Shown: piece after piece, positions 1-64,000 of the stretch
How positions within the stretch are numbered: position 1 is the first letter of the stretch
Layout of the letters: each line of letters opens with the position of its first letter
Assembly (NCBI RefSeq): GCF_001307315.1
Contig: NZ_LGUC01000001.1
Coordinates: 1,550,001 to 1,614,000, forward strand
DNA length: 64,000 nucleotides
Source: Halolamina pelagica
GTDB lineage: Archaea; Halobacteriota; Halobacteria; Halobacteriales; Haloferacaceae
Direction of reading: 5' to 3'
Notes under the pieces: model-generated
Seen by the model: only the letters and a program-made list of their open reading frames with translations
What the model was told of the DNA's origin: nothing
The model's database searches: none
Position numbers and translations under genes: made by a program

Positions 1-1
1 C

Positions 2-55
2 TACCTCGCGCTGGCGTATCTCGTGCTCGGGCCGGTGCTCTACTGGCGGCGCTGA
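2..55 (+). CDS. C-terminal end of a membrane protein (partial)
   Basis: Only the last 17 codons are in the window; they read as a hydrophobic stretch rich in Leu, Ala, Val and Tyr, ending in Trp-Arg-Arg and TGA at 53-55. This fits the last transmembrane helix and a short positive cytoplasmic tail. The family cannot be named from this much. Its end overlaps the end of the convergent gene on the other strand. Confidence 0.45.
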   Translation, partial: YLALAYLVLGPVLYWRR

Positions 56-422
56 GGGGGGACAGCACGCGCTCACACGCGGCGATGAACTCGGAGAGGT
101 TCTGTGCGACCCCAGTGTCGAGCGTGATCACGACCCCCGACTGCTCCTCGAGTTGGAGGTGGATCATGACGGCCTCGTCGTGGATCGCCACCGACGCCCG
201 GTGTGCTCCCATCCCGGGGTAGTCCTGCTCACGGACGAGCGGTTCGTGTCGGCGCGCGCGCTCGGCGAGGGTGGGGACCACCGCTTTGAGCTGGTCGGTC
301 GCGATGTCGGAACGGACGTACAGCGGGGTCCAGTCGTCGCTGTCGTAACAGAAGGCCGCACGGAAGCTCTCCCCTGCCTGCGCTTTGACCAGCCGGACTA
401 GCTGCTGGGCGGACGCGTTCAC
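40..422 (-). CDS. Small haloarchaeal protein, DUF7522-like
   Basis: Reading leftward from a GTG at 420-422 (an in-frame TAA lies upstream at 447-449) gives an acidic soluble protein containing YDSDDWTPLYVRSDIA and a C-terminal HLQLEEQSGVVITLD segment, which resembles the small haloarchaeal DUF7522 proteins (about 120-130 aa, function unknown). As written the frame runs off the window edge; adding one base to the G run at 56-61 gives a stop at 40-42 and a 127-residue protein. A similar-sized relative may lie at 40823-41203. I know no function. The family name is from memory and tentative. Confidence 0.5.
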
Positions 423-491
423 ACTGGCGGTGGGCCTGTTAGCTACTTAATTATTCAGCTTCGGGCGAAAGCAGTCGCGGCCGGCAGCCGA

Positions 492-1762
492 TCAGGCTTC
501 GACGGCCGCGGCGTCGTCGGCCTCGAGCGCCTCGCGGGCCTTCTCGGCTTCGGCCTGCAGGGTGTACTCCTGGGCGTCCTCGTACTCGGCTGCGGCTTCG
601 AGCGCCTCACGGGTGCCGATCTGGCGGAGCGCCCACGCCGCGGCGGTGCGGACGGTGCGCTCCTCGTCGTCGGCGACCGTGTCGGCCAGCGGCTCGATCG
701 CTCGGGTGTCGCCGATCAGGCCGAGCGCGCGGGCGGCGAGCGGGCGCACGTTGTCGTCGTCCATCACCAGCTTGTTCGCGAGCGCCTGGGTCGCTTCCTC
801 GCTGCCGATCTCGCCGAGCGCTTTGAACGTCACTTTCTGGAGCTGCGGGTCGGAGTCCTCGTCGACGTACTCGAGCAGCGTCTCGACGGCGTCCTCGGCG
901 CCGGCGCCCATCTTCCCGAGCGCCTCGATCCCGGGCTTGTCACGCTTCTGGGCACGCGCGTGCATCTCCTCGAACGCGGCGGGGTCGCCCATCCGGGTCA
1001 GCGCTTCCATGCAGTGGCGCTCCATGAACTCCGACTCCAGCGCGTCGAGCGCGCGAAGCACCTGTTCGACGTTGCCCTGCTGTTCGTGCTCCTTCAGCGC
1101 GGCCCACTCGACGGGGTAGTCCTTGTAGTGGCCGAGCACGTCGTAGAACCCCTCCGCCTGGAGCTGTTCGTTGGTCTGGAGGTCGTCCCACTCCTCGGCG
1201 TCGTCCAGACCGCTCTCGAGTTCCTCGGTCGCTTCGACTAGCGCCGCCACGGCGTCGGCGTCCGCGTCGGGGTCGAGGTCGGCATCGTCGATCGCGTCGG
1301 CGACGGCGTCGAGGGCGCCGGCCAGCGCCTCGGGCTCCTCGTCGTCGGCGGCGGCGAACTCGGTGTCGAGCGCGTCGCCCGCGGCGTCGAGATACGCCGC
1401 GACGGCCTCGCGGATCGACGGCAGGCCGTTGGCGGTCCAGCGCGTGTCAGTGAGCTGGGTCTGGGCCGCCTCGATATCGTCGAGCACGTCCTCGGCGTAG
1501 GGGCCGCGCTTCTCCTCGATCCCCCGCGGAGCTCGTCGATCCGGTCCTGGATCGCCTCGGCCTCCTCGTCGTCCTCGGCGAAGTCGGCCGTCTCGAACGC
1601 GCCGGCAACGCGGTCGACCGTGGCCTCGACGTCGTCGAGGTCGGCCTCGGTCTCGGCGTCCTCGAGCGCCTCGCTGGCCTCCTCGAGGCGGGACTCCATC
1701 TCCTCGGTGGAGAGCTGAAGCGCCTCCTCCTCGGTCTCGGTCGGCTCCTCCTCGTCAGTCAT
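492..1762 (-). CDS. HEAT-repeat protein
   Basis: A soluble, very acidic protein of about 423 residues. The N-terminal 180 residues are Glu/Asp/Ala-rich and probably helical; the C-terminal half has tandem HEAT-type helical pairs such as DPQLQKVTFKALGEIGSEEA and DDNVRPLAARALGLIGDTRA, each with the usual Ala-Leu-Gly/Ile-Gly turn. HEAT repeats are protein-binding scaffolds, so a partner-binding role is inferred; no enzyme motif is seen. The start is the ATG at 1760-1762, followed by an MTDEEEPTET stretch. The frame breaks near 1521-1525; adding one C to the C5 run joins DELRGG to IEEKRGPYAEDV and gives one continuous protein. Confidence 0.8.
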
Positions 1763-1809
1763 ACCTGTGACTGGGTTCGAAACTGATTAAGGCGTTTCCC
1801 TTCCGAACG

Positions 1810-3561
1810 CTACCGCTCCCGCCTCAGCGCGGGGTTGGTGACGGCGCCGTCGGCGGCGGAGCCGAACGCGGCGCCGTACTTCCCGAGGACGCCCCCGGTG
1901 AAGGCCTGCTCCGGGCGCTCTCGTTCGTCGAGCCGGTCCGCGATCTCGTCGTCGCCGAGTTCGACGGCCAGCGTGCGCTCGGGGATGTCGATAGTGACGT
2001 GGTCGCCGTCCTCGAGGGCCCCCAGCGGCCCGCCGACGTACGACTCCGGGGCGACGTGGCCGATCATCGGGCCCCGTGTCGCCCCCGAGAACCGGCCGTC
2101 GGTGACCATCGCCACGTCGTCCTCGTGGCCCTGCCCGACGACGGCGGCCGTGACGCCCAGCATCTCGCGCATCCCCGGGCCACCGCGTGGCCCCTCGTTA
2201 CGGATCACGATCACGTCCCCGGAGGCGATACCGCCCTCCTGGACGTACTGCATCGCGTCCTCCTCGCTCTCGAACACGCGGGCCGGCCCCTCGTGGTGGA
2301 ACTGGTCCTCGCCGGTGACTTTGAGCACGGCGCCGTCGGGCGCGAGGTTGCCCTGCAGGATCTTGATCGCGCCCTCCTCGTGGAACGGGTCGTCGACGGG
2401 TCGGAGGAAGTCGGTGCCGTCCAGCGTCTCGTCGGCGGGCAGATCGAGTTCGTCCAGTTCCTCGCTGACGGTGCGTCCGGTGACAGTCATCGCGTCGCCG
2501 TCGAACAGCCCCGCGTCGACCAACCGGCGGATCACGACCGGGACGCCGCCGGCGTCGTGGAGATCCTTCATCACCCGCGAGCCGCCGGGCTGGAGGTTGG
2601 CGATCTTCGGCGTGCGCCGACTGATCTCGTCGAAGTCGTCGATCGAGAGATCGATCCCGGCCTCGGCGGCCAGCGCGAGCAGGTGGAGCACGGCGTTCGT
2701 GGAGCCACCCATCGCGACCTGCACCGCGATCGCGTTCTCGAAGGACGCCCGCGAGAGGACGTCGGAGGGGCGACGGTCGTGTTCGACGGCGTCGAGCGCG
2801 AGTTCGCCCGCGCGCTCGGCGACGGCGGTTCGGCCCTCGCTCTCGGCCGGCGGCGACGCGCTCCCCAGTGGGGCGAGTCCCAGCGCCTCGCTGATGGAGG
2901 CCATCGTGTTCGCGGTGAACATGCCGCCACAGGAGCCGGCGCCCGGGCAGGCGTTGCGCTCCAGCTCGTCGAGCTCCGCCCGACTCATCTCGCCCTGTGC
3001 GTACGTCCCGACGCCCTCGAACACGTGCTGGACGGTCACGTCGCGCCCCTCGTGCTGCCCGGGGAGAATCGAGCCGCCGTAGAGAAACACGCTCGGGAGG
3101 TCCGTCCGGATCGCGGCCATCAGCATCCCGGGGAGGTTCTTGTCGCAGCCGGCGACGGTGACCAGCGCGTCGAGGCGCTCGCCGAACGCGACCAGTTCGA
3201 CGGAGTCGGCGATCACCTCCCGCGAGATCAGCGACGCCCGCATCCCCTCGGTGCCCATCGAGATGGCGTCGGAGATGGTGATGGTACCGAACTCGACGGG
3301 CATGCCGCCGGCGTCGTCGACGCCGGCGATCGCGCCGTCGGCCACGTCGTCGAGGTGGACGTTACACGGCGTCACGTCCGCGGCGGGGTTGGCGACGCCG
3401 ACCATCGGCGAGGCGAGGTCGTCGTCGTCGAACCCCATCGCGCGGAACATCGCGCGGTGTGGCGCGCGTTCGGGGCCCTCGGTCACTTCGCTGCTCCGCA
3501 GCGCCGGGGATTTCCCCCCGCTCGGAGGGTCGTTCTCCCCGGGTGTGTGCTGTCGACTCAT
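1810..3561 (-). CDS. ilvD: Dihydroxy-acid dehydratase
   Basis: Converts 2,3-dihydroxy-isovalerate and 2,3-dihydroxy-3-methylvalerate to the 2-keto acids, the third common step of valine and isoleucine synthesis. About 583 residues, usual for IlvD. Visible family signatures are [14 protein letters not shown] and [18 protein letters not shown], carrying Fe-S cluster cysteines, and the C-terminal [18 protein letters not shown] chose the ATG at 3561 ([11 protein letters not shown]) instead of an upstream ATG at 3585, because a TTAAGT box on the minus strand lies about 26 bases before it, as in leaderless haloarchaeal transcripts. It is divergent from the leuA-leuB cluster and completes the pathway. 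Confidence 0.95.
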
Positions 3562-3568
3562 ACCGTCA

Positions 3569-3607
3569 CCCACGCCCGGGGGCACTTAACTCCGTCCCGG
3601 GCGTGGG
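3569..3607. promoter_or_regulatory. 12-bp inverted repeat around the ilvD promoter
   Basis: The arms CCCACGCCCGGG (3569-3580) and CCCGGGCGTGGG (3596-3607) are perfect inverted repeats separated by 15 bases. The spacer holds the minus-strand box TTAAGT (3584-3589), placed where the ilvD TATA box should be. A dimeric regulator bound here would cover the ilvD promoter. A smaller repeat, CCCACT-cta-AGTGGG, follows at 3615-3629 on the leuA side. Operator function is inferred. Confidence 0.55.
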
Positions 3608-3665
3608 ATCAATACCCACTCTAAGTGGGGTTCATCCCTATTAACCGTAATGGATACCTGCGACA

Positions 3666-3673
3666 GGTTTATG
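3666..3673 (+). promoter_or_regulatory. Probable TATA box of leuA
   Basis: The sequence GGTTTATG lies about 31 bases before the leuA ATG at 3701, close to haloarchaeal promoter spacing for a short or absent leader. It is a weak match, supported mainly by position. Confidence 0.35.
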
Positions 3674-3700
3674 CCACGGCACGAAATAGCGTGGGACGCA

Positions 3701-4937
3701 ATGTCTCACGATATCGAGGGAGCGTCGGAATCCCCGGCGGATCGAGTTCTCCCAGGGCACGCTGAGAACTGATCCCGAGTTCGCCACGGCTCGGATCTTC
3801 GACACCACTCTGCGAGACGGTGAACAGTCGCCCCGTACGTCGTTCTCCTACGAGGACAAACGCGAGATAGCCGCGGCGCTTTCCGCCGCCGGCGTCGACG
3901 TGATCGAGGCGGGCTTCCCCGTGAACTCCGACGCGGAGTTCGCGGCGGTCCGCGACATCGCCTCGGCGGCCGACACGACGGTCTGTGGGTTGGCTCGCGT
4001 CGTCGAGGACGACGTGGAGGCCGCGATCGACGCCGGCGTCGACATGGTCCACACGTTCGCGTCGACCAGCGACGTGCAGATCGAGGACTCGATGCACGCC
4101 AGCCGCGCGGCCGTGCTCGAGCGTTCGGTCGCGAGCGTCGAACGCGCCGCCGAATCCGGGGCGGAAGTGATGTTCTCCCCCATGGACGCCACGCGGACCG
4201 ACCCCGACTACCTCTTCGACGTGGTCGAGGCGGTCTCGGCGGCCGGCGCCGACTGGATCAACGTCCCGGACACCTGCGGGGTCGCGACTCCCGACCGGTT
4301 CACGGCCCTGATCCGGGCGATCCGGGAGCACACGGACGCTCGGATCGACGTGCACACCCACGACGACTTCGGGCTCGCGAGCGCGAACGCGCTGGCGGGG
4401 TTCGAGGCCGGCGCGGACCAGGCGCAGGTCTCCGTCGGCGGCATCGGCGAGCGCGCCGGCAACGCCGCCTTCGAGCAGGTCGTCATGGCCGCCGAAAGCG
4501 TCTACGGCGCCGACACCGGGATCGACACGACCGCGATCACCGACCTCGCGCGTACGGTCGAAGCACACAGCGGCGTCGACCAGCCGCCCAACGCGCCGGT
4601 GATCGGCGACAACGCGTTCGCCCACGAGTCCGGCATCCACGCCGCGGGCGTCATCGAGAACGCGGCGACGTTCGAGCCCGGCGTGATGACCCCGGAGATG
4701 GTCGGTGCCGAGCGCGAACTCGTGTTGGGGAAACACACCGGTACCCACTCGGTCCGTGAGCGCCTGCACGAGGCGGGCTTCGACCCGACCGACGAGCAGG
4801 TGCGCGCGGTCACCCGCGAGGTGAAAGACCGCGGCGCCGACGGCGACGAGATCACCGACGACACGCTCGACGCCATCGCCGAGGCCCACGACGTGGACCG
4901 GGAACCCCAGCGGGTCACGGAGGGCGCGGCTCGATGA
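3701..4937 (+). CDS. leuA: 2-isopropylmalate synthase (LeuA-type acyltransferase)
   Basis: Condenses acetyl-CoA with 2-ketoisovalerate, the first committed step to leucine; a citramalate synthase role is the main alternative. The HMGL-like TIM barrel is clear: IFDTTLRDGEQSPRTSF near the N terminus (metal- and substrate-binding Arg-Asp), the metal ligands HTHDDFGLA, and GERAGNAAFE. The protein is about 412 residues and stops soon after the barrel and linker, so the C-terminal LeuA regulatory (leucine-binding) domain of classic 500-residue LeuA is absent. From ATG 3701 the first frame ends early; the frame must change near 3732-3737 (two missing bases or one extra) to enter RRIEFSQGTL. The exact N terminus is therefore uncertain. 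First gene of the leu/ilv cluster. Confidence 0.88.
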
Positions 4938-5008
4938 TCACGACCGAGCGCGCGCCGCGACAGCCGCGGCGCCCCCGATCGTGTCACGCGCCACCATGCC
5001 GTGAAAAG

Positions 5009-5016
5009 AGTTATCA
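5009..5016 (+). promoter_or_regulatory. TATA box of the ilvB leader
   Basis: AGTTATCA is centred about 27 bases before the ATG at 5040, preceded by an A/G-rich element GAAAAG. This is the spacing expected when transcription starts at or next to the start codon, so a new leaderless transcript probably begins at the small leader gene, inside the 241-base gap between leuA and ilvB. Confidence 0.5.
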
Positions 5017-5039
5017 CAGTCGCAATCCTCGGGTCGATT

Positions 5040-5108
5040 ATGACGCGTCGACGCCACACTCGTTCGCTCGGCGTCAGCGTCTCGCTCATCATTGTAGGGG
5101 CTGCCTGA
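5040..5108 (+). CDS. Putative 22-residue leader peptide upstream of ilvB
   Basis: A short frame from ATG 5040 to TGA 5106-5108. The product begins with a basic MTRRRHTRS stretch and ends in the hydrophobic, branched-chain-rich LGVSVSLIIVGAA. Four branched-chain codons in a row (Leu-Ile-Ile-Val) sit directly before or within the 5' arm of the hairpin at 5093-5116, and the stop codon forms its loop. This is the layout of an amino-acid-sensing attenuation leader for the ilvBN genes that follow 70 bases later. An alternative is a tiny membrane peptide. Translation is inferred from the well-placed TATA box; it is not shown. Confidence 0.5.
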   Translation: MTRRRHTRSLGVSVSLIIVGAA

Positions 5109-5116
5109 CCCCTACA
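5093..5116 (+). promoter_or_regulatory. Perfect hairpin at the end of the leader gene
   Basis: TGTAGGGG (5093-5100) pairs exactly with CCCCTACA (5109-5116) around the loop CTGCCTGA (5101-5108), which contains the leader stop codon. The stem overlaps the Val and Gly codons of the leader. No T-run follows, so it is not an ordinary archaeal U-tract terminator. A role in attenuation, pausing or RNA stability is inferred from its place. Confidence 0.6.
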
Positions 5117-5178
5117 CTACCCACTTCTGACCCGACCGTCGCATCACCCGACCAGCGAGCCTGCAGTCACCAGACACG

Positions 5179-6997
5179 ATGAGCGAGCCAGCACCCGCCG
5201 CGGCCCGACCCGCCGAGGGGGAACCGGAGCCACGGCACGACGACGACCGAGCGGAACCGAGCGACGAACAGCCGGCCGACCACGACGAGCCGTCCACGGC
5301 GACGACCGGCGCCGACGCCGCGATCGCGGCGCTCGAGGCGGCGGGCGTCGAGTACGTCTTCGGCGTGCAGGGCGGCGCGATCATGCCCGTCTACGACGCG
5401 CTCGCGGAGGCCGACGCGGCGCCGACCCACGTCACGATGGCCCACGAGCAGGCGGCCGCCCACGCCGCCGACGCGTACGGGCAGGTGACGGGGACCCCGG
5501 GCGTCTGCATGGCCACCTCCGGTCCGGGCGCGACGAACCTCGTCACGGGGATCGCCGACGCCGACATGGACTCCGACCCTCTCGTCGCGCTGACGGGCCA
5601 GGTGCCGACAGCGTTCCTGGGCAACGACGCGTTCCAGGAGACCGACACCGTCGGCGTCACCCGGCCGATCACGAAGGAGAACTACGTCGCGGGCGAGGCC
5701 GACGCCGTCGGCCCTGCGGTCGGCGAGGCGGTCGAACTCGCCGGCGCCGGCCGTCCCGGGCCGACGCTGGTCGACCTGCCGAAGGACGCCAGCACGGCCG
5801 CGATGACGACCGACGCCGATCCCGCGGCCGGGCTCCCTGAGTACTACGAGGCGCCCGAGCGCGCCGACGGGGCCGCGGTCGACGCCGCGGCCGACGCGTT
5901 CGCCCGGGCGGAGCGCCCGCTCGTGCTCGCGGGCGGCGGCGTCGTGAAGGCGGCGGCCAGCGAGGAGCTCCGGGCGTTCGTCGAGCGCTTCGACGTGCCC
6001 GTGGTGACGACGATGCCGGGCCTCGGGCGGTGCCGGAGGACGACGAGCGCTGTCTCTCCTTTGCGGGCATGCACGGCACCGGCGCCGCGAACATGGCGAT
6101 CTCACACACCGACTGCCTGTTCGCGATCGGGACGCGCTTCGACGACCGCCTCACGGGCGGCATCGAGACGTTCGCCCCGGAAGCCGAGGTGATCCACGCC
6201 GACATCGACGCCGCCGAGATCTCGAAGAACGTCGAGGCGGACTACCCGCTGGTCGGCGACGCCGCGGCGGTGGTCACCCAGGTCCACGACGCGATCGACG
6301 CGCGGTCGGAGACGGACGGCCACGCGGCGTGGCGCGAGCAGTGCCGCGAGTGGGAGGAGACCTACCCCATGACGTACGCGGCGCCTGACGACGAGCCGCT
6401 GAAGCCGCAGTTCGTCGTCGAGGCCGCCGATGCGGCGACGCCAGAGGACGCGATCGTCACCACCGGCGTCGGCCAGCACCAGATGTGGGCCGCCCAGTAC
6501 TGGACGTACCGCGACCCGCGCTGCTGGGTCTCTAGCCACGGGCTGGGAACCATGGGCTACGGCCTGCCGGCCGCGATCGGTGCCAAGGTGGCCGCCCCGA
6601 GCGGGAGGTCGTCTGCTTCGAGGGCGACGGCTCGTTCATGATGACGCTGCAGGAGCTCTCGGTCGCCGCGCGGGAGAACCTGGACGTGACGGTGATCGTC
6701 CTCAACAACGAGGCGATCGGGATGGTCCGGCAGTGGCAGGACGCCTTCTTCGAGGGCCGCCACACCGCCTCGGAGTACGGTTGGATGCCCGAGTTCGAGG
6801 CGATCGCCGAGGCGTTCGGCGCGAAGGGGTTCACCCTCGAGCGCTACGACGCGGTGGCCGACACGCTCGAAGCGGCGTTCGCCCACGACGGCCCGTCGGT
6901 CGTCGACGCCCGGATCGACCCGGACGAGAACGTCTACCCGATGGTTCCGAGCGGCGGCGACAACAGCGGCTTCGCGCTCTCGGAGGCCCAGTTATGA
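5179..6997 (+). CDS. ilvB: Acetolactate synthase, large subunit
   Basis: ThDP- and FAD-dependent enzyme that makes acetolactate or acetohydroxybutyrate from pyruvate, opening valine and isoleucine synthesis. About 606 residues: an acidic, low-complexity N-terminal extension (about 45 aa, commonly seen in haloarchaea), then the Pyr domain ([15 protein letters not shown]; catalytic Glu in [15 protein letters not shown]), the central domain, and the PP domain with [10 protein letters not shown]-type GDG metal-binding motif and [13 protein letters not shown]. Two frame breaks occur. Adding one G at 6025-6027 restores [12 protein letters not shown], and one C at 6595-6598 restores [16 protein letters not shown]. 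The TGA overlaps the ilvN ATG (ATGA). Confidence 0.93.
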
Positions 6998-7716
6998 GCC
7001 GGGAGCGCGCCGACGCTGAGTTCGCGACCCGCGACGCCAGCCGGGACGGCCTGACCGGGCCGGGACCGGACGATCGCGACCGGCCGCGCGGGCGACGCTC
7101 GTCGGAGGGCGTCCGGGTCGACCCCGAGGCCGAGGCCAGCCACCCGGAGCGACGAGCCACCATCTCGGCGCTGGTCAAACACGAACCCGGCGTGCTGGCG
7201 GAGGTCGCGGGGCTGGTGAGCCGCCGCCGGTTCGACATCGACTCGCTGACCGTTGGCCCGACGACCAACCCCGAGACCGCCCGGATGACGCTGACGATCG
7301 AGGAGCCGGAGCCGGGCGTCCGGCAGGTCGAGAAGCAGCTGGAGAAGCTGGTGCCGGTGATCTCGGTTCGCGAGCTGGGCCGGGATGCGGTCCGGCGCGA
7401 GCTGGCGGTGCTGAAAGTCCACGACGACCGGCCCGCCGCCGTCGAGTCGGTCGCCGAGATGTTCGACTGCCGAGTGCTCGACGCCGAGCCCGGGACGGTG
7501 ACCGTCGAGGCGACGGGGAGCTCCGCGGAGATCGACCGGGCGATCGAGGCGTTCCAGCGCTTCAGCGTCCGGGAGCTGACTCGAACCGGGACTGCGGCGC
7601 TGGCCCGCGGGACCGAGTGGACCACCGACGCCGAGGAGGAGCGCTACGAACGACCGCGGATCGACGCGGCATCGAGCCACACAACGGCGCCGAAGGCGCC
7701 GACGACCGATGACTGA
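6994..7716 (+). CDS. ilvN: Acetolactate synthase, small (regulatory) subunit
   Basis: Regulatory partner of IlvB that confers valine feedback inhibition and raises activity. 240 residues, longer than bacterial IlvN (about 160) because of an acidic and basic mixed N-terminal extension of about 45 residues before the ACT domain ([20 protein letters not shown], then [11 protein letters not shown]). A second ferredoxin-like C-terminal domain follows ([10 protein letters not shown] to [13 protein letters not shown]). A charged tail of about 40 residues ends the protein. The start ATG overlaps the ilvB stop, and its end overlaps the ilvC start by 8 bases, so translational coupling is likely. Confidence 0.93.
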
Positions 7717-8740
7717 GAACACGATCTACCACGACGACGACGCGGCGCACAGCTACATCGAGGAGAAGACGGTCGCGGTGCTCGGCTACGGCAGCCAGGG
7801 CCACGCCCACGCCCAGAACCTCGCGGAGAGCGGGGTCGACGTTATCGTCGGCCTTCGCGAGGGGTCGGCCTCCCGCTCGGCGGCCCGCGAGGACGGGCTC
7901 ACCGTCGCGACGCCGACCGAGGCCGCTGCCGCCGCCGACGTGGTGTCGATGCTCGTCCCGGACACCGTCCAGCCCGACGTGTACGCGGCGATCGAGTCGG
8001 AACTGGCGGCGGGGGATACGCTCCAGTTCGCCCACGGGTTCAACGTCCATTACGACCAGATCGAACCGCCCGAGGACGTGGACGTGACGATGGTCGCGCC
8101 GAAGGGGCCGGGCCACATCGTCCGCCGGCAGTACGCCGCCGGCGAGGGGACGCCCGGGCTGCTCGCGGTGTACCGCGACGCCACGGGCGAGGCCAGACAG
8201 GAGGCGCTGGCGTACGCCGACGCCATCGGCTGCACCCGAGCGGGCGTCATCGAGACCACGTTCCGCGAGGAGACCGAGACCGACCTGTTCGGCGAGCAGG
8301 CGGTGCTCTGTGGCGGCGTCACCGAGCTCGTGAAGGCGGGCTACGAGACGCTGACCGACGCCGGCTACAGCGAGGAGATGGCGTACTTCGAGTGTCTGAA
8401 CGAGCTCAAACTCATCGTCGATCTGCTGTACGAGGGCGGGATGAGCGGGATGTGGGACTCCGTCTCGGACACCGCCGAGTACGGCGGGCTCACCCGCGGC
8501 GAGGTGGTCGTCGACGACCACACGCGCAAGCAGATGGAGACTGTCCTCGAGGACGTTCAGAACGGCGAGTTCGCCCGCGAGTGGATCGCCGAGAACCAGG
8601 CCGGCCGGCCGTCCTACGGCCAGCGCCGCCGCGCCGAGAAGGCCCACGACATCGAGGACGTGGGCGAGGAGCTCCGTGGCCTGTTCGCCTGGAGCGAGGA
8701 GTCGCACCGAGAGAAAGCCAACGCGCCCGCAGACGACTGA
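7709..8740 (+). CDS. ilvC: Ketol-acid reductoisomerase
   Basis: NADPH-dependent enzyme that isomerises and reduces acetolactate or acetohydroxybutyrate, the second common step in valine and isoleucine synthesis. 343 residues, the class I length. The Rossmann motif is [17 protein letters not shown] (residues about 26-42), then the substrate site [12 protein letters not shown] and the knotted helical domain with Mg ligands in [17 protein letters not shown] and the later [12 protein letters not shown]. Start ATG 7709 lies inside the end of ilvN. The C-terminal tail is charged and longer than needed for the fold. Confidence 0.96.
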
Positions 8741-8742
8741 CA

Positions 8743-9108
8743 ATGCCACGACACACCGACAGCCGAGACACGACGACCCGAGACGAAACCGAGAGCCAGC
8801 AGACCGACGACCGGCCTCCCGCCGAGCACCAGACGATGGCCGGCGTGAGCCACACCAACCCCATGACCGGCGAGACGTTCGGCGACTCGCAGGTGTTCGA
8901 ACGCGGGAAAGTCGCCGTCGTCGACGGCGGCGAAGCCGACGCCGAACCGGCCGACGAGGAGGAGGCGGAACCGATGGGTGACGTGGACCACACGCCGCGT
9001 CACGACGCCCCCGACGCCGCCCAGGTGTACGACCGCGGCGTCGAGCGGGCCGACGACGACGGGGCGGCCGAGGACGACTCGGAGCCGGACCCCGGGGCCG
9101 ACGTATGA
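8743..9108 (+). CDS. Small acidic protein of unknown function in the BCAA operon
   Basis: 121 residues, very rich in Asp, Glu, Thr and Arg, with no predicted membrane helix or enzyme motif. The only ordered-looking part is the middle, [20 protein letters not shown], followed by VAVVDGG. It starts 2 bases after ilvC and its stop overlaps the leuC ATG (ATGA), so it is surely cotranscribed and probably coupled to leuC. I recall a small gene in the same place in other haloarchaeal ilv-leu clusters, so it is likely conserved. A role in leucine synthesis, such as a regulatory or assembly factor, is only suggested by place. Confidence 0.75.
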
Positions 9109-10531
9109 GCGAGGGGACGCTGTACGACGCGGTCTGGGACCGTCACCGCGTCCGACGGCTTCCCAGCGGCCAGGACCAACTGTTCGTCGGCCTCCACCTG
9201 ATCCACGAGGTCACCAGCCCGCAAGCGTTCGGAATGCTGGCCGAGCGCGACCTCGAGATCGCCTACCCCGAGCGCACCCACGCGACCGTCGACCACATCG
9301 TCCCGACCGACGACCGGGCGCGCCCGTACGACGACGACGCTGCGGAGTCGATGATGGCCGAACTGGAGGCCAACGTCGCCGACGCCGGCCTGACGTTCGA
9401 CCACCCCGACACCGGCCGGCAGGGGATCGTCCACGTCATCGGGCCGGAGCAGGGGCTGAGCCAGCCGGGGATGACCGTCGTCTGTGGCGACTCCCACACC
9501 GCGACCCACGGCGCCTTCGGCGCGCTGGCGTTCGGGATCGGCACTTCCCAGATCCGGGACGTGTTCGCCACCGGCACCGTCGCGATGGAGAAGCAGGCGG
9601 TCCGTCGGATCGAGGTCACGGGCGAACTCGGCGACGGCGTCACCGCGAAGGACCTGATCCTCACGATCATCGGCGAACTCGGCACCGACGGGGGGTCGGC
9701 TACGTGTACGAGTACGGCGGTCCGGCCGTCGAGTCGCTGTCGATGCCCGGCCGGATGACCCTCTGCAACATGTCGATCGAGGGCGGCGCCCGCGCGGGCT
9801 ACGTCAACCCCGACGAGACCACTTACGACTGGCTCCGCGACACCGACGCGTTCGAGGACGACGCCGAGCAGTTTGCCGAGCGCAGGCAGTACTGGGAGTC
9901 GATCCGCTCGGGGGAGGACGCCACCTACGACGACGTCGTCACCATCGACGCCGACGCGATCGAGCCGACAGTGACGTGGGGGACGACGCCGGGCCACACT
10001 GTCGGCGTCTCCGAGCCCGTCCCGGCACCCGAGGATCTCCCGCCAGCTGACCGCGCGGTCGCCGAGCGCGCACAGGAGCACATGGGCGTCGAGCCGGGCG
10101 AGCCGATGGCCGGCTTCCCGGTCGACGTAGCCTTCCTGGGCTCCTGTACGAACGCGCGCCTGCCGGATTTACGCGCCGCCGCCGAGATCGTCGAGGGCCG
10201 CGAGGTCGCAGACGGCGTCCGGGGGCTCGTGGTCCCCGGCAGCCAGCGCGTGAAAGCCGCCGCCGAGCGCGAGGGCCTGGACGCGGTGTTCCACGACGGC
10301 GGCTTCGAGTGGCGCGACGCGGGCTGTTCGATGTGTCTCGGGATGAACGACGACCAACTCGAGGGCGACGAGGTCTGTGCCGCCTCCTCGAACCGGAACT
10401 TCGTCGGGCGCCAGGGCAGCGCCGACGGGCGGACGATCCTGATGAGCCCGGAGATGGTCGCCGCCGCCGCGGTGACTGGCGAAGTCACCGACGTGCGCAA
10501 CCTGGCAGCGACCCCGGAGGTGGCGCGATGA
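9105..10531 (+). CDS. leuC: 3-isopropylmalate dehydratase, large subunit
   Basis: Aconitase-family 4Fe-4S enzyme that, with LeuD, isomerises 2- to 3-isopropylmalate. About 475 residues, the bacterial-type length. Visible signatures: [34 protein letters not shown] (first cluster Cys), [12 protein letters not shown] (the other two cluster Cys) and [12 protein letters not shown]. One frame break: adding one G to the G6 run at 9690-9695 changes GGSATCTST into [11 protein letters not shown] and rejoins the two halves. Start ATG 9105 overlaps the preceding stop; the end overlaps leuD by 4 bases. Confidence 0.95.
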
Positions 10532-11208
10532 GCGGCGCCGACGGCGAGGCCGCGAGTGACGGCGGCGTCGACGCCCCGGCCGTCGAGCGCGTCGTGGGGA
10601 CGGGGGTCCCGGTCCGCGGGAACGACATCGACACCGACCAGATCATCCCCGCGCGGTTCTTGAAAGTGCTCACGTTCGACGGGCTCGGCGAGTTCGCGTT
10701 CTTCGACCAGCGTTACGAGACCACCGACCCCGACATGGCCATCGACGCCGAGCACGAGGTCGCCGAGAACCCCACGGACCACCCGTTCAACGACGAGTGC
10801 TTCCGGGACGCGACCGTGCTCGTGGTCAACGCCAACTTCGGCTGTGGCTCCTCGCGGGAGCACGCGCCGCAGGCGCTCCAGCGCTGGGGGATCGACGCGA
10901 TCGTCGGCGAGTCGTTCGCGGAGATCTTCGCGGGCAACTGTCTCGCACTCGGGATCCCGACGGTCACCGCCGATCCCGAGGAAATCGAGGCGCTGCAGGA
11001 CCACGTCGACGCCCACCCAGACACCGAAATCACCGTCGAGGTGGCCGACGAGGTGGTGCACTACGACGGCCACGAGATCGCCGCCAGCGTCGACCCGGCC
11101 CAGCGGCAGTCGCTCGTCGCCGGGGAGTGGGACAGGACCGCGCTGCTCGGTTCGAACTCCGAGCAGGTCGCCGAGACGGCCGCCTCGCTCCCGTACACGG
11201 ACAAATGA
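10528..11208 (+). CDS. leuD: 3-isopropylmalate dehydratase, small subunit
   Basis: Swivelling-domain partner of LeuC. 226 residues, near the bacterial LeuD length of about 200, with an extra acidic N-terminal stretch of about 25 residues. The family signatures are [17 protein letters not shown], where the substrate loop lies, and [19 protein letters not shown], the conserved swivel motif; [11 protein letters not shown] follows. ATG at 10528 and stop at 11206-11208 overlap leuC and leuB, so LeuC and LeuD should be made together. Confidence 0.95.
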
Positions 11209-12182
11209 CCGAGGAGATCGCGGTCGTTCCGGGCGACGGGATCGGGCAGGAGGTCGTCCCCGCTGCAGTCCGGGTGCTGGAGGCGGTGGACCCGGGGTTC
11301 TCCTTCGTCGAGGCCGAGGCCGGCGACGCCGTCGCGGCGGCCCGCGGAACGCCGCTTCCGGAATCGACCGTCGAGACCGTCGAAGCCGCGGACGCGACGC
11401 TGTTCGGTGCCGCCGGCGAGACGGCAGCGGACGTGATCCTCCCGCTCCGGGAGGCGGTCGGCAGCTTCGCGAACGTCCGGCCGGCGCGGGCGTATCCGGG
11501 CGTCGACGCGCTCCGGCCCGAGACCGATCTGGTGTTCGTCCGGGAGAACACCGAGGGCGTCTACGCGGGCCACGAGAGCGACCTCGGGGAGGGCGTGACG
11601 ACGCTCACCCGGGTCGTCACCGAGTCCGCCTCGCGGCGGATCGCCGAGTTCGGGTTCGCGTACGCCGCCGAGCGCGGCGCCGACGTGACCGTCGCGCACA
11701 AGGCGAACGTGATGCGGACAACCGACGGGCAGTTCCTCCACGCCGTCGACGCCGTCGCCAGCGAGCAGGGCGCGACGTACGACACCGAACTGCTGGACGC
11801 GATGGCGACGAAACTCCTGCTCGATCCGAGCCAGTACGACGTGATCGTCTGTCCGAACCTCGCGGGCGACGTGCTCTCCGACCTCGCGGCGGGGCTGGTC
11901 GGGGGACTGGGCCTCCTGCCCTCCGGCAACGTCGGCGCCGAGAACGGCCTGTTCGAGCCGGTCCACGGCACCGCGCCGGATATTGCCGGCGAGGGCGTCG
12001 CGAACCCCTCGGCGGCGATCCTGAGCGCGGCGATGCTGCTCTCCCACCTGTGCCACGACGGCGAGGCAGCGCGCGTCCGCTCGGCGGTCGAGGCCGTGCT
12101 GGAAGACGGGCCGAGAACGCCGGACCTCGGCGGCTCGGCGACGACCGACGCGGTCGCCGGCGCCGTCATCGACCGGCTCTAG
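11205..12182 (+). CDS. leuB: 3-isopropylmalate dehydrogenase
   Basis: NAD-dependent oxidative decarboxylation of 3-isopropylmalate, the third leucine-specific step. 325 residues, the archaeal short form of the isocitrate/isopropylmalate dehydrogenase family. Seen: [15 protein letters not shown] at the start, [12 protein letters not shown] for substrate binding, [11 protein letters not shown] with the catalytic Lys, [19 protein letters not shown] for metal binding, and [18 protein letters not shown]. Members of this family can be hard to tell from homoisocitrate dehydrogenase; the operon makes LeuB the best call. Last gene of the cluster; its end overlaps the convergent DUF1405 gene by 4 bases. 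Confidence 0.94.
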
Positions 12183-12934
12183 CGGTCGGGCTCTGCGAAC
12201 AGCTCCAGCTTCTTCACCCGCGTCGACAGCGTCAGGAACGTGGCGGTGAGCGTGAGTACGACTGCGCCCGCGGCCGCGAGCAGGTGGATCTCCGAGGGGT
12301 GCGTGAGGAACCCGTCGGCGCCGACGATCTGGCCCGGGATCAGGGTGTGATGCGGCGTGCCAACCACCGGGACGAAGTAGTCGACAAGGTCGTTCAGGCC
12401 GTACCACAGCACCGCGACGGCGACGGCCCGGACCGGGAAGTCCGAGATCCGGTGGAGCACGAACGCCTGCAGCACCATCGCGAGGTGGCTGAACAGGAGG
12501 AAGAGGTACATCGGGAGCGGGTTGACTGCCCGGAACCCATCCGCGAACACGAGTAGGACGTACGGCGTCCAGAGGCCGAGCTTCCAGCAGCCGAAAAAGG
12601 CGAGTGCGTTCAGGTACTCGCTGTTCCGTCCGAGCGCCCACGCGCCGAACGCGAGCGCGATGAACAGCGTCGCCACCGGGCTGTCGGGGACGAGCGGCCA
12701 CATGAGCGCTGGCTCCGCGGCGAGTTGCCCCACGATCAGCGGGTCCGAGAGCGGCAGCGGGTGGACGCCGTAGTACCAGAAGCCGAAGGCGGTGCCGACG
12801 AGGTTGATCGCGACGACGAGCCACACCGCTTGCAGCCCGAGATCCTCGACGGCCTGCGGGACGGGGGCGAGCCAGCGCGGGAGCGCGTCGCGGTCGGGCA
12901 GGCGCGAGCGGGGGAGTAGGCCCGGGAGCGTCAT
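12179..12934 (-). CDS. DUF1405 membrane protein
   Basis: 251 residues with about six hydrophobic helices and very few charged residues between them, ending in the cytoplasmic-looking tail [12 protein letters not shown]. The order of features ([20 protein letters not shown], later [11 protein letters not shown]) matches the DUF1405 family of haloarchaea and bacilli, whose function is unknown. I chose the ATG at 12934 ([14 protein letters not shown]); a start nine codons upstream is possible. It converges on leuB and is not part of that operon. Confidence 0.8.
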
Positions 12935-13039
12935 GGATGCTCGACTGGCCGGGGACGGCAAAGGGCTGCCGGTGCCGGTGCGCCGTGACGGCCGCGCCCC
13001 GGGGGCAACTCCCGGCCGAACGGGCCGAAGCCACCCCCC

Positions 13040-13045
13040 TTAAGT
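13040..13045 (+). promoter_or_regulatory. TATA box of pdxS
   Basis: TTAAGT is centred 26 bases before the pdxS ATG at 13068, preceded by a C-rich element. The spacing predicts a leaderless transcript. Confidence 0.55.
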
Positions 13046-13067
13046 CCCGTCCGCCGTAAGGGAACGT

Positions 13068-13976
13068 ATGGACGAAGTAGACGACATCGAGGAGCTCAAA
13101 CGGGGAACCGACCTCGTGAAGCGGGGGTTCGCGAAGATGCAGAAAGGCGGCGTCATCATGGACGTGGTCAACCGCGAGCAGGCCCGGATCGCCGAGGACG
13201 CCGGCGCCGTCGCGGTGATGCATCTCGAAGCCGTCCCGGCGGACATCCGCAAGCGCGGCGGCGTCGCCCGGATGGCCAACCCCGCCGACATCGGCGAGAT
13301 CACCGACGAGGTCTCGATCCCGGTGATGGGGAAGGTCCGGATCGGCCACCGGAAGGAGGCCGAGATCATGGAGGCCGCGGGCGCGGACATGGTCGACGAG
13401 AGCGAGGTGCTCACTCCCGCCGAGGAGAAGTACCATATCGACAAGCGCGACTTCACCGCACCATTCGTCTGCGGCGCGCGCAACCTCGGCGAGGCGCTCC
13501 GGCGCATCGACGAGGGCGCGGCGATGATCCGCACCAAGGGCGAGGCCGGCACCGGCGACGTGAACCAGGCGGTTCACCACCAGCGCAACATCAAGAGCGC
13601 GATCCGCAAGCTGGAGGGGATGACCCACGAGGAGCGCGAGATGTGGGCCCGCGAGAACGAGGCGCCCCGCGATCTGGTCCACGAGACCGCCGACCTCGGC
13701 CGCCTGCCGGTCGTCAACTTCGCGGCCGGCGGGATCGCGACGCCCGCCGACGCCGCGCTGATGATGTACCACGGCTGTGACGGCATCTTCGTCGGCTCGG
13801 GGATCTTCGGCGCGGAGAACCCCGAGGCGATGGGCAGCGCGATCGTCGAGGCCGTCAACAACTGGGACGACCCCGAGGCGCTGTTCGAGATCGCCGCCGA
13901 CGCGGGCAGCGGCATGCGCGGCGACGCCAACGTCGACCTCCCCGAGGAGGAGAAGCTGCAGGGCCGCGGGAACTGA
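13068..13976 (+). CDS. pdxS: Pyridoxal 5'-phosphate synthase, lyase subunit
   Basis: Makes PLP from ribose 5-phosphate, glyceraldehyde 3-phosphate and ammonia supplied by PdxT, which is not in this window. 302 residues, normal length for the TIM-barrel PdxS. Typical segments are [15 protein letters not shown] near the N terminus, [17 protein letters not shown] with a catalytic Lys, [18 protein letters not shown] and [14 protein letters not shown] in the phosphate-binding part. It has its own leaderless promoter and a T-run just after the stop, so it is probably a single-gene unit. PLP is needed by many transaminases, including those that finish the branched-chain amino acids. Confidence 0.96.
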
Positions 13977-13988
13977 GCGGCGAGATAC

Positions 13989-13994
13989 TTTTTT
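13989..13994 (+). terminator. T-run after pdxS
   Basis: A run of six T lies 13 bases after the pdxS stop. Short T-runs end transcription in haloarchaea, and no hairpin is needed. It fits a single-gene pdxS transcript. Confidence 0.45.
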
Positions 13995-14019
13995 CCGGCG
14001 GCAGTCCGACCGCGCCGCT

Positions 14020-14666
14020 ATGACGTGGCTCGCCGGCGGCGCAAGCCCGCCCGCCTACTGCCCCCGCTGTGGCGCCGAACTCCCGACGGTCGTCGCCGAT
14101 CCCGACTTCGACGACGGCAACGATCCCGCCGCTGCGGCGCACGTGATCGACCGCGACGCTGGACACAGTGCGAACGTTTCGAAATTTCCAGACACTCTCG
14201 AGTGTTCAGACTGTGGCGCAACCCCACGCCGGGCGCCAGTTCCGAGTGCCCGCGTCGCGGTGATCCGGCGAGAGCCGGGGGTGCCGCCGGGCCGGCGGTT
14301 CTCCTCGTACAGATGCGATCCGGGGACGCACCGGGGGCGTGGGTCCTCCCGGGTGGGCACGTCGAGGCAGGCGAGTCGCTCCCGACGGCCGCTGTACGGG
14401 AGCTACAGGAGGAGACGGGGCTGTCGGCCCCGAAGGAGGGCCTCCGCACGGTAGGGACTGGAGTAGTTCGATACGACTCCGGCGCGCTGGCTGTCGGCGT
14501 GAACTTCACGATCAGTTACGCCGCCACGACGGGGGCCGTCACGGCCGCCGACGACGCCGCCGCGGCCCGCTTCTGGACGCCGGCGGAGATCCGATCCGGT
14601 GGGGGTGATGCGTTCCTCCGATTCTCCGGGCGGGAGCAGCTGCTCGACGCGATGGAGAACCACTGA
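14020..14666 (+). CDS. Nudix hydrolase with N-terminal zinc ribbon
   Basis: About 215 residues. The N terminus has two CxxC-type pairs (YCPRCGAEL and LECSDCGAT), making a zinc ribbon like that of NudC/ADP-ribose pyrophosphatase relatives. The Nudix box is complete: GGHVEAGESLPTAAVRELQEETGL fits GX5EX7REUXEEXGU with the catalytic Glu residues. Substrate is not predictable; a nucleoside diphosphate derivative is usual. The frame breaks at 14277-14281; adding one G to the G5 run joins VAVIRREPG to GAAGPAVLLVQM, and the span then is an exact number of codons from ATG 14020. Confidence 0.82.
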
Positions 14667-14693
14667 GCGGTAGAAGCCGGCTGCGTGCCGGCC

Positions 14694-15164
14694 TCAGAGC
14701 TCGACGCCCGGCGGGATGAGGCTCCGTTCGCGGAGGAACTCGCCGTCGGCGTCGTAGACGAGGAACGTGTCTTTTTCGTACTCGACCATCTCCTCCCCGT
14801 CGATGGAGACGATCACGCGGTAGCCGTCGGCCTCCTTGGCCTCGGTGTACGCTCGCGCGGCCTCGATGAACGCCAGCACGTCCTCGGCCTGTTCGTTGAG
14901 TTCGAGGACGTACTCCCCGGTCACGCGGTTCGTGACGGCGACGACGCCCGGCACGGGCTCGCCGGCGTCGAGCTCCTCCTGGAGGCGGAACGCGACGTCG
15001 ACGTCCTCGCCGGCGAGCAGCTCGCCGTCGGTGTCACTGAGGCGCTCCCGAAGGTTCTCACCGGGCCCGCTGAAGTCGATCTCGACCAGCGGCTGGGCGG
15101 GCTCGGCACCCTCCGCCGCCCAGTCGACGTTCGTCACGTCAAGTTCGAAGTAGTCGCGCCTCAT
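14694..15164 (-). CDS. DUF5793 family protein
   Basis: 156 residues, soluble and acidic. It starts MRRDYFELDVTNVDW, has a middle segment with FRLQEELD, and ends LIPPGVEL, matching what I know of the haloarchaeal DUF5793 proteins, which have no assigned function. I took the ATG at 15164 because the upstream extension has no haloarchaeal character. It is divergent from the pilus ATPase gene, with 177 bases between them. Confidence 0.75.
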   Translation of the reverse strand: MRRDYFELDVTNVDWAAEGAEPAQPLVEIDFSGPGENLRERLSDTDGELLAGEDVDVAFRLQEELDAGEPVPGVVAVTNRVTGEYVLELNEQAEDVLAFIEAARAYTEAKEADGYRVIVSIDGEEMVEYEKDTFLVYDADGEFLRERSLIPPGVEL

Positions 15165-15341
15165 TCGATAGCGGAACGTTAGCGATGGGTACCTAAAACC
15201 GTGACGCCCGTGGGTGTCGAAGTAGACAATTTCCAGCCCCGTTGGCGGACCGATCAGGAACTGGCGCAGTGGCGCCGAAGGCGGACGCCGGTGTGCGTAC
15301 AGTTTTAAGGCCGCCCCACCGGTAGGTGACGTAACCACCGT

Positions 15342-16995
15342 ATGTCGGGGGATCGCATCGACGGGTCGGAGACCGATACGACGCTCTCAGGACTCAAACG
15401 CCGGATCAGCCGCACGCTTGAGCTACTTCGCGGCGCCGAGCTCGAGACCCGGCCGTTTCGCCCCGGCGAGGACGGGCCGCTGGCGTCGTTCGACGTGCCG
15501 GAGGGCCACGAAGAGGTCGACCGCTACTGGGTGAACGCCCCGTACGCCTACGTGGTGATCACCCACGACCCGGCAGCGAGCGAACACCAGTACCACGCCG
15601 TCGAGCCGACGCTGGACGAGTTCGAGCGCCTGGTGCTCCAACGGGTCGTTGAGGACATCCGCGACCCGCTCCTCTACCGGTCGGCCGACACCGACGCCGA
15701 CAGGGAACTCCTGGGCGAGGAGCTATCCACCCTGCTCGAACAGTACGGCGTCGACGCCGACATGGCGACGTTCCACTCCCTGCTGTACTACCTGATGCGT
15801 GACTTCCGGCGCTACGGGAAGGTCGATCCGCTGTTGAACGACAGCCACATCGAGGACATCTCGTGTGACGGCTACGACCTCCCGATCTTCGTCTACCACG
15901 ACGAGTACACCGACATCGAGACGAACATCTCCTTCGAGGCGAACGCGCTGGACAACTACGTCATCCGTCTGGCCCAGCAGTCCGGCCGCCACATCTCCGT
16001 CGGCGACCCCATCGTCGAGACGACGCTGCCAGACGGCTCCCGGGCGGAACTGGCGCTGGGCGAAGAGGTCACCCCCCGGGGGTCGGCGTTCACCATCCGT
16101 CAGTACGCCGAGGAGCCGTTCACGCCGATCGACCTGATCGACTACGACACGTTCACCATCAGCGAGATGGCGTACTTCTGGCTCTGTATCGAGCACAACA
16201 AGTCGCTCATCTTCGCCGGCGGGACGGCCTCGGGGAAGACCACGTCGATGAACGCGGTGTCGATGTTCATCCCGCCGCGAGCGAAGGTGCTCACCATCGA
16301 GGACACTCGCGAGCTCTCGCTGTACCACGACAACTGGCTCTCCTCCATCACGCGCGAGCGGCTGGACGAGGGGACCGACATCGACATGTACGACCTGCTG
16401 CGCTCGGCGCTGCGACACCGGCCGGAGTACATCATCGTCGGCGAGGTGCGCGGGGCGGAGGCAGTCACGCTGTTCCAGGCGATGAACACCGGCCACACGA
16501 CGTTCTCGACGATGCACGCCGACTCCATCGAGACCGTGATCAACCGACTCGAGAACGAACCGATCAACGTCCCCCGCGCGATGGTCCAGAGCCTCGACAT
16601 GATCTCGATCCAGGTGCTCACCCGGAAGGGGAGGAGCGCGTCCGCCGCGCGAAAACCGTCGGCGAGATCGGCGGCATCGACCAGCGGACGGGCGAACTGG
16701 ACTACTCCGCGGCGTTCCAGTGGGACGCCGAGACGGACTCGGTTCGACGCCGGGACTCCGCGCTGCTCGAAGAGATCCAGGACGAACGGGGGTGGAGCCG
16801 GGCGGAGCTGCTCCAGGAGATCCGCGACCGTGAGCGGTTCCTCGAGTTCCTCCAGAAGCGCCGTATCACCGACTACCGAGCGTTCACGGCGCTGGTCAAC
16901 GAGTACTACGCCCACCCCGACCGCGTGATGGACCGGGTCGAACGAGCCGACGTGGAGCTCTCGGCGGGGACGGGCTCGCCGACACGGTGGAGTGA
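15342..16995 (+). CDS. Type II/IV secretion system ATPase (PilB/TadA-like)
   Basis: Hexameric ATPase that powers type IV pilus or archaellum-like filament assembly at the cytoplasmic face. About 551 residues. The N-terminal domain is followed by the RecA-like core: Walker A in FAGGTASGKTTSMNAVS, an Asp box near LTIEDTRELSL, Walker B-like YIIVGEVRGAEA and the His box GHTTFSTMHADS. Two bases seem to be missing. Restoring one G at 16628-16631 continues TRKG as EERVRRAKTVGEIGG. A second G, most likely at 16966-16969, gives an acidic end ADTVE and a TGA at 16993-16995, one base before the next gene. Without the second base it would be fused to its partner. Confidence 0.9.
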
Positions 16996-16996
16996 G

Positions 16997-19086
16997 ATGC
17001 TCTGGGCGCTCCCCCTCGTCGTCGCCATCATCCTCCTGGTCCCGGTCGCGGCCGAACGCGTGTTTCGCCCCGCGAAACTGTTGCTCACTCGCGTCTCCAT
17101 CTCGCTGTTCGGTGACTACGTCGCCGACGAGAGCCCGCGCAAGCGCGATCAGCAGTCCCGGCTTCGGGCGGCCCACGTCCAGACGACCCATCGCGTTTAC
17201 GCCTCGCGAACGCTGCTGTACAGTCTCCTGCTGGGGGTCAGCGGCAGCATCATCGGCGTCTACGGCGCCGCCGCGCTGCTCTGGACGCTCCGGATCAGCG
17301 GCGACACGGTGCGGGCCGCGCTCCCGGCCGCACTCGGGTTCCTGGCAGATCTGACCCACGTCACCGAACTCGGACTCACGGACCTGTTCGTCCTCATGTT
17401 CGTCTCCAGTGCGACCGTGGGGACGGCGCTGGCGCTCGGGACGTACTACCTGCGGTGGGCGATACTCGACGAGCGCGCCAGGGAGCGCGCCAGCGAGATC
17501 GAGGCGACGCTCCCGCGAACGATCGCCTTCGTCTACGCGCTCTCGCGATCGGGGATGGCGTTCCCCCGATCCTGGATACGTTGACCCGGAACCGTGACGT
17601 GTACGGCGAGGCGGCAGTGGAGATCGGCGTCGCCGTCCGCGACATGAACACGTTCGGAACCGACGTGTTGACCGCCCTGGACGGGATGGCCGACCGCACG
17701 CCCAGCGACAACCTCGACGAGTTCGGCGAGAACCTCGCCTCCGTGCTCGGCTCGGGGCAGTCGCTTTCGAACTTCCTCAAGGGGCAGTACGAGCGCTATC
17801 AGGAGGAGGCCGAGGCCCAACAGCGCCAGTACCTCGATCTGCTGTCGACGTTCGCCGAGGCGTACGTGACAGTGCTCGTCGCCGGCCCGCTGTTCTTGAT
17901 CACGATCCTCGTCGTGGTCGGCCTCGTCCTGCAGGACACGCTCGATCTCCTCCGAGTGGTGGTGTATCTCGGCATTCCGCTCGCCAGCCTGGGGTTCATC
18001 GCGTACATCGACAGCTCGACCAAAACGGTCAGCAGCACGCTCGGGGACATGCGGTCTGAGGTCCCGCCGGTCCAGGTCAGCGGCATCACCGACGTGGAGA
18101 CGACGGCTGCACTCACCGACGGCGGCACCGTCGCCGACGGCTGGCGCGAGAGCCGCGAGCGACTCGAACTGTACGAGACGTACGAGTCGGTGCTGGGCTG
18201 GCTGCGCAGCCCCGGCCGGACCGTGCTCCGCAACCCGGAGTACAGCTTCGCGGTTACGGTCCCGATCGGCCTCTGGTGGGTGGCGATCCGGTCGGGCTCG
18301 CTCCCGCTTGCGCCGGTGGCGGCCCTCCGGACGGTCGACAGCCCGTTCGTCGAGGCGACGCTGTTCGTCACGGGCGTGTTCGCCATCCTGTACGAGATCG
18401 ACAAACGCCGCGTACGGGCGATCGAGCGGGTAATCCCCGACTTCCTCGATCGCTTCGCCAGCATCAACGAAGCCGGGGTGAGCGTCGTCCAGAGCATGGA
18501 GCGGCTCACGCAGTCCGATCTCGATGCGCTGACCCCCGAGCTCGAGCGGGCCTGGGAGGACGTGCGCTGGGGCGCCGACGTGCGGGCGGCGTTCCGCCGG
18601 ATGGAGCGCCGGATCGACTCGCCGATGATGACGCGAGCGACGGTGCTGATCACCAACGCGATGGCCGCAAGCGGAGAGATCGCACCCGTCCTAGAGATCG
18701 CCGCCGAGGAGGCCCGGTCGAGTCGCCGGCTCCAGCGCGAACGCCGCCAGGAGATGGTGACGTACATGCTGGTCATCTACATCTCCTTTTTCGTGTTCAT
18801 CGGGATCGTGTTCGCGCTCTCGACGTCGTTCATCCCGGCGATCGAGAGTGCGGATCTGGGCGGGGGCAGCGGTGGCCTCCCCAGCGGGGTCTCGACCGGG
18901 GTGTTCAGCGGCCTCGGCACCGTCGACACCGCCGCCTACACGCTGCTGTTCTACCACGCCGCCGTCATGCAGGCGACCTTCTCGGGGCTGATCGCCGGCC
19001 AACTCGGTGAGGGGTCCCTCGCCGACGGCGCGAAACACGTCGTGATCCTGCTCACGATGACCGTCATCGCGTTCGCCTTCCTCTAA
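16997..19086 (+). CDS. Type II secretion/pilus assembly membrane protein (TadC/PilC-like, two GspF domains)
   Basis: Polytopic platform protein that works with the ATPase to assemble pilin subunits. About 696 residues with two T2SSF/GspF units, the first around residues 170-310 (LPRTIAFVYALSRSGMAF then QSLSNFLKGQYERY) and the second near 480-600 (VIPDFLDRFASINEAGVSV then PVLEIAAEEARSS), each followed by membrane helices. The frame breaks at 17563-17567; adding one C to the C5 run restores MAFPPILDTLTRNRD. ATG 16997 follows the inferred ATPase stop by one base. No pilin or prepilin peptidase gene lies nearby in the window. Confidence 0.9.
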
Positions 19087-19088
19087 CG

Positions 19089-19739
19089 ATGCCCGAGGAG
19101 AGCTCTCACGCCGGCCGGACGTACGACCGCATCGCCGGCCACTTCTCACAGACCCGCGAGTACCCCTGGCCCGAGATCGAGTCGTTCCTCGCGGGTCGCG
19201 CCGGCGCGGTCGGCCTCGATCTCGGCTGCGGCAACGGCCGCCACGCGGAGGTGTTGGCCGACCACGCCGACCGCGTCGTCGGCGTCGACGCCAGCACGGG
19301 GCTGCTCGCGGAGGCCGCCGACCGCGCCGCCGAGCGGGGGTTCGAGGCCGAGCTCGTCGCCGGCGACGCGGCATCGATCCCGCTGGGGGCCGACGCCGTC
19401 GATCTCGCGGTGTACGTCGCCACGCTCCACCACCTGCGACCGCGGGCGCGCCGACTCGCGAGCCTCGACGAACTGGCTCGGGTGCTCGCGCCGGGCGGGC
19501 GGGCGCTCGTGAGCGCGTGGAGCACCGCTCACGACCGGTTCGTCGACGAGGAGACGGGCGGCTCGGGGCTGGACACGGAGATCAACTGGACGCTCCCGGG
19601 CGGCGAGACCGTCGGGCGGTTCTACCACGTCTACGACCCCGCGGAGTTCGAGGCGGACCTCGAAGAGAGTGACCTGCGCCTCCTCGAGTGGGAGCTCTCG
19701 AGCGGGAACTGTTACGCCGTGGTCGGCCCGCCGGAGTGA
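19089..19739 (+). CDS. Class I SAM-dependent methyltransferase, Trm9-like
   Basis: 216 residues. The SAM-binding core is plain: VGLDLGCGNGRHAEVLADHA (motif I), VVGVDAS (motif II) and the motif IV/V part DLAVYVATLHHLRPRARR. The end, HVYDPAEFEADLEES, resembles the YHLY segment of Trm9/ABH8-type enzymes that methylate the wobble uridine of tRNA; that substrate is inferred and other methyltransferase roles are open. It starts 2 bases after the pilC-like stop, so it is cotranscribed with the pilus genes, though no functional link is evident. Confidence 0.82.
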   Translation: MPEESSHAGRTYDRIAGHFSQTREYPWPEIESFLAGRAGAVGLDLGCGNGRHAEVLADHADRVVGVDASTGLLAEAADRAAERGFEAELVAGDAASIPLGADAVDLAVYVATLHHLRPRARRLASLDELARVLAPGGRALVSAWSTAHDRFVDEETGGSGLDTEINWTLPGGETVGRFYHVYDPAEFEADLEESDLRLLEWELSSGNCYAVVGPPE

Positions 19740-19801
19740 GCCAGCGCGCCGGCCAGCCACCGCCGTCGCGCTTTTCCCCGGCTCGCACCTACCGGGGGTA
19801 G

Positions 19802-20503
19802 ATGGACGTCGCAATCGTCACCGTCGGCGACGAACTGCTCACCGGCGACACCGAGAACACCAACGCCACCTGGCTCTGTGCGCGCCTCGACGACCGTGGC
19901 GTCACAGTCGAACGCGTGACGACCGTGCCGGACCGCGTCGGCGACATCGCCCGCGTCGTCAACGAGTACCACGCCGAGTACGACGCCGTGCTCGTCACCG
20001 GCGGGCTCGGCCCGACCCACGACGACGTGACGATGGCGGGCGTCGCCGCCGCCTTCGGGCGCGAGGTGGAACGCAGCGACGAGGCCGTCGACTGGCTCCG
20101 GGAGGAGGGGGGCTACGCCAGCGAGGACCTCGTGACCGGCACCGCCGAGCTCCCGGCCGGCTCGCGGCCGCTACACAACACCGAGGGCGTGGCCCCGGGT
20201 GCGGTCGTCGAGTCCTGTTACGTGCTCCCGGGCGTGCCCGCAGAGATGAAGGCGATGTTCGCGACCGTCGCCGACGAGTTCGACGGCGAATCGACGTACA
20301 TCGAGCGCGTCGAGGCCGCCGAGCCCGAGAGTGCGCTGCTCGATCGGCTCAGCGAGGTACAGGACCGATTCGACGTGACGGTCGGCTCCTACCCCGGGGA
20401 GACGGTGACGCTGAAGGTCACCGCGACCGATCCGGAGGAGGCAAAACGCGCAGCCGGGTGGCTGGCCGACCACGTCGACCAACTCGACGAGAACGCGGCG
20501 TAG
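19802..20503 (+). CDS. CinA-like molybdopterin-binding domain protein
   Basis: 233 residues consisting only of the MoCF/CinA N-terminal domain: VAIVTVGDELLTGDTENTNA at the start and VTGGLGPTHDDVTMAGVAAA, the two signatures of the competence/damage-inducible protein A family. In bacteria the equivalent domain of CinA has pyrophosphatase activity on ADP-ribose or NAD-derived compounds and is joined to nicotinamide mononucleotide deamidase, which is lacking here. A nucleotide-cleaning role is inferred from that family. The next same-strand gene codes for an NAD kinase-like protein. Confidence 0.87.
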   Translation: MDVAIVTVGDELLTGDTENTNATWLCARLDDRGVTVERVTTVPDRVGDIARVVNEYHAEYDAVLVTGGLGPTHDDVTMAGVAAAFGREVERSDEAVDWLREEGGYASEDLVTGTAELPAGSRPLHNTEGVAPGAVVESCYVLPGVPAEMKAMFATVADEFDGESTYIERVEAAEPESALLDRLSEVQDRFDVTVGSYPGETVTLKVTATDPEEAKRAAGWLADHVDQLDENAA

Positions 20504-20620
20504 TTAGCGGTAGAACGCGAGCGTCCACGCGACCGTCACCACGATCCCCAGCACGAGCGCGACGGCGCCGGTCAGCGCCGGATCGAGCGACACGCCTTCG
20601 ACTGCCGTAGCCTGAAGCAT
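20504..20620 (-). CDS. 38-residue single-helix membrane protein
   Basis: A short frame from ATG 20620, directly convergent with the CinA-like gene (stops abut at 20503/20504). After a polar start (MLQATAVEGVSLDPA) it has one strong hydrophobic helix, VALVLGIVVTVAWTLAFYR, with a positive end, so a type of small inner-membrane protein is likely. A minus-strand box GCTAAG lies about 26 bases before the ATG, the normal leaderless spacing, which supports expression. No function is known to me. Confidence 0.5.
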   Translation of the reverse strand: MLQATAVEGVSLDPALTGAVALVLGIVVTVAWTLAFYR

Positions 20621-20740
20621 ACGCCTGGCTTCGTCGGTCCGGCGCTTAGCTCTGGTGGTCTCGGGCGTCGACCCCCGGGACGCGGCCGTGCCCGTCGCCG
20701 CCTTCGCGGCCGTTTTCCCGCTCCCGGCCGAAGCGCCTCC

Positions 20741-21805
20741 ATGCACGTTGGCTTCGTCCTGAACCCGATCGCGGGCATGGGTGGCCGCGTCGGGCTGAAA
20801 GGCACCGACGGGAAGGTGGCTGCGGCCCGCGCCCGCGGCGCGGAACCGCGCGCCCCCCAGCGCGCCCAGCGCGCGCTCGACGAACTCCGGGAGCGCCTGC
20901 CGGACGCCGAAATCTCGACCTGGGGCGATCCGATGGGCGAGCAAGAGGTCCGCGCGGCCGGGTACGAGCCGACCGTTCTCGGTCAGCCGGCCGGCGAGGA
21001 GACAGACTCCGAAGACACCCGCGAGGCCGTCGAGGCGTTCGTCGACGCCGGCGTCGACCTCGTCCTCTTCGTCGGCGGCGACGGCACCGCGGCCGACGTG
21101 GCCGAGACGCTCGAGGGGACCGACACGCCGATGCTGGGGATCCCGGCGGGCGTGAAGGTCTACTCCTCGGTGTTCGCGGTCTCGCCGGAGGACGCCGCCT
21201 ACATCGTCGCCTCCTACGAGCGAACGGAGCGACGCGAGGTGATGGACATCGACGAGGACGAGTACCGCGAGGGCGAGGTGAACCCCGAACTCCGCGCGGT
21301 CGCGCGAGTCCCGGTGGGCGAGCAGATGCAGTCCTCGAAGCAGTTGGGCGGAGGAACCGTCGAGGCGCTCGCCGAGGGCGTCGCCGACGACATCCGGGCC
21401 GAACCGGGGAAGACGTACGTTCTCGGCCCCGGCTCCACAGTCGGGACCATCAAGGACGAACTCGGCTTCGAGGCCTCGCCCATCGGCGTCGACGTGTGGC
21501 GCGACGGCGAGGTGCTCGTCAGCGACGCGAGCGAGGGGGAGATCCTGGACGCGCTGGGCGAGGACAACGTCATCGTCGTCTCGCCGATCGGCGGTCAGGG
21601 GTTCGTGTTCGGTCGCGGGAACCCCCAACTGTCGCCCGACGTGATCCGGCAGTGTGACGTGACGATCGTCGCCTCCCGGGCCAAACTTGACGGCGTAAGC
21701 GTGCTGCGGGCGGATACGGACGACCCGGACCTCGACGAGGAGCTGCAGGGCTGGTGGAAAGTCCGCGTCGGGAAGTTCGAGACGCGGATGATGAAGCTCG
21801 TCTGA
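20741..21805 (+). CDS. ATP-NAD kinase family protein
   Basis: 354 residues, belonging to the archaeal/bacterial COG3199 group of predicted polyphosphate/ATP-NAD kinases. The start VGFVLNPIAGMGGRVGLKGTDG and LVLFVGGDGTAADVAE carry the GGDG motif of the NAD/diacylglycerol kinase fold; GIPAGVKVYSSVFAVSP is the second conserved block, and GPGSTVGTIKDELG is near the C terminus. It probably phosphorylates NAD to NADP, but this group is less well studied than NadK, so another substrate is possible. Start ATG 20741 matches the family N terminus. Confidence 0.88.
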   Translation: MHVGFVLNPIAGMGGRVGLKGTDGKVAAARARGAEPRAPQRAQRALDELRERLPDAEISTWGDPMGEQEVRAAGYEPTVLGQPAGEETDSEDTREAVEAFVDAGVDLVLFVGGDGTAADVAETLEGTDTPMLGIPAGVKVYSSVFAVSPEDAAYIVASYERTERREVMDIDEDEYREGEVNPELRAVARVPVGEQMQSSKQLGGGTVEALAEGVADDIRAEPGKTYVLGPGSTVGTIKDELGFEASPIGVDVWRDGEVLVSDASEGEILDALGEDNVIVVSPIGGQGFVFGRGNPQLSPDVIRQCDVTIVASRAKLDGVSVLRADTDDPDLDEELQGWWKVRVGKFETRMMKLV

Positions 21806-21880
21806 GGGTTCGATACTGGTTTATCGCTGACTCGACTACCGGCGCCCGATGACGAACGCCTCGCTGCGGCGGTGGTGGCC

Positions 21881-23088
21881 GTGACCCGCCACACCGTCAC
21901 GACCCTCCTGACAGTCGCGCTGCTCGTCGTCGCCGGCTGTAGCGCGCCCTCCGCGACCCCGAGTCAGCGACGGCGTCACCCACACAGGGATCGACGGAAG
22001 CGCCGGAGGCCACGCAAACACTGACGCCAGCGGGTGAGGTCGCGGTGTACGGCGATCTCCCGGTGAACGCGACGCTGGTCTGGCAGCGCGTGGAGTCGAT
22101 ACTCGGCGGCGAGTACGACCCGCCGGCGGTCTCGGTCCGAGACGGAGCGCTGGAGCCACAGACGGACGATTTCGCTGCCCACCTCGGCCTCGGCGACGGT
22201 GTCGAGACGTTCGACGCTGACCGTGTTCGCGCGAGCTACTCCCAGCGGACGGGCCGGGTCCGTATCTCGCCGGGGAACGGCTCGGTCGCGCAGGTGACCC
22301 GTATCCTCGCCCACGAGTACGTCCACGTGGTCCAGTTCCGGCGCGTCGACGGGAACCGGACGGTGTTCCTCGACCGTGTCTCCGACCGAGAGTCGTTCGG
22401 GATCCAGCGCGCCCTGATCGAGGGCAGCGCAGTCTACCTCGAGGACGCCTACACGCGGCAGTTCTTGGGTTTCTCGGCGATCGAGCGGCGCTGTGGGGAG
22501 TACCGAAACGGCACGCACTACGAGCGGTACGCCGGCCAAGCGTACTGCTTCGGCGGGCAGTACTTCGCGGCGCAGTTGGACTCCCCGGGCGAGGCCTTCT
22601 CGCCGAACACGAGGCTCCCGAACACGACCGAACAGCTGCTCCACCCCGGAACGACGGAGCCGCCGGCGAACCTCACCGTCGTCGACGAGACGCCGACCGA
22701 CTGGTACACGCCCGCCTCGTTCGCCCGCCGTGGCGAACTGTTCGCCCGGACGGTGCTCGGCACCGAACTCCCCGAGGACCGCGCGGCTGAGGCGGCGGCA
22801 GGCTGGGGGAACGACCGGCTCGTGGCCGTCACGGGTGACACCGAGGGCTACGTCTGGGTGCTCCGCTGGGACACCGATGCCGACGCGCGGGAGTTCGAGC
22901 GTGCGTTCGCGGACTACCTCGACGCCCGCGGGAACCGAACCGCCGAGGGCTGGCGCGTCGACGGCGAGTACTACCGACTCGCGACCGTCGACGACCGCAC
23001 GGTCGCCGTCGTCACGGGGAACGAGACGTTCGTCGACGCGGTCTCGGTCGGCGGGGCGGGCGAGAAGGTGGCTGTCGCCGCTGCGTGA
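21881..23088 (+). CDS. Hvo_1808-family surface lipoprotein with HExxH motif
   Basis: About 402 residues. The N terminus (LLTVALLVVAGCSAPSATP) has a signal peptide and lipobox, so it should be a lipid-anchored surface protein, and a Thr/Ser/Glu-rich linker follows. The domain holds ILAHEYVHVVQFRR, an HEYVH sequence like zinc metalloproteases, plus a downstream Glu in LIEGSAVYLEDAY. This matches what I know as the Hvo_1808 family; peptidase activity is inferred. The frame breaks at 21957-21960; adding one C to CCCC joins the signal peptide to ESATASPTQG. I used GTG 21881; an ATG at 21849 is possible if another base is missing. Confidence 0.75.
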
Positions 23089-23094
23089 GGCGAG

Positions 23095-23664
23095 TCAGGC
23101 GCCGTCGAGATCCGTCGCGAAGATATAGATCGCCTCGGGATCACCGAACGACTCTCGGACCGCGTCGAGGTGTGCGGCGTCTCCGTCTCCGGGATCGACG
23201 TAGAGTTTCCGCGTGTCACCCTCGACGCGCTCGTCCATCACCTCGAACCCGGTCTCCGGTTGCGGCCCGTCGACATCGAACCGGACCAGCACGCTCTCTG
23301 GTTCGTAGCCGTTCTCGCCGTAGAAATCGTCGACGTAGCCGCCCGCGGAGCCGAGTGTCACGCGCTCGAAGCCGGCGCCGGCGGCGCGCTCCTCGAAGGC
23401 GTCGAGCAGGGCCGAGCCGATCCCCTGCCGGCGGTGGGATTCGACGACGGAGAGGCCGGCCAGTTCGACCTCGTTCGCGGCGTGGGGGCGCCCGAGTGCG
23501 TGGCCCACGAGTTCGCCGTCGTCGTACGCGCCGACGAGCAGGTCGGAGTGCTCGTCGTGCCACTCGCGGACGGTTTCGAGGGATTCGTCGCGGTCCACGT
23601 AGCGGTTGTGGAGCCGGCGGACCGCGGGGAGGTCGGACCTCTCGACGGTCCGTATCTCGACCAT
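23095..23664 (-). CDS. GNAT family N-acetyltransferase
   Basis: 189 residues with the GNAT fold: MVEIRTVERSDLPAVRRLHN at the N terminus, VELAGLSVVESHRRQGIGSA with the acetyl-CoA binding RRQGIGSALL loop, then YGENGYEPESVLVRFD. The last 50 residues contain a second small domain. Substrate cannot be predicted. The start at 23664 matches the family; the longer upstream frame is not protein-like. Convergent with the lipoprotein gene, with a gap of 6 bases. Confidence 0.85.
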   Translation of the reverse strand: MVEIRTVERSDLPAVRRLHNRYVDRDESLETVREWHDEHSDLLVGAYDDGELVGHALGRPHAANEVELAGLSVVESHRRQGIGSALLDAFEERAAGAGFERVTLGSAGGYVDDFYGENGYEPESVLVRFDVDGPQPETGFEVMDERVEGDTRKLYVDPGDGDAAHLDAVRESFGDPEAIYIFATDLDGA

Positions 23665-23775
23665 GTTCGTGATACCGCGAAGCGGCGGAAAAAGTCGGTG
23701 GCCCCTACACAGCCACGGCGTTCGCTCTGAAAGGGGCGACACCGAGGTCGCCATCGGTCGCGCGCCGTGGCTGGC

Positions 23776-24774
23776 TTAGAACAGCGCTTCGCTCTCGTCG
23801 AGCAGTTCTGCGGGCCCCCCGACCTCCCAGACCTGCGTCTCGACGCCCGTCTCGGCTACCTTCTCCTCGACAACGTCGGCGTAGTCGGCGGTCGTGTTCA
23901 CGTACACCGACGCGCCGGTGTCCGTCGAGAAGTAGACGGGGACGCCCGTCTCCCGGAGCTCCCGCACGGCGTTGAACACGGCGATAGTCTCGGGCTTCCA
24001 GTACACCCAGCCCGACGGGCCGGTCATCGTCGTCGCCGTCAGCGACAGCGAGTCGTGCTCGGCGGTGCCGAAGATCCGGTGGAAGTCGCCCTCCCGCAGC
24101 GCGTCGCGCATCTCGACCAACTGGTCCTGGACGTGCGCCAGGCGTGCGTCGAACATGTGGCTCGCCTCTGCCTCCGTGTGCGCTTCCTCGGTCTCCTTGT
24201 AGGCGGGGACGAGCGCGGTGACGATCCGGAGGTCCTCCTCGGGGTCGAACCCGTCCTCGCCCGTCCCGGTGGCGAGGCGGTGAGAGCGACAGTCCTCGTC
24301 GTTCAGGCCGGCCGAGAGGTCGGAGAAGGCGCCCGTAACCGCACGAGCGGCCGACGAAGATCCCCGGCGGGCGATGGTCGAGATCTCCGGTCGGGTGAGG
24401 TCCATCCCCGCGGCCTCGCTGGCGGCCATCGCCAGCGCCGCGAAGCCGGAGGAGGAGGAACCGAAGCCGACGTTCGAGGGGAAGGAGTTCTCACTCTCGA
24501 CTCGGGCCGCGTGGTCGATGCCCGCGAGCGCGCGAACGTGATCAAGCACGTGGCGGATGCGCTCGGCGCCGCGGCCGTCGACGCCCTCGCCGTCGATGAT
24601 GTACGTGTCGTCGCCGGCGTCGGGCAGGAACTCGACGGTGGTGGTGGTGTTCGACGGCGCCGTACAGACGCTGATCGAGTCGTGGTAGGGGAGCCGAAGC
24701 TCCTCGTCGCGCATCCCGTGGTACTTCACGAGCCCCTGGATGGGGTGGGCCCGCGCGGTGGCTTTGAGCGACAT
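23776..24774 (-). CDS. mvaD: Phosphomevalonate decarboxylase
   Basis: GHMP-kinase-fold enzyme of the haloarchaeal mevalonate route. It decarboxylates mevalonate 5-phosphate to isopentenyl phosphate, which isopentenyl phosphate kinase then turns into IPP for archaeal lipids. 332 residues; seen are MSLKATARAHPIQGLVKYHG, the phosphate loop FPSNVGFGSSSSGFAALA and VYFSTDTGASVYVNT. The assignment as phosphomevalonate, not diphosphomevalonate, decarboxylase rests on the published activity of the Haloferax enzyme. The start at 24774 fits the family better than an upstream ATG at 24843. Confidence 0.92.
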   Translation of the reverse strand: MSLKATARAHPIQGLVKYHGMRDEELRLPYHDSISVCTAPSNTTTTVEFLPDAGDDTYIIDGEGVDGRGAERIRHVLDHVRALAGIDHAARVESENSFPSNVGFGSSSSGFAALAMAASEAAGMDLTRPEISTIARRGSSSAARAVTGAFSDLSAGLNDEDCRSHRLATGTGEDGFDPEEDLRIVTALVPAYKETEEAHTEAEASHMFDARLAHVQDQLVEMRDALREGDFHRIFGTAEHDSLSLTATTMTGPSGWVYWKPETIAVFNAVRELRETGVPVYFSTDTGASVYVNTTADYADVVEEKVAETGVETQVWEVGGPAELLDESEALF

Positions 24775-24867
24775 CTCTGGGCGCAAATGCTCGGCGCCCC
24801 GGGTTAGACGTGTCGGTGCCAGTCGGGCCGCCGCCGGCTTCATTATCGCCCCGGCGGGAGAGGCTCC

Positions 24868-25373
24868 ATGGTCGACCCCCTCGTCGTCGGCGGCGTCGTC
24901 GGTACAGTCGCGCTGCTCGCCTGTAGCGCCTTCTTCTCCAGTTCCGAAACGGCGATCTTCTCGCTCCCCTCGGCCGCCGAAACGACCGGCGACGACGACC
25001 CCGGGAGCGGACGCTAACCGCGCTCCGCGAGGATCCCCACCGGCTGCTCGTGACGCTGCTGGTCGGGAACAACGTGGTCAACGTCGCGATCTCGAGCATC
25101 GTCACCGTGCTGGTCGCCCGCTCGCTCGATCCCGGCCCTGCGGTCGTCGCCGCCACGATACTCACGAGCATGTTGGTCCTCGTTTTCGGCGAGATCGTCC
25201 CGAAAGCGTACGGGTTGGGCAACGCCGCGGAGTGGTCGCTCCGGGTCGCCCCCGTGATCGCTGTCGTCGAGCGGGGGCTCTCGCCGGTGATCACCGTCTT
25301 CGACTGGGTGACCAGCGCGATTACGGAGTGGATCGAAGGCGAGCCCGATATCGAGCGCCCGTACGTTGACTGA
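24868..25373 (+). CDS. DUF21 (CNNM-type) membrane protein without CBS domains
   Basis: About 168 residues: the CNNM/DUF21 transmembrane domain only, beginning with hydrophobic helix 1 (VVGTVALLACSAFFSSSETA, with the SETA motif) and continuing TLLVGNNVVNVAISSIV and LVLVFGEIVPKAYGL. In larger relatives (CorC, CNNM) this domain moves Mg or Na and is joined to CBS and CorC domains; here the CBS part is absent. The frame breaks at 24999-25002; adding one C to CCCC restores DDPRERTLTALREDPHRLL. Transport function is inferred. Confidence 0.8.
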
Positions 25374-25400
25374 GTCCGTTACGAGCCAGGGGAGGGGCGC

Positions 25401-25562
25401 TTAGAAGAGGCCGACGTTGAGTGCCAGCGGCCAGTCGACGCCGCCGAGGGCGAGGAACGCAAGCGAGCCACCGAGCAGCGCGGCGTTCTTGAGGAAGTGG
25501 GTCATCTCGCCCTGTGTGTCCTCGGCGTTCCAGAAGTCGTGCATCAGCGGCGTCGCGACGAC
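25401..25562 (-). pseudogene. C-terminal remnant of a DoxX-family membrane protein
   Basis: Only about 53 codons look like protein: ATPLMHDFWN, GEMTHFLKNAALLGG and a last hydrophobic helix ending LNVGLF. These are the final part of a haloarchaeal DoxX-family protein, normally about 130-140 residues. Upstream of position about 25562 the minus strand loses all resemblance, and the plus strand codes for part of another protein. The N-terminal 80 or so residues are therefore gone, by deletion or by misassembly. Confidence 0.7.
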
Positions 25563-26003
25563 TGCCGGCGCGGTCGTCGGCGCCCTGCTTGCGCCCATCG
25601 TCGAAGATCGATCGTTGGGCGCCACAAACGCCGTTGGGCTCCTGCTCGCTGGAGGAACCTGGGTAGCAGGGGTCGAACTCGGGAGCGTGGTCGTGACGGC
25701 GGCACTGTTCGGGCTTTCCCGGATCCCCGTCGGCGTGTACAACGTCGGCGTCCAGGCGACGATGCAGACTGGCGTCCCCGACGACCGGCTCGGCCGGGTG
25801 ACGGCGACGGTCAGCAGCCTGAGCAACGTCGTCGGCCCGCTGGGGCTCCTCCTCGGTGGCGCTGCCGGTGCCGCTGTTGGCGCACGGGCGGTGCTGCTGG
25901 CCGGCGGCGTCGGTATCGCGCTCACGGGAGTGTTCTGGGCGGTCGTCCCCCGCTGCGGCAGTTCGGCGCGCCGACCGGGGTGCGCCCGGGTGCGTTCGGC
26001 TGA
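25563..26003 (+). pseudogene. C-terminal remnant of an MFS transporter
   Basis: About 147 codons covering the last four to five membrane helices of a major facilitator protein: TAGAVVGALLAPIVEDRSLG, GVYNVGVQATMQTGVPDDRL and a conserved LGRVTATVSSLSNVVGPLG segment, as in bacterial and haloarchaeal drug or unknown-substrate exporters. The first 250 or so residues are missing, replaced at the left by the end of a DoxX gene on the other strand. There is also a frame break at 25947-25951, where one added C restores VVPPLRQFGAP and a stop at 26001-26003. Confidence 0.7.
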
Positions 26004-26033
26004 ATCCCGACGCTGCGGCGACGAACCCCGGCG

Positions 26034-26040
26034 CTTAAAC
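26034..26040 (+). promoter_or_regulatory. TATA box of the TFS gene
   Basis: CTTAAAC is centred 29 bases before the ATG at 26066, the usual haloarchaeal spacing, and lies just after the MFS remnant's stop. Confidence 0.5.
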
Positions 26041-26065
26041 CGGGTGGCCCGCTACGCTGCCGATA

Positions 26066-26389
26066 ATGAAGTTCTGCGACGAGTGCGGCTCGATGATGAA
26101 GGCCGACGGCGACGAGTGGGTCTGTGGCAGCTGTGGCTACACCGAGGCCCGCAACGAAGCCGAGGAGAGCGACATGACCACCCAGCAGGACCAGGAGGAG
26201 AGCGACATCGTCGACATGTCCGACGTGGGCGAGGAGGCGATGGGGCCGACCACCGAGATCCGCTGTCCCGAGTGTGGCAACGACCGCGCGAGCTACGAGA
26301 TGAAGCAGATTCGCTCGGCCGACGAGTCCGAGACGCGGTTCTTTACCTGTACGGAGTGCGGCCACAAGTGGCGCGAGGACGACCACTGA
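26066..26389 (+). CDS. tfs: Transcription factor S (RNA polymerase cleavage factor)
   Basis: Archaeal homologue of TFIIS and RPB9-type subunits; it stimulates RNA cleavage by backtracked RNA polymerase. 107 residues with two zinc ribbons: FCDECGSMM with CGSCGY at the N terminus and IRCPECGN with FTCTECGHKW at the C terminus, joined by an acidic linker. The catalytic acidic pair Asp-Glu is present in the hairpin loop (RSADESETRFF). Length and layout are typical. It probably has its own leaderless promoter. Confidence 0.95.
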   Translation: MKFCDECGSMMKADGDEWVCGSCGYTEARNEAEESDMTTQQDQEESDIVDMSDVGEEAMGPTTEIRCPECGNDRASYEMKQIRSADESETRFFTCTECGHKWREDDH

Positions 26390-26434
26390 GAACGGGTTCG
26401 AGCAGGCTGTACCGAAACCGTCCCGCCGTACTGC

Positions 26435-27166
26435 TTACTCCTTCCGCGCGAACGTCAGGTAGCCAGTGTGCCCGACGCCGGCCGTCGACGGCCGCGTCCC
26501 GCGGTCGCTCACGTCCATCCGACGCTGGATCGTCTCGAACGTCCGGATCTCCGTGAGCCCGTCGCGGGCGGCCTCGACGGTCTCCCGGACCGACTCCACG
26601 AACGGCGAGTAGACGGCGACGAACCCGCCGCTCGTCAGTAACTCCGGCGCCCGTTCGACGACGGCCGCCGAGTCCCCGGTGTCGAGGGTGAGCACGTCGA
26701 AGGGGCCCTCCTCGACGAGTTCGTCGAGCTGCTCGGTCACGTCGCCGGTTCGCACGTCGACGCGGTCGTCGACGCCGCCGAGGGCCATGTTCTCGCGGGC
26801 CACGTCGGCGAACGCCGGATCCGTCTCGTACGTCGTCACCTCGGCGCCGGCCCGGGCGAGGTAGGCCGCGAGCACGCCCGTGCCGGTGCCGGCGTCGAGC
26901 ACGCGGTCGCCGCCGCCGGCGCCGGTGTGGCCCATCACGAGCCCGGCGTCGCGGGGCATCATCGGGGCGCCGGTGCGTTCGAAATGCTCGAAGAGGTCGG
27001 GCCCGCGGAGTTTCTGGGCGACGAATCGCTCGCCCAGGTGGGTCTCCAGTTCGTCGCCGTGGCGCACGTCCTCGGGTACGTCGAGCACGCCCAGGTCGGT
27101 CTGGAGCTCCTCGCCGGGCTGTCGGACGTACTCACGGTCGCCATGAACCAGTAGAACGGCCTCCAC
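26435..27166 (-). CDS. trmI: tRNA (adenine-N1)-methyltransferase, TrmI-type
   Basis: Makes m1A at tRNA position 57/58, which helps thermal and salt stability of the T-loop. About 243 residues: a small N-terminal beta domain (VEAVLLVHGDREYVRQPGEE), then a Rossmann methyltransferase core with DRVLDAGTGTGVLAAYLA, the Glu acceptor loop (TYETDPAFADVA) and DVLTLDTGDSAAV. GTG at 27166 is the only sensible start and lies 4 bases after the stop of the NAC gene, so the two form an operon. MPRDAGLVMGHTGAGG matches the family segment before motif I. Confidence 0.9.
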   Translation of the reverse strand: MEAVLLVHGDREYVRQPGEELQTDLGVLDVPEDVRHGDELETHLGERFVAQKLRGPDLFEHFERTGAPMMPRDAGLVMGHTGAGGGDRVLDAGTGTGVLAAYLARAGAEVTTYETDPAFADVARENMALGGVDDRVDVRTGDVTEQLDELVEEGPFDVLTLDTGDSAAVVERAPELLTSGGFVAVYSPFVESVRETVEAARDGLTEIRTFETIQRRMDVSDRGTRPSTAGVGHTGYLTFARKE

Positions 27167-27170
27167 CGGA

Positions 27171-27554
27171 CTACTCCAGCTGCGAGACGGCCGCGGCGAG
27201 GTCGCCGTCGTTCTCCTCGAGCGCTTCCCGGGCGGTGGACTCGGTGACGCCGGCGCGCTGGGCGACGATCTCCACGTCGGCTTCGGGGATGCCGCCGTCG
27301 TCGGCCGCCGCCTCACCTTCCTCGAGCGCGTCGGCCTCGTCGGCGCCCGTCTCGCGGACGTTGGGCTCGCCGACGATCTGGTACGTCTCCTGCCCCTGGG
27401 CGTCCATCTTGGTGACCTGGGCGCCGTCGAAGTAGAGCTCCTCGTCGCCGGTCCGGATGATCACTTCCTCGGCGTCGAGCTCCTCGACGTCGATCCCCAT
27501 CTGCTTCATCATCTGCTGCATCTTGCGCGGGTTGAGTCCGCCGCCTCCAAACAT
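27171..27554 (-). CDS. nac: Nascent polypeptide-associated complex protein
   Basis: Ribosome-bound chaperone that contacts emerging nascent chains. 127 residues: the N-terminal [20 protein letters not shown] is the archaeal NAC signature, followed by the NAC beta-barrel ([20 protein letters not shown]) and, after an acidic linker, a C-terminal UBA domain ([20 protein letters not shown]). Start ATG 27554 is preferred to an upstream one because the family begins with MFGGG. First gene of the NAC-trmI operon. Confidence 0.94.
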
Positions 27555-27616
27555 AGTTCTCAGTCGGTGGGGCGGCGTCAAAAGCGTGGCGAAGGGGCCC
27601 GAACCACCGGGAATCG

Positions 27617-28045
27617 TTACGCCGACGACTCAGCCTGCCAGCCGCCGGAGTCGATGACGCCGAACAGCTTCCCCCAGTTCTCGTCGTCCTCGCTCTCGGG
27701 GAGCGAGTCGCGGAGCTGGCGGAGATCCGACGGCGGCACCTGCGACGCCACGAGGTCCATAATGACCTGGGCGTGATACGCTGCCTCCTGTCGCTCGACG
27801 TGCTCGACCTCGCTAACCCGGGAGACGAACTCCGCCCAGTCGAACCGCTGGCCGTGTTCGTGGACGGCACCCGTCATGTACCACTTGACCTCCATCGGGA
27901 GCGAGGCCGCCAGATCCTCCGCGTTCCCTTCGGGGATCCGTTGGCCGAGCGCCATCAGCGTCGCCCGCGTCGCCCGAACTGCCTCCCCAGTTCCTGGTAG
28001 CTCGAGTCGGTGCTGGACCTCACCTGTGAATTCATCGAAGTTCAT
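27617..28045 (-). CDS. DUF2267 protein
   Basis: 142 residues, helical and acidic. It begins [20 protein letters not shown] and contains [20 protein letters not shown] and [11 protein letters not shown], the pattern of DUF2267 proteins of bacteria and haloarchaea, which form paired helical repeats of about 65 residues with no known activity. The second repeat starts at [16 protein letters not shown]. It is alone between NAC and the creatininase gene, on its own promoter. Confidence 0.83.
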
Positions 28046-28190
28046 TCATTTCTGATACGCACGCCTCCGTTATAGTTACCCGGGGGATACAGCACGGCGA
28101 AGCCACTCGTCGACCGATTGTGACCGAAAGCGGCCGTGGCCGTTGCCTACGCACGGGAGGTTTTTGCCCCCGGCGAGCCAGCGTTAGGCC

Positions 28191-28981
28191 GTGTATCTCG
28201 CCGATCAAACGTGGCCGGACGTCGCCACCGCCGACACCGGCCCCGTCGCGTTCGTCCCGCTGGGTTCGACCGAACAGCACGGCCCCCACCTGCCGCTCTC
28301 GACCGATCACGTGATCGCGGAGGGGCTGGCCCGCGCGGCCGCCGAGCGAACTGGCTTCCTCTGTACGCCGACCGTCAACATCGGGGTCAGCGACCACCAC
28401 CGACAGTTCCACGGCACGATGTGGGTGTCGCCGTCGTCGTTCCGGGACTACGTCGAGGATCTGACCCGCAACCTCACGTATCACGGAATCGACCGCGTGG
28501 TGTTCGTCAACGCCCACGGCGGGAACGAACAGCATCTCCAGGAGGTCGGCCGCCGCGTGCGCGCCGACGAAACCGCGTTCGCGACGCCGTGGATGTGGGA
28601 CAACTCGATCCCCGACCTCGTCGACGAGCTGTTCGAGACCAACGGCCCCCACGCCGGGCCGAAGGAGACCTCGATGCTGCTACATCTCGATCCGGAGACG
28701 GTCAAGCCCGGACAGTTCGAGGGTGCCCGCGACGGGGGGCTGACTGACCTCGCCAGTTCGGGCCACAGCCGTCACGGCGCACGGATCCACTACGACACGG
28801 TCGAGAACTCCGGCAACGGCGCCTTCGGCGACCCGACCGACGCGACCGCGGAGAAGGGTGAGCGGATCTTCGAGGCGGCTTGTGACGAACTGGTCCAGTT
28901 GGGCGAGTGGCTGGCCGATCAGCGCTTTCGGGACCTGATGCCCCCGAACACGTCGACGCGGCCACCGGGACCGAGCTGTAG
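28191..28981 (+). CDS. Creatininase-family hydrolase
   Basis: About 263 residues. The metal-binding motifs of the creatininase superfamily are visible: PLGSTEQHGPHLPLSTDH, where Glu, His and Asp bind metals, and VFVNAHGGNEQHLQEVGRR. Archaeal members include ArfB (formamide hydrolase of riboflavin/F420 synthesis) and the related MftE peptidase; the substrate here cannot be fixed. The start is GTG 28191. As written the frame runs on to 30212 with nonsense; adding one C to the C5 run at 28941-28945 gives LMPPEHVDAATGTEL and a TAG at 28979-28981, which fits the family length. Confidence 0.87.
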
Positions 28982-28985
28982 GGCC

Positions 28986-29657
28986 CTACTCCTCCCCTCG
29001 CGGCGTCACCCGCGTACTCAGACAGAGCCCCGAGCCGACCGGGAGGACGAACGACTCGAACGCCGGGTCCGCGTGGACGTGTTCGACGTAGTCGGCGATC
29101 CCCTCGGTGCCGTCGCTGGCGTCGTCCGGCAGCGGCTCCTCGTCGGCGAAGTACGCCGTCAGCGCGTCGAGATCGATCGGGCCGCGGGTCATGTTGTCGG
29201 CGACGATCACGCCGCCTTCGGGCACTTTCTCTCGGGCCTTGTCGAACCCCTGTGCGTAGCGCGGTTTGTCGTGGTCGATCAGGACCACGTCGAACGGACC
29301 GCCGTACGCCTCGACCAGCTCCAGCGCGTCGCCGTGTTCGAACCGTGCGCGCTCGGCGACGCCGGCGCGGTCGAGAAACTCTCGGGCCATCTCGAGTTCG
29401 TCGTCGTCGATCTCGGTGAGCACGACCTCGTCGGCGCCGCCGGCGAGGAACCACGAGGCGCTGTAGCCGTAGCCCGAGCCGAACTCGAACACGCGCCCGG
29501 CGTCGGTCAGGCGCGCGAGCATGCGCAGCACCGCGCCCGCGTCGGGGCCGATGATCGGGAAGCCGTTCTCGTCGGCGTAGTCGGCCATCTCCGCCTGTAT
29601 CTCGCTGTGGCTGGCGCCCGTTGCGCGGACGTATCGTTCGACGGTCTCAAGATCCAT
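28986..29657 (-). CDS. O-methyltransferase (catechol-OMT type)
   Basis: 223 residues of the class I SAM family related to catechol and caffeoyl-CoA O-methyltransferases. SAM-binding motif I is RVFEFGSGYGYSASWFLAG; motif II is VVLTEIDDDEL; the metal/catalytic region is DVVLIDHDKPRYAQGFD and VIVADNMTRGPID. The substrate is unknown. It converges on the creatininase gene with 4 bases between the inferred stops, which supports the corrected end of that gene. Confidence 0.87.
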   Translation of the reverse strand: MDLETVERYVRATGASHSEIQAEMADYADENGFPIIGPDAGAVLRMLARLTDAGRVFEFGSGYGYSASWFLAGGADEVVLTEIDDDELEMAREFLDRAGVAERARFEHGDALELVEAYGGPFDVVLIDHDKPRYAQGFDKAREKVPEGGVIVADNMTRGPIDLDALTAYFADEEPLPDDASDGTEGIADYVEHVHADPAFESFVLPVGSGLCLSTRVTPRGEE

Positions 29658-29717
29658 GCGCGTCGGTTCGACGGCGGAGAAGTAAGCGTTTGGTCAGGGA
29701 ACGCGTCCCGGAGTGGA

Positions 29718-30173
29718 TCAGACGAGCGGCTGGGAGAGGTAGCCGCCGAGCAGCAGCAGCACGACCGAGAACGTCGCGGCGACCTTGATGAACGTCTCGG
29801 TCTCGCGGCCGGCGGTCTGGATCCGGCCGTCGCCGAGGTGGGGCTGCATCTTCCCGATCGCCATCTCCAGCAGCCCGGTCACGACCAGCCAGAGCGTGAG
29901 CATCCCGAGCACGGCGTGGCCCATCGGGTCGCTGAACAGGCGTCCGTCGCCGTAGCCCGTTCCCGCCATGTGGCCGCCGGTGACGACGAACACCACGGCG
30001 CCGATCCGGGTGAGCCAGCGCAGCCCGGTCGTGATCGACATCGCGGACGTGGCGTCGATCTCTCCTTCGCTCAGCAGCGGGTGGATCCGCCAGGCGTAGA
30101 AGACGGTCGTCCCGGACCAGATCCCGGCGAACAGCACGTGCAGCATACCGAACGCAGTGTCGATGAGTGCCAT
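29718..30173 (-). CDS. Four-helix membrane protein, CopD-like
   Basis: 151 residues with four membrane helices. Histidines lie at helix ends ([31 protein letters not shown]), as in the CopD/DUF2269-like heme or copper membrane proteins, so metal or heme binding is possible but not shown. The start at 30173 (MALIDTAFG) is chosen because the upstream 50 codons are proline-rich nonsense. It is divergent from the methylmalonyl-CoA mutase gene; the gap of 148 bases holds both promoters. Confidence 0.68.
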
Positions 30174-30292
30174 GTGCCGGCTGTCGACCGCGGACCCGAT
30201 AAAGCCGGGTGACTCCGGAGCCTCGGCGTCGGGATCGACGGCTGGCGGCGGCGTCGACGGCGGCCGACCTGCCGGCTGTCGTCTCCCCATGC

Positions 30293-30298
30293 TTAAGT
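30293..30298 (+). promoter_or_regulatory. TATA box of the methylmalonyl-CoA mutase gene
   Basis: TTAAGT lies about 27 bases before the ATG at 30322, predicting a leaderless transcript. Confidence 0.55.
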
Positions 30299-30321
30299 CC
30301 GAACCGGCCCCAGTTCGAGGC

Positions 30322-32006
30322 ATGTTCGACGAGGCGGACCTCGCGGCGATCCGTGAGGGGAAGGAACACTGGGAGGAGGAGACCTACGGCCCCACCGTCG
30401 ACCGGTTCGGCGAGCGGAAGGAGCCTTTCGAGACCGACACCGGCGGCCAGGAGGTCCAGCCGTTGTACACGCCGGCGGACGTGGCCGACCTCGACTACGA
30501 GGAGGATCTCGGCTTCCCGGGGCAGGAGCCCTACACCCGCGGCGTCTACTCGACGATGCACCGCGGTCGGCTCTGGACGATGCGGCAGTACGCCGGGATG
30601 GGGACGGCGTCGGAGACCAACGAGCGCTTCCACTACCTCCTCGATCAGGGCCAGACCGGGCTCTCGATGGCGTTCGACCTGCCGACACAGATGGGCCACG
30701 ACTCCGACGCCGACATGGCCACCGGCGAGGTCGGGCGCTCGGGCGTCGCCATCGACTCGATCGAGGACATGAAGACCGTCTTCGAGGGGATCCCGCTGGA
30801 CGAGGTGTCCACGTCGATGACGATCAACGCCCCCGCGAGCGTGCTGCTGGCGCTGTACATCGCCGTCGGCGACGAGCAGGGCGTCGATCGCGAGGAACTG
30901 CGCGGGACGATCCAGAACGACATCCTGAAAGAGTACGCCGCGCGGAACACGTACATCTACCCGCCGGAGTCGTCGATGCGGCTGATCACGGACATCTTCG
31001 AGTTCTGTGCCGAGGAGACGCCGAACTTCAACACGATCTCCATCTCGGGCTACCACATCCGCGAGGCGGGCTCGACGGCCGCCCAGGAGGTCGCGTTCAC
31101 GCTCGGCAACGGGATCGAGTACGTCGAGGCCGCCATCGACGCCGGCCTCGACGTGGACGAGTTCGCCCCCAGCTCTCCTTCTTCTTCAACGCGCACAACA
31201 ACATCTTCGAGGAGGCCGCGAAGTTCCGCGCCGCCCGGCGGATGTGGGCGACGATCATGGAGGAGCGATTCGGTGCCGAGAACCCCAAGTCGAAGCAGCT
31301 GAAGTTCCACACCCAGACCGGCGGCTCGACGCTCACGGCCCAGCAGATCGAGAACAACGTCGTCCGCGTCTCCTACCAGGCGCTCGCCGCCGTCCTCGGC
31401 GGCACACAGAGCCTCCACACGAACGGGAAGGACGAGGCGCTCGCGCTCCCGACCGAGGAGTCGGTCCGCACCGCGCTTCGCACCCAGCAGATCCTCGCCC
31501 ACGAGTCCGGCGCCGCCGACACGATCGACCCCCTGGCCGGCAGCTACTACGTCGAGAGCCTCACCGACGACATCGAAGCGGAGGCGTTCGAGATCCTCGA
31601 CGACGTGGACGAGCGCGGCGGGATGCGCGGCGCCATCGAGGACCAGTGGGTCCAGCGCCAGATCCAGGAGGTCGCCTTCGAGCGCCAGGAGGAGATCGAG
31701 GAGGGCGAGCGGATCATCGTCGGCGTCAACGAGTTCGAGGTCGAGGACGCCGAGCCGGAGATGGAGCTGGAGTCGGTCGACGAGGAGGACGAGCAGCGAC
31801 AGATCGACCGCCTCGACGACCTGCGCGAGGCGCGCGACGACGACGCCGTCGAGGCGGCGCTCGACGACCTGCGTGACGCCGCCGAGGGCGACGAGAACGT
31901 GATGCCGTACATCGTCGACGCCGTGAAGGCGAAGGCGACCGTCGGCGAGGTCTGTAACCTGTTCCGCGACGTGTTCGGCGAGTACCAGCAGGGCGTGTCG
32001 GTCTGA
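30322..32006 (+). CDS. Methylmalonyl-CoA mutase, large (catalytic) subunit
   Basis: Adenosylcobalamin enzyme that interconverts succinyl-CoA and (R)-methylmalonyl-CoA in propionate and odd-chain metabolism and in the methylaspartate cycle. About 561 residues; only the TIM-barrel substrate domain is present, as expected when the B12-binding subunit is separate. Seen: [53 protein letters not shown] and [14 protein letters not shown]. The frame breaks at 31166-31170; adding one C to CCCCC changes APSSPSSST to [13 protein letters not shown]. The epimerase gene lies 420 bases downstream on the same strand, which supports the assignment. Confidence 0.94.
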
Positions 32007-32014
32007 GCGGTCGC

Positions 32015-32328
32015 TTACTCCAGTTTCACCGCCGTCCCGTAGGCCAGCATCTCCGCGCCCGTCCCGGCGATCTCGGAGGTTTCGAAGCGCATCTCGACGA
32101 CCGCGTCGGCGCCCATCGACTCGGCTTCGGCCAGCATGCGCTCCTCGGCCTGCTCACGGGAGTCCGACAGCAGTTCGGTGTACGCCTTCATCTCGCCGCC
32201 GATAAGGTTTCGCAGGCTCTGGGTGAAGTCCCGGCCGACGTTGCGGGCCCGCACAGTGTTCCCCGGACGGTGCCGAGCGTCTCCGCGATCTCCGCGCCCG
32301 CGATCGAGTCGGTGGTGGAGGTCTGCAT
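32015..32328 (-). CDS. YbjQ-family (heavy-metal-binding-like) protein
   Basis: 104 residues. Contains RARNVGRDFTQSLRNLIGGE and MKAYTELLSDSREQAEERML, followed by SMGADAVVEMRFETS, the hallmarks of the YbjQ/UPF0145 family, which forms pentamers and has no firm function despite its older heavy-metal name. The start is ATG 32328 (MQTSTTDSI). The frame breaks at 32262-32265 (one missing C on the plus strand); restoring it gives LGTVRGNTVRARN. Lies between mutase and epimerase genes but on the other strand. Confidence 0.83.
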
Positions 32329-32425
32329 GCCCGGGAGTGTGCCCGACTGGCCCATAATCGTGTCGGCGAGTAGCAGGCTCACCGAACGACCCACGCTTTT
32401 GGGCTGTCGGCGCGCAGTCACACCC

Positions 32426-32818
32426 ATGGAGTTCGACCACGCCGGCGTCGCGACCGACGACGCCGCCGAGACCGCGGCACTGTTCGGCGACCTGCTCGGC
32501 GCCGAGAACGTCCACGAGGAGACCGACGAGGCCCGCGGGATGCGCTTCGTGTTCCTCGACCTCGGCAACGGGTACGTCGAAGTGATCGAACCGCTCGACG
32601 AGAGCAGCACCATCGCCGACTACGTCGCCGAGAACGGTTCGGGGCTGCACCACGTGGCCTTCGCGACCGACGACGCCGCGGCCGCGCTCGACCGCGCCCG
32701 CGACCTGGGGATCGAGACGATCGACGACGAGCCACGACCGGGCGCGTGGGGACACGACATCGCCTTCCTCCACCCACGGGATACCGCGGGCGTGCTGGTC
32801 GAGTTCGTGGAGCACTGA
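32426..32818 (+). CDS. mce: Methylmalonyl-CoA epimerase
   Basis: Interconverts the (S)- and (R)-methylmalonyl-CoA epimers so that the mutase can act. 130 residues of the VOC/glyoxalase fold with two beta-alpha-beta-beta-beta modules: FDHAGVATDDAAETAALFGD (metal His) and GLHHVAFATDDAAAAL (second metal His), ending VLVEFVEH with the final Glu ligand. Length is typical. The mutase catalytic subunit lies upstream on the same strand. Confidence 0.92.
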   Translation: MEFDHAGVATDDAAETAALFGDLLGAENVHEETDEARGMRFVFLDLGNGYVEVIEPLDESSTIADYVAENGSGLHHVAFATDDAAAALDRARDLGIETIDDEPRPGAWGHDIAFLHPRDTAGVLVEFVEH

Positions 32819-32850
32819 CGGCTATATAGCGTTCTGAGCCCTCAGTGCGG

Positions 32851-32858
32851 TATATATT
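32851..32858 (+). promoter_or_regulatory. TATA box of the secreted nuclease gene
   Basis: TATATATT is an unusually strong TATA box for this GC-rich genome. A start of transcription about 26 bases on (near 32880) lies after the ATG at 32874, so translation should begin at one of the in-frame ATGs at 32889, 32898 or 32910. Confidence 0.5.
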
Positions 32859-32897
32859 CGTGTAGTTCGACGGATGATTTATTGGCCGATGGCCGTA

Positions 32898-35072
32898 ATG
32901 TCGGCCCGCATGCGACGACGGCTGTTTCTCAAGGCGACGGCTGCAGGGGCACTGCTCGGGGGCGTCGGCGTCAGCGCGAGCGGGAGCGCGCTGGCGGCGA
33001 CAGCCGAGATCGAACCGCTCGCGTTCGACTCGACGGCGAGTCAGCTGAACGCGAAGCGCGAACCGCTGACCGACGACTCGCTGGTGGCGGTCTGGGCGAG
33101 CGAGACGGCCATCAACGTCGACGAGGACGGGGCGGAGGACGCTATCGACTACCCCGACGACGCCGACATCCCGCTGGTCTCCAGCGACGGCGGCGTCGTC
33201 GGCTTCGGCGCGCCGATCGTCGAGAACGGCGCCGATTTCGCCACCGGCAACGAGGAGTTCGTGCTGAACGTCCTCGACGCCGAGGCCGACGGCCCGGCGG
33301 TGGCGTTCGACGACGGGCACGGCCAGTACTACGACAGCGACAGCTTCTCGCAGTTCCTCAAGTACGCCGAGGACAACGGCTACCAGACGACCGCGACGGA
33401 CGACCTGGCTAGCGCGCTTCCGGACGCGGACGCGGCGATCGTCACCTCCCCGTCGGAGGCGTTCACCGACGACGAACTCGACGCGCTCGCGACGTTCGTC
33501 GACGACGGCGGCGCGCTGCTGCTGTTCGATCAGTCCGACTTCCGCAACTACGACGCGACGGCCAACCTCAACGAGATCGCGTCGGCGCTCGGCCTCGGCT
33601 TCCGGTTCAACGACGACCAGGTGCTCGACGAGGAGACCAATGCCGGGATCGGGTTCGTGCCGAAGACCGAGCGCTACAACGCCGACGCGTTCGACTACTT
33701 CGCCGACCGGCCGGGGATCGCCCCGCCCGACCTAGCGAAGGGCGAGCGCTACGAGGTCGACGTGCGCTCGGTCACCGACGGCGACACCATCGACGTCCAG
33801 TTCCCCAACGGCTACATCGACACGGTCCGCATCCTCGGCATCGACACGCCCGAGACAGGAGATACCGAGGAGACCACCCAGGAGTGGGAGGGGATCGGCG
33901 ACGAGCCGTACCTCAAGGCGCGCGGCGACGACGCCACGGCGTTCGCCGAAGCGCTACTGGGCGACCAGACGGTCTCGATCCGGTTCGACGACGAGGAGCC
34001 CCTGCGCGGGGACTTCGGCCGCCTGCTCGCCTACATCGACGTGGACACCGATGGGAGCGGGAGCTACGACACGCCGTACAACCGCGCGGCGGTCCGTGAG
34101 GGGTACGCCCGCGTCTACGACTCCGGCTTCGGCCAGCACGACAGCTTCCTGCAAGAGGAGTTCGCCGCCCGGCGCGAGGGGAAGCGGCTCTGGGGCGAGA
34201 GCGACCCCGACGCCTCGGCGACGATCCGGAACGGGGACGTGGAGCAACTCTACGCCCCGTACGCAGCCGGCGTTCGGACGACCGACGGTCGGCTGGACGC
34301 CAAGCGCGTCCCCGTCGCCGCCGAACCGACGGCGACTCAGCTCGGCGCCGATCTCGCGTACACGGACGGCGTTCCACTCGTCGGAATCGACCAGCACGCC
34401 CGCGTCGCGATGACCGGATCGAGCCTGATCGACGAGGCGTTCGAGGACGACGAGTTCCCCGACGACGTGTCCGGGTACGGCAACTACGCGTTCCTCACGA
34501 GCCTGCTCGACCGGCTCGCCGACCGCGAGGGAGACGTACTGATCGACGGCGGCCACGGCCAGTTCGGCGCCGAGCGCAGCGTCGGCGCGGAGGACGCCGC
34601 TAACTACCTCCGGTATCTCGAGGGCGTCGGCCTCGGCTTCGAGCAGGTGAACGATCTCACCGGCGACCTGCTGGCGCGGGGTCGTGCGCTGCTGATCTCA
34701 GCGCCCGCCGAGCCGTTCACCGACGCCGAACTCACCCGCCTGCGAGAGTTCGTCGCCGACGGCGGCGGCGTGGTGCTACTGGGCGGCGACGTGCCGACCG
34801 AGCACCGCGAGCATCTCGACGCCGTCGCCGAGGCGCTGGCGACGGATCTCCGACTCGGGAGCGGGCGCGTGATCGACGAGCAGTCGAACCTCGCCGACCG
34901 CGCGAGCCTCCCCACGACCGGCAACGTCGACGACTGGTACCGTCTGTTCGACGGGTACGACGCCGACGCGACGTACAAAGGCCCCCGAGCCGGGCCGGGC
35001 GTCCCCGGCGAGAGCGAGAACGGACCCGGCAAGGGCAAGGGCAAGGGCAAGGGCAAGGGTCACGGCGACTGA
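32898..35072 (+). CDS. Secreted thermonuclease-domain protein between two DUF4350-like repeats
   Basis: About 724 residues. The N terminus (MRRRLFLKATAAGALLGG, ending ASGSALAA) is a twin-arginine-type signal peptide. Next comes a unit with VAFDDGHGQYYDSDSF and SEAFTDDELDALATFVDDGG (DUF4350/GATase-like), then a staphylococcal-nuclease domain (RYEVDVRSVTDGDTIDV, VRILGIDTPETGD with the catalytic Arg, RGDFGRLLAYIDVD), then a second copy of the first unit (VLIDGGHGQFGAERS, AEPFTDAELTRLREFVADGG). It ends in a Gly-Lys repeat tail. It probably cuts extracellular DNA or RNA; the repeats may bind a ligand. Start is uncertain among three close ATGs. Confidence 0.85.
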   Translation: MSARMRRRLFLKATAAGALLGGVGVSASGSALAATAEIEPLAFDSTASQLNAKREPLTDDSLVAVWASETAINVDEDGAEDAIDYPDDADIPLVSSDGGVVGFGAPIVENGADFATGNEEFVLNVLDAEADGPAVAFDDGHGQYYDSDSFSQFLKYAEDNGYQTTATDDLASALPDADAAIVTSPSEAFTDDELDALATFVDDGGALLLFDQSDFRNYDATANLNEIASALGLGFRFNDDQVLDEETNAGIGFVPKTERYNADAFDYFADRPGIAPPDLAKGERYEVDVRSVTDGDTIDVQFPNGYIDTVRILGIDTPETGDTEETTQEWEGIGDEPYLKARGDDATAFAEALLGDQTVSIRFDDEEPLRGDFGRLLAYIDVDTDGSGSYDTPYNRAAVREGYARVYDSGFGQHDSFLQEEFAARREGKRLWGESDPDASATIRNGDVEQLYAPYAAGVRTTDGRLDAKRVPVAAEPTATQLGADLAYTDGVPLVGIDQHARVAMTGSSLIDEAFEDDEFPDDVSGYGNYAFLTSLLDRLADREGDVLIDGGHGQFGAERSVGAEDAANYLRYLEGVGLGFEQVNDLTGDLLARGRALLISAPAEPFTDAELTRLREFVADGGGVVLLGGDVPTEHREHLDAVAEALATDLRLGSGRVIDEQSNLADRASLPTTGNVDDWYRLFDGYDADATYKGPRAGPGVPGESENGPGKGKGKGKGKGHGD

Positions 35073-35090
35073 CCCCACTCCCGATCGCCG

Positions 35091-35096
35091 TTTTTT
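35091..35096 (+). terminator. T-run after the nuclease gene
   Basis: Six T begin 18 bases after the nuclease stop, the usual signal for termination in haloarchaea. Confidence 0.4.
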
Positions 35097-35158
35097 GCTG
35101 GCGTTCGAGCGTGTCACGAAGGAGAACAGTTATCCCGGCTGCTTCGTAATCCGGGCCC

Positions 35159-35760
35159 ATGCTGCGGAGAGTTCTGTCACTCGTTCTCGTCGCGGGGTGC
35201 TGTTCGCGGCCGTCGGCGGCGGCTGGCTCGTCGCCGGCGGACCGATGCGCGGGGCCGCCGACGCGCCGCTGACTGTCGACGCCGACACCGCCGCCGAACA
35301 CGGGTTCGGCGAGCCGAGCGTCGAACCGATGCAGTTCCAAGAGCGCCTGCGCGTCGGCGGCATCGAGAAGCAGGTCGACCTCTCGGCGTACGTGATGACG
35401 ACTACTCACGAGGAGACGGGGGCGGCGGTAGTCACGGTGAGTCTCCCGGGCTGGAGCGTCGGCGGCGTCTCGCTGAACCCGCTGACGTACGCGCCGCTGA
35501 AGCAGGCCGTCACGTACGTGCTTCCGTACCTCCCGATGGACACGCCCGAGGTGACGTGGGCTGGCGAGGCGACCGTCGATCTCGGCGGTGAGAGCGTGAC
35601 TGCCGGCGAGTACGAGGTCGAGGGCGACGCCCCGCGGCTCGTCGTCGCCCGGGAGACGATGGACGGGGACACCGTGTTCGCGGTGGGCGTCTACTCCGCG
35701 GAGCGCCCGGGGAGTCGCGACGCCGTCGACGCGCTGTTCGCGGCGCTCACCCACGGCTGA
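35159..35760 (+). CDS. DUF6517-like secreted or membrane-anchored protein
   Basis: About 200 residues. A signal peptide or anchor (MLRRVLSLVLVAG then VLFAAVGGGWLVAGG) precedes a globular domain with VDLSAYVMTTTHEE, AAVVTVSLPGWSVGG, LNPLTYAPLKQAVTYVL and a C-terminal VFAVGVYSAERPG; this order resembles the haloarchaeal DUF6517 proteins of unknown function. A TATA-like CAGTTAT lies about 30 bases before the ATG at 35159. The frame breaks at 35194-35197; adding one G to GGGG links the two parts. Family name is from memory. Confidence 0.62.
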
Positions 35761-35814
35761 TCGGTCGCGGGCGTGTGCCAAGAGGCAAGTACCAGTAGTC
35801 CCGTGGAGGGAAAT

Positions 35815-37674
35815 ATGCACGACTGGCTGGCCCACCGGGTACGGAGCACGCCCGACCGGGAGGCCCTCGTCAACGCGAGTTCCGGCAACGCTTGGACGTA
35901 CGCGACGCTCGACGAGACCGTCGCGGAGATGGCCGGGCGGCTCTCCGCGCTGGGTGTCAGCGACGGCGATCACGTCGCCGGCGTCCTGGAGACGGGCGTC
36001 GAGGCGGTCTGCCTGATCCACGCCACGATGCGGCTGGGCGCCGTGTTGGTGCCGCTGGCGCCGGAGTTCACGCCGCCGGAGCTGGCCGACCGCATCGACC
36101 ACGCCGACGTGGACACGGTCGTCTGTGACGAAGCCACCGAGTCCCAGGTTCGATCGGCCGCCGAGCAGGTCCCGAGGTCGCCCCCGACGCTCAGCATCCA
36201 CGAGTCCGGGCGCGACGACGTGACGCCGCTTTCGACAGTCGAGCGCGAGGAGATCACGCCGAGAGCGTGGGACCGTGCGGACACCCAGCTGCTTCTGTTC
36301 ACCTCCGGGACGACCGGCGATCCGAAGGCGGTCCGACTCACGATGGGGAACCTGCTCGCGAGCGCGACCGCCAGCGCGTTCCGGCTGGGCGTCGATCCCG
36401 AGGATCGCTGGCTGGTGCCGCTCTCGCTCCACCACATGGGCGGGATCGCGCCCGTCCTCCGGTCGGCGCTTTACGGAACGACCGTGATCGTCCGGGAGAC
36501 GTTCGATCCCGGCGGCACCGTCGACGACATCCGCGAGTACGATGCGATCTGTGTCTCGCTGGTGCCGACGATGCTGCGCCGGATGCTTTCGGCCAGAGGG
36601 ACGCTCCCCGGCTGCCTGCGGTTCGCGCTGGTCGGCGGCGCCCCCACCCCGGCCGAACTCGTCGAGCGCTGCCGGGACTACTCGGTCCCGATCTGTCCGA
36701 CCTACGGGATGACCGAGACGGCGTCACAGATCGCCACCGCACGCCACGGCGAAGCGTTCGACCACCCCGAGACGGTCGGGAACTCGCTGCTCTGGACCGA
36801 CGTAACCGTCGTCGACGAACACGGCGCCCCGGTCGAGGCGGGCGAGTCGGGCGAACTCGTGGTGCGCGGACCGACAGTCACCCCGGGCTACTACGACGAT
36901 CCCGTGGCGACGGGCGAGGCGTTCGGCGAGCACGGACTCCACACCGGCGACGTGGGGTACCGCGACGAGGACGGGCGCTTCTACGTACTGAACCGGCTCG
37001 ACGACCGGATCCTGACCGGCGGCGAGAACGTCGATCCGGGCGAAGTCGTCGACGCGATCCGGGCCCACCCGTCGGTCGACGAGGCGGCCGTCGTCGGACT
37101 CGCCGACGAGGAGTGGGGCGAGCAGGTCGCCGCCCTCCTCGTTCCGGACGGGGAGACGGTCGACGTGGCCGACCTCGAAGCCCACCTGCGCGAGCGCCTG
37201 GCTGGGTTCAAGCTCCCGCGAACGATCGGCACCGTCGAAGAGCTCCCGCGGACCGTCTCGGGCACGGTCGAGCGCGACGCCGTCCGTGACCGCCTGCGGG
37301 AGGGCGAGACGATGTCGATCGAGCGCAGCCACCCCAGCGCCCGGGCCGCCAGCGACACCGAAAGCGTCCGCGCGGTCGCCGACGATGGGGTCGCCTCGCC
37401 TGCCCGATCGGCGGCCGACGACCCGGACGACGACGCCGACAGTGTCCCTGCCGCGAACCGGGAGCTGACTGATTCGGTCGACAGCGAAGCAAGCGACGCG
37501 GGCGAATCGGATGATGACGGCGACGATGGCGAAGCGGACACCGATGGGGCAGCGAACAGCGGTGATGAAGCGAACCAGGACGGTGAAGTGGTCGATGACG
37601 GCGGCGACACCGGCGACGACGCGAACGGGGCGAGCGAAGCGGGCGACGACGTGTCGAGTGCCGACGAGCACTGA
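35815..37674 (+). CDS. menE: Acyl-CoA ligase, probable o-succinylbenzoate-CoA ligase, with acidic tail
   Basis: ANL-superfamily AMP-forming ligase of 619 residues. Motifs: LLLFTSGTTGDPKAVRLTMG (P-loop-like), CPTYGMTETASQIA, HTGDVGYRDEDGRFYVLNRL and the C-terminal catalytic Lys region RTVSGTVERDAV. Length of the catalytic part and MTETASQ fit MenE of menaquinone synthesis, but no other men genes are in the window, so another carboxylate is possible. After about residue 505 the protein has a very acidic low-complexity tail of about 110 residues (Asp, Glu, Ser, Gly, Ala), which MenE does not normally have. The start at 35815 (MHDWLAHRV) fits the family. Confidence 0.8.
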   Translation: MHDWLAHRVRSTPDREALVNASSGNAWTYATLDETVAEMAGRLSALGVSDGDHVAGVLETGVEAVCLIHATMRLGAVLVPLAPEFTPPELADRIDHADVDTVVCDEATESQVRSAAEQVPRSPPTLSIHESGRDDVTPLSTVEREEITPRAWDRADTQLLLFTSGTTGDPKAVRLTMGNLLASATASAFRLGVDPEDRWLVPLSLHHMGGIAPVLRSALYGTTVIVRETFDPGGTVDDIREYDAICVSLVPTMLRRMLSARGTLPGCLRFALVGGAPTPAELVERCRDYSVPICPTYGMTETASQIATARHGEAFDHPETVGNSLLWTDVTVVDEHGAPVEAGESGELVVRGPTVTPGYYDDPVATGEAFGEHGLHTGDVGYRDEDGRFYVLNRLDDRILTGGENVDPGEVVDAIRAHPSVDEAAVVGLADEEWGEQVAALLVPDGETVDVADLEAHLRERLAGFKLPRTIGTVEELPRTVSGTVERDAVRDRLREGETMSIERSHPSARAASDTESVRAVADDGVASPARSAADDPDDDADSVPAANRELTDSVDSEASDAGESDDDGDDGEADTDGAANSGDEANQDGEVVDDGGDTGDDANGASEAGDDVSSADEH

Positions 37675-37712
37675 CCGGAAACGGGGGACCACGGAGCGGC
37701 AGTTCTGAGTGC

Positions 37713-37717
37713 CTTTT
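37713..37717 (+). promoter_or_regulatory. T-run: terminator of menE or promoter of the next gene
   Basis: TTTTT lies 39 bases after the menE-like stop and 28 bases before the acyl-CoA dehydrogenase ATG at 37743. It could end the first transcript or serve as a poor TATA box for the second, or both. Confidence 0.3.
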
Positions 37718-37742
37718 TGCGTGCTGGCTGCGTGTGTGCAGT

Positions 37743-38894
37743 ATGGACTTACTCGACGAGGGACCCGTCCCCGAGCACGCACGCGAGGCGAAAGCGGAAG
37801 CCAGAGCGTTCGCCGAGGCGGAGATCGAACCCGTCGCGGCGGAGCAGTACGCCGCGGGCGAGTACCCGTGGGACGTGCTGGAGGCGGCGATGGACGCCGA
37901 CCTCGTCGCGGCCGATCTGCCCGAGGAACTGGGCGGGCGCGGCTTCGACATCGAGCAGATCCTCGCCATCGGCGAGGAGTTCTTCCGCGCCGACGCCGGC
38001 ATCGGGCTGACGCTGATGCTCGCCTCCTTCGGCTGTGAGCTGGTCGAGCAGTACGGCACCGAGGAGCAGCACGAGCAGTACCTCCGCCCGGTCGCCCAGA
38101 ACGACCAGCTCTCCGGGCTCGCGGTGTCCGAGCCCGAGACCGGCTCCGACCTCGCGGGGATGACGACGAGCGCGGAGAAAGACGGCGACGAGTGGGTGCT
38201 CAACGGCGAGAAGTACTGGGTCGGCAACGCCGTCGAGGCCGACTGGCTCACCGTCTACGCCAAGACCGGCGACCGCGACGACCGCTACGGCAACTACTCG
38301 CTGTTCATCGTCGAGACCGACAGCGAGGGGTACGAAGCCGAGCACATCCCCGAGAAGATGGGGATGCGCGCCTCCAAGCAGGGTCACATCGTCTTCGACG
38401 ACTGCCGCGTCCCCGAGGAGAACCTCGTCGGCACGGAGGGCGGCGGGTTCTACGCGCTCGCGGACTTCTTCAACCACGGCCGCGTCGTCGTCGGCGGCCA
38501 CGGACTCGGGCTCGCGGCCGCCGCCATCGAGGAGGCCGAGGCGTTCGTCCACGAGCGCGAAGGGTTCGGCCGCAACATCAACGAGTTCCAGGCGGTCCAG
38601 CACATCCTCGCGGACATGCAGACGGAGTTCCAGGCCGCCCGCACGCTGAACTGGCGCGCGGCCCGGCAGGTAAAAGAACACGACAACCCCGGCTACTGGG
38701 CGGCGATGGCCAAGACCAAATCCACCGAGACCGCCGTCGACGTCGCCGAGCGCTCGATGCAGCTCCACGGCGGCCGCTCGATCTTCGCTGATCGCCGCAT
38801 CGCCCGCGTCTACCGCGACGTGCGCATCCCGGTGATCTACGAGGGCGCAAACGAGATCCAGCGCAACCTGATCTACCGGCAGACGCCGCGCTAG
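37743..38894 (+). CDS. Acyl-CoA dehydrogenase
   Basis: FAD enzyme that makes the alpha-beta double bond in acyl-CoA beta-oxidation. 383 residues, normal length. Seen: the N-terminal helical domain (ADLPEELGGRGFDIEQIL), LSGLAVSEPETGSDLAGM (ACAD signature 1, FAD contact), GRSIFADRRIARVYRDVR and VIYEGANEIQRNLIYRQ, where the Glu is the catalytic base. Chain-length preference cannot be read from sequence. It follows the menE-like ligase on the same strand; a joint role in acyl-CoA use is possible. Confidence 0.94.
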   Translation: MDLLDEGPVPEHAREAKAEARAFAEAEIEPVAAEQYAAGEYPWDVLEAAMDADLVAADLPEELGGRGFDIEQILAIGEEFFRADAGIGLTLMLASFGCELVEQYGTEEQHEQYLRPVAQNDQLSGLAVSEPETGSDLAGMTTSAEKDGDEWVLNGEKYWVGNAVEADWLTVYAKTGDRDDRYGNYSLFIVETDSEGYEAEHIPEKMGMRASKQGHIVFDDCRVPEENLVGTEGGGFYALADFFNHGRVVVGGHGLGLAAAAIEEAEAFVHEREGFGRNINEFQAVQHILADMQTEFQAARTLNWRAARQVKEHDNPGYWAAMAKTKSTETAVDVAERSMQLHGGRSIFADRRIARVYRDVRIPVIYEGANEIQRNLIYRQTPR

Positions 38895-38896
38895 CC

Positions 38897-38957
38897 AGCC
38901 ACGGCGAGCGACCTGCTGGACGCTCCGTCGCACAGTCACGGAGCCGACGCCGTGGCT
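38897..38957. repeat. Nested inverted repeat after the acyl-CoA dehydrogenase gene
   Basis: The outer arms AGCCACGGCG (38897-38906) and CGCCGTGGCT (38948-38957) match perfectly. An inner pair CTCCGT (38923-38928) and ACGGAG (38938-38943) lies within. It begins 2 bases after the stop, so the transcript end could fold into a long hairpin. The rest of the 200-base gap to 39095 holds a T5 run (39016-39020) and an AT-rich promoter region. Confidence 0.5.
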
Positions 38958-39094
38958 GTGAGGCCAGAACCCTTCCGACCCGAATTCGCTGCCGGACACG
39001 TCGGCAACGAGTCAGTTTTTGCGGCGTCCTCCAGGTATTCTCCACCGAATTCATTACTAAATTTATCAAACATTCACAAGGCTCGATCGTCGGT

Positions 39095-39385
39095 ATGGCG
39101 ACGATGCCTGCGCATCGGAGCGCCCTCGGTTCGGTGTCGGCCGCCGCGAGTCGCATCGTCGACGTGGCAACCACCGTCGCGGTCGCCGTCGGATTGGTCG
39201 GCTGGACGCTGTTCTGGTCGAACCTCGCGAGGCTCCACTACGCTCACGGTGAGCTCCCCTCGGCGCTGTTCACCGCCGGCGCCTTCGTCGCGCCAGCGCT
39301 CGCCGCGCTCGTCTGGTACGTCGGCGAGGGCGTCGGCGCAGACATGCCCACCCCGAGTTTCGGGCCGAGCATCACGAGTAGCTGA
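39095..39385 (+). CDS. Small membrane protein, unknown
   Basis: 96 residues with two hydrophobic segments, TTVAVAVGLVGWTLFW and a second in ALFTAGAFVAPALAALVWYV, and a polar C terminus. An AT-rich stretch with TTTATCA at 39062-39068, about 30 bases before the ATG, is a good promoter in this GC-rich context, which supports a real gene. No family recognised. Its end overlaps the end of the convergent MFS gene by 14 bases. Confidence 0.6.
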   Translation: MATMPAHRSALGSVSAAASRIVDVATTVAVAVGLVGWTLFWSNLARLHYAHGELPSALFTAGAFVAPALAALVWYVGEGVGADMPTPSFGPSITSS

Positions 39386-40711
39386 ACCGCGCGGTCGGTC
39401 CCCGGACGAGCGACCTACCCCCGACCGCAACCCCGTTCTCCGCCGGCAACAGCGTGCGCTCGAACGCCAGCAGTCCCACGCCCAGGAGCACGGTTAGGCC
39501 GATCAGTGTCGGCCAGAGCCACGCTGCCAACCCGTAGTCGAAGAACACGCCGCCGACGAAGGAGCCGATCCCGAAGCCGGCGCGCTTGGCGACTTCGAGC
39601 ATCGACAACTGCGCCCCGCGCTCGCCGTCGCTCCCGAGCGCGCTCATCAGCGACGTGGTGATCGGCGAGTGCAGCACCTCGCCGATCGTTCTCGCGACGA
39701 GATGGAGGCCGAGAAGTGCCACGCCGGCCGCGAGCAGCGGGTGTCGGCCCGCGGCCGCCGGCCCCAGATCCAACAGGTAGACGAGCCACACCACCGCCAT
39801 CGACGCCGTCCAGAAGCCGACCGACAGCAGCAGTCCCCGCGTTCGTCGCCACTCCGAGACGGCGTCGACGAGCGGGATTTGGAGCAGCACCAGCGTCAGC
39901 GGGTTCAGGACGAACAGCGTCCCGATCTCCGCGGACGACAGCCCCAACTCCGCTTCGGCGACGACGGGGACGGTCGTCTGCATCTGGGCGTACAGCACCG
40001 CGAAGCAGACGTTCAACGCCGCGAGACCGAGTACGCGGCGCTTGGTGATCGCTGCCCCCAATCGCCGACGGAGTCCCGGAGTGCAACGTCCTGCTGGCCG
40101 GCGTGGATCCGCGGTACCAGCGCGAACAGGACGACCGCGACGATCGCCGAGGTCGCGCCGTCGGCGAGGAACACGGTCACTTCCGCCCACTCGTACAGGA
40201 GGCCGCCGACGACGAACCCCGTGCCGAAGCCGACGTTGTTGCCGACTTTCAACAGCGAGTACGCCCGGTCGCGCTCGGCGCCGTCGGTCAGGTCGGCGAT
40301 GTACGCCTGCCCGGCCGGGGTGTAGAGCCCGTTCGTGGCGCCCGCGAGCGCGGAGACGCCGATGAACGCCCCCGCTGGATCCAGCGGTGCGATCGCCGCC
40401 GCGATCGCGGGCACGAACGCGTAGCCCGCGAGCGTGACCGCGTTGCCGGCCATCGCCGCCACCATCACCGGCTTGCGGCCGATCCGGTCGGCGAGGTAGC
40501 CGCCGACGGTTGTCGCGACAGCGGTGCTGACGTTCTTCACGAGCAGCCCAACCCCGACGAGCGAGAGCGCGATCCCGACTTCCAGGTGGAAGTGAATGGT
40601 CGCGAAGGGGTACACCAGCCCGGAGCCGAACACGTTCAGCAGTTGGCCGAGGGCGACGACGTACACCGCGCGATCGAACCCACGCACGGCGTCGAGTGGG
40701 AACCGGGACAC
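39372..40711 (-). CDS. MFS transporter
   Basis: About 446 residues and 12 predicted membrane helices. Seen are the loop 2-3 signature in GGYLADRIGRKPVMVAAMAG and the second-half equivalent DAVSEWRRTRGLLLSVG; FIGVSALAGATNGLYTPAGQA fits the MDR-type exporter branch. Substrate unknown. The frame breaks in the central cytoplasmic loop, near 40055-40077; adding one base to the C5 run at 40055-40059 or the C3 run at 40075-40077 (plus strand) joins QQDVALR to GAAITKRRVLGLAALN. Start MSRFPLDAVRGFDRAV at 40711. Confidence 0.85.
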
Positions 40712-40822
40712 GGCGGATGCAGAAGGAGGCGGGATTTATCGGTAGGGGTTCCGGCGACGCTCCGGGCATCGCCGCCCTACGACAGCCAGTCGACCGTCGC
40801 AACCAGCCGCAGTCGGGACGGG

Positions 40823-41203
40823 CTACTTCCGGAGTTCGTTCTGGACGATGTCGATGCCGTCCTCGACGGCCGCCATCGACACGTTGTCGTCGCGCTCGAC
40901 GGAGAACAGACAGCCCCGCTTGGCGCCGTCGGCGACCCGCGCGACCCAGGAGCGTTCGAACGTCCGTACGACCGCTTCGAGGCTCCCCAGCCTGAACGAC
41001 TCCTCGACGGTGGGGGCGTCGAGCTGGTGGACGATACTGTTGTCCACGAACGACCTGATCTCCGACTCGCTGTACTGCGCCGCCACGTCGGCCCGGAGCG
41101 ACTCGTCGATCCGCTTGCCGTCGTACACGATCACCCCTCGGAGTGCGGTGCCGAGCCGGTCGGCGAGCGCGGTGTGGATGGGCTCGGCCGCCAGTTCGCT
41201 CAT
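40823..41203 (-). CDS. Small haloarchaeal protein, DUF7522-like
   Basis: 126 residues, soluble and acidic. It contains LRGVIVYDGKRIDESLRADV, followed by SESEIRSFVDNSIVHQLDAP and a last part SVERDDNVSMAAVEDG, giving the layout of the small DUF7522-like haloarchaeal proteins; the gene at 40-422 may be a distant relative. The ATG at 41203 (MSELAAEPIHTALADRLG) is the natural start. Divergent from the ThDP enzyme gene with 79 bases between. Function unknown; family name tentative. Confidence 0.65.
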   Translation of the reverse strand: MSELAAEPIHTALADRLGTALRGVIVYDGKRIDESLRADVAAQYSESEIRSFVDNSIVHQLDAPTVEESFRLGSLEAVVRTFERSWVARVADGAKRGCLFSVERDDNVSMAAVEDGIDIVQNELRK

Positions 41204-41282
41204 AGGGGCCTCCTCCAGCCCGGGACGCAAAAAACTCCGGTCGGAGAAAGAACTACGGGGGTTCACGCGTGCTCTTCGTGGT

Positions 41283-42859
41283 ATGGACAGACACACTGGC
41301 GGCGAGGCGGTCGTCGCACAGCTCGAACGTGAGGGCGTCGACGTGGCCTTCGGGATCCCGGGCGTGCACACCCTGGAGATCTACGACGCGCTCCTCGACA
41401 GCGGAATCGACCACGTCACGACCCGTCACGAGCAGGGCGCCGGGTTCGCGGCCGACGGCTACGCCCGCGCGACCGGCCGCGTCGGCGTCTGCCTCGTCAT
41501 CACGGGGCCGGGGCTGACCAACGTCGCGACCGCGGTCGGCCAGGCGTACTCGGACTCCTCGCCGCTGCTGGTGATCTCGACGACGAACGCGACCAACGAG
41601 GCGGGCCGCGGGAAGGGCCACCTCCACGAGCTCAAAGACCAGCAGGGCGTGATGGAGTCGGTCGCCGCCGAGAGCTACCACGTCGACCGCGTCGCCGATG
41701 TCCCCGGGACGATCGCCGACGCGTTCGACCACCTCGAGAGCGACCGCCCCCGGCCGATCCACGTCCAGATCCCGACCGACGTGCTCGAACGCGCGGAGCC
41801 GGTCGAACTGGTCGACCGCGGCCGCGCCGCCCCGCCGGGCCCGGATACGGCGCGTGCCGACGAGGCTGTCGAGCGGCTCGCTGGCGCCGAGAGCCCCCTG
41901 CTCGTCGTCGGCGGCGGGACCCTCGACGCCGCCGAGCAGGTACGCACGTTCGTCGACGAAACGGGGATCCCGGTGATCACGACCGCCGCGGGGAAGGGCG
42001 TCGTTCCCGCCGACCACGACTGCTGTGTCGCGACAGCGCTCGGCCACGATCCGGCCCACGAGTTCGTCGCCACACGCGATCTCGTCCTGGCGGTCGGGAC
42101 CGAACTCAGCGCGCAGGACAGCGCCGACACGCCGTTCCCCAGGAGCTGATTCACGTCGACATCGACCCGCGGAACTTCGGTAACAACCACGAGACGGCGC
42201 TGGGAATCGTCGGCGACGCGGGGGCGACCCTCGAGGCGATCCACGACCGCGCGAGCGAGCGAGGGCTGCGGTTCGACGGCCCGGCCGAAGCCGCCGAGGC
42301 GGGCCCGGAACCGCTCTCTGTCGACGCCGAGGACGACCGGCTCAAGCTGTTGGCGGTGCTCCGCGGGGCGCTCGACGACGACGCGGTGGTCGTCAACGAC
42401 ATGACGAAGGTCAGCTACGCCGCCCGCACGCGGTTCCCGACGGGCGCGCCGCGGTCGTTCCTCTTCCCTCGCGGGTTCGGGACGCTGGGGTTCAGCCCGC
42501 CGGCGGCGTTCGGCGCCGCGATCGGAAGCGACCGCCAGGTGGTGTCGCTCGTCGGCGACGGCGGCTCCCTGTTCACCGTCGGGGAGCTCGCGACCGCCGT
42601 GCAGTACGACCTCGCGGTGCCGATCATCGTCTGCAACGACGACTCCTACGACATCCTCGAGGACGTTCAGCGCCGGGACTACGGCCGGACGATGGCGACC
42701 GACATCGAGAACCCCGACTTCGTGGCGTTGGCCGAGAGCTTCGGGGCGGCTGCCCGGCGGATCGAGTTCGACGCCGTCGACGCCGAACTGCCCGGGGCGC
42801 TCTCGGCGGCGTTCGCGCGGGATCGGCCGACGGTGATCGAGATCCCCGTCGAGTTCTGA
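41283..42859 (+). CDS. Thiamine diphosphate-dependent enzyme, acetolactate synthase-like
   Basis: About 525 residues of the IlvB/oxalyl-CoA decarboxylase/benzaldehyde lyase superfamily. Pyr domain: VAFGIPGVHTLEIYDALL and the catalytic Glu in TRHEQGAGFAADGYARATG; PP domain: VSLVGDGGSLFTVGELATA (GDG) and NDDSYDILEDVQRRDYG. It lacks the IlvN partner and differs from IlvB in the substrate region, so a 2-keto acid decarboxylase (for instance the guanidino-oxopentanoate or sulfopyruvate type) is more likely. The frame breaks at 42137-42140; adding one C to CCCC gives DTPFPQELIHVDIDPRN. Confidence 0.85.
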
Positions 42860-42893
42860 CAACGCTCAAGAGCCCCCGGCCACACCACCACCC

Positions 42894-44670
42894 ATGCGAC
42901 TGCAGGAGTACTGGGGCGTCGGCCCGAAGACGGCCGAACTGCTCGAAACCGAACTGGGCGTCGAGCGCGCCGTGCGCGCCATCGAGTCCGCCGACGTGGG
43001 GACGCTGGTCGACGCCGGCCTCTCGCGGGGGCGGGCGACCCGGATCCTCCGGCGGGCCACGGGCGCGGCCGGGCTGGACACGCTGGGCACCGGCGACGCC
43101 CGCGACGTGTACGGCGACCTGCTCGAACTGGCTGCACGGGACGCGCTGACCGACGGCGCCGCCGACCGCATCCGGGTGCTCACGCCGCTGTCGAGCCAGG
43201 CGGCCGCCGCCGACCGACTCGACCGCATCGACGCCGCACGCGAGGTGTGGTCGGGGCTGGACGACGACGGCCGTGAGTCCGTCGTCGCCACCTTCGACCG
43301 CTACGACGAGGCCGGCGCGGGTCGCCGCGCGGCGGTCGAAGCCGCGCTCGACCTCCGCGAGGTCGGCGCGAGCGAGGGTGGCCCGTTCGACCGGCTCGCG
43401 GATCTCGACGCCGACGCGCTCGACGACGCCGTCGACGCGCTGGGCGCGGTGGAGGGCGGGTTCGGCGTCGAAGGTATCGACGAACCGCTCGCCGTCGGGG
43501 AGGGCGCCGACGACCAGCTCGACCGGCTCTGGACCCAGCTCACTAGCGCCAGGCGGCTCGACGACGCCGCGCTGGACGTGCTGGAGACGGTCCGCGGGCA
43601 GGGCGTCCGCTCGCTGGAGGAGTTCCAGAGCGCCGTGATCGCCTACGTCGCCGAGGAGACGGGCGTCACCCCCAGCGAGGTCAGGGCGGTCGCGCCCGAC
43701 GAGGCCCGCGACGAGACCGACTTCGTCTCGGCGACGCTGCGCGGGCTCGTCGGGGACCTGGAGGGGCAGGTCGCGGACCGCGAGGCCGCCGTCGCCGACG
43801 AGCTCCGGGAGACCCTCGACACCGCGGGCGAGCAGATCGAGGCCGCCGTCGATGCGGTCGACGAACTCGCCTTCGACCTCTCGCTCGCCCGCTTCGCCGC
43901 CGCCCACGACCTCACGCGCCCGACGCTCGTCGACGACGGGCTCGCGGTCCGTGGCGCGCGGAACCTCTTCCTCGACGGCGAGATCCAGGCCGTCAGCTAC
44001 GGCGTCGGCGACCACGCCGTGTCCGGGGCGCCCGGGGCACCGACCCGCCCTCGGGCGACCGGGTGGCGGTATTGACGGGCGCAAACTCCGGGGGAAGACG
44101 ACGCTGCTGGAGACACTTTGTGGCGTCGCGCTCCTGGCGTCGATGGGGCTCCCCGTCCCCGCCGAGGCGGCCGAGGTCGGTCGGTTCGACGCGATCGTGT
44201 TCCACCGCCGGCACGCCTCGTTCAACGCGGGCGTACTGGAGTCGACGCTGCGCTCGGTCGTGCCGCCGCTGACTGGCGAGGGGCGCGCCCTGATGCTCGT
44301 CGACGAGTTCGAGGCGATCACGGAGCCGGGCCGGGCGGCGGACCTGTTGAACGGGCTGGTCGATCTGACCGTCGACCGCGGCGCACTCGGCGTGTTCGTC
44401 ACTCACCTGGCCGAGGATCTCGCGCCGCTTCCGGAGACCGCCCGCATCGACGGCATCTTCGCCGAGGGGCTGACCGACGACCTCGAACTGCGCGTGGACT
44501 ACCAGCCGCGCTTCGGCACGGTCGGGCGCTCGACGCCGGAGTTCATCGTCTCGCGACTGGTGGCGAACGCGGGCGACCGCGACGAGCGGGCGGCGTTCCG
44601 TTCGATCGCGGCCGCGGTGGGCGAGGAGGCGGTCCAACGGACGCTTTCGGACGCGGAGTGGCAGGGCTGA
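42894..44670 (+). CDS. MutS-like ATPase with N-terminal helix-hairpin-helix
   Basis: About 592 residues. N terminus: YWGVGPKTAELLETELGVER and a second GLSRGRATRILRRATG, two helix-hairpin-helix-like DNA-binding units. A long helical region follows (coiled-coil-like, about 60-380), then a MutS ATPase domain: Walker A LTGANSGGKTTLLETL, MLVDEFEAITEPG (Walker B) and VFVTHLAEDL (His switch). There is no mismatch-recognition or Smr domain, so this is the archaeal MutS-related branch of unclear function. Two breaks are repaired by one G each at 44034-44037 and 44090-44094, the second restoring the Walker A motif. Confidence 0.85.
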
Positions 44671-44777
44671 CCTTTCGAGATTCGCAACCCCGCCCATCGC
44701 TTGCTGCATCGACGTGAACACTGGTCCGGACCGGCGAGCCGAGAGTTTCAAGGTCGTGCCCAACCCGGTCTCGACTG

Positions 44778-45701
44778 ATGCGTCAGGACCACCTCGTCGC
44801 CGCGGGCCAACTCTCGCGGGCCGACGTCGAGCGCGTGCTCGACCGGGCTGCCGAGTTCGACGCCGCGCTGGAGAGCGGTGAGTCGCTCCCGGCCCGGTAC
44901 CCCGAAACGGTGCTCGCGCTCTGTTTCTACGAACCGAGCACACGAACGAAGATGTCGTTCGAAACCGCGATGAAGCGCCTCGGCGGCGACGTCGTCGACA
45001 TGGGGAGCGTCGACGCCTCGTCGGTGAAGAAAGGCGAGAGCCTCGCCGACACCGTACGGGTGATCGAGGGGTACGGCGACGGGATCGTGCTCCGACACCC
45101 CCGGGAGGGCGCCGCCCGGATGGCCTCGGAGTTCGTCGACGTGCCCGTCGTCAACGCGGGCGACGGCGCGGGCCAACACCCGAGTCAGACCCTGCTCGAC
45201 CTCTACACGATCCGCGAGGCGGCGGGGCTCGACGACCTCACGATCGGCATCGTCGGCGACCTGAAGTACGGCCGCACGGTCCACTCGCTGGCGACCGCGC
45301 TGACGGAGTTCGACGCCCACATGCACTTCGTCAGCCCCGATTCGCTCCGCCTGCCCCGTTCGGTCCGGTTCGACCTCCACGAGGCCGGCGCGCAGGTCCG
45401 GGAACACACCGAACTCGACGACGTGCTGCCGGAGCTCGACGTGCTGTACGTCACCCGAATCCAGCGCGAGCGCTTCCCCGACGAGGACGAGTACCAGAAA
45501 GTCGCCGGGGAGTTCCAGATCGACGCCGACACGCTCGACGCCGCCAGCGACGACCTGACGGTGATGCACCCGCTGCCACGCGTCGACGAGATCGCCCCCG
45601 AGATCGACGACACCGACTACGCGAACTACTTCGAGCAGGCCCACAACGGCGTGCCGGTCCGGATGGCGCTGCTCGACCTCCTGCTCTCGAACCATGAGTG
45701 A
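44778..45701 (+). CDS. pyrB: Aspartate carbamoyltransferase, catalytic subunit
   Basis: Joins carbamoyl phosphate and aspartate, the first committed step of pyrimidine synthesis. 307 residues, normal length. Carbamoyl-phosphate motif [20 protein letters not shown], loop with [30 protein letters not shown], and [15 protein letters not shown] with the HPLPR aspartate-binding motif. pyrI follows with an 8-base overlap, so the two subunits are coupled. Upstream 107 bases hold GTTTCAA about 30 bases before the ATG as a possible TATA box. Confidence 0.97.
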
Positions 45702-46155
45702 TCACGAACTCCGCGTCTCGAAGATCCGCGACGGCACCGTACTCGACCACCTCCCCGGCGGGAGCGCGCTCCACGTGCTCGCGCTGCTGGGGATCGACGG
45801 CAGCGAGGGGACCGGTGTCAGCGTCGCGATGAACGTCCCGTCCGACCGAATGGGCACCAAGGACGTGGTGAAAGTCGAGGAGCGCGAACTCTCCCAGGCC
45901 GAGGTCGACGTGCTCTCGTTGATCGCGCCGCGGGCGACGGTGAACATCGTCCAGGAGTACGCCGTCATCGAGAAGAAACGCGTCGAACGGCCCGAGTCGG
46001 TCGCCGGCGTACTCGCCTGTCCCAACAGCAGCTGCATCACCAACGCCGACGAGCCGGTGACGACCCGGTTCGACGTGCTCGACGACGGGTTGCGGTGTAG
46101 CTACTGCGAGGAGATCATCCGCGAGGGGATCGCGGACCACCTGGACGTCGGCTGA
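45694..46155 (+). CDS. pyrI: Aspartate carbamoyltransferase, regulatory subunit
   Basis: Binds CTP and ATP and controls PyrB. 153 residues: allosteric domain ([20 protein letters not shown]) and zinc domain with four cysteines (CPNSSCITN and YCEEII preceded by RCSYC), typical of archaeal PyrI. The ATG at 45694 lies within the end of pyrB. In the 125 bases after it I see nothing besides weak inverted repeats. Confidence 0.96.
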
Positions 46156-46280
46156 CGGCAAGCCGGACTCCGCACGCAGTTTCTTGCCGAGAAGTCACCT
46201 CGGGAGCCCCGACACCGTCTCCGCACGGATCAGGCACGCGGCGGCGCTCCCGGAATCATTGCGAAGTTACCGCTGTGGGG

Positions 46281-46964
46281 TCACCGCAGCGAGCCCAACG
46301 ACGGTCGCCAGGACAGCAACGCCACCGTCAGCAGGAACACCGCCGTCGACACGTCGTAGGCGTAGGTCGTCGTCGCCACCGCGACGAACGAGCCGCCGCC
46401 GAAGGCCACAGTCGCGATGGAGGCGAGGATCGGCCACGAACAGGAGACACAGGAGAACAGCCCCAGGAGCCCCGAGACGGCCGATCGCGACACGTCGACG
46501 ACCGTGACGAACACGAGGTACGCGAGCGCGAGGTAGCCGACGACTTTCGCGGGCATCAGGATGAGCCGCACGAACTCGTTTTTGAACGTGATCGCGGGCC
46601 CCCAGCCCGGGGGGAGCCAGAGCACCGAGAACCCCGCAGTGTAATCGAACGTCGTGGGGATCCCGGGGGCGACGACGCCGCCGGTGTACGCGAGCACTGC
46701 GAGGTAGCCCAGAGCGAGCACGCCCGCACGGCGGGCGGTCGATCGGCTCGTGTCCGGTACGTCCGTACGGAAGAACACCCACAGCGAGACGTTGATCCAG
46801 AGCAGCCCGTACAGTGCGAACCGGGGTTGGCTGACCGACGTTGTGTTGCCGAACAGCCAGTAGCCCGTCAGCGCCATCACCTCGACGTAGAGAACGCCAG
46901 TCCACAGCAGGACGGTCCGCGGTTCGGGGAGGTCGTCGACGCTGGGGACGGCGAACGCCGACAT
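46281..46964 (-). CDS. Haloarchaeal membrane protein beside ctaB
   Basis: 227 residues with about six membrane helices (e.g. TVLLWTGVLYVEVMALTGYW, LYGLLWINVSLWVFF). A conserved-looking Cys pair lies in GLLGLFSCVSCSWPILASI. It starts 2 bases after the CtaA-CtaB fusion stop on the same strand, so it is in the same operon, and may help heme or cytochrome oxidase assembly; this is inferred from place only. I recall related genes of DUF7546 next to ctaB in haloarchaea. Confidence 0.7.
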   Translation of the reverse strand: MSAFAVPSVDDLPEPRTVLLWTGVLYVEVMALTGYWLFGNTTSVSQPRFALYGLLWINVSLWVFFRTDVPDTSRSTARRAGVLALGYLAVLAYTGGVVAPGIPTTFDYTAGFSVLWLPPGWGPAITFKNEFVRLILMPAKVVGYLALAYLVFVTVVDVSRSAVSGLLGLFSCVSCSWPILASIATVAFGGGSFVAVATTTYAYDVSTAVFLLTVALLSWRPSLGSLR

Positions 46965-46966
46965 CG

Positions 46967-48367
46967 TCACAGGACGAGCGTGTCGAGCACGACGGCGAGC
47001 AGCACGCCGCCGAGGTAGGCGTTCGAGGCGTGGAACGCGCGGAACGCCGCGGCCTCGGTGCGCTCGAAGTGGAGGCGGACGACCGCCCAGAGGAACACGC
47101 CCGCGAGCGCGATCCCGAACGCGACGAACAGCCAGTCCAGTCGGGCCGCGAGCGCCAGCGCGGCCGTCGCCGCGAGCGTCGCACCGAGGTACCAGACGAT
47201 GTGTCGCCGCGTCGTCGTCTCGCCGCGGACGACGGGCATCATCGGGAACCCGCCGGCCGCGTAGTCGTCCTTGTACGCCAGCGCGAGGTTGTAGAAGTGG
47301 GCTGGCGTCCAGAGGAACACGACGGTCGCGAGGCCGACGCCGCCCCAGCCGATCTCGCCGGTGACTGCCGCCCAGCCGATCAGCGCGGGGAGCGCCCCGG
47401 CGGCGCCGCCGATGACGGTGTTCTGGACCGTGTTGGGCTTGAGGATCAGCGTGTAGACGACGCTGTAGAACGCGATGGCGGTCACCCCGAGCACCGCCGC
47501 GAGCAGGTTGATCGAGGCGAACAGGCCGACGGAGATCGCCGCGAGCGCGAGGCCGAAGGCGACGGCGTTGCGGACCGGCACCAGATCGACCGCGAGCGGG
47601 CGATCGCTGGTGCGCTGCATCCGACGGTCGACGTCGCGTTCGAGCACGTGGTTGAACGTCCCGGAGGCGCCGATGGCGAGTGCGCCCCCGACGAGCGTCT
47701 TGGCGACGACCGGCACGGTGAAGTTGGCGCCGCCGGCCAGCGCCATCGCCGCCGAGGCGACGAGACAGAGCAGCCACATCAGTCGCGGCTTGGTCAGGCG
47801 GGCGTACGCCGCCAGTTTGGCTTTCGTCCGGGGCCAGCCCGGTGCCGGGAGGTCTGGCGAGCCGGAATCCTCGACGGCCGCCGGCGCGTCCGACAGCGGG
47901 TCGGTCGGTTCGTCGTCGGGGTCACCGGTGGCGGCCTCGAGCGCCCACGCGAGCGCCGCGAGCACGCCGCCGAAGATGACGACGCCGATCCCGAGGTGGA
48001 TGGTCGAGACGGCTGCGGTCGGCGTAACGGCCGTCGTGGCGATCACGGCGCCCAGCACCGACTGCAGCGGGAACAGGACGAGCGCGAACAGTAGCGACGC
48101 CTTCACACGCCGGGACTCGTCGCGACGCCACGCCATGGCCGTCGTGCCGAGGAGCAGCAGGCCGCTGGCGAGGGCGGCGACGCGGTGGCCGAGGGCGAAC
48201 CAGCCGTCGGCGGTGGTCGGGACGCCGAAGCCGCTTCCACAGGCGGGCCACCCGCGACAGGCCGTCGCGGCGTCGGTCACCGCCGTGGTCGCGCCGATGG
48301 CGACGAGGAGGTACACTCCCATCGCGGTCGCCGCGAGCAGGCCGGCGAACTGGCGGTCGGAACTCAC
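46967..48367 (-). CDS. ctaB: Heme O synthase fused to a CtaA/COX15-like domain
   Basis: 466 residues with two parts. Residues 1-150 form four helices of the heme A synthase (CtaA/COX15) type, with the haem-ligand His in GHRVAALASG and CRGWPACGSG. Residues 190-466 are a UbiA prenyltransferase: the Asp-rich motif NHVLERDVDRRMQRTSDRPL and the second YKDDYAAGGFPMMPVV fit protoheme IX farnesyltransferase. The fused form adds farnesyl to heme B, probably supplying heme O for cytochrome oxidase; the CtaA half is about half the bacterial length. GTG at 48367 (VSSDRQFAGLL) is the start that fits the domain. Such fusions occur in haloarchaea. Confidence 0.9.
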   Translation of the reverse strand: MSSDRQFAGLLAATAMGVYLLVAIGATTAVTDAATACRGWPACGSGFGVPTTADGWFALGHRVAALASGLLLLGTTAMAWRRDESRRVKASLLFALVLFPLQSVLGAVIATTAVTPTAAVSTIHLGIGVVIFGGVLAALAWALEAATGDPDDEPTDPLSDAPAAVEDSGSPDLPAPGWPRTKAKLAAYARLTKPRLMWLLCLVASAAMALAGGANFTVPVVAKTLVGGALAIGASGTFNHVLERDVDRRMQRTSDRPLAVDLVPVRNAVAFGLALAAISVGLFASINLLAAVLGVTAIAFYSVVYTLILKPNTVQNTVIGGAAGALPALIGWAAVTGEIGWGGVGLATVVFLWTPAHFYNLALAYKDDYAAGGFPMMPVVRGETTTRRHIVWYLGATLAATAALALAARLDWLFVAFGIALAGVFLWAVVRLHFERTEAAAFRAFHASNAYLGGVLLAVVLDTLVL

Positions 48368-48449
48368 TAACCGAGTTTGCGTCCCGCGGTACTTATCGGC
48401 TTCGCGTTTCCCCTCACTCCGGGAATCCACGTCCGACCAAACCGCTGCC

Positions 48450-48914
48450 TCAGCCCCGCCGTTCCAGGATCCGGTCGATGATTCTCCCCGTCGAGAGCAG
48501 TTCGTCGTCGTACTTCGGCTCCCGTGGCCCGGCACGGTCGACCTCGCAGTCGAGGCCCCGGTCCGCGAGCGCGTCCGAAAGCGCCGCCTCGTCGTGGTGC
48601 TGGTCGTAGCCCAGCACGATCACGTCCGGGTCGATGCGTTCGATGGGGACGAAGATGTCCGACTCGTTGCCCAGGTGGGCCTCGTCGACGGCGTCGATGG
48701 ATTCGACGACGTCCCGACGCTGGCGGGCGGCGAGTACGGGATCGGCCTTGTGGGAGACGTTCGCGCTCCGGGCGACGATGACGTGGAGCTCGTCGGCCAT
48801 CGCCGCGGCCTCCCGGAGGTAGTGGACGTGGCCAGGGTGGACCAGGTCGAACGTCCCCTGTGCGACCGCACGGGTGGGCTCGTCGGCGCCCGTAGCGTCG
48901 TCGCCCCCGCTCAT
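48450..48914 (-). CDS. ribL: FAD synthase (archaeal RibL-type)
   Basis: 154 residues of the cytidylyltransferase-like nucleotidyltransferase family; archaeal RibL adenylates FMN to FAD. Core motif: [19 protein letters not shown] (the HxGH of nucleotidyltransferases), then [16 protein letters not shown] and the late ISTGR-like [11 protein letters not shown]. The ATG lies within the end of the upstream JAMM gene (overlap of 4 bases), so both are in one operon. Confidence 0.88.
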
Positions 48915-49411
48915 AGCTCGTCACCGTCGATGCCGAGTTCGGCGTCGATGTCTTCCTGCGTGAAGTCGAAGAAATCCTCCGGGTCGTCGAGGTCCACGTC
49001 GTACACCGGGAGGCTGCGGCGCTTCCCCTCGCGGTCCAGCGCGACCCAGTCGTCGCGACCGTAGGGGTGGCCGACGATGATGTGGACCTGCCCCTTGCCG
49101 AACGTCGCGAGGTCGGCTTGAGAGGGTTTGAGCACGCCGTTGGGGTGGGAGTGGATCGAGCCGACCGAGGAGAAGTCGTTGGGCACCATGCTGGTCTTCA
49201 CCGTCGCACTCACCGGGTTCGACTCCGTGCCGGGGATGATCAGCACGTCCGTGACGAGCAGGCCGTCGTGGCCGATGTCGAACTCGCTGGCGGGTTCCCC
49301 ACGCAGTAGCCCCATGTACTCGTCGGGGTGGCTCTCGCGAGACGCTTCGAGCGCGAACGTGAGGGCGTCGTCGGCGATGCCGACAACGTCGCCCGACCGG
49401 GACAGTCCCAT
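48911..49411 (-). CDS. JAMM/MPN+ domain metalloprotease
   Basis: 166 residues, a stand-alone MPN+ protein. The zinc site is complete: [19 protein letters not shown] gives HSHPxG-x6-SxxD, and an upstream Glu lies in [10 protein letters not shown]. Archaeal JAMM proteins remove ubiquitin-like SAMP proteins from targets in Haloferax (JAMM1); this one may be of the related second type, whose action on SAMP is unproven. Start ATG 49411 ([14 protein letters not shown]) is the natural family start. Precedes ribL in a two-gene operon divergent from the RecJ-like gene. Confidence 0.87.
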
Positions 49412-49509
49412 TTCCCCGTACTCGGTGGCGGCGCCAACTAAGGATTCCGGGACGGAGCCGTCGATAGTGAGCCCCGATCGTGACGCGCCAGCGAACCGAA
49501 CTGGAAGAC

Positions 49510-49514
49510 TTAAC
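49510..49514 (+). promoter_or_regulatory. TATA box of the DHH nuclease gene
   Basis: TTAAC is centred 27 bases before the ATG at 49539, preceded by GAAGAC; spacing fits a leaderless transcript. Confidence 0.5.
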
Positions 49515-49538
49515 ACCCGCGACCGCCGAGTTTTCCGT

Positions 49539-51479
49539 ATGACTGATGACTCCGCCGGCGAGGACGCCGGCAGCCCCGAGGGCGGTTCGCCCTCGGCCCG
49601 TCGGGATGTTCCCGACGACGCGACCGTGGTTTACGATCTCGACGACGACTGCACGATCGACGACGTGGCGGAGGGTGCGCGCTACCTCGCGACCGTCAAC
49701 GGCGTCGTCGACTACGGCGTGTTCGTCGACGTGACGGACACCGTCTCGGGGCTAGTCCACGAGTCCGGCCTCGACGGCGAGTACGCGGTCGGCGACGAAC
49801 TGGTCGTCGGCCTGAGCGAGATCCGGGAGAACGGCGACCTCGCGTTCGAGGAGGTCGACCCCGCGGACAATCGGGTCGTCCACGTCGAACACGAGCCGGA
49901 TATCACCGCCATCGACGACCTCACCCGCGGCGAGACGGTGACCGTCGAGGGCGAACTCACCCAGATCAAACAGACCGGCGGGCCGACGATCTTCCACGTC
50001 GGGGACGAGACGGGGATCGTCGCCGCCGCGGCGTTCGAGGAGGCGGGCGTGCGTGCCTACCCCGAAGCCGAACTCGGCGACGTGGCCCGCGTCACCGGCG
50101 AGGTCGGCCTCCACGACGGCGTCCGCCAGCTGGAGGTCGAAGACGTGACCGTCCTCGACGGTGAGAACGCGGCAGCGGCTCGCGAGCGCCTCGACGAGGC
50201 CCGCACGGAGCGTGCCGGCCCCGAGGCCGTCGACACGCTGGTCGAGTGGCCCGAGTTCGAGAAGCTCCGCAGTGACCTCGAGGATCTCGCGCGACTGCTC
50301 CGCCGGACGGTGCTCGAGGGGCGCCCGATCCGCGTGCGCCACCACGCCGACGGCGACGGGATGTGCGCAGCGATCCCCGTCCAGCGCGCGCTGGAGAACT
50401 TCATCCAGGAGGTTCACGCCGACCCCGACGCCGGCCGCCACCTGCTCAAGCGGCTCCCCTCGAAGGCGCCGTTCTACGAGATGGAGGACGTGACCCGGGA
50501 CCTCAACTTCGCGCTGGAGGGGCGGGCCCGGCACGGCCAGCAGCTCCCGTTCCTGCTGATGCTCGACAACGGGAGCACCGAGGAGGACACCCCGGCGTAC
50601 CGCAACCTCGCACACTACGACATGCCCATCGCCGTCGTCGATCACCACCACCCCGATCCGGAGGCGGTGAACCCGCTGCTCGACGCCCACGTCAACCCCT
50701 ACCTCTACGACGAGGACTACAGCATCACCACGGGGATGATGTGTGTCGAACTCGCGCGGATGATCGACCCTCAGATCACCGACGACTTGCGTCACGTGCC
50801 GGCTGTCGCGGGCGTGTCGGACCGCTCCCGCGCCGACGCGATGGCCGACTACGTCGAACTCGCCGAGGCCGAGGGGTACGACCGCGGCGACCTCGACGAC
50901 GTCGGCGAGGCGCTGGACTACGCCGCCCACTTCCTGCGGTACTCCAGCGGCCACTCGGTCGTGAACGACGTGCTCAACGTGGGGTGTGACGACCGGGACC
51001 GCCACGAGGAGCTGGTCGAGTTCCTCTCCTCGCGAGCCGAACGCGACGTGGACGAGCAGCTCGACGCCGTCGAAGACCACGTCGAGCACGAGACCCTCGA
51101 GAGCGACGCCCACCTCTACCGGATCGACCTGGATCAGTGGGCGCACCGCTTCACCTACCCCGCACCGGGCAAGACCACCGGCGAACTCCACGACACGAAA
51201 GTCGAGGAGACGGGCGACCCCGTCATCACGATCGGCTACGGGCCGGACTTCGCCGTGCTCCGGAGCGACGGAGTGCGACTGGACATCCCGGAGATGGTCG
51301 AAGAGCTCAACGAGGAACTCCCCGGCGCCGGCGTCTCCGGCGGCGGCCACCTCGTCGTCGGCTCGATCAAGTTCGTGAAGGGCCGGCGCGAGCAGGTGAT
51401 CGACGCGCTGGTCGAGAAGATGGGCGAGGCCGAGATCGACGAGGCGCTCTCCTCGACCGCCGCGGCGCTGGACGACTGA
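49539..51479 (+). CDS. RecJ-like DHH phosphoesterase with S1 and OB domains
   Basis: 646 residues. An acidic N-terminal tail leads to an S1 RNA-binding-like domain (GVVDYGVFVDVTDTVSGLVH), then an OB-fold (ETVTVEGELTQIKQTGGPTI), then the DHH phosphoesterase: IRVRHHADGDGMCAAIPVQ (motif I), LMLDNGSTEEDTPAY, and VVDHHHPDPEAV (the DHH motif), with a late DHHA1-like SGGGHLVVGSIKF. Archaeal relatives act as single-strand nucleases or bind GINS/replication proteins. Nucleic-acid processing is well supported; the exact substrate is not. Starts at ATG 49539 by promoter spacing. Confidence 0.9.
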   Translation: MTDDSAGEDAGSPEGGSPSARRDVPDDATVVYDLDDDCTIDDVAEGARYLATVNGVVDYGVFVDVTDTVSGLVHESGLDGEYAVGDELVVGLSEIRENGDLAFEEVDPADNRVVHVEHEPDITAIDDLTRGETVTVEGELTQIKQTGGPTIFHVGDETGIVAAAAFEEAGVRAYPEAELGDVARVTGEVGLHDGVRQLEVEDVTVLDGENAAAARERLDEARTERAGPEAVDTLVEWPEFEKLRSDLEDLARLLRRTVLEGRPIRVRHHADGDGMCAAIPVQRALENFIQEVHADPDAGRHLLKRLPSKAPFYEMEDVTRDLNFALEGRARHGQQLPFLLMLDNGSTEEDTPAYRNLAHYDMPIAVVDHHHPDPEAVNPLLDAHVNPYLYDEDYSITTGMMCVELARMIDPQITDDLRHVPAVAGVSDRSRADAMADYVELAEAEGYDRGDLDDVGEALDYAAHFLRYSSGHSVVNDVLNVGCDDRDRHEELVEFLSSRAERDVDEQLDAVEDHVEHETLESDAHLYRIDLDQWAHRFTYPAPGKTTGELHDTKVEETGDPVITIGYGPDFAVLRSDGVRLDIPEMVEELNEELPGAGVSGGGHLVVGSIKFVKGRREQVIDALVEKMGEAEIDEALSSTAAALDD

Positions 51480-51530
51480 TCATCACGGCGCGGGTCGGCC
51501 GTGATGGACGACTGAGCGACCCCCTCGGTC

Positions 51531-53241
51531 CTACTGCTCCCACTTCTCCACTGTCGCGAACGAGAGCGACCGCATCGCGACGAGGGCGGCGACGACGACC
51601 GCGGCTGCCGCACCCGCCGCGAAGAGCCACGTTCTGCCCGCCCCGCTCCCCCTGCCCAGTCGGCATCGAAGCTCTCCCGGAAGTACGCGACTGGTTCAGG
51701 CCCGGCGAGTGCGAGCGCCACCTCGCGGTTCCGGGTCGCGCTGTTCTCGTTCCAGTTGAGCGAGCCGACCACCGCGAGATCGTCGTCGACCAGCAGTCCC
51801 TTCGCGTGGATTTTCTCGTACCGGCCGCCGGGTTCGGCGACGCGGGCCGACAGCGGCGCGTCAGTGCGGGCGGCCCAGTCGTTCAGCCACGCGACCACGG
51901 CCTCGTTCTCCTCGGCGACGTACCAGGCACCCGAAAGCAGGATCCGGACTTCGACGCCGCGCTGAGCGGCTCGCAGCGTCGCGCGGACGAGTGCGTTGTC
52001 CTGTCGGCCGAGACTGGGCTGGAGCACGTCCACCCGGGTTTCGGCGGCGTCGATGGCCCGAATCAGTGCGGACTCGGCGTTGCCGGGCGCGGTCAGGAGC
52101 GTCACGTTCGTCGCCGTGACCCGTTCCGGGGGTAGTTCGTGGGGTAGCTCCCGTTCGCGCCGGGGGCCGACTCGAACTGGCGGTTCCGGCGGAACGTCTC
52201 CCACGCGGTGGTGTCGGCCGCGTCCGCATCGGCCCGGAACAGCGCGGCGAGTTCCTCGGCCGTCGTGCCGTTCTCGACACGCACGCCCCAGCCGCGGCTG
52301 GACGCGCCGCCGACGCCCGCGGGTTTCCAGTTCTCCGAGAGCACGAGCGCGCGACCGTCGGCGACGGCGTATTTCGGGTGGTGGTAGTTGAACCGGTCCG
52401 CGCCGACGCCGACCACGCGCACGTCGACGCCCGCGGCAGCGAGGCGGTCGAGCACCCGAGCCTGCCCGGCCGTGGCGCCGTTGACCGGCTCGGCCTCGAC
52501 TAGCACCCGTACGTCGACGCCGCGGGACGCCGCGGCGACGAGGGCGTCGGCGACGCGCTCGGAGGTGAACGTGTAGCCCGCCAGCAGAATGCGGTCGGTC
52601 GCGTCACGGAGTGTCGACAGCGGGACCTGGGGCGAGTCCGGAAGCAGGAACACGGTGGCGTTGGCCGCGCCAGTCGCGATCGGCGGACGGGGGTCGAGGC
52701 CGCGCGGGCGCCACTCGTCGATCGCGGGGCGGTAGCGCTCCCCTTCGACGGTTTCGCCGTAGCGAACGCGGTGGACGGCCTCCCCGTCGCGACGGAGAAC
52801 GACCGTCTCACCCGTGTTCGCCAGCGAGATCGAGCCCTCGACGACCACCGTGTCGGCGTCGACGTGGTCGCCGAGAGACCCGGGCTCCGGGGTGACCAGC
52901 ACTCGTCCCGAGTGATTGCGCAGTCGGACCGGCGACTCATCGTCGGAAACGCTCCAGTTGCCGGCGTGTGGGAGGCTGAGAAGGATATACTCGCCCGTAT
53001 CCCCGTTCCGGACTGGGTCGGGGTAGAGTTCGACGACGACCCCGGAGGCGTTCGAGACGCTCTCAGCCTCGACTGACGGGTCGGGCGCGGCCGAGACCCC
53101 ACCTGCGGCGCGTTCGGCGCCGACGTGCCCGACGCTCGCTACGAGTACGCACGCGAGACAGAGGAACAGCGCTGTGGCCACCAGCCACTGGCTGCTGGCG
53201 CCATGCAGTCGACCCTCGGTTGAACGGTGCTGTCGCGCCAC
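51531..53241 (-). CDS. Secreted, membrane-anchored phospholipase D-like protein
   Basis: About 570 residues. A signal peptide (WLVATALFLCLACVLVASVG) precedes a lamin-tail-like beta domain and two PLD catalytic motifs, HHPKYAVADGRALVLSENW and KIHAKGLLVDDDLAVVGSLN, both HxKxxxxD. A C-terminal helix (WLFAAGAAAAVVVAALVAMR) should anchor it in the membrane. PLD-fold enzymes cut phosphodiesters in lipid or nucleic acid; the target outside the cell is not known. Two frame breaks are repaired by one base each in the runs at 52128-52132 (restores NYPPERVTATNV) and 51648-51652 (restores the anchor). The span is then an exact number of codons. Confidence 0.83.
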
Positions 53242-53288
53242 GGGCCGGGTGGTCCCCGATCCCTGATAAGTTCTTGCCGGCGCGGCCG

Positions 53289-53576
53289 CTACATGCCCAT
53301 GTCTGTGGCTGGCTCGGGGACGGGGAGGTCGTCGACGCCGACGCCGAGCAGTTCCGCGGCGTGATCGAGCGCCATGTCGAAGCCGTAGTAGCGTTCGAGC
53401 TCGTCGCCGTCGGGGCCGGTCCGGACCTTCAGCATCGCGTAGCCGTCGATGTTCTGCGCGATGGAGGCAGTGCGCCCCTCCCGGTCGAAGTCGAGCCGGC
53501 GTTCGCCCGCTTCCTCGACGTAGCGGGCGGTTACGTCGGCCGCCGTCAGTTCGCTCGCGCCGTCATCATCGCTCAT
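53289..53576 (-). CDS. Small acidic haloarchaeal protein, DUF7111-like
   Basis: 95 residues, beginning MSDDDGASELTAADVTARYV and containing RTASIAQNIDGYAMLKVRTG and the ending DLPVPEPATDMGM. The family is common in haloarchaea (I remember it as DUF7111) with no known role. The mix of short beta strands and helices is soluble. Upstream of the PLD gene on the same strand with 47 bases between. Confidence 0.72.
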   Translation of the reverse strand: MSDDDGASELTAADVTARYVEEAGERRLDFDREGRTASIAQNIDGYAMLKVRTGPDGDELERYYGFDMALDHAAELLGVGVDDLPVPEPATDMGM

Positions 53577-53666
53577 GGCCGACGGTTCGATGGCCCGTGA
53601 GTAAGAACCGTCGGTGTCGGTAGACCGCGGTGCAGGCTTATGGGTCGCCGGCCCCAACCGGGAACC

Positions 53667-54476
53667 ATGACCGACCGCCGCGACCCCGACCCCGACCCCG
53701 AGGAGCTACGCGAACTCCTCGCGGACCTGGAGTCGACGCTCGTCGATCTCCGGGCCGAGCTGGGCGACGATCGACGCGACGTGCCGCGAATCCCCCGCGG
53801 GCTCCCGGGCGGTGGCCGCCCCGCTCCCCGGCCACCACGACTCCGTGAGGTGCTGCGGTTCACCGAGGAGTACACGATTCCCACGCTCATCTCGATCCTG
53901 GAGGCGAACATCCGGCTGCTCCAACTCGGCGGCGCCGCGCTCCGGGCGCTCGATCCGGATCGCTCGGCGGTTCCCGGCAGTCCGGACGGTGAGGGCGCTG
54001 TGAGCCAGGCGATCGACGCCGGACGGGGGCTCTCGGCCGACCGACTCGCGACCAGCCTCGACCAACTGAACGACGCGATCGCGGGGACCGACGCCCCCGA
54101 TCCCGAGGCCCGAGAGCTCCTCTCCGAGGCCGAAGCGCTCTCCACGGAGATCCAGGAACGCCTCCGGGCGGCGAGCGACCGCGTCGAGACGCGTTCGGAC
54201 CGGGCGACCGGGGAGGCGGACGACGCGGTCCACCTCGACGTCGCGGACGGGAGCGCCGCCTCCTCGAACGCGGGGGACGAGAGCGAGGGCCCCACGAACG
54301 AGGGAGCCACGACCGCGGCGTCCACGGACTCGCCGGCGCCGGATGTCGACGCAGAGCTCGACTCGATCCGCGAGGAGGTCAGGGGATCGGCCGGGAACGG
54401 CGACGACGAAGGGGCCGCCGAGGACGAGGCGTCTCCGGACGACGAGAACGGCACGGACCGCGACGAAGCCGAGTAG
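53667..54476 (+). CDS. Acidic haloarchaeal protein, DUF7547-like
   Basis: 269 residues. A charged N-terminal helical region (EELRELLADLESTLVDLRAEL), a core LREVLRFTEEYTIPTLISI with a LEANIRLLQLGGAALRAL helix that could touch a membrane, then an acidic low-complexity tail of about 80 residues rich in Asp, Glu and Ser. No enzyme motif. Start ATG 53667 (MTDRRDPDPDP). It ends exactly where the convergent DUF35 gene ends. Function unknown. Confidence 0.7.
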   Translation: MTDRRDPDPDPEELRELLADLESTLVDLRAELGDDRRDVPRIPRGLPGGGRPAPRPPRLREVLRFTEEYTIPTLISILEANIRLLQLGGAALRALDPDRSAVPGSPDGEGAVSQAIDAGRGLSADRLATSLDQLNDAIAGTDAPDPEARELLSEAEALSTEIQERLRAASDRVETRSDRATGEADDAVHLDVADGSAASSNAGDESEGPTNEGATTAASTDSPAPDVDAELDSIREEVRGSAGNGDDEGAAEDEASPDDENGTDRDEAE

Positions 54477-54875
54477 CTACTCGACGGGGCGGAAACGAAA
54501 GCCGTCCCAGGATTGGCTCGCCGGTTCGCGGATCCCCACCTCCGGGTCGCGGAGTTCGTCGACGTGGACGGGCTCGACCGTGTCGCCGATGGCGACGTTG
54601 CCGTCTTCGAGTTGGCCCAGCGCGCGGACCGGCCGGCCGTCGACGTCGAACTCCACGATCGCCAGGTGGTTGGGCTGGCGAACGCCCGGCGGCGTCGCGG
54701 TCGACGTGGTCCAGGTCACCACCTCGGCGGTGTACTCGCTGAGGTCGACGGTCCCCACCGGCTCCTTGCCGTCCGGGCCGCGCGGGTGGCCGGGGTAGGT
54801 GATGCTGCCGTCCGAGTAGCGGTACGCGGTCAGTTCCGGCTCCTCGCTCGCCGTATCGTCGTTCTGGTCAGTCAT
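54477..54875 (-). CDS. DUF35 OB-fold protein, partner of the thiolase
   Basis: 132 residues. The OB-fold part is recognisable in [39 protein letters not shown] and the last [18 protein letters not shown]35 proteins normally begin with a CxxC...CxxC zinc rubredoxin-like ribbon that joins a thiolase to HMG-CoA synthase or similar; this one has no cysteine at all. Its ATG overlaps the thiolase stop by 4 bases, so both are coupled. Confidence 0.8.
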
Positions 54876-56036
54876 TCTGCCTCCGGAGTTTCGAGGATGG
54901 TGGTCGTCACGCAGTTGCCGAAGCCGCCGACGTTGCAGGCCAGCCCGACTTCGGGGGCGTCGAGCTGTCGGTCGCCGGCTTCGCCCAGTAGCTGTTCGTA
55001 CACCTCGACGGCTTGCGCGACGCCCGAGGCGCCGAGTGGGTGGCCTTTCGACTTCAGGCCGCCGGAAGTGTTGATCGGCAGGTCGCCGTCGCGTTCGGTA
55101 CGGCCTTCCTCGATCGCCTTCCAGCCCTCGCCCTTCTCGGCGAAGCCGAGGTCCTCGAACTGCAGGAACTCGAGGATCGTGAACATGTCGTGGAGCTCCG
55201 CGAAGTCGATATCTTCGGGTCTCGATCGGCCATCGCGTAGGCCTGGTCGCTCGACTCGACGACGCCGCGCATCGTCGTCGGGTCCGCGCGCTCGTGGACG
55301 ACGTGGGTGTCCGTCGCGCCCGCGACGCCCGAGACGACGACGTACTCGTCGGTGAGTTCACGCGCGACGGACTCGGGGCAGAACAAAAGCGCCGCCGAGC
55401 CGTCGGTGATCGGGCAGAAGTCGTACAGCCGCAGGGGATCGGCGACGATGGGGGAGTCGAGGACAGTCTCCAGATCGACCGCCTTCCGGAACTGCGCCTT
55501 GGGGTTGTCGACGCCGTTTCTGTGGTTCTTCACTGCGACTTTCCCCAGACTCTCGCGGGGCGCGTCGTACTCATCGAGGTACAGCCGCGCCGTGAGTCCG
55601 GCAAACGAGGGGAGCGTAACGCCGTGTTTGTACTCGACGGGGTGGGTCAGCGAGGCGATCACGTCCGTCGCTTCGCCCGTCGTCTTGTGGGTCATCTTCT
55701 CGCCGCCGACGAGCAGCGTCATCTCGCTAGCCTCGGAGGCGACGGACTGCCACGCGGCGTAGATCCCGGCGCCGCCCGACGACGAGGTCTGATCGATGCG
55801 TGCAGTGTACGCTGGCTGGGCGGCGAGATCGTGGGCGAGCATGTTCGGGGCGCCGGTCTGTCCCTCCAACTCGCCGCTGGCCATGTTCGAGACGTACAGG
55901 TGGTCGACGGCGTCGGCGTCGACGCCGGCGTCGTCGAGGCAGTCCGCGCCGGCCTCGGCCAGCAGGTCGCGGAGCCACTCCCCTCGCGGTCGCCGAAGGG
56001 GGTCATCGACGCGCCGACGATTGCGACTCGGTCCAT
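54872..56036 (-). CDS. Thiolase-family protein (SCP2-like) with serine at the nucleophile position
   Basis: 388 residues. Start [19 protein letters not shown]; the C-terminal active-site His is in [18 protein letters not shown], and a Cys-containing [12 protein letters not shown] is near the end. The usual nucleophile segment (NxCxSG) reads [18 protein letters not shown], with Ser in place of the acyl-binding Cys. It may act as a condensing or acyl-carrying protein, or be a distinct subfamily. Two frame breaks are repaired by one base each in the runs at 55980-55983 (restores [13 protein letters not shown]) and near 55217-55219 (restores [15 protein letters not shown]). Confidence 0.85.
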
Positions 56037-56121
56037 ACCGGGGGCCCGGCCGCGGGTCGCTTACGCGTTTCCCTTCGCGGAACACGAGCGATTTATGGCC
56101 GCGCCGGCGCCACCACCGGCC

Positions 56122-56541
56122 ATGAACCTCTCAGAGCCCGCCGACGCCGGGAAGCTTGCCGCCGTCGTCGCCGCCGCTCTCGCCGTCGTGATCTTCGCGC
56201 CGCTGGTGATGGTGACCGGGGCCGGCGAGACACTCGGTGCGTACTACGCGGCCGGACCGTTCGGGCTCACCGCAGTCGGCCTGTTGGCGGTCGTCGCCGC
56301 CGTCGTGTTCCTCTCGGTCGGTCGGCCGCACACCGACACGCTGACGCTCTCCGGCGTCGGCGCCGTCGTCGCGCTGAGTGTGGTGCTGACCGCAGCCGCG
56401 TGGGTGATCACGATCGACCCGACGGTCCTGTTCGGTTTCCCGGCCGAGTACGCCTGGATCGAGAACCACCGGTGGGTCGTGCTCGGGGGCGCGCTCGGGC
56501 TCGCGGCTGTCTCGGGGCTGCAGGCCCGGACGGTGCTGTGA
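56122..56541 (+). CDS. Four-helix membrane protein, unknown
   Basis: 139 residues with four membrane helices: LAAVVAAALAVVIFAPLVMV, GLTAVGLLAVVAAVVFLSVG, VGAVVALSVVLTAAAWVITI and WVVLGGALGLAAVSGL. A haloarchaeal family of unknown function (perhaps DUF7548). ATG 56122 (MNLSEPADAGKL) is chosen; an ATG at 56095 would add nine residues. Divergent from the thiolase gene. Confidence 0.68.
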   Translation: MNLSEPADAGKLAAVVAAALAVVIFAPLVMVTGAGETLGAYYAAGPFGLTAVGLLAVVAAVVFLSVGRPHTDTLTLSGVGAVVALSVVLTAAAWVITIDPTVLFGFPAEYAWIENHRWVVLGGALGLAAVSGLQARTVL

Positions 56542-56585
56542 ATCGTGACCGCGAGCGTTATCTTCCTCTCCGGTGAAAGGAACCC

Positions 56586-57308
56586 GTGACTGATTGGCCA
56601 CCGGTGGACCCGACCGACGCAGCAGCGATCGCCGAGCGCCGCGACGAGATCGTCGGCGCCGTCGCCGACCACGCCGGCGAGATCGCCTACCAGCTCGCGC
56701 GCCTCCAGGGCGGCGACTACGGCCGTGAGACGTTCGACACGCCCGGCGGCGAGTGGACGGTGAAACACGAGGCCGGCGAGCTCGACTTTCTCAAGTTCGA
56801 CCCCAAGAGCGGCTCCGAGGTGTACGTGGTCTCCACGAAGCGCCAGCCCGACCCCGAGCCGCTCGCCGCCGCGCTCGCGGACTACGCGGCGTTCGTCGAC
56901 GCCTACGACGAGTACGTCGAAGCGGCCGAGGATACCCTCGCGGGCGTCACCACGGAGTTCCCGGACACCGAGACCACCGAGGCCGCTGTCGCGGAACGCC
57001 GACGCGTCCTCGACCGCGTCGAGGAGGTCTGCGACCGGATCGCGGGCGAACTGCACCGCTTCGAGGGTGGCGACTACGGCACCTACGCCGAGCGGATCGA
57101 CGGCCTGCGCTGGGAGCTCAACTGGGACCGTGACGGCGTCTCCTACCTGCGGGTGGGCGGCAGCGACGGCGTCTACCTGGTCTCCCAGTATCAGCCGCCC
57201 GAACCATCCGACGTACGGCGATTCGTTCCGCAGTTCCCGGCGTTCGTCGACGCGTACAACGAGCACGTCCACGACCTGGAGGCGACGCTCGAACCTGTCG
57301 AGCTCTGA
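56586..57308 (+). CDS. Two-repeat soluble protein of unknown function
   Basis: 240 residues from a GTG start. The two halves are clearly similar: QLARLQGGDYGRETFDTPGG with later AFVDAYDEYVEAAEDTL in the first, and ELHRFEGGDYGTYAERIDG with AFVDAYNEHVHDLEATL in the second, about 105 residues apart. Each half also has a strand-rich segment (VYVVSTKRQPDPEP against VYLVSQYQPPEPSD). So it is an internal duplication, probably a pseudo-dimer. No family recognised. Confidence 0.72.
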   Translation: MTDWPPVDPTDAAAIAERRDEIVGAVADHAGEIAYQLARLQGGDYGRETFDTPGGEWTVKHEAGELDFLKFDPKSGSEVYVVSTKRQPDPEPLAAALADYAAFVDAYDEYVEAAEDTLAGVTTEFPDTETTEAAVAERRRVLDRVEEVCDRIAGELHRFEGGDYGTYAERIDGLRWELNWDRDGVSYLRVGGSDGVYLVSQYQPPEPSDVRRFVPQFPAFVDAYNEHVHDLEATLEPVEL

Positions 57309-57360
57309 GTTCTCGCGGCGCGGGTCACGTCTCGCGTGGGTATCTCTGTCCCGAAAGGGC

Positions 57361-57366
57361 CTTAAG
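57361..57366 (+). promoter_or_regulatory. TATA box of the SRP RNA
   Basis: CTTAAG is centred about 28 bases before the likely SRP RNA start, within promoter spacing. Confidence 0.5.
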
Positions 57367-57391
57367 TTCGACCGCGTTAGAAGGAACTGGA

Positions 57392-57697
57392 CTAGGTCGG
57401 GCGGTTAGGCCCCGCTCGTCACCCCGAGATAGTCTTCAGGGGGGACCGAACCCCGGGCTCGTCCGGCAGACCGGCACGGGCCTCGGGAGCCGACGTGGAA
57501 GCCTCGTCCGCCGGGGACAGCGGTCCACGACGCCCGCCCGCAGGGGCGGTCCGTCGTGGTTCATCGACGGTACCGGGTCAGGCGCGGAAGCGAGCAGCCC
57601 ACCGTCGGACGCCCGTCGCTCGTCGGGTCGCGGGGTGGAGGAGGCAACCGAGACTCCCCGTGTCGGAACGCCGGGCAAATCCGGCTGTCCGCCATTC
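57392..57697 (+). ncRNA. ffs: Signal recognition particle RNA (7S RNA)
   Basis: About 305 nucleotides, the size of haloarchaeal 7S RNA. The 5' part TAGGTCGGGCGGTTAGG and the 3' part with CCGGCTGTCCGCC can pair as in the long helix 5. The S-domain helix 8 signature is present at 57577-57600, GTCAGGCGCGGAAGCGAGCA then GCCC, which binds SRP54. It forms the RNA core of the particle that targets membrane proteins. The ends are estimated from pairing and the TATA position; they may be a few bases off. No protein frame in this 480-base gap is credible. Confidence 0.87.
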
Positions 57698-57787
57698 ATT
57701 TCGTTCTCAACTCCCGAGCCGGTGGCTCGCGGTGTACCCATCGGAGAAAGCGGAGAGCGTCAGAAAATTCTGGACTGTGTAAACTGC

Positions 57788-58933
57788 TCAGGCTCGCTTG
57801 TACTGGTCCGGCCACTCCGGCGCGTTCTCGGCGTCGAGTTCGCGGCCGGCGTGGAGCGTGAAGTACGGATCACGGAGGTGTTCGCGGGCGAGCAGCACCG
57901 CGTCGGCGCGCTCGTTGCCGACCAGCGCCTCGGCGTGGGTGGCGTCGGTGATGCCGCCGACGGTGCCGACCGCGATCTCGTCGCTGCCGACGGCGAGCGT
58001 ATCGCCCGAGAGCGTCTGTCCGTCCTCGGCCAGTACCTCCCGGATCGTCTCGGCGTACTGGACCTGATAGCCGGGGCCGGCTCGGGGCACCTGCTGGTCG
58101 GGGTGGATTCCGCCGGAGGAGACGTCGAGGAAGTCGACGCCGAGTTCGGCGAGCTCGCTCGCGAGGCGGGCAGACTGGGCCACGTCCCACGATTCGCGGT
58201 CCGGGAGCCAGTCGGTCGCGGAGATCCGGACGAAGATCGGCTTCTCGTCGGGCCAGACCTCCCGGACGCCCGCACAGACCTCCCGGAGCAGTTTGGTGCG
58301 CCCCTCGAAGTCGCCGCCGTACGCGTCGTCGCGGGTGTTGCTCACCGGCGAGAGGAACTCGTGCAGCAGGTAGCCGTGGGCGGCGTGGATCTCCGGCACC
58401 TCGAAGCCGGCGTCGAGGGCGTACTCGGCGGCGTCCACGAAAGCGTCGATCACCTCGTCGATGTCGTCCTGATCCATCCGCTCGGTCGGCGCCGTGTTCT
58501 CCTCGTCGCGGGGGTAGGGCTCCTCGGTGGGGCCACGTGGCGTCCAGCCGCCCTCGTCCTGTTTCACGAGGCGGGAGCCGTCCTCCCACGGGCGCCGGGT
58601 GCTGGCTTTCCGGCCGGCGTGGGCGAGCTGGATCGCCGGGACGCTGCCCTGCTCGCGGATGAACTCGGCGGTCGGCGCCAGCGCGTCGGCGTGCTCCTGG
58701 CTCCAGATGCCGAGATCCTCCGGCGAGATGCGCCCGCGGGGCTCGACGGCGGTGGCCTCGGCGATCACGACGCCGGCGCCGCCGACGGCGCGGCTCCCGA
58801 GATGGACGTGGTGCCAGTCGGTCGCCAGCCCGTCGCGGTCGTCACAGGAGTACTGGCACATCGGCGACACCATCACGCGGTTCGGAATTGTCGTCTCACG
58901 CAGCGTGAGCGGTTCGAACAGTGAAGCGTTCAC
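57788..58933 (-). CDS. NADH:flavin oxidoreductase (YqjM-like old yellow enzyme)
   Basis: 381 residues. FMN-binding TIM barrel of the thermophilic-like OYE class: NRVMVSPMCQYSCDDRDG with the flavin-tuning Cys, IQLAHAGRKAST, GYLLHEFLSPVSNTRDDAYG with the active-site His region EIHAAHGYLL, and VGTVGGITDATHAEALV with LLAREHLRDPYF. It reduces activated C=C bonds such as enones; the natural substrate is unknown. Complete and single on its strand; its ATG is MNASLFEPLTL at 58933. Confidence 0.93.
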   Translation of the reverse strand: MNASLFEPLTLRETTIPNRVMVSPMCQYSCDDRDGLATDWHHVHLGSRAVGGAGVVIAEATAVEPRGRISPEDLGIWSQEHADALAPTAEFIREQGSVPAIQLAHAGRKASTRRPWEDGSRLVKQDEGGWTPRGPTEEPYPRDEENTAPTERMDQDDIDEVIDAFVDAAEYALDAGFEVPEIHAAHGYLLHEFLSPVSNTRDDAYGGDFEGRTKLLREVCAGVREVWPDEKPIFVRISATDWLPDRESWDVAQSARLASELAELGVDFLDVSSGGIHPDQQVPRAGPGYQVQYAETIREVLAEDGQTLSGDTLAVGSDEIAVGTVGGITDATHAEALVGNERADAVLLAREHLRDPYFTLHAGRELDAENAPEWPDQYKRA

Positions 58934-59065
58934 GCTCGACGGTTCGCCCGCGCGGGAAAAGCGCTGTCGGCTCGTGTCCGAATTGCCGATTTCGGCGACG
59001 GCGACCCCGTCGGCGCCGCCTGCCGGATTCGAGAGCTTTTCACCGCCGCCGCAGGGATGGTGGGT

Positions 59066-59899
59066 ATGGCACTCTCAACGGAAGAGATCATGCAGATCAG
59101 TCTGGACCTCGTCGGCTGGGACGAGGTGCCGGCGGACAGCGGGATCCACGTCCCGGGCGACGAGCTCGAAACCGCGCTCGTCGGGATCGACCTCGAATCC
59201 CCGGAGATCCAGCTCGCCGAGCGCGAGGGGTACGACCTCGTGCTCGCCCACCACCCGCCCGGCGGCGATCCCCGCGTGAACTTCGCGCCCGTGCTCGACA
59301 AGCAAGTCGAGTTCATGACCGCCCACGGCGTCCCCCAGGAGCGCGCCGAGGCGGCGGCGTCGGGGATCATCTCCGGCATGGAGCACGCGGGCCACAGCGC
59401 GAACTACCGCCACGACCCCTCCATCGCCGAGCATCTCGACATCCCGTACATGAACGTCCACCTCGCACCGGACGAGCTCGGGCGCCGACGGTTCCGCGAG
59501 GTCGCCGACGAACTCGACGACGACGCGAGCGTCGGCCAGTTCGCGGACGCGCTGGGCGAGATTCCGGAGCTCGACGAGGCGATCACCGACGTGGAGCTCC
59601 GCCTCGGCGAGCGCGACAACGACCTCGGCGAGGTGGCGATCCACCACGCCGCGGGCACCAACGGCGGCAGCGACGTGGCCAGCGCCTACTTCGACCACGG
59701 CGTCGACACGGTACTGTACATCCACGTCGGCGCCGGCGACACGGCGGAGCTTCAGGAGGAGTACGGCGACAGCGAGAAGAACCTCGTCGTCACCGGCCAC
59801 ATCGCCAGCGACGCGATCGGGATGAACGAGTTCATCGACGCGCTGGAGGCGGAAGGACTCGACTGCGACACGATCTCCGGCTGCGGTATCGGCCGGTAA
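59066..59899 (+). CDS. Nif3-like dinuclear metal centre protein
   Basis: 277 residues, NIF3/DUF34 family. Seen are the metal-binding LVLAHHPPGGDPRVNF, with VHLAPDELG in the middle and VTGHIASDAIGMNEFIDALE near the end. The family is widespread and its activity is not settled (a GTP cyclohydrolase I-like activity has been suggested). ATG 59066 (MALSTEEIMQISLDLVG) has a T-rich box about 30 bases upstream, which fits its promoter; three codons upstream is another ATG. Confidence 0.87.
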   Translation: MALSTEEIMQISLDLVGWDEVPADSGIHVPGDELETALVGIDLESPEIQLAEREGYDLVLAHHPPGGDPRVNFAPVLDKQVEFMTAHGVPQERAEAAASGIISGMEHAGHSANYRHDPSIAEHLDIPYMNVHLAPDELGRRRFREVADELDDDASVGQFADALGEIPELDEAITDVELRLGERDNDLGEVAIHHAAGTNGGSDVASAYFDHGVDTVLYIHVGAGDTAELQEEYGDSEKNLVVTGHIASDAIGMNEFIDALEAEGLDCDTISGCGIGR

Positions 59900-59955
59900 A
59901 CCCCGCCGACTGCCGGGCGTAACGTTATAGGCCGCGCTCGAGTATCCGTGACGCA

Positions 59956-61078
59956 ATGGGGGAACGCGGAAACGACCGAGGGAGAACCGGGAGGGACCCA
60001 CAATCGATCCGGGGGGACCACGCGGGCGAGCAGGCGGCGTCGGCCGAGGCCGACGCCGCGACGACCGAGGAGGATCGCGACCGGATCGCGGCGCTCGAGG
60101 CCCGGCTGGACCGGCTGGAAGCTGCGAGCGACGAGCGAGCTGCTGACTCCCGAAACGACCGCGTCGGCGACCTCGCCGAGGAGGTCGCGGCGCTGCGTGA
60201 GACGACCGACCGGCTGGAGTCGACGCTTTCCGACGCCGTGGCCGAACTCGATACGATCCGGCAGTCGGAGTACGGCGCCATCGACGAGAAGCGCGAGCGA
60301 CAGTTCGAGACGGCGGTGAAGTCGATGGTGGCGTTCCACCAGCTCGCGACCGACGTGCTCGACGTGCAAGTCGAGAACTACGAGCCGGCTGCCGGCCACG
60401 CCGACGCCGAGCGCGTCGAAGCCACCCGGGAGCGGATCGCGGACGCACTCGGCGTCGGGCAAGCGGCCGATACGGGCGACCGACTCGAGATGGACGACGA
60501 GGCCGAGTGGCCGGACCCGGAGGAGGCCGCAAGTGGGGGGCGTGTCTTCGGCGACGACGCCAGCGACCGCGGCGTCGACGAGCCACCGGCGCCTGGTGCC
60601 ACGGATCCCGATGAACCACCGGAGTCAGACGCCCCGGAGACGGGGTCTACCCACCGATCGGAGGCGACGGCGGGTCGGCGTCGGCGGATGGTCCGCGGGC
60701 GCCGAGCGACGACGGGCCAGCATCGCCAGGCGACGACGGGTCGAGGTCGCCAGATAACGACGGGTCGGCCGCTTCTGCCGCCGCCGATGCGGTCGAAGCG
60801 GGTGCACTCCCGGAAAGCGTTCGGCCCGACATCGACGACGCGGACCCGTGGCGCCTCACCGAGATCGAGCCGGCGACGGCCAGAGACGTTCGTGCGGCGA
60901 TACAGTCGTCCCGGGCATCGTCGGACGGACCGACGGCCTGGCCGCCCGAGGGGAGGCGTACGCGCGGATCGTCGGCGATTCGCCGAGCGGGCACACGATC
61001 GAGCCGTCCCCGGCGAGTGGCGCGGAGACCGCCACCGTCGTTGACGAGCAGTCGCCAGCGACTGACGACGACGATTGA
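59956..61078 (+). CDS. Coiled-coil haloarchaeal protein, unknown
   Basis: About 374 residues. A basic and acidic start, then a coiled coil at about residues 40-105 (RIAALEARLDRLEAASDER; VAALRETTDRLESTLSDAVA), a short helical domain with MVAFHQLATDVLDVQVENY, a low-complexity Asp/Gly/Ser/Pro-rich linker, and a C-terminal segment WRLTEIEPATARDVRAAI ending in DDDD. Two frame breaks: one G added at 60642-60645 turns the Arg-rich tail into this acidic linker (VYPPIGGDGGSASADG), and one G at 60950-60953 gives PPEGEAYARIVGDSPSG. The corrected span is an exact number of codons. Function unknown. Confidence 0.65.
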
Positions 61079-61158
61079 CCCCGTCTCAGTACCGGGTTCG
61101 ACTCAGGGCCGAACCCCGGTTTCGTTCTGCTTAACTCCGCGCACGAGCAAGCCAGCGT

Positions 61159-61812
61159 GTGGATCCCTTCGACGTGCTCGGCGTCGATCCCGACGCCGAC
61201 GACGCGGAGATCTCTCGGGCTTACCGTCAGCGCGTGAAGGAGACGCATCCGGACCAGGGTGGCTCCCGCGAGGCGTTCATGCAGCTCCAGCAGGCGTACG
61301 CCGCAGTCAGGGAGGGGAAGGTCGAACTGAACGAGGACGGTTCGATCGCCGACTCGACCGACGAGGCCGACGCCGCGGCCCGCAGCGAACCCCAAGGACC
61401 CCCGCCTGGCACATCGCGGATGGAGTATCTCGACTACGACGTGCTGGCGGACTACGGCTGGGAGATCGACGACGACGACCTGTTCGAGGCGGCGTCGAAC
61501 GCCGACCTCGGCCCCGGGGAGTACGGCCGCCTGCTCGTCGATCACGACGAGACGCTGCTCGAGGCCGCCGAGCGCTGCGGCTTCGCGTGGCCGTACGCCT
61601 GTCGGGGCGGCGCCTGTGCGAACTGTGCGGTACTGCTTCGGGAGGGGGAAGTCGAGATGGCCAACAGTCACGTGCTCCCCGAGGGGATGGTCGAGGAGGG
61701 GATCCGACTCTCCTGTCTCTGCCGGCCGCGGAGCGACGAGCTACAGGTGGTTTACAACGTGAAGCATCTGCCGGGGCTGGACGAACTCCGCCTGCCGTCC
61801 CAGCAGTTCTGA
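61159..61812 (+). CDS. J-domain / 2Fe-2S ferredoxin fusion protein
   Basis: 217 residues. N-terminal J domain of about 55 residues: DPFDVLGVDPDADDAEISRA, the helix II region YRQRVKETHPDQGGS (HPD motif present). C-terminal 2Fe-2S ferredoxin of the plant/haloarchaeal type: the cluster loop CRGGACANCAVLL and the fourth Cys in LSCLCRP. GTG start at 61159. J domains recruit Hsp70 (DnaK) in cluster or protein assembly, so a role in Fe-S trafficking is suggested; it is also a redox carrier. I recall haloarchaeal ferredoxins with this architecture. Confidence 0.88.
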   Translation: MDPFDVLGVDPDADDAEISRAYRQRVKETHPDQGGSREAFMQLQQAYAAVREGKVELNEDGSIADSTDEADAAARSEPQGPPPGTSRMEYLDYDVLADYGWEIDDDDLFEAASNADLGPGEYGRLLVDHDETLLEAAERCGFAWPYACRGGACANCAVLLREGEVEMANSHVLPEGMVEEGIRLSCLCRPRSDELQVVYNVKHLPGLDELRLPSQQF

Positions 61813-61813
61813 G

Positions 61814-62176
61814 CTATCGGCGCCCGCCGGCGGGGTGTTTTCGGCGCGGTTCGATGGACGGGTTCGTCCACGCCCAGTCGCCTTCGACGTGATCGAACGC
61901 GCGAGCGGGGTCGTCGACGGCCTGCCCCAGCGGGCGGGCACTCCCCAGATCCGGGCCCACGTCGGTGATCCGGACCGCCGCGACACAGCGCGTCCGCTCG
62001 GAGTAGTACACCGCCTCGTCGGCGCCCGCCAGCACGCCGACGAGCGTTCGGTTCCCAACGTCGGCGTCGTACAGCAGGTCGGCCGTTCGCTTGCGGACGC
62101 TCACGTCGGGGGTTCGGGGGCGCAGCGCCCGGACGAGCGCGTCGAACGGCGTCGTGGTACGCGTTCGAGTAGCCAT
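61814..62176 (-). CDS. Small haloarchaeal protein, unknown
   Basis: 120 residues, fairly basic N terminus (MATRTRTTTPFDALVRALRP), then VRKRTADLLYDADVGNRTLV and DEAVYYSERTRCVAAVRITD with a late DWAWTNPSIEPRRKHP. Looks like an alpha/beta soluble domain. No family recognised. It converges on the J-domain/ferredoxin gene, with one base between the stops. Confidence 0.6.
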   Translation of the reverse strand: MATRTRTTTPFDALVRALRPRTPDVSVRKRTADLLYDADVGNRTLVGVLAGADEAVYYSERTRCVAAVRITDVGPDLGSARPLGQAVDDPARAFDHVEGDWAWTNPSIEPRRKHPAGGRR

Positions 62177-62303
62177 ACACCCCAGTCGGGAGCACAGCCT
62201 AAAGGGAGTGAGCCATCCCCGGAGTGAAAGTGAAGGAAACGGCGAAAGTAAACGCGGTTGCCGGACGCACAACAGTGATGTAGCGCCCCGCCGACTACTC
62301 GGT

Positions 62304-62648
62304 ATGGAGTACGTAGCGTTCGACGACGCCGAAACGTACGAACCCGACGAAGGCTGGCAGCGACGCGCGCTTGCCGGTAGCGACCAGTTCACTTTCGAGT
62401 GGTTCGAAAAGCCGCCGGGGCACTCCTCGCCGATGCACGACCACGAGAACGAGCAGGTCTGTGTCTGTCTCCAGGGCGAGCTCACCGTCCACACCGAGGA
62501 CGAGTCGGTGACGCTCTCGGAGAACGACTCGGTCCACCTGGCGTCCTGGGAGTCCCACCGCGTCGAGAACGCGAGCGACGAGCGCGCCGTCGGGCTGGAC
62601 GTGTTCGCACCCGGACGCGGCTTCGACTTCTGGACCGACCGCGAGTAA
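62304..62648 (+). CDS. Cupin-domain protein
   Basis: 114 residues. The cupin motif 1 is in FEWFEKPPGHSSPMHDHENE, with metal-binding His-Asp-His and a Glu (H-D-H-E), and motif 2 in VHLASWESHRVENAS with the second His. It should bind one divalent metal; the reaction or ligand is unknown. ATG at 62304 (MEYVAFDDAETYEP). Followed 50 bases later by the copper-chaperone-like gene on the same strand. Confidence 0.83.
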   Translation: MEYVAFDDAETYEPDEGWQRRALAGSDQFTFEWFEKPPGHSSPMHDHENEQVCVCLQGELTVHTEDESVTLSENDSVHLASWESHRVENASDERAVGLDVFAPGRGFDFWTDRE

Positions 62649-62698
62649 CCACTGCGGCGACCGAAACGTTCTCCACCGGGCCGTTCCTCCGATCGCCT

Positions 62699-62896
62699 AT
62701 GGCTCAGACCACGCTCACCGTCGACGGAATGGCGTGTGGCAGTTGCGAAGAGACAGTCGAAGACGCAGTGGCGGCGCTCGACGGCGTCGACGCCGTGACC
62801 GCGGACAACACGACCGATACGGTCGAAATCGAGGGCGACGTGGACGGCGACGCGGCCGCGGCCGCGATCGAGGACGCCGGCTACACCGTCGCCTGA
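62699..62896 (+). CDS. Heavy-metal-associated (copper chaperone-like) protein
   Basis: 65 residues, a single HMA domain: VDGMACGSCEETVEDAV with the metal-binding CxxC, followed by the betaalphabeta end of the fold (VEIEGDVDGDAAAAAIEDAG). It likely binds Cu(I) and delivers it to a P-type ATPase or other target not in this window. The start at 62699 (MAQTTLTVDG) is at the natural domain border. Confidence 0.88.
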   Translation: MAQTTLTVDGMACGSCEETVEDAVAALDGVDAVTADNTTDTVEIEGDVDGDAAAAAIEDAGYTVA

Positions 62897-62902
62897 GCGC
62901 CG

Positions 62903-63982
62903 TCAGTCGTTTTCTCCGGACGCCGCGCCAGCCTGTATCAGCGACGCGACACGCTCCGGCCGGTCCATCCCGGCACAGAGCGTCAGCATCGTCAAGTGGC
63001 GGCCGTCCTCGATCGGCGTGTCGCCCCCGCGGACCCCCCGCCCGCGATCGCCTCGTCGAGGCTGCGCCGCGCGTCGACGATGGCCTCGCGGTTGAGCCAC
63101 GCTGGCGGCCCCATCGTGACCAGCAACGCTCGCGTCGCCCGGGAGAGGTCGGCTTCCGCCGAGCGGTGGCGGAACAGCGAGCGCCGGACCGCGGTCTCGA
63201 TGGTGCTGTAGCTCTCGATCTCGTCGGGCGTCTCGGTGGCCGACAGCAGGCGGCCGAGCAGCGAGGGCGGCTCTCTGACCTGTTCGCGCCAGTGGCCGAT
63301 GGTGGCGTACCCGCCCTCCCCCACCGTGGCGATGATCTCACTGGCGTCGACGACGGTCTCGCCAACCGCCGCGGCGTCGGCGGCTTCCCCGCGCCGAACA
63401 GCGCGGCGGTCCAGTCGGCGATCGTCTCGTTCGTGGTTCCGTAGGCCTCGGCAGCCTCCGCGTCGGTGGGGCGTTCGGCGGGGGCATCCAGTTCAGCGTT
63501 ATCGAACAGGAGCTGTGCGTCGGCCGTGGCTTCGAGGCCGCGAAGCCCGGCCCGGGCGTTGGCGGCGACGCCCGTCTCCTCGGCACCCGGGAGCACAGTC
63601 AGCGCGTACACCGGGCGATCGACGGCGTCTCTGAGCGTGTCGATCAGTATCGGTGCGGCGCCGGCGCCGGTCGCCCCGGCGACGCCGACGGGGACGAGCA
63701 CCGCGTCGGCGGCCGCGGGGACGGCGTCGGTGGCTGCCCGGCTGAGCTCCCGGACGTTCGACTCCGCGGCCGTGCGGACGGCCGCAGCGTCGCCAGTCGA
63801 TCGGGACGTGGTGCCGAACGCGTGGCGATGCTCCCGGGGCACGTCGATCTCGTCGAGCGCTTCGGGGTCGGTGTCGAAGGCGGCGACGGCGGTCACGTAC
63901 GGGCGGTCCTCCGGGTCGGCGGCGGCGAGCGCTGCCGCCAGCCGCCCCCGGCACCGCCGACGCCGAGCACGGCGAGTTTCAC
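62903..63982 (-). CDS. Tubulin/FtsZ-like GTPase-fold protein
   Basis: About 360 residues, haloarchaeal FtsZ/tubulin superfamily member of the non-canonical sort. Starts VKLAVLGVGGAGGRLAAALA (nucleotide-binding glycine turn) and has GVAGATGAGAAPILIDTL in place of the FtsZ GGGTGTG motif. The C-terminal half has ATIGHWREQVREPPSLLGR and TALRRSLF-type helices. Three frame breaks, each repaired by one added base at 63944-63948 (restores GAGGRLAAALAA), 63387-63390 (restores GAGEAADAAAVGETV) and 63034-63039 (restores GGGVRGGDTPIED); the span is then 361 codons. GTG at 63982 is the start. Function unknown; may not form cell-division rings. Confidence 0.8.
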
Positions 63983-64000
63983 GGTTCGGGGTTGCCCGCC

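Follow-up and report, generated by a model that had tools for sequence, protein, structure and literature searches.

A conserved short reading frame with a hairpin at its stop codon precedes ilvB across Halobacteria: a putative ribosome-controlled attenuator

Upstream of ilvB, the gene for the large subunit of acetolactate synthase, haloarchaea carry a short, leaderless-looking open reading frame (ORF) with isoleucine and valine codons near its end and a GC-rich hairpin at its stop codon; that this arrangement is real and conserved across the class Halobacteria is confirmed by the comparisons given below. It is described here from a window of Halolamina pelagica, by which we mean the whole stretch of 64,000 nucleotides that was analysed. 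The reading we favour, with a probability of roughly 0.65, is that of a transcription attenuator under ribosome control, by which the ilv(-leu) operon would respond to charged Ile- and Val-tRNA. Its two parts deserve separate confidence: judged from the codons, the leader before ilvB very probably acts as a sensor of charged Ile- and Val-tRNA, whereas transcription, by way of a putative termination, is the controlled step only on a fair balance of probability.

Attenuation under the control of a translating ribosome belongs to the textbook mechanisms of bacteria and needs close coupling of transcription and translation. The physical basis of such coupling in archaea is left as a hypothesis in the available part of the relevant source (PMC11616081). 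If true, a class-wide archaeal attenuator would show that coupling is used for regulation in archaea, and the leader would offer a natural reporter for FttA and for hairpin termination; it would also suggest how haloarchaea control the synthesis of branched-chain amino acids and, in one family, valyl-tRNA synthetase. The control principle is known from bacteria. Among the matches listed from the open-licence PubMed Central literature, no archaeal leader-peptide attenuator is in print, in agreement with the first-pass annotation of this DNA, which knew of no such leader in archaea, and within those matches the haloarchaeal leader is new for the domain.

The leader and its locus

In the window, the leader ORF lies between leuA and ilvB (Table 1). 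The TATA box had been called well placed in the first-pass annotation, and it is: GTTATC stands 30 nt before the ATG. Equally correct was the claim that branched-chain codons overlap the 5' arm of a perfect 8-bp hairpin; the Leu-Ile-Ile-Val codons (5085-5096) share their last bases with the 5' arm of a perfect stem (TGTAGGGG/CCCCTACA; 5093-5100 with 5109-5116). The further statement that the gene ends in these codons needs correction; they are found where they had been placed, but Gly-Ala-Ala follows them before the TGA.

Table 1. Features of the leader and of the genes that follow it in the window
Feature	Position	Strand	Basis and remarks
TATA-like box GTTATC	5010..5015	+	sequence; 30 nt ahead of ATG 5040
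Leader ORF MTRRRHTRSLGVSVSLIIVGAA and stop, 22 codons	5040..5108	+	probably translated from a leaderless mRNA
Control codons CTC ATC ATT GTA (Leu-Ile-Ile-Val)	5085..5096	+	sequence; class-wide core is ATY-GTA
Gly-Ala-Ala after the control codons, then TGA stop	TGA 5106-5108	+	sequence
Hairpin, 5' arm TGTAGGGG	5093..5100	+	sequence and folding
Hairpin, loop CTGCCTGA, 8 nt, TGA stop at its end	5101..5108	+	sequence
Hairpin, 3' arm CCCCTACA	5109..5116	+	sequence and folding
G-free pyrimidine-rich tract, 20 nt, terminator- or pause-like	5109..5128	+	U-rich TTCT at 5125-5128
ilvB, acetolactate synthase large subunit, regulated gene (putative)	5179..6997	+	ORFs and NCBIfam
ilvN	about 6994-7716	+	gene name from reading the ORF sequence
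ilvC	7709-8740	+	gene name from reading the ORF sequence

The NCBIfam acetolactate synthase models match the first open piece of ilvB (5179-6036), and ilvB probably forms one operon with the downstream ilvN and ilvC (6994..8740). The nearest named IlvB relatives belong to Halolamina (H. rubra, 92% identity), a comparison that may leave out the window's own records. The ilvB frame is broken twice, near 6030 and near 6640; in six relatives of the same genus the frames are open (628-636 amino acids), and the two breaks are probably assembly errors, the completeness of the genome being given as 80%.

The 37-nt piece containing the hairpin folds with -13.8 kcal/mol (z -3.0), a stability reached by two of 200 shuffled sequences, while that of the whole 139-nt leader is unexceptional (z -1.2; 24/200 shuffles as good). 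A covariance model built from 103 distinct leaders (R1) recognises the site with 52.5 bits (E 8e-10), the next best place in the window scoring 10.3 bits; since the window leader is itself one of the 103 training sequences, the argument against chance has to rest on conservation in other genomes. A chance ORF meeting a chance hairpin is what one might suspect at first, short ORFs and GC-rich hairpins being common in GC-rich genomes; the class-wide conservation and the frame control presented in the following sections refute this explanation, to which we give next to no weight.

Conservation across Halobacteria

Of the 148 genomes of the family, 145 yielded an ilvB place, as did 211 of 212 in the class; from these a set of 115 upstream regions (L005-L119, one per genome) was assembled, 55 of them being the best-scoring ilvB places and 60 being chosen for the spread of genera and families. 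A short leaderless-looking ORF ending in [Ile/Leu]-[Val/Ile]-Gly, one to three further codons and a stop was found in 110 of these 115 regions, and in the same 110 a hairpin of the GGGG/CCCC type is placed at the stop codon. The search pattern demanded Ile, Leu or Val before Gly and gave a bonus score for GTAGGGG; leaders with other codons could therefore be missed only among the five leftover loci, three of which hold variants: a displaced stop (L090), Val-Phe-Val ahead of a second ilvB (L108), and six extra bases separating Ile-Ile-Gly from the core (L030). In the remaining two of the 115 upstream regions examined (L046, L064) no leader was seen. Seven of the 110 leaders with an identical core stretch were removed, and the counts below refer to the 103 distinct leaders.

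A separate set of 80 named loci, comprising among others records of Haloarcula, Halorubrum, Halococcus, Natrinema, Natronococcus, Halobiforma and Actinarchaeum, contains the leader in 73 and, with a displaced stop, in six more (L221, L223, L225, L236, L244, L250); the last locus (L205) shows no leader in the only 474 nt of upstream sequence it offers. At E <= 0.05, R1 matches 113 of 116 Halobacteria genomes, all except G033, G154 and G159; the genome set and the two sets of loci share species. In a sample of the whole phylum, matches at E <= 0.01 occur in 40 of 246 genomes, and all 40 are Halobacteria; outside the class no match was obtained at this threshold with stricter filters, a search which weaker or rearranged forms could escape. 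The best R1 matches that were compared by eye sit just upstream of ilvB and on the same strand in 20 of 20 cases. We speak of haloarchaeal IVG-stop leaders, defined by the ATY-GTA-GGG core, an in-frame stop, the GGGG/CCCC stem and a position upstream of ilvB or valS; the window leader shows all four and belongs to the sequences from which the class was defined. The first-pass annotation had tied its proposal to conservation of the small frame and of the stem in relatives, with branched-chain codons retained and stem changes compensated, and all of this has been found (110/115 ilvB loci, 113/116 genomes; for the paired stem changes see below).

Promoter and reading frame

The start codon selected by its TATA box is an ATG in 102 of the 103 leaders. 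The distance from TATA to ATG is 30-36 nt in 102 and precisely 33 nt in 64, numbers which are inflated by the choice of the start on the best TATA and for which a comparison of the three frames serves as control: in the core frame, 92 of 103 leaders have an ATG that stands 28-36 nt behind a TATA-like hexamer and is followed by no stop before the core, as compared to none (0 and 0/103) in the two shifted frames. These frame statistics predict a short ORF directly after the promoter, which is one feature of an attenuator. Leader lengths range from 19 to 42 codons in 102 cases, with a single leader of 52. Of the 103 leader promoters, 90 contain a TATA-like hexamer, whereas the control windows contain none and the 101 spacers that separate leader and ilvB likewise none, from which it follows that ilvB is most simply transcribed through the leader; transcription starting at ilvB itself, named in the first-pass annotation as an observation that would overturn its proposal, has left no such trace.

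The body of the leader shows no clear third-position bias in its substitutions, hence selection at the protein level is visible solely at the C-terminal end. A protein-coding gene with a conserved product was considered and rejected on these grounds, that end alone being shared. One could also regard ATYGTAGGGG...CCCC as an operator or as a protein site on DNA or RNA, bound by a repressor and overlapped by an incidental ORF, and the constancy of GTAGGGG, which among the 103 sequences only L012, L014 and L048 lack, would suit such a site. We hold it to be very improbable: the frame extends from a TATA-spaced ATG to the core in the 92 leaders just mentioned and no other frame does so, the stem covaries with the third base of the stop codon, and ATT is changed to TTC in most leaders before valS (both described below).

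Control codons

An Ile or Leu codon followed by a Val or Ile codon occupies the same place in all 103 leaders (the search pattern, as stated, demanded Ile, Leu or Val before Gly). At the Ile position ATT occurs in 81 leaders, ATC in 21 and CTC in one; at the Val position GTA in 101, with ATT and ATC once each; and the Gly codon is GGG in 103 of 103. Both preferred codons are rare in these organisms, GTA accounting for 18 of 1448 Val codons (1.2%) and ATT for 33 of 563 Ile codons (5.9%) in 69 gene segments. Pairing alone does not explain the retention of GTA, which is kept in 101/103 leaders although in 32 of 102 the stem stops at GGGG/CCCC, with no pair beyond. Over the five residues before Gly, 68% are Ile, Leu or Val as compared to 16% in the remaining leader, and the exceptions among ilvB leaders are swaps within the branched-chain residues (Ile-Ile in L012 and L014, Leu-Val in L114). 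Many leaders have just two or three branched-chain codons near the stop, a small number beside those of bacterial leaders.

A C-terminal end conserved as residues, with Gly invariably encoded by GGG, together with the basic character of the leader bodies (K+R 12.9% vs D+E 5.3%), could point to an arrest peptide, in which the nascent ..Ile-Val-Gly-Ala would bind a branched-chain amino acid or metabolite inside the tunnel and so stall the ribosome, with codon supply in a secondary role. This seems improbable to us, as conservation is limited to three or four residues, Val is held to a codon of 1.2% usage, for which a peptide mechanism has no need, and the leaders before valS have Phe, Leu or Arg at the Ile position.

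The hairpin and the tract behind it

The GGGG/CCCC core of the stem is nearly invariant, and for this reason the covariation term of RNAalifold is 0 for the leader alignment. The base after GGGG and the base before CCCC form C-G in 67 leaders, T-A in 16 and T-G in five, and are unpaired in 14 of 102. In 83 of 103 leaders CCCC immediately follows the stop codon, whose last base is then the potential partner: C goes with TAG in 60, T with TAA or TGA in 12, T with TAG in five (a wobble pair) and C with TAA or TGA in six. The base after GGGG accordingly tracks the last stop-codon base (C-G or T-A in 72/83; Fisher p 8e-7, uncorrected for kinship). A paired change within the stem, from GGGGC/GCCCC to GGGCC/GGCCC, is seen in one ilvB leader (L048), in one named record (L239) and in four valS leaders (L136, L143, L146, L150). 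In seven loci, the six of the named set and L090, the stop is displaced from the loop, and the ORF runs on for one to three codons past the stem with the frame kept; the stop therefore need not be in the loop, and the ribosome's last codons still overlap the stem. Two loci (L083, L089) have both stops and are possible intermediates.

Downstream of CCCC, G falls to 0-8% at each of positions 1-17 and returns from position 18, as compared to 34% in the body of the leader ORF and 36% in the region upstream of the TATA box; the profile covers 102 leaders, L048, which lacks CCCC, being excluded. T reaches a peak of 42-63% at positions 12-14. The longest T-run in the 103 leaders is one nucleotide in 7, two in 45, three in 24, four in 25 and five in 2. 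The remark in the first-pass annotation that the hairpin lacks a T-run is accurate, but the G-free, pyrimidine-rich tract of 20 nt with its TTCT (Table 1) had been overlooked. A GC-rich hairpin is present, then, whereas the immediate U-run of a bacterial intrinsic terminator is replaced by U enrichment 12-14 nt downstream of CCCC, which resembles the spacing of a pause hairpin more than that of a bacterial terminator. An archaeal terminator need not resemble a bacterial one. The window leader, when folded, shows no evident antiterminator hairpin, and hardly any G occurs in the 17 nt after CCCC.

The lack of a T-run leaves room for the same sensor with another output, namely a hairpin acting after transcription on mRNA processing, mRNA stability or ilvB translation, and the distance of 36-392 nt between the leader stop and the beginning of the ilvB match is likewise compatible, since the hairpin need not act on polymerase near ilvB. 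The same variable distance, on the other hand, disfavours direct occlusion of the start or simple reinitiation, and it is not obvious what part a G-free tract with such sharp borders and a U peak at constant distance could play in translation. On these grounds a post-transcriptional output appears unlikely to us, while being the strongest of the rivals.

A related leader before valS

A second R1 match exists in 19 genomes, and all 19 loci were inspected. In 18 of them the match precedes the valyl-tRNA synthetase gene valS, as read from the ORFs; the identity of valS was tested for one locus, L134 (NCBIfam TIGR00422 and NF009687), in whose genome (G152) PF00133 also matches at this place. The nineteenth (L138 in G190) was rejected as a leader, the longest forward frame after it holding no recognisable valS or ilv gene. 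The 18 valS leaders end in (Val)-Phe/Leu/Arg-Val-Gly-(Ala/Pro)-x-stop: GTA is always kept, Ile never occurs at the Ile position, and in most of them ATT has become TTC. Their TATA boxes are weak. The second ilvB copy in G192 (L108, 937-996) also carries a leader of the valS type (Val-Phe-Val-Gly-Ala-Ala-stop).

These leaders occur mainly in one family. With a model built from the valS leaders plus L108 (R2), strong matches (E <= 6e-8) were obtained in 27 of 116 genomes, of which G167 belongs to f7 and all others to family f4; 17 of the 27 are training genomes of R2, the matches in the other ten being candidate leaders of this type, and some weaker R2 matches are ilvB leaders. The codon content tracks the gene, Ile being lost and Val-GTA kept before valS, which argues for the sensing of charged tRNA; in our view, this correspondence of codons and gene identity is the best evidence to suggest that the leader reads tRNA charging.

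Other synthetase and biosynthesis loci

Leaders of the IVG type were sought before further genes. In seven genomes none was found before ileS or leuS, and in six of the seven (all but G152) none before valS, the three genes being told apart by reading and by their PF00133 score; at two loci (L155, L156) three unrelated stem-bearing ORFs turned up. Before trpC, 15 genomes showed no Trp leader, the criterion being a TATA-spaced ORF whose end lies no more than about 600 nt ahead of the match.

Before pheS, a leader ORF ending in Phe codons is present in 22 of 30 loci (L264-L293; the window's own genome is L286), 15 of the 22 containing GFGFFF; in most cases a T-rich TATA-like hexamer precedes the ATG by 29-32 nt. 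The hairpin at their stop codon is non-significant (mean z -0.3 over 22 leaders) and is not followed by a G-free tract, wherefore we do not class them as the same element. Before trpS, a short ORF of the form MVFAL..W-L-x-V-x-R-(L/I)-T-P-stop with a single Trp codon is conserved in six of the ten loci taken as trpS (L308, L310, L312, L315, L316, L323), at most two ORFs per locus being viewed and gene identity being tested for L312 only.

The leuA gene of the window (3701-4937) has no normal start. An ATG 32-35 nt after a TATA-like hexamer (3701 in the window) opens an ORF of 21-29 amino acids (..RVLPGH..-like) in 12 of 15 genomes (L342-L356), which overlaps the leuA frame (..EFFQGTL..-like) in another frame, and in five of the 15 the leuA frame has no ATG, GTG or TTG within about 220 nt upstream. 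This suggests +1 frameshifting or a non-AUG start, possibly controlled by leucine. A start problem, ribosomal slippage and a link to leucine have already been raised as speculation for leuA2 (HVO_1510), according to the available text (PMC8305020).

Proposed mechanism

The conserved frame, the promoter, the control codons, the stem and the G-free tract with its U peak are read from the sequence; translation of the leader, stalling, termination and the direction of the response are what we infer from them. Given the TATA spacing, transcription would start just before or at the leader AUG, and ribosomes would load on the leaderless 5' end. With enough charged Ile- and Val-tRNA, the ribosome would complete the leader and be released at the stop codon, leaving the GGGG arm free to pair with CCCC behind RNA polymerase; hairpin and nearly G-free C/U tract, with its U peak 12-14 nt downstream, would then cause pausing or termination of the polymerase ahead of ilvB, perhaps aided by the archaeal factor FttA/aCPSF1. 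The distance from stem to U peak also fits a pause hairpin. When Ile- or Val-tRNA is short, the ribosome would be parked on the rare AUU and GUA codons; a ribosome stalled with an Ile or Val codon in its A site covers about the next dozen bases, and so the 5' arm would be covered, no hairpin would form and transcription would proceed into ilvB. The ribosome itself would be the antiterminator, rendering an antiterminator hairpin unnecessary, and the hairpin would report its departure.

Data from Haloferax volcanii lend some plausibility to the terminating step; in the part of the study available, a hairpin motif, tested apart from a T-stretch motif, ended 59% of transcripts in vivo, the efficient terminator T5C reaching 95% (PMC7237163). 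That FttA and a coupled ribosome exclude each other sterically is a proposed hypothesis, and FttA is stated to prefer U-rich RNA (PMC11616081, available text); compared with this preference, the G-free tract of the leader is only partly U-rich. Ribosome-controlled attenuation, the reading already offered in the first-pass annotation, gains support from the conserved frame and stem, from spacers before ilvB that are free of TATA-like hexamers and from the valS leader with Val kept and Ile lost. Beyond ilvB, we offer tentatively, as a serious possibility short of a probable one, that haloarchaea may have independently evolved a family of leader-peptide switches that respond to tRNA charging, with Ile-Val read ahead of ilvB, Val ahead of valS, Phe ahead of pheS, perhaps also Trp ahead of trpS, and a frame switch linked to leucine at leuA, where in the ilvB and valS leaders a stalled ribosome would keep a termination hairpin open and thereby couple translation to archaeal termination, perhaps via FttA.

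Comparison with known systems

In the enterobacterial ilvGMEDA, leu and pheST attenuators, control codons stand for the product or the cognate tRNA and a stalled ribosome selects the RNA structure by favouring an antiterminator, a U-run terminator ending the leader. Control codons and a stalled ribosome deciding the structure are likewise proposed for the haloarchaeal leader; in contrast, the ribosome on it would itself cover the hairpin, and a U-run is lacking. T-box riboswitches stand before aminoacyl-tRNA synthetase and amino-acid genes and answer tRNA charging. The haloarchaeal leader would do the same, one form of it standing before the synthetase gene valS, with the difference that sensing would be by the translating ribosome. 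A known Rfam element was rejected: between 4700 and 5700 of the window no Rfam family matches at E <= 1, the ilvB-associated motifs included, and no T-box was detected there, the two matches of cmscan up to E 5 (both E 3.5) being to other families.

Haloferax volcanii provides two further comparisons. In its hairpin-assisted termination the hairpin similarly lies just upstream of the RNA 3' end, and the description, as far as available, makes no link to a uORF or to regulation (PMC7237163). Among long 5'-UTRs of this species, uORFs are listed before trpS (23 amino acids) and pheS (26 amino acids); ilvB is absent from that table, which is confined to 5'-UTRs of 150-250 nt, and in the available part of the source the uORFs come without regulatory role or codon content (PMC4983044). 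A close parallel is the ilvBNC leader of Corynebacterium (ilvB-II motif), a uORF before ilvB which is rich in branched-chain codons and, in the available text, is thought to work through transcription attenuation (PMC10272879, PMC11857589). That system is bacterial and is discussed with a three-hairpin model (PMC10272879, available part), whereas the haloarchaeal leader has one small hairpin around the stop, no antiterminator that could be seen, an archaeal TATA promoter and a leaderless-looking start. Even without a U-run and without a visible antiterminator, the haloarchaeal leader would by analogy work like the leader-peptide attenuation of the bacterial ilv operons.
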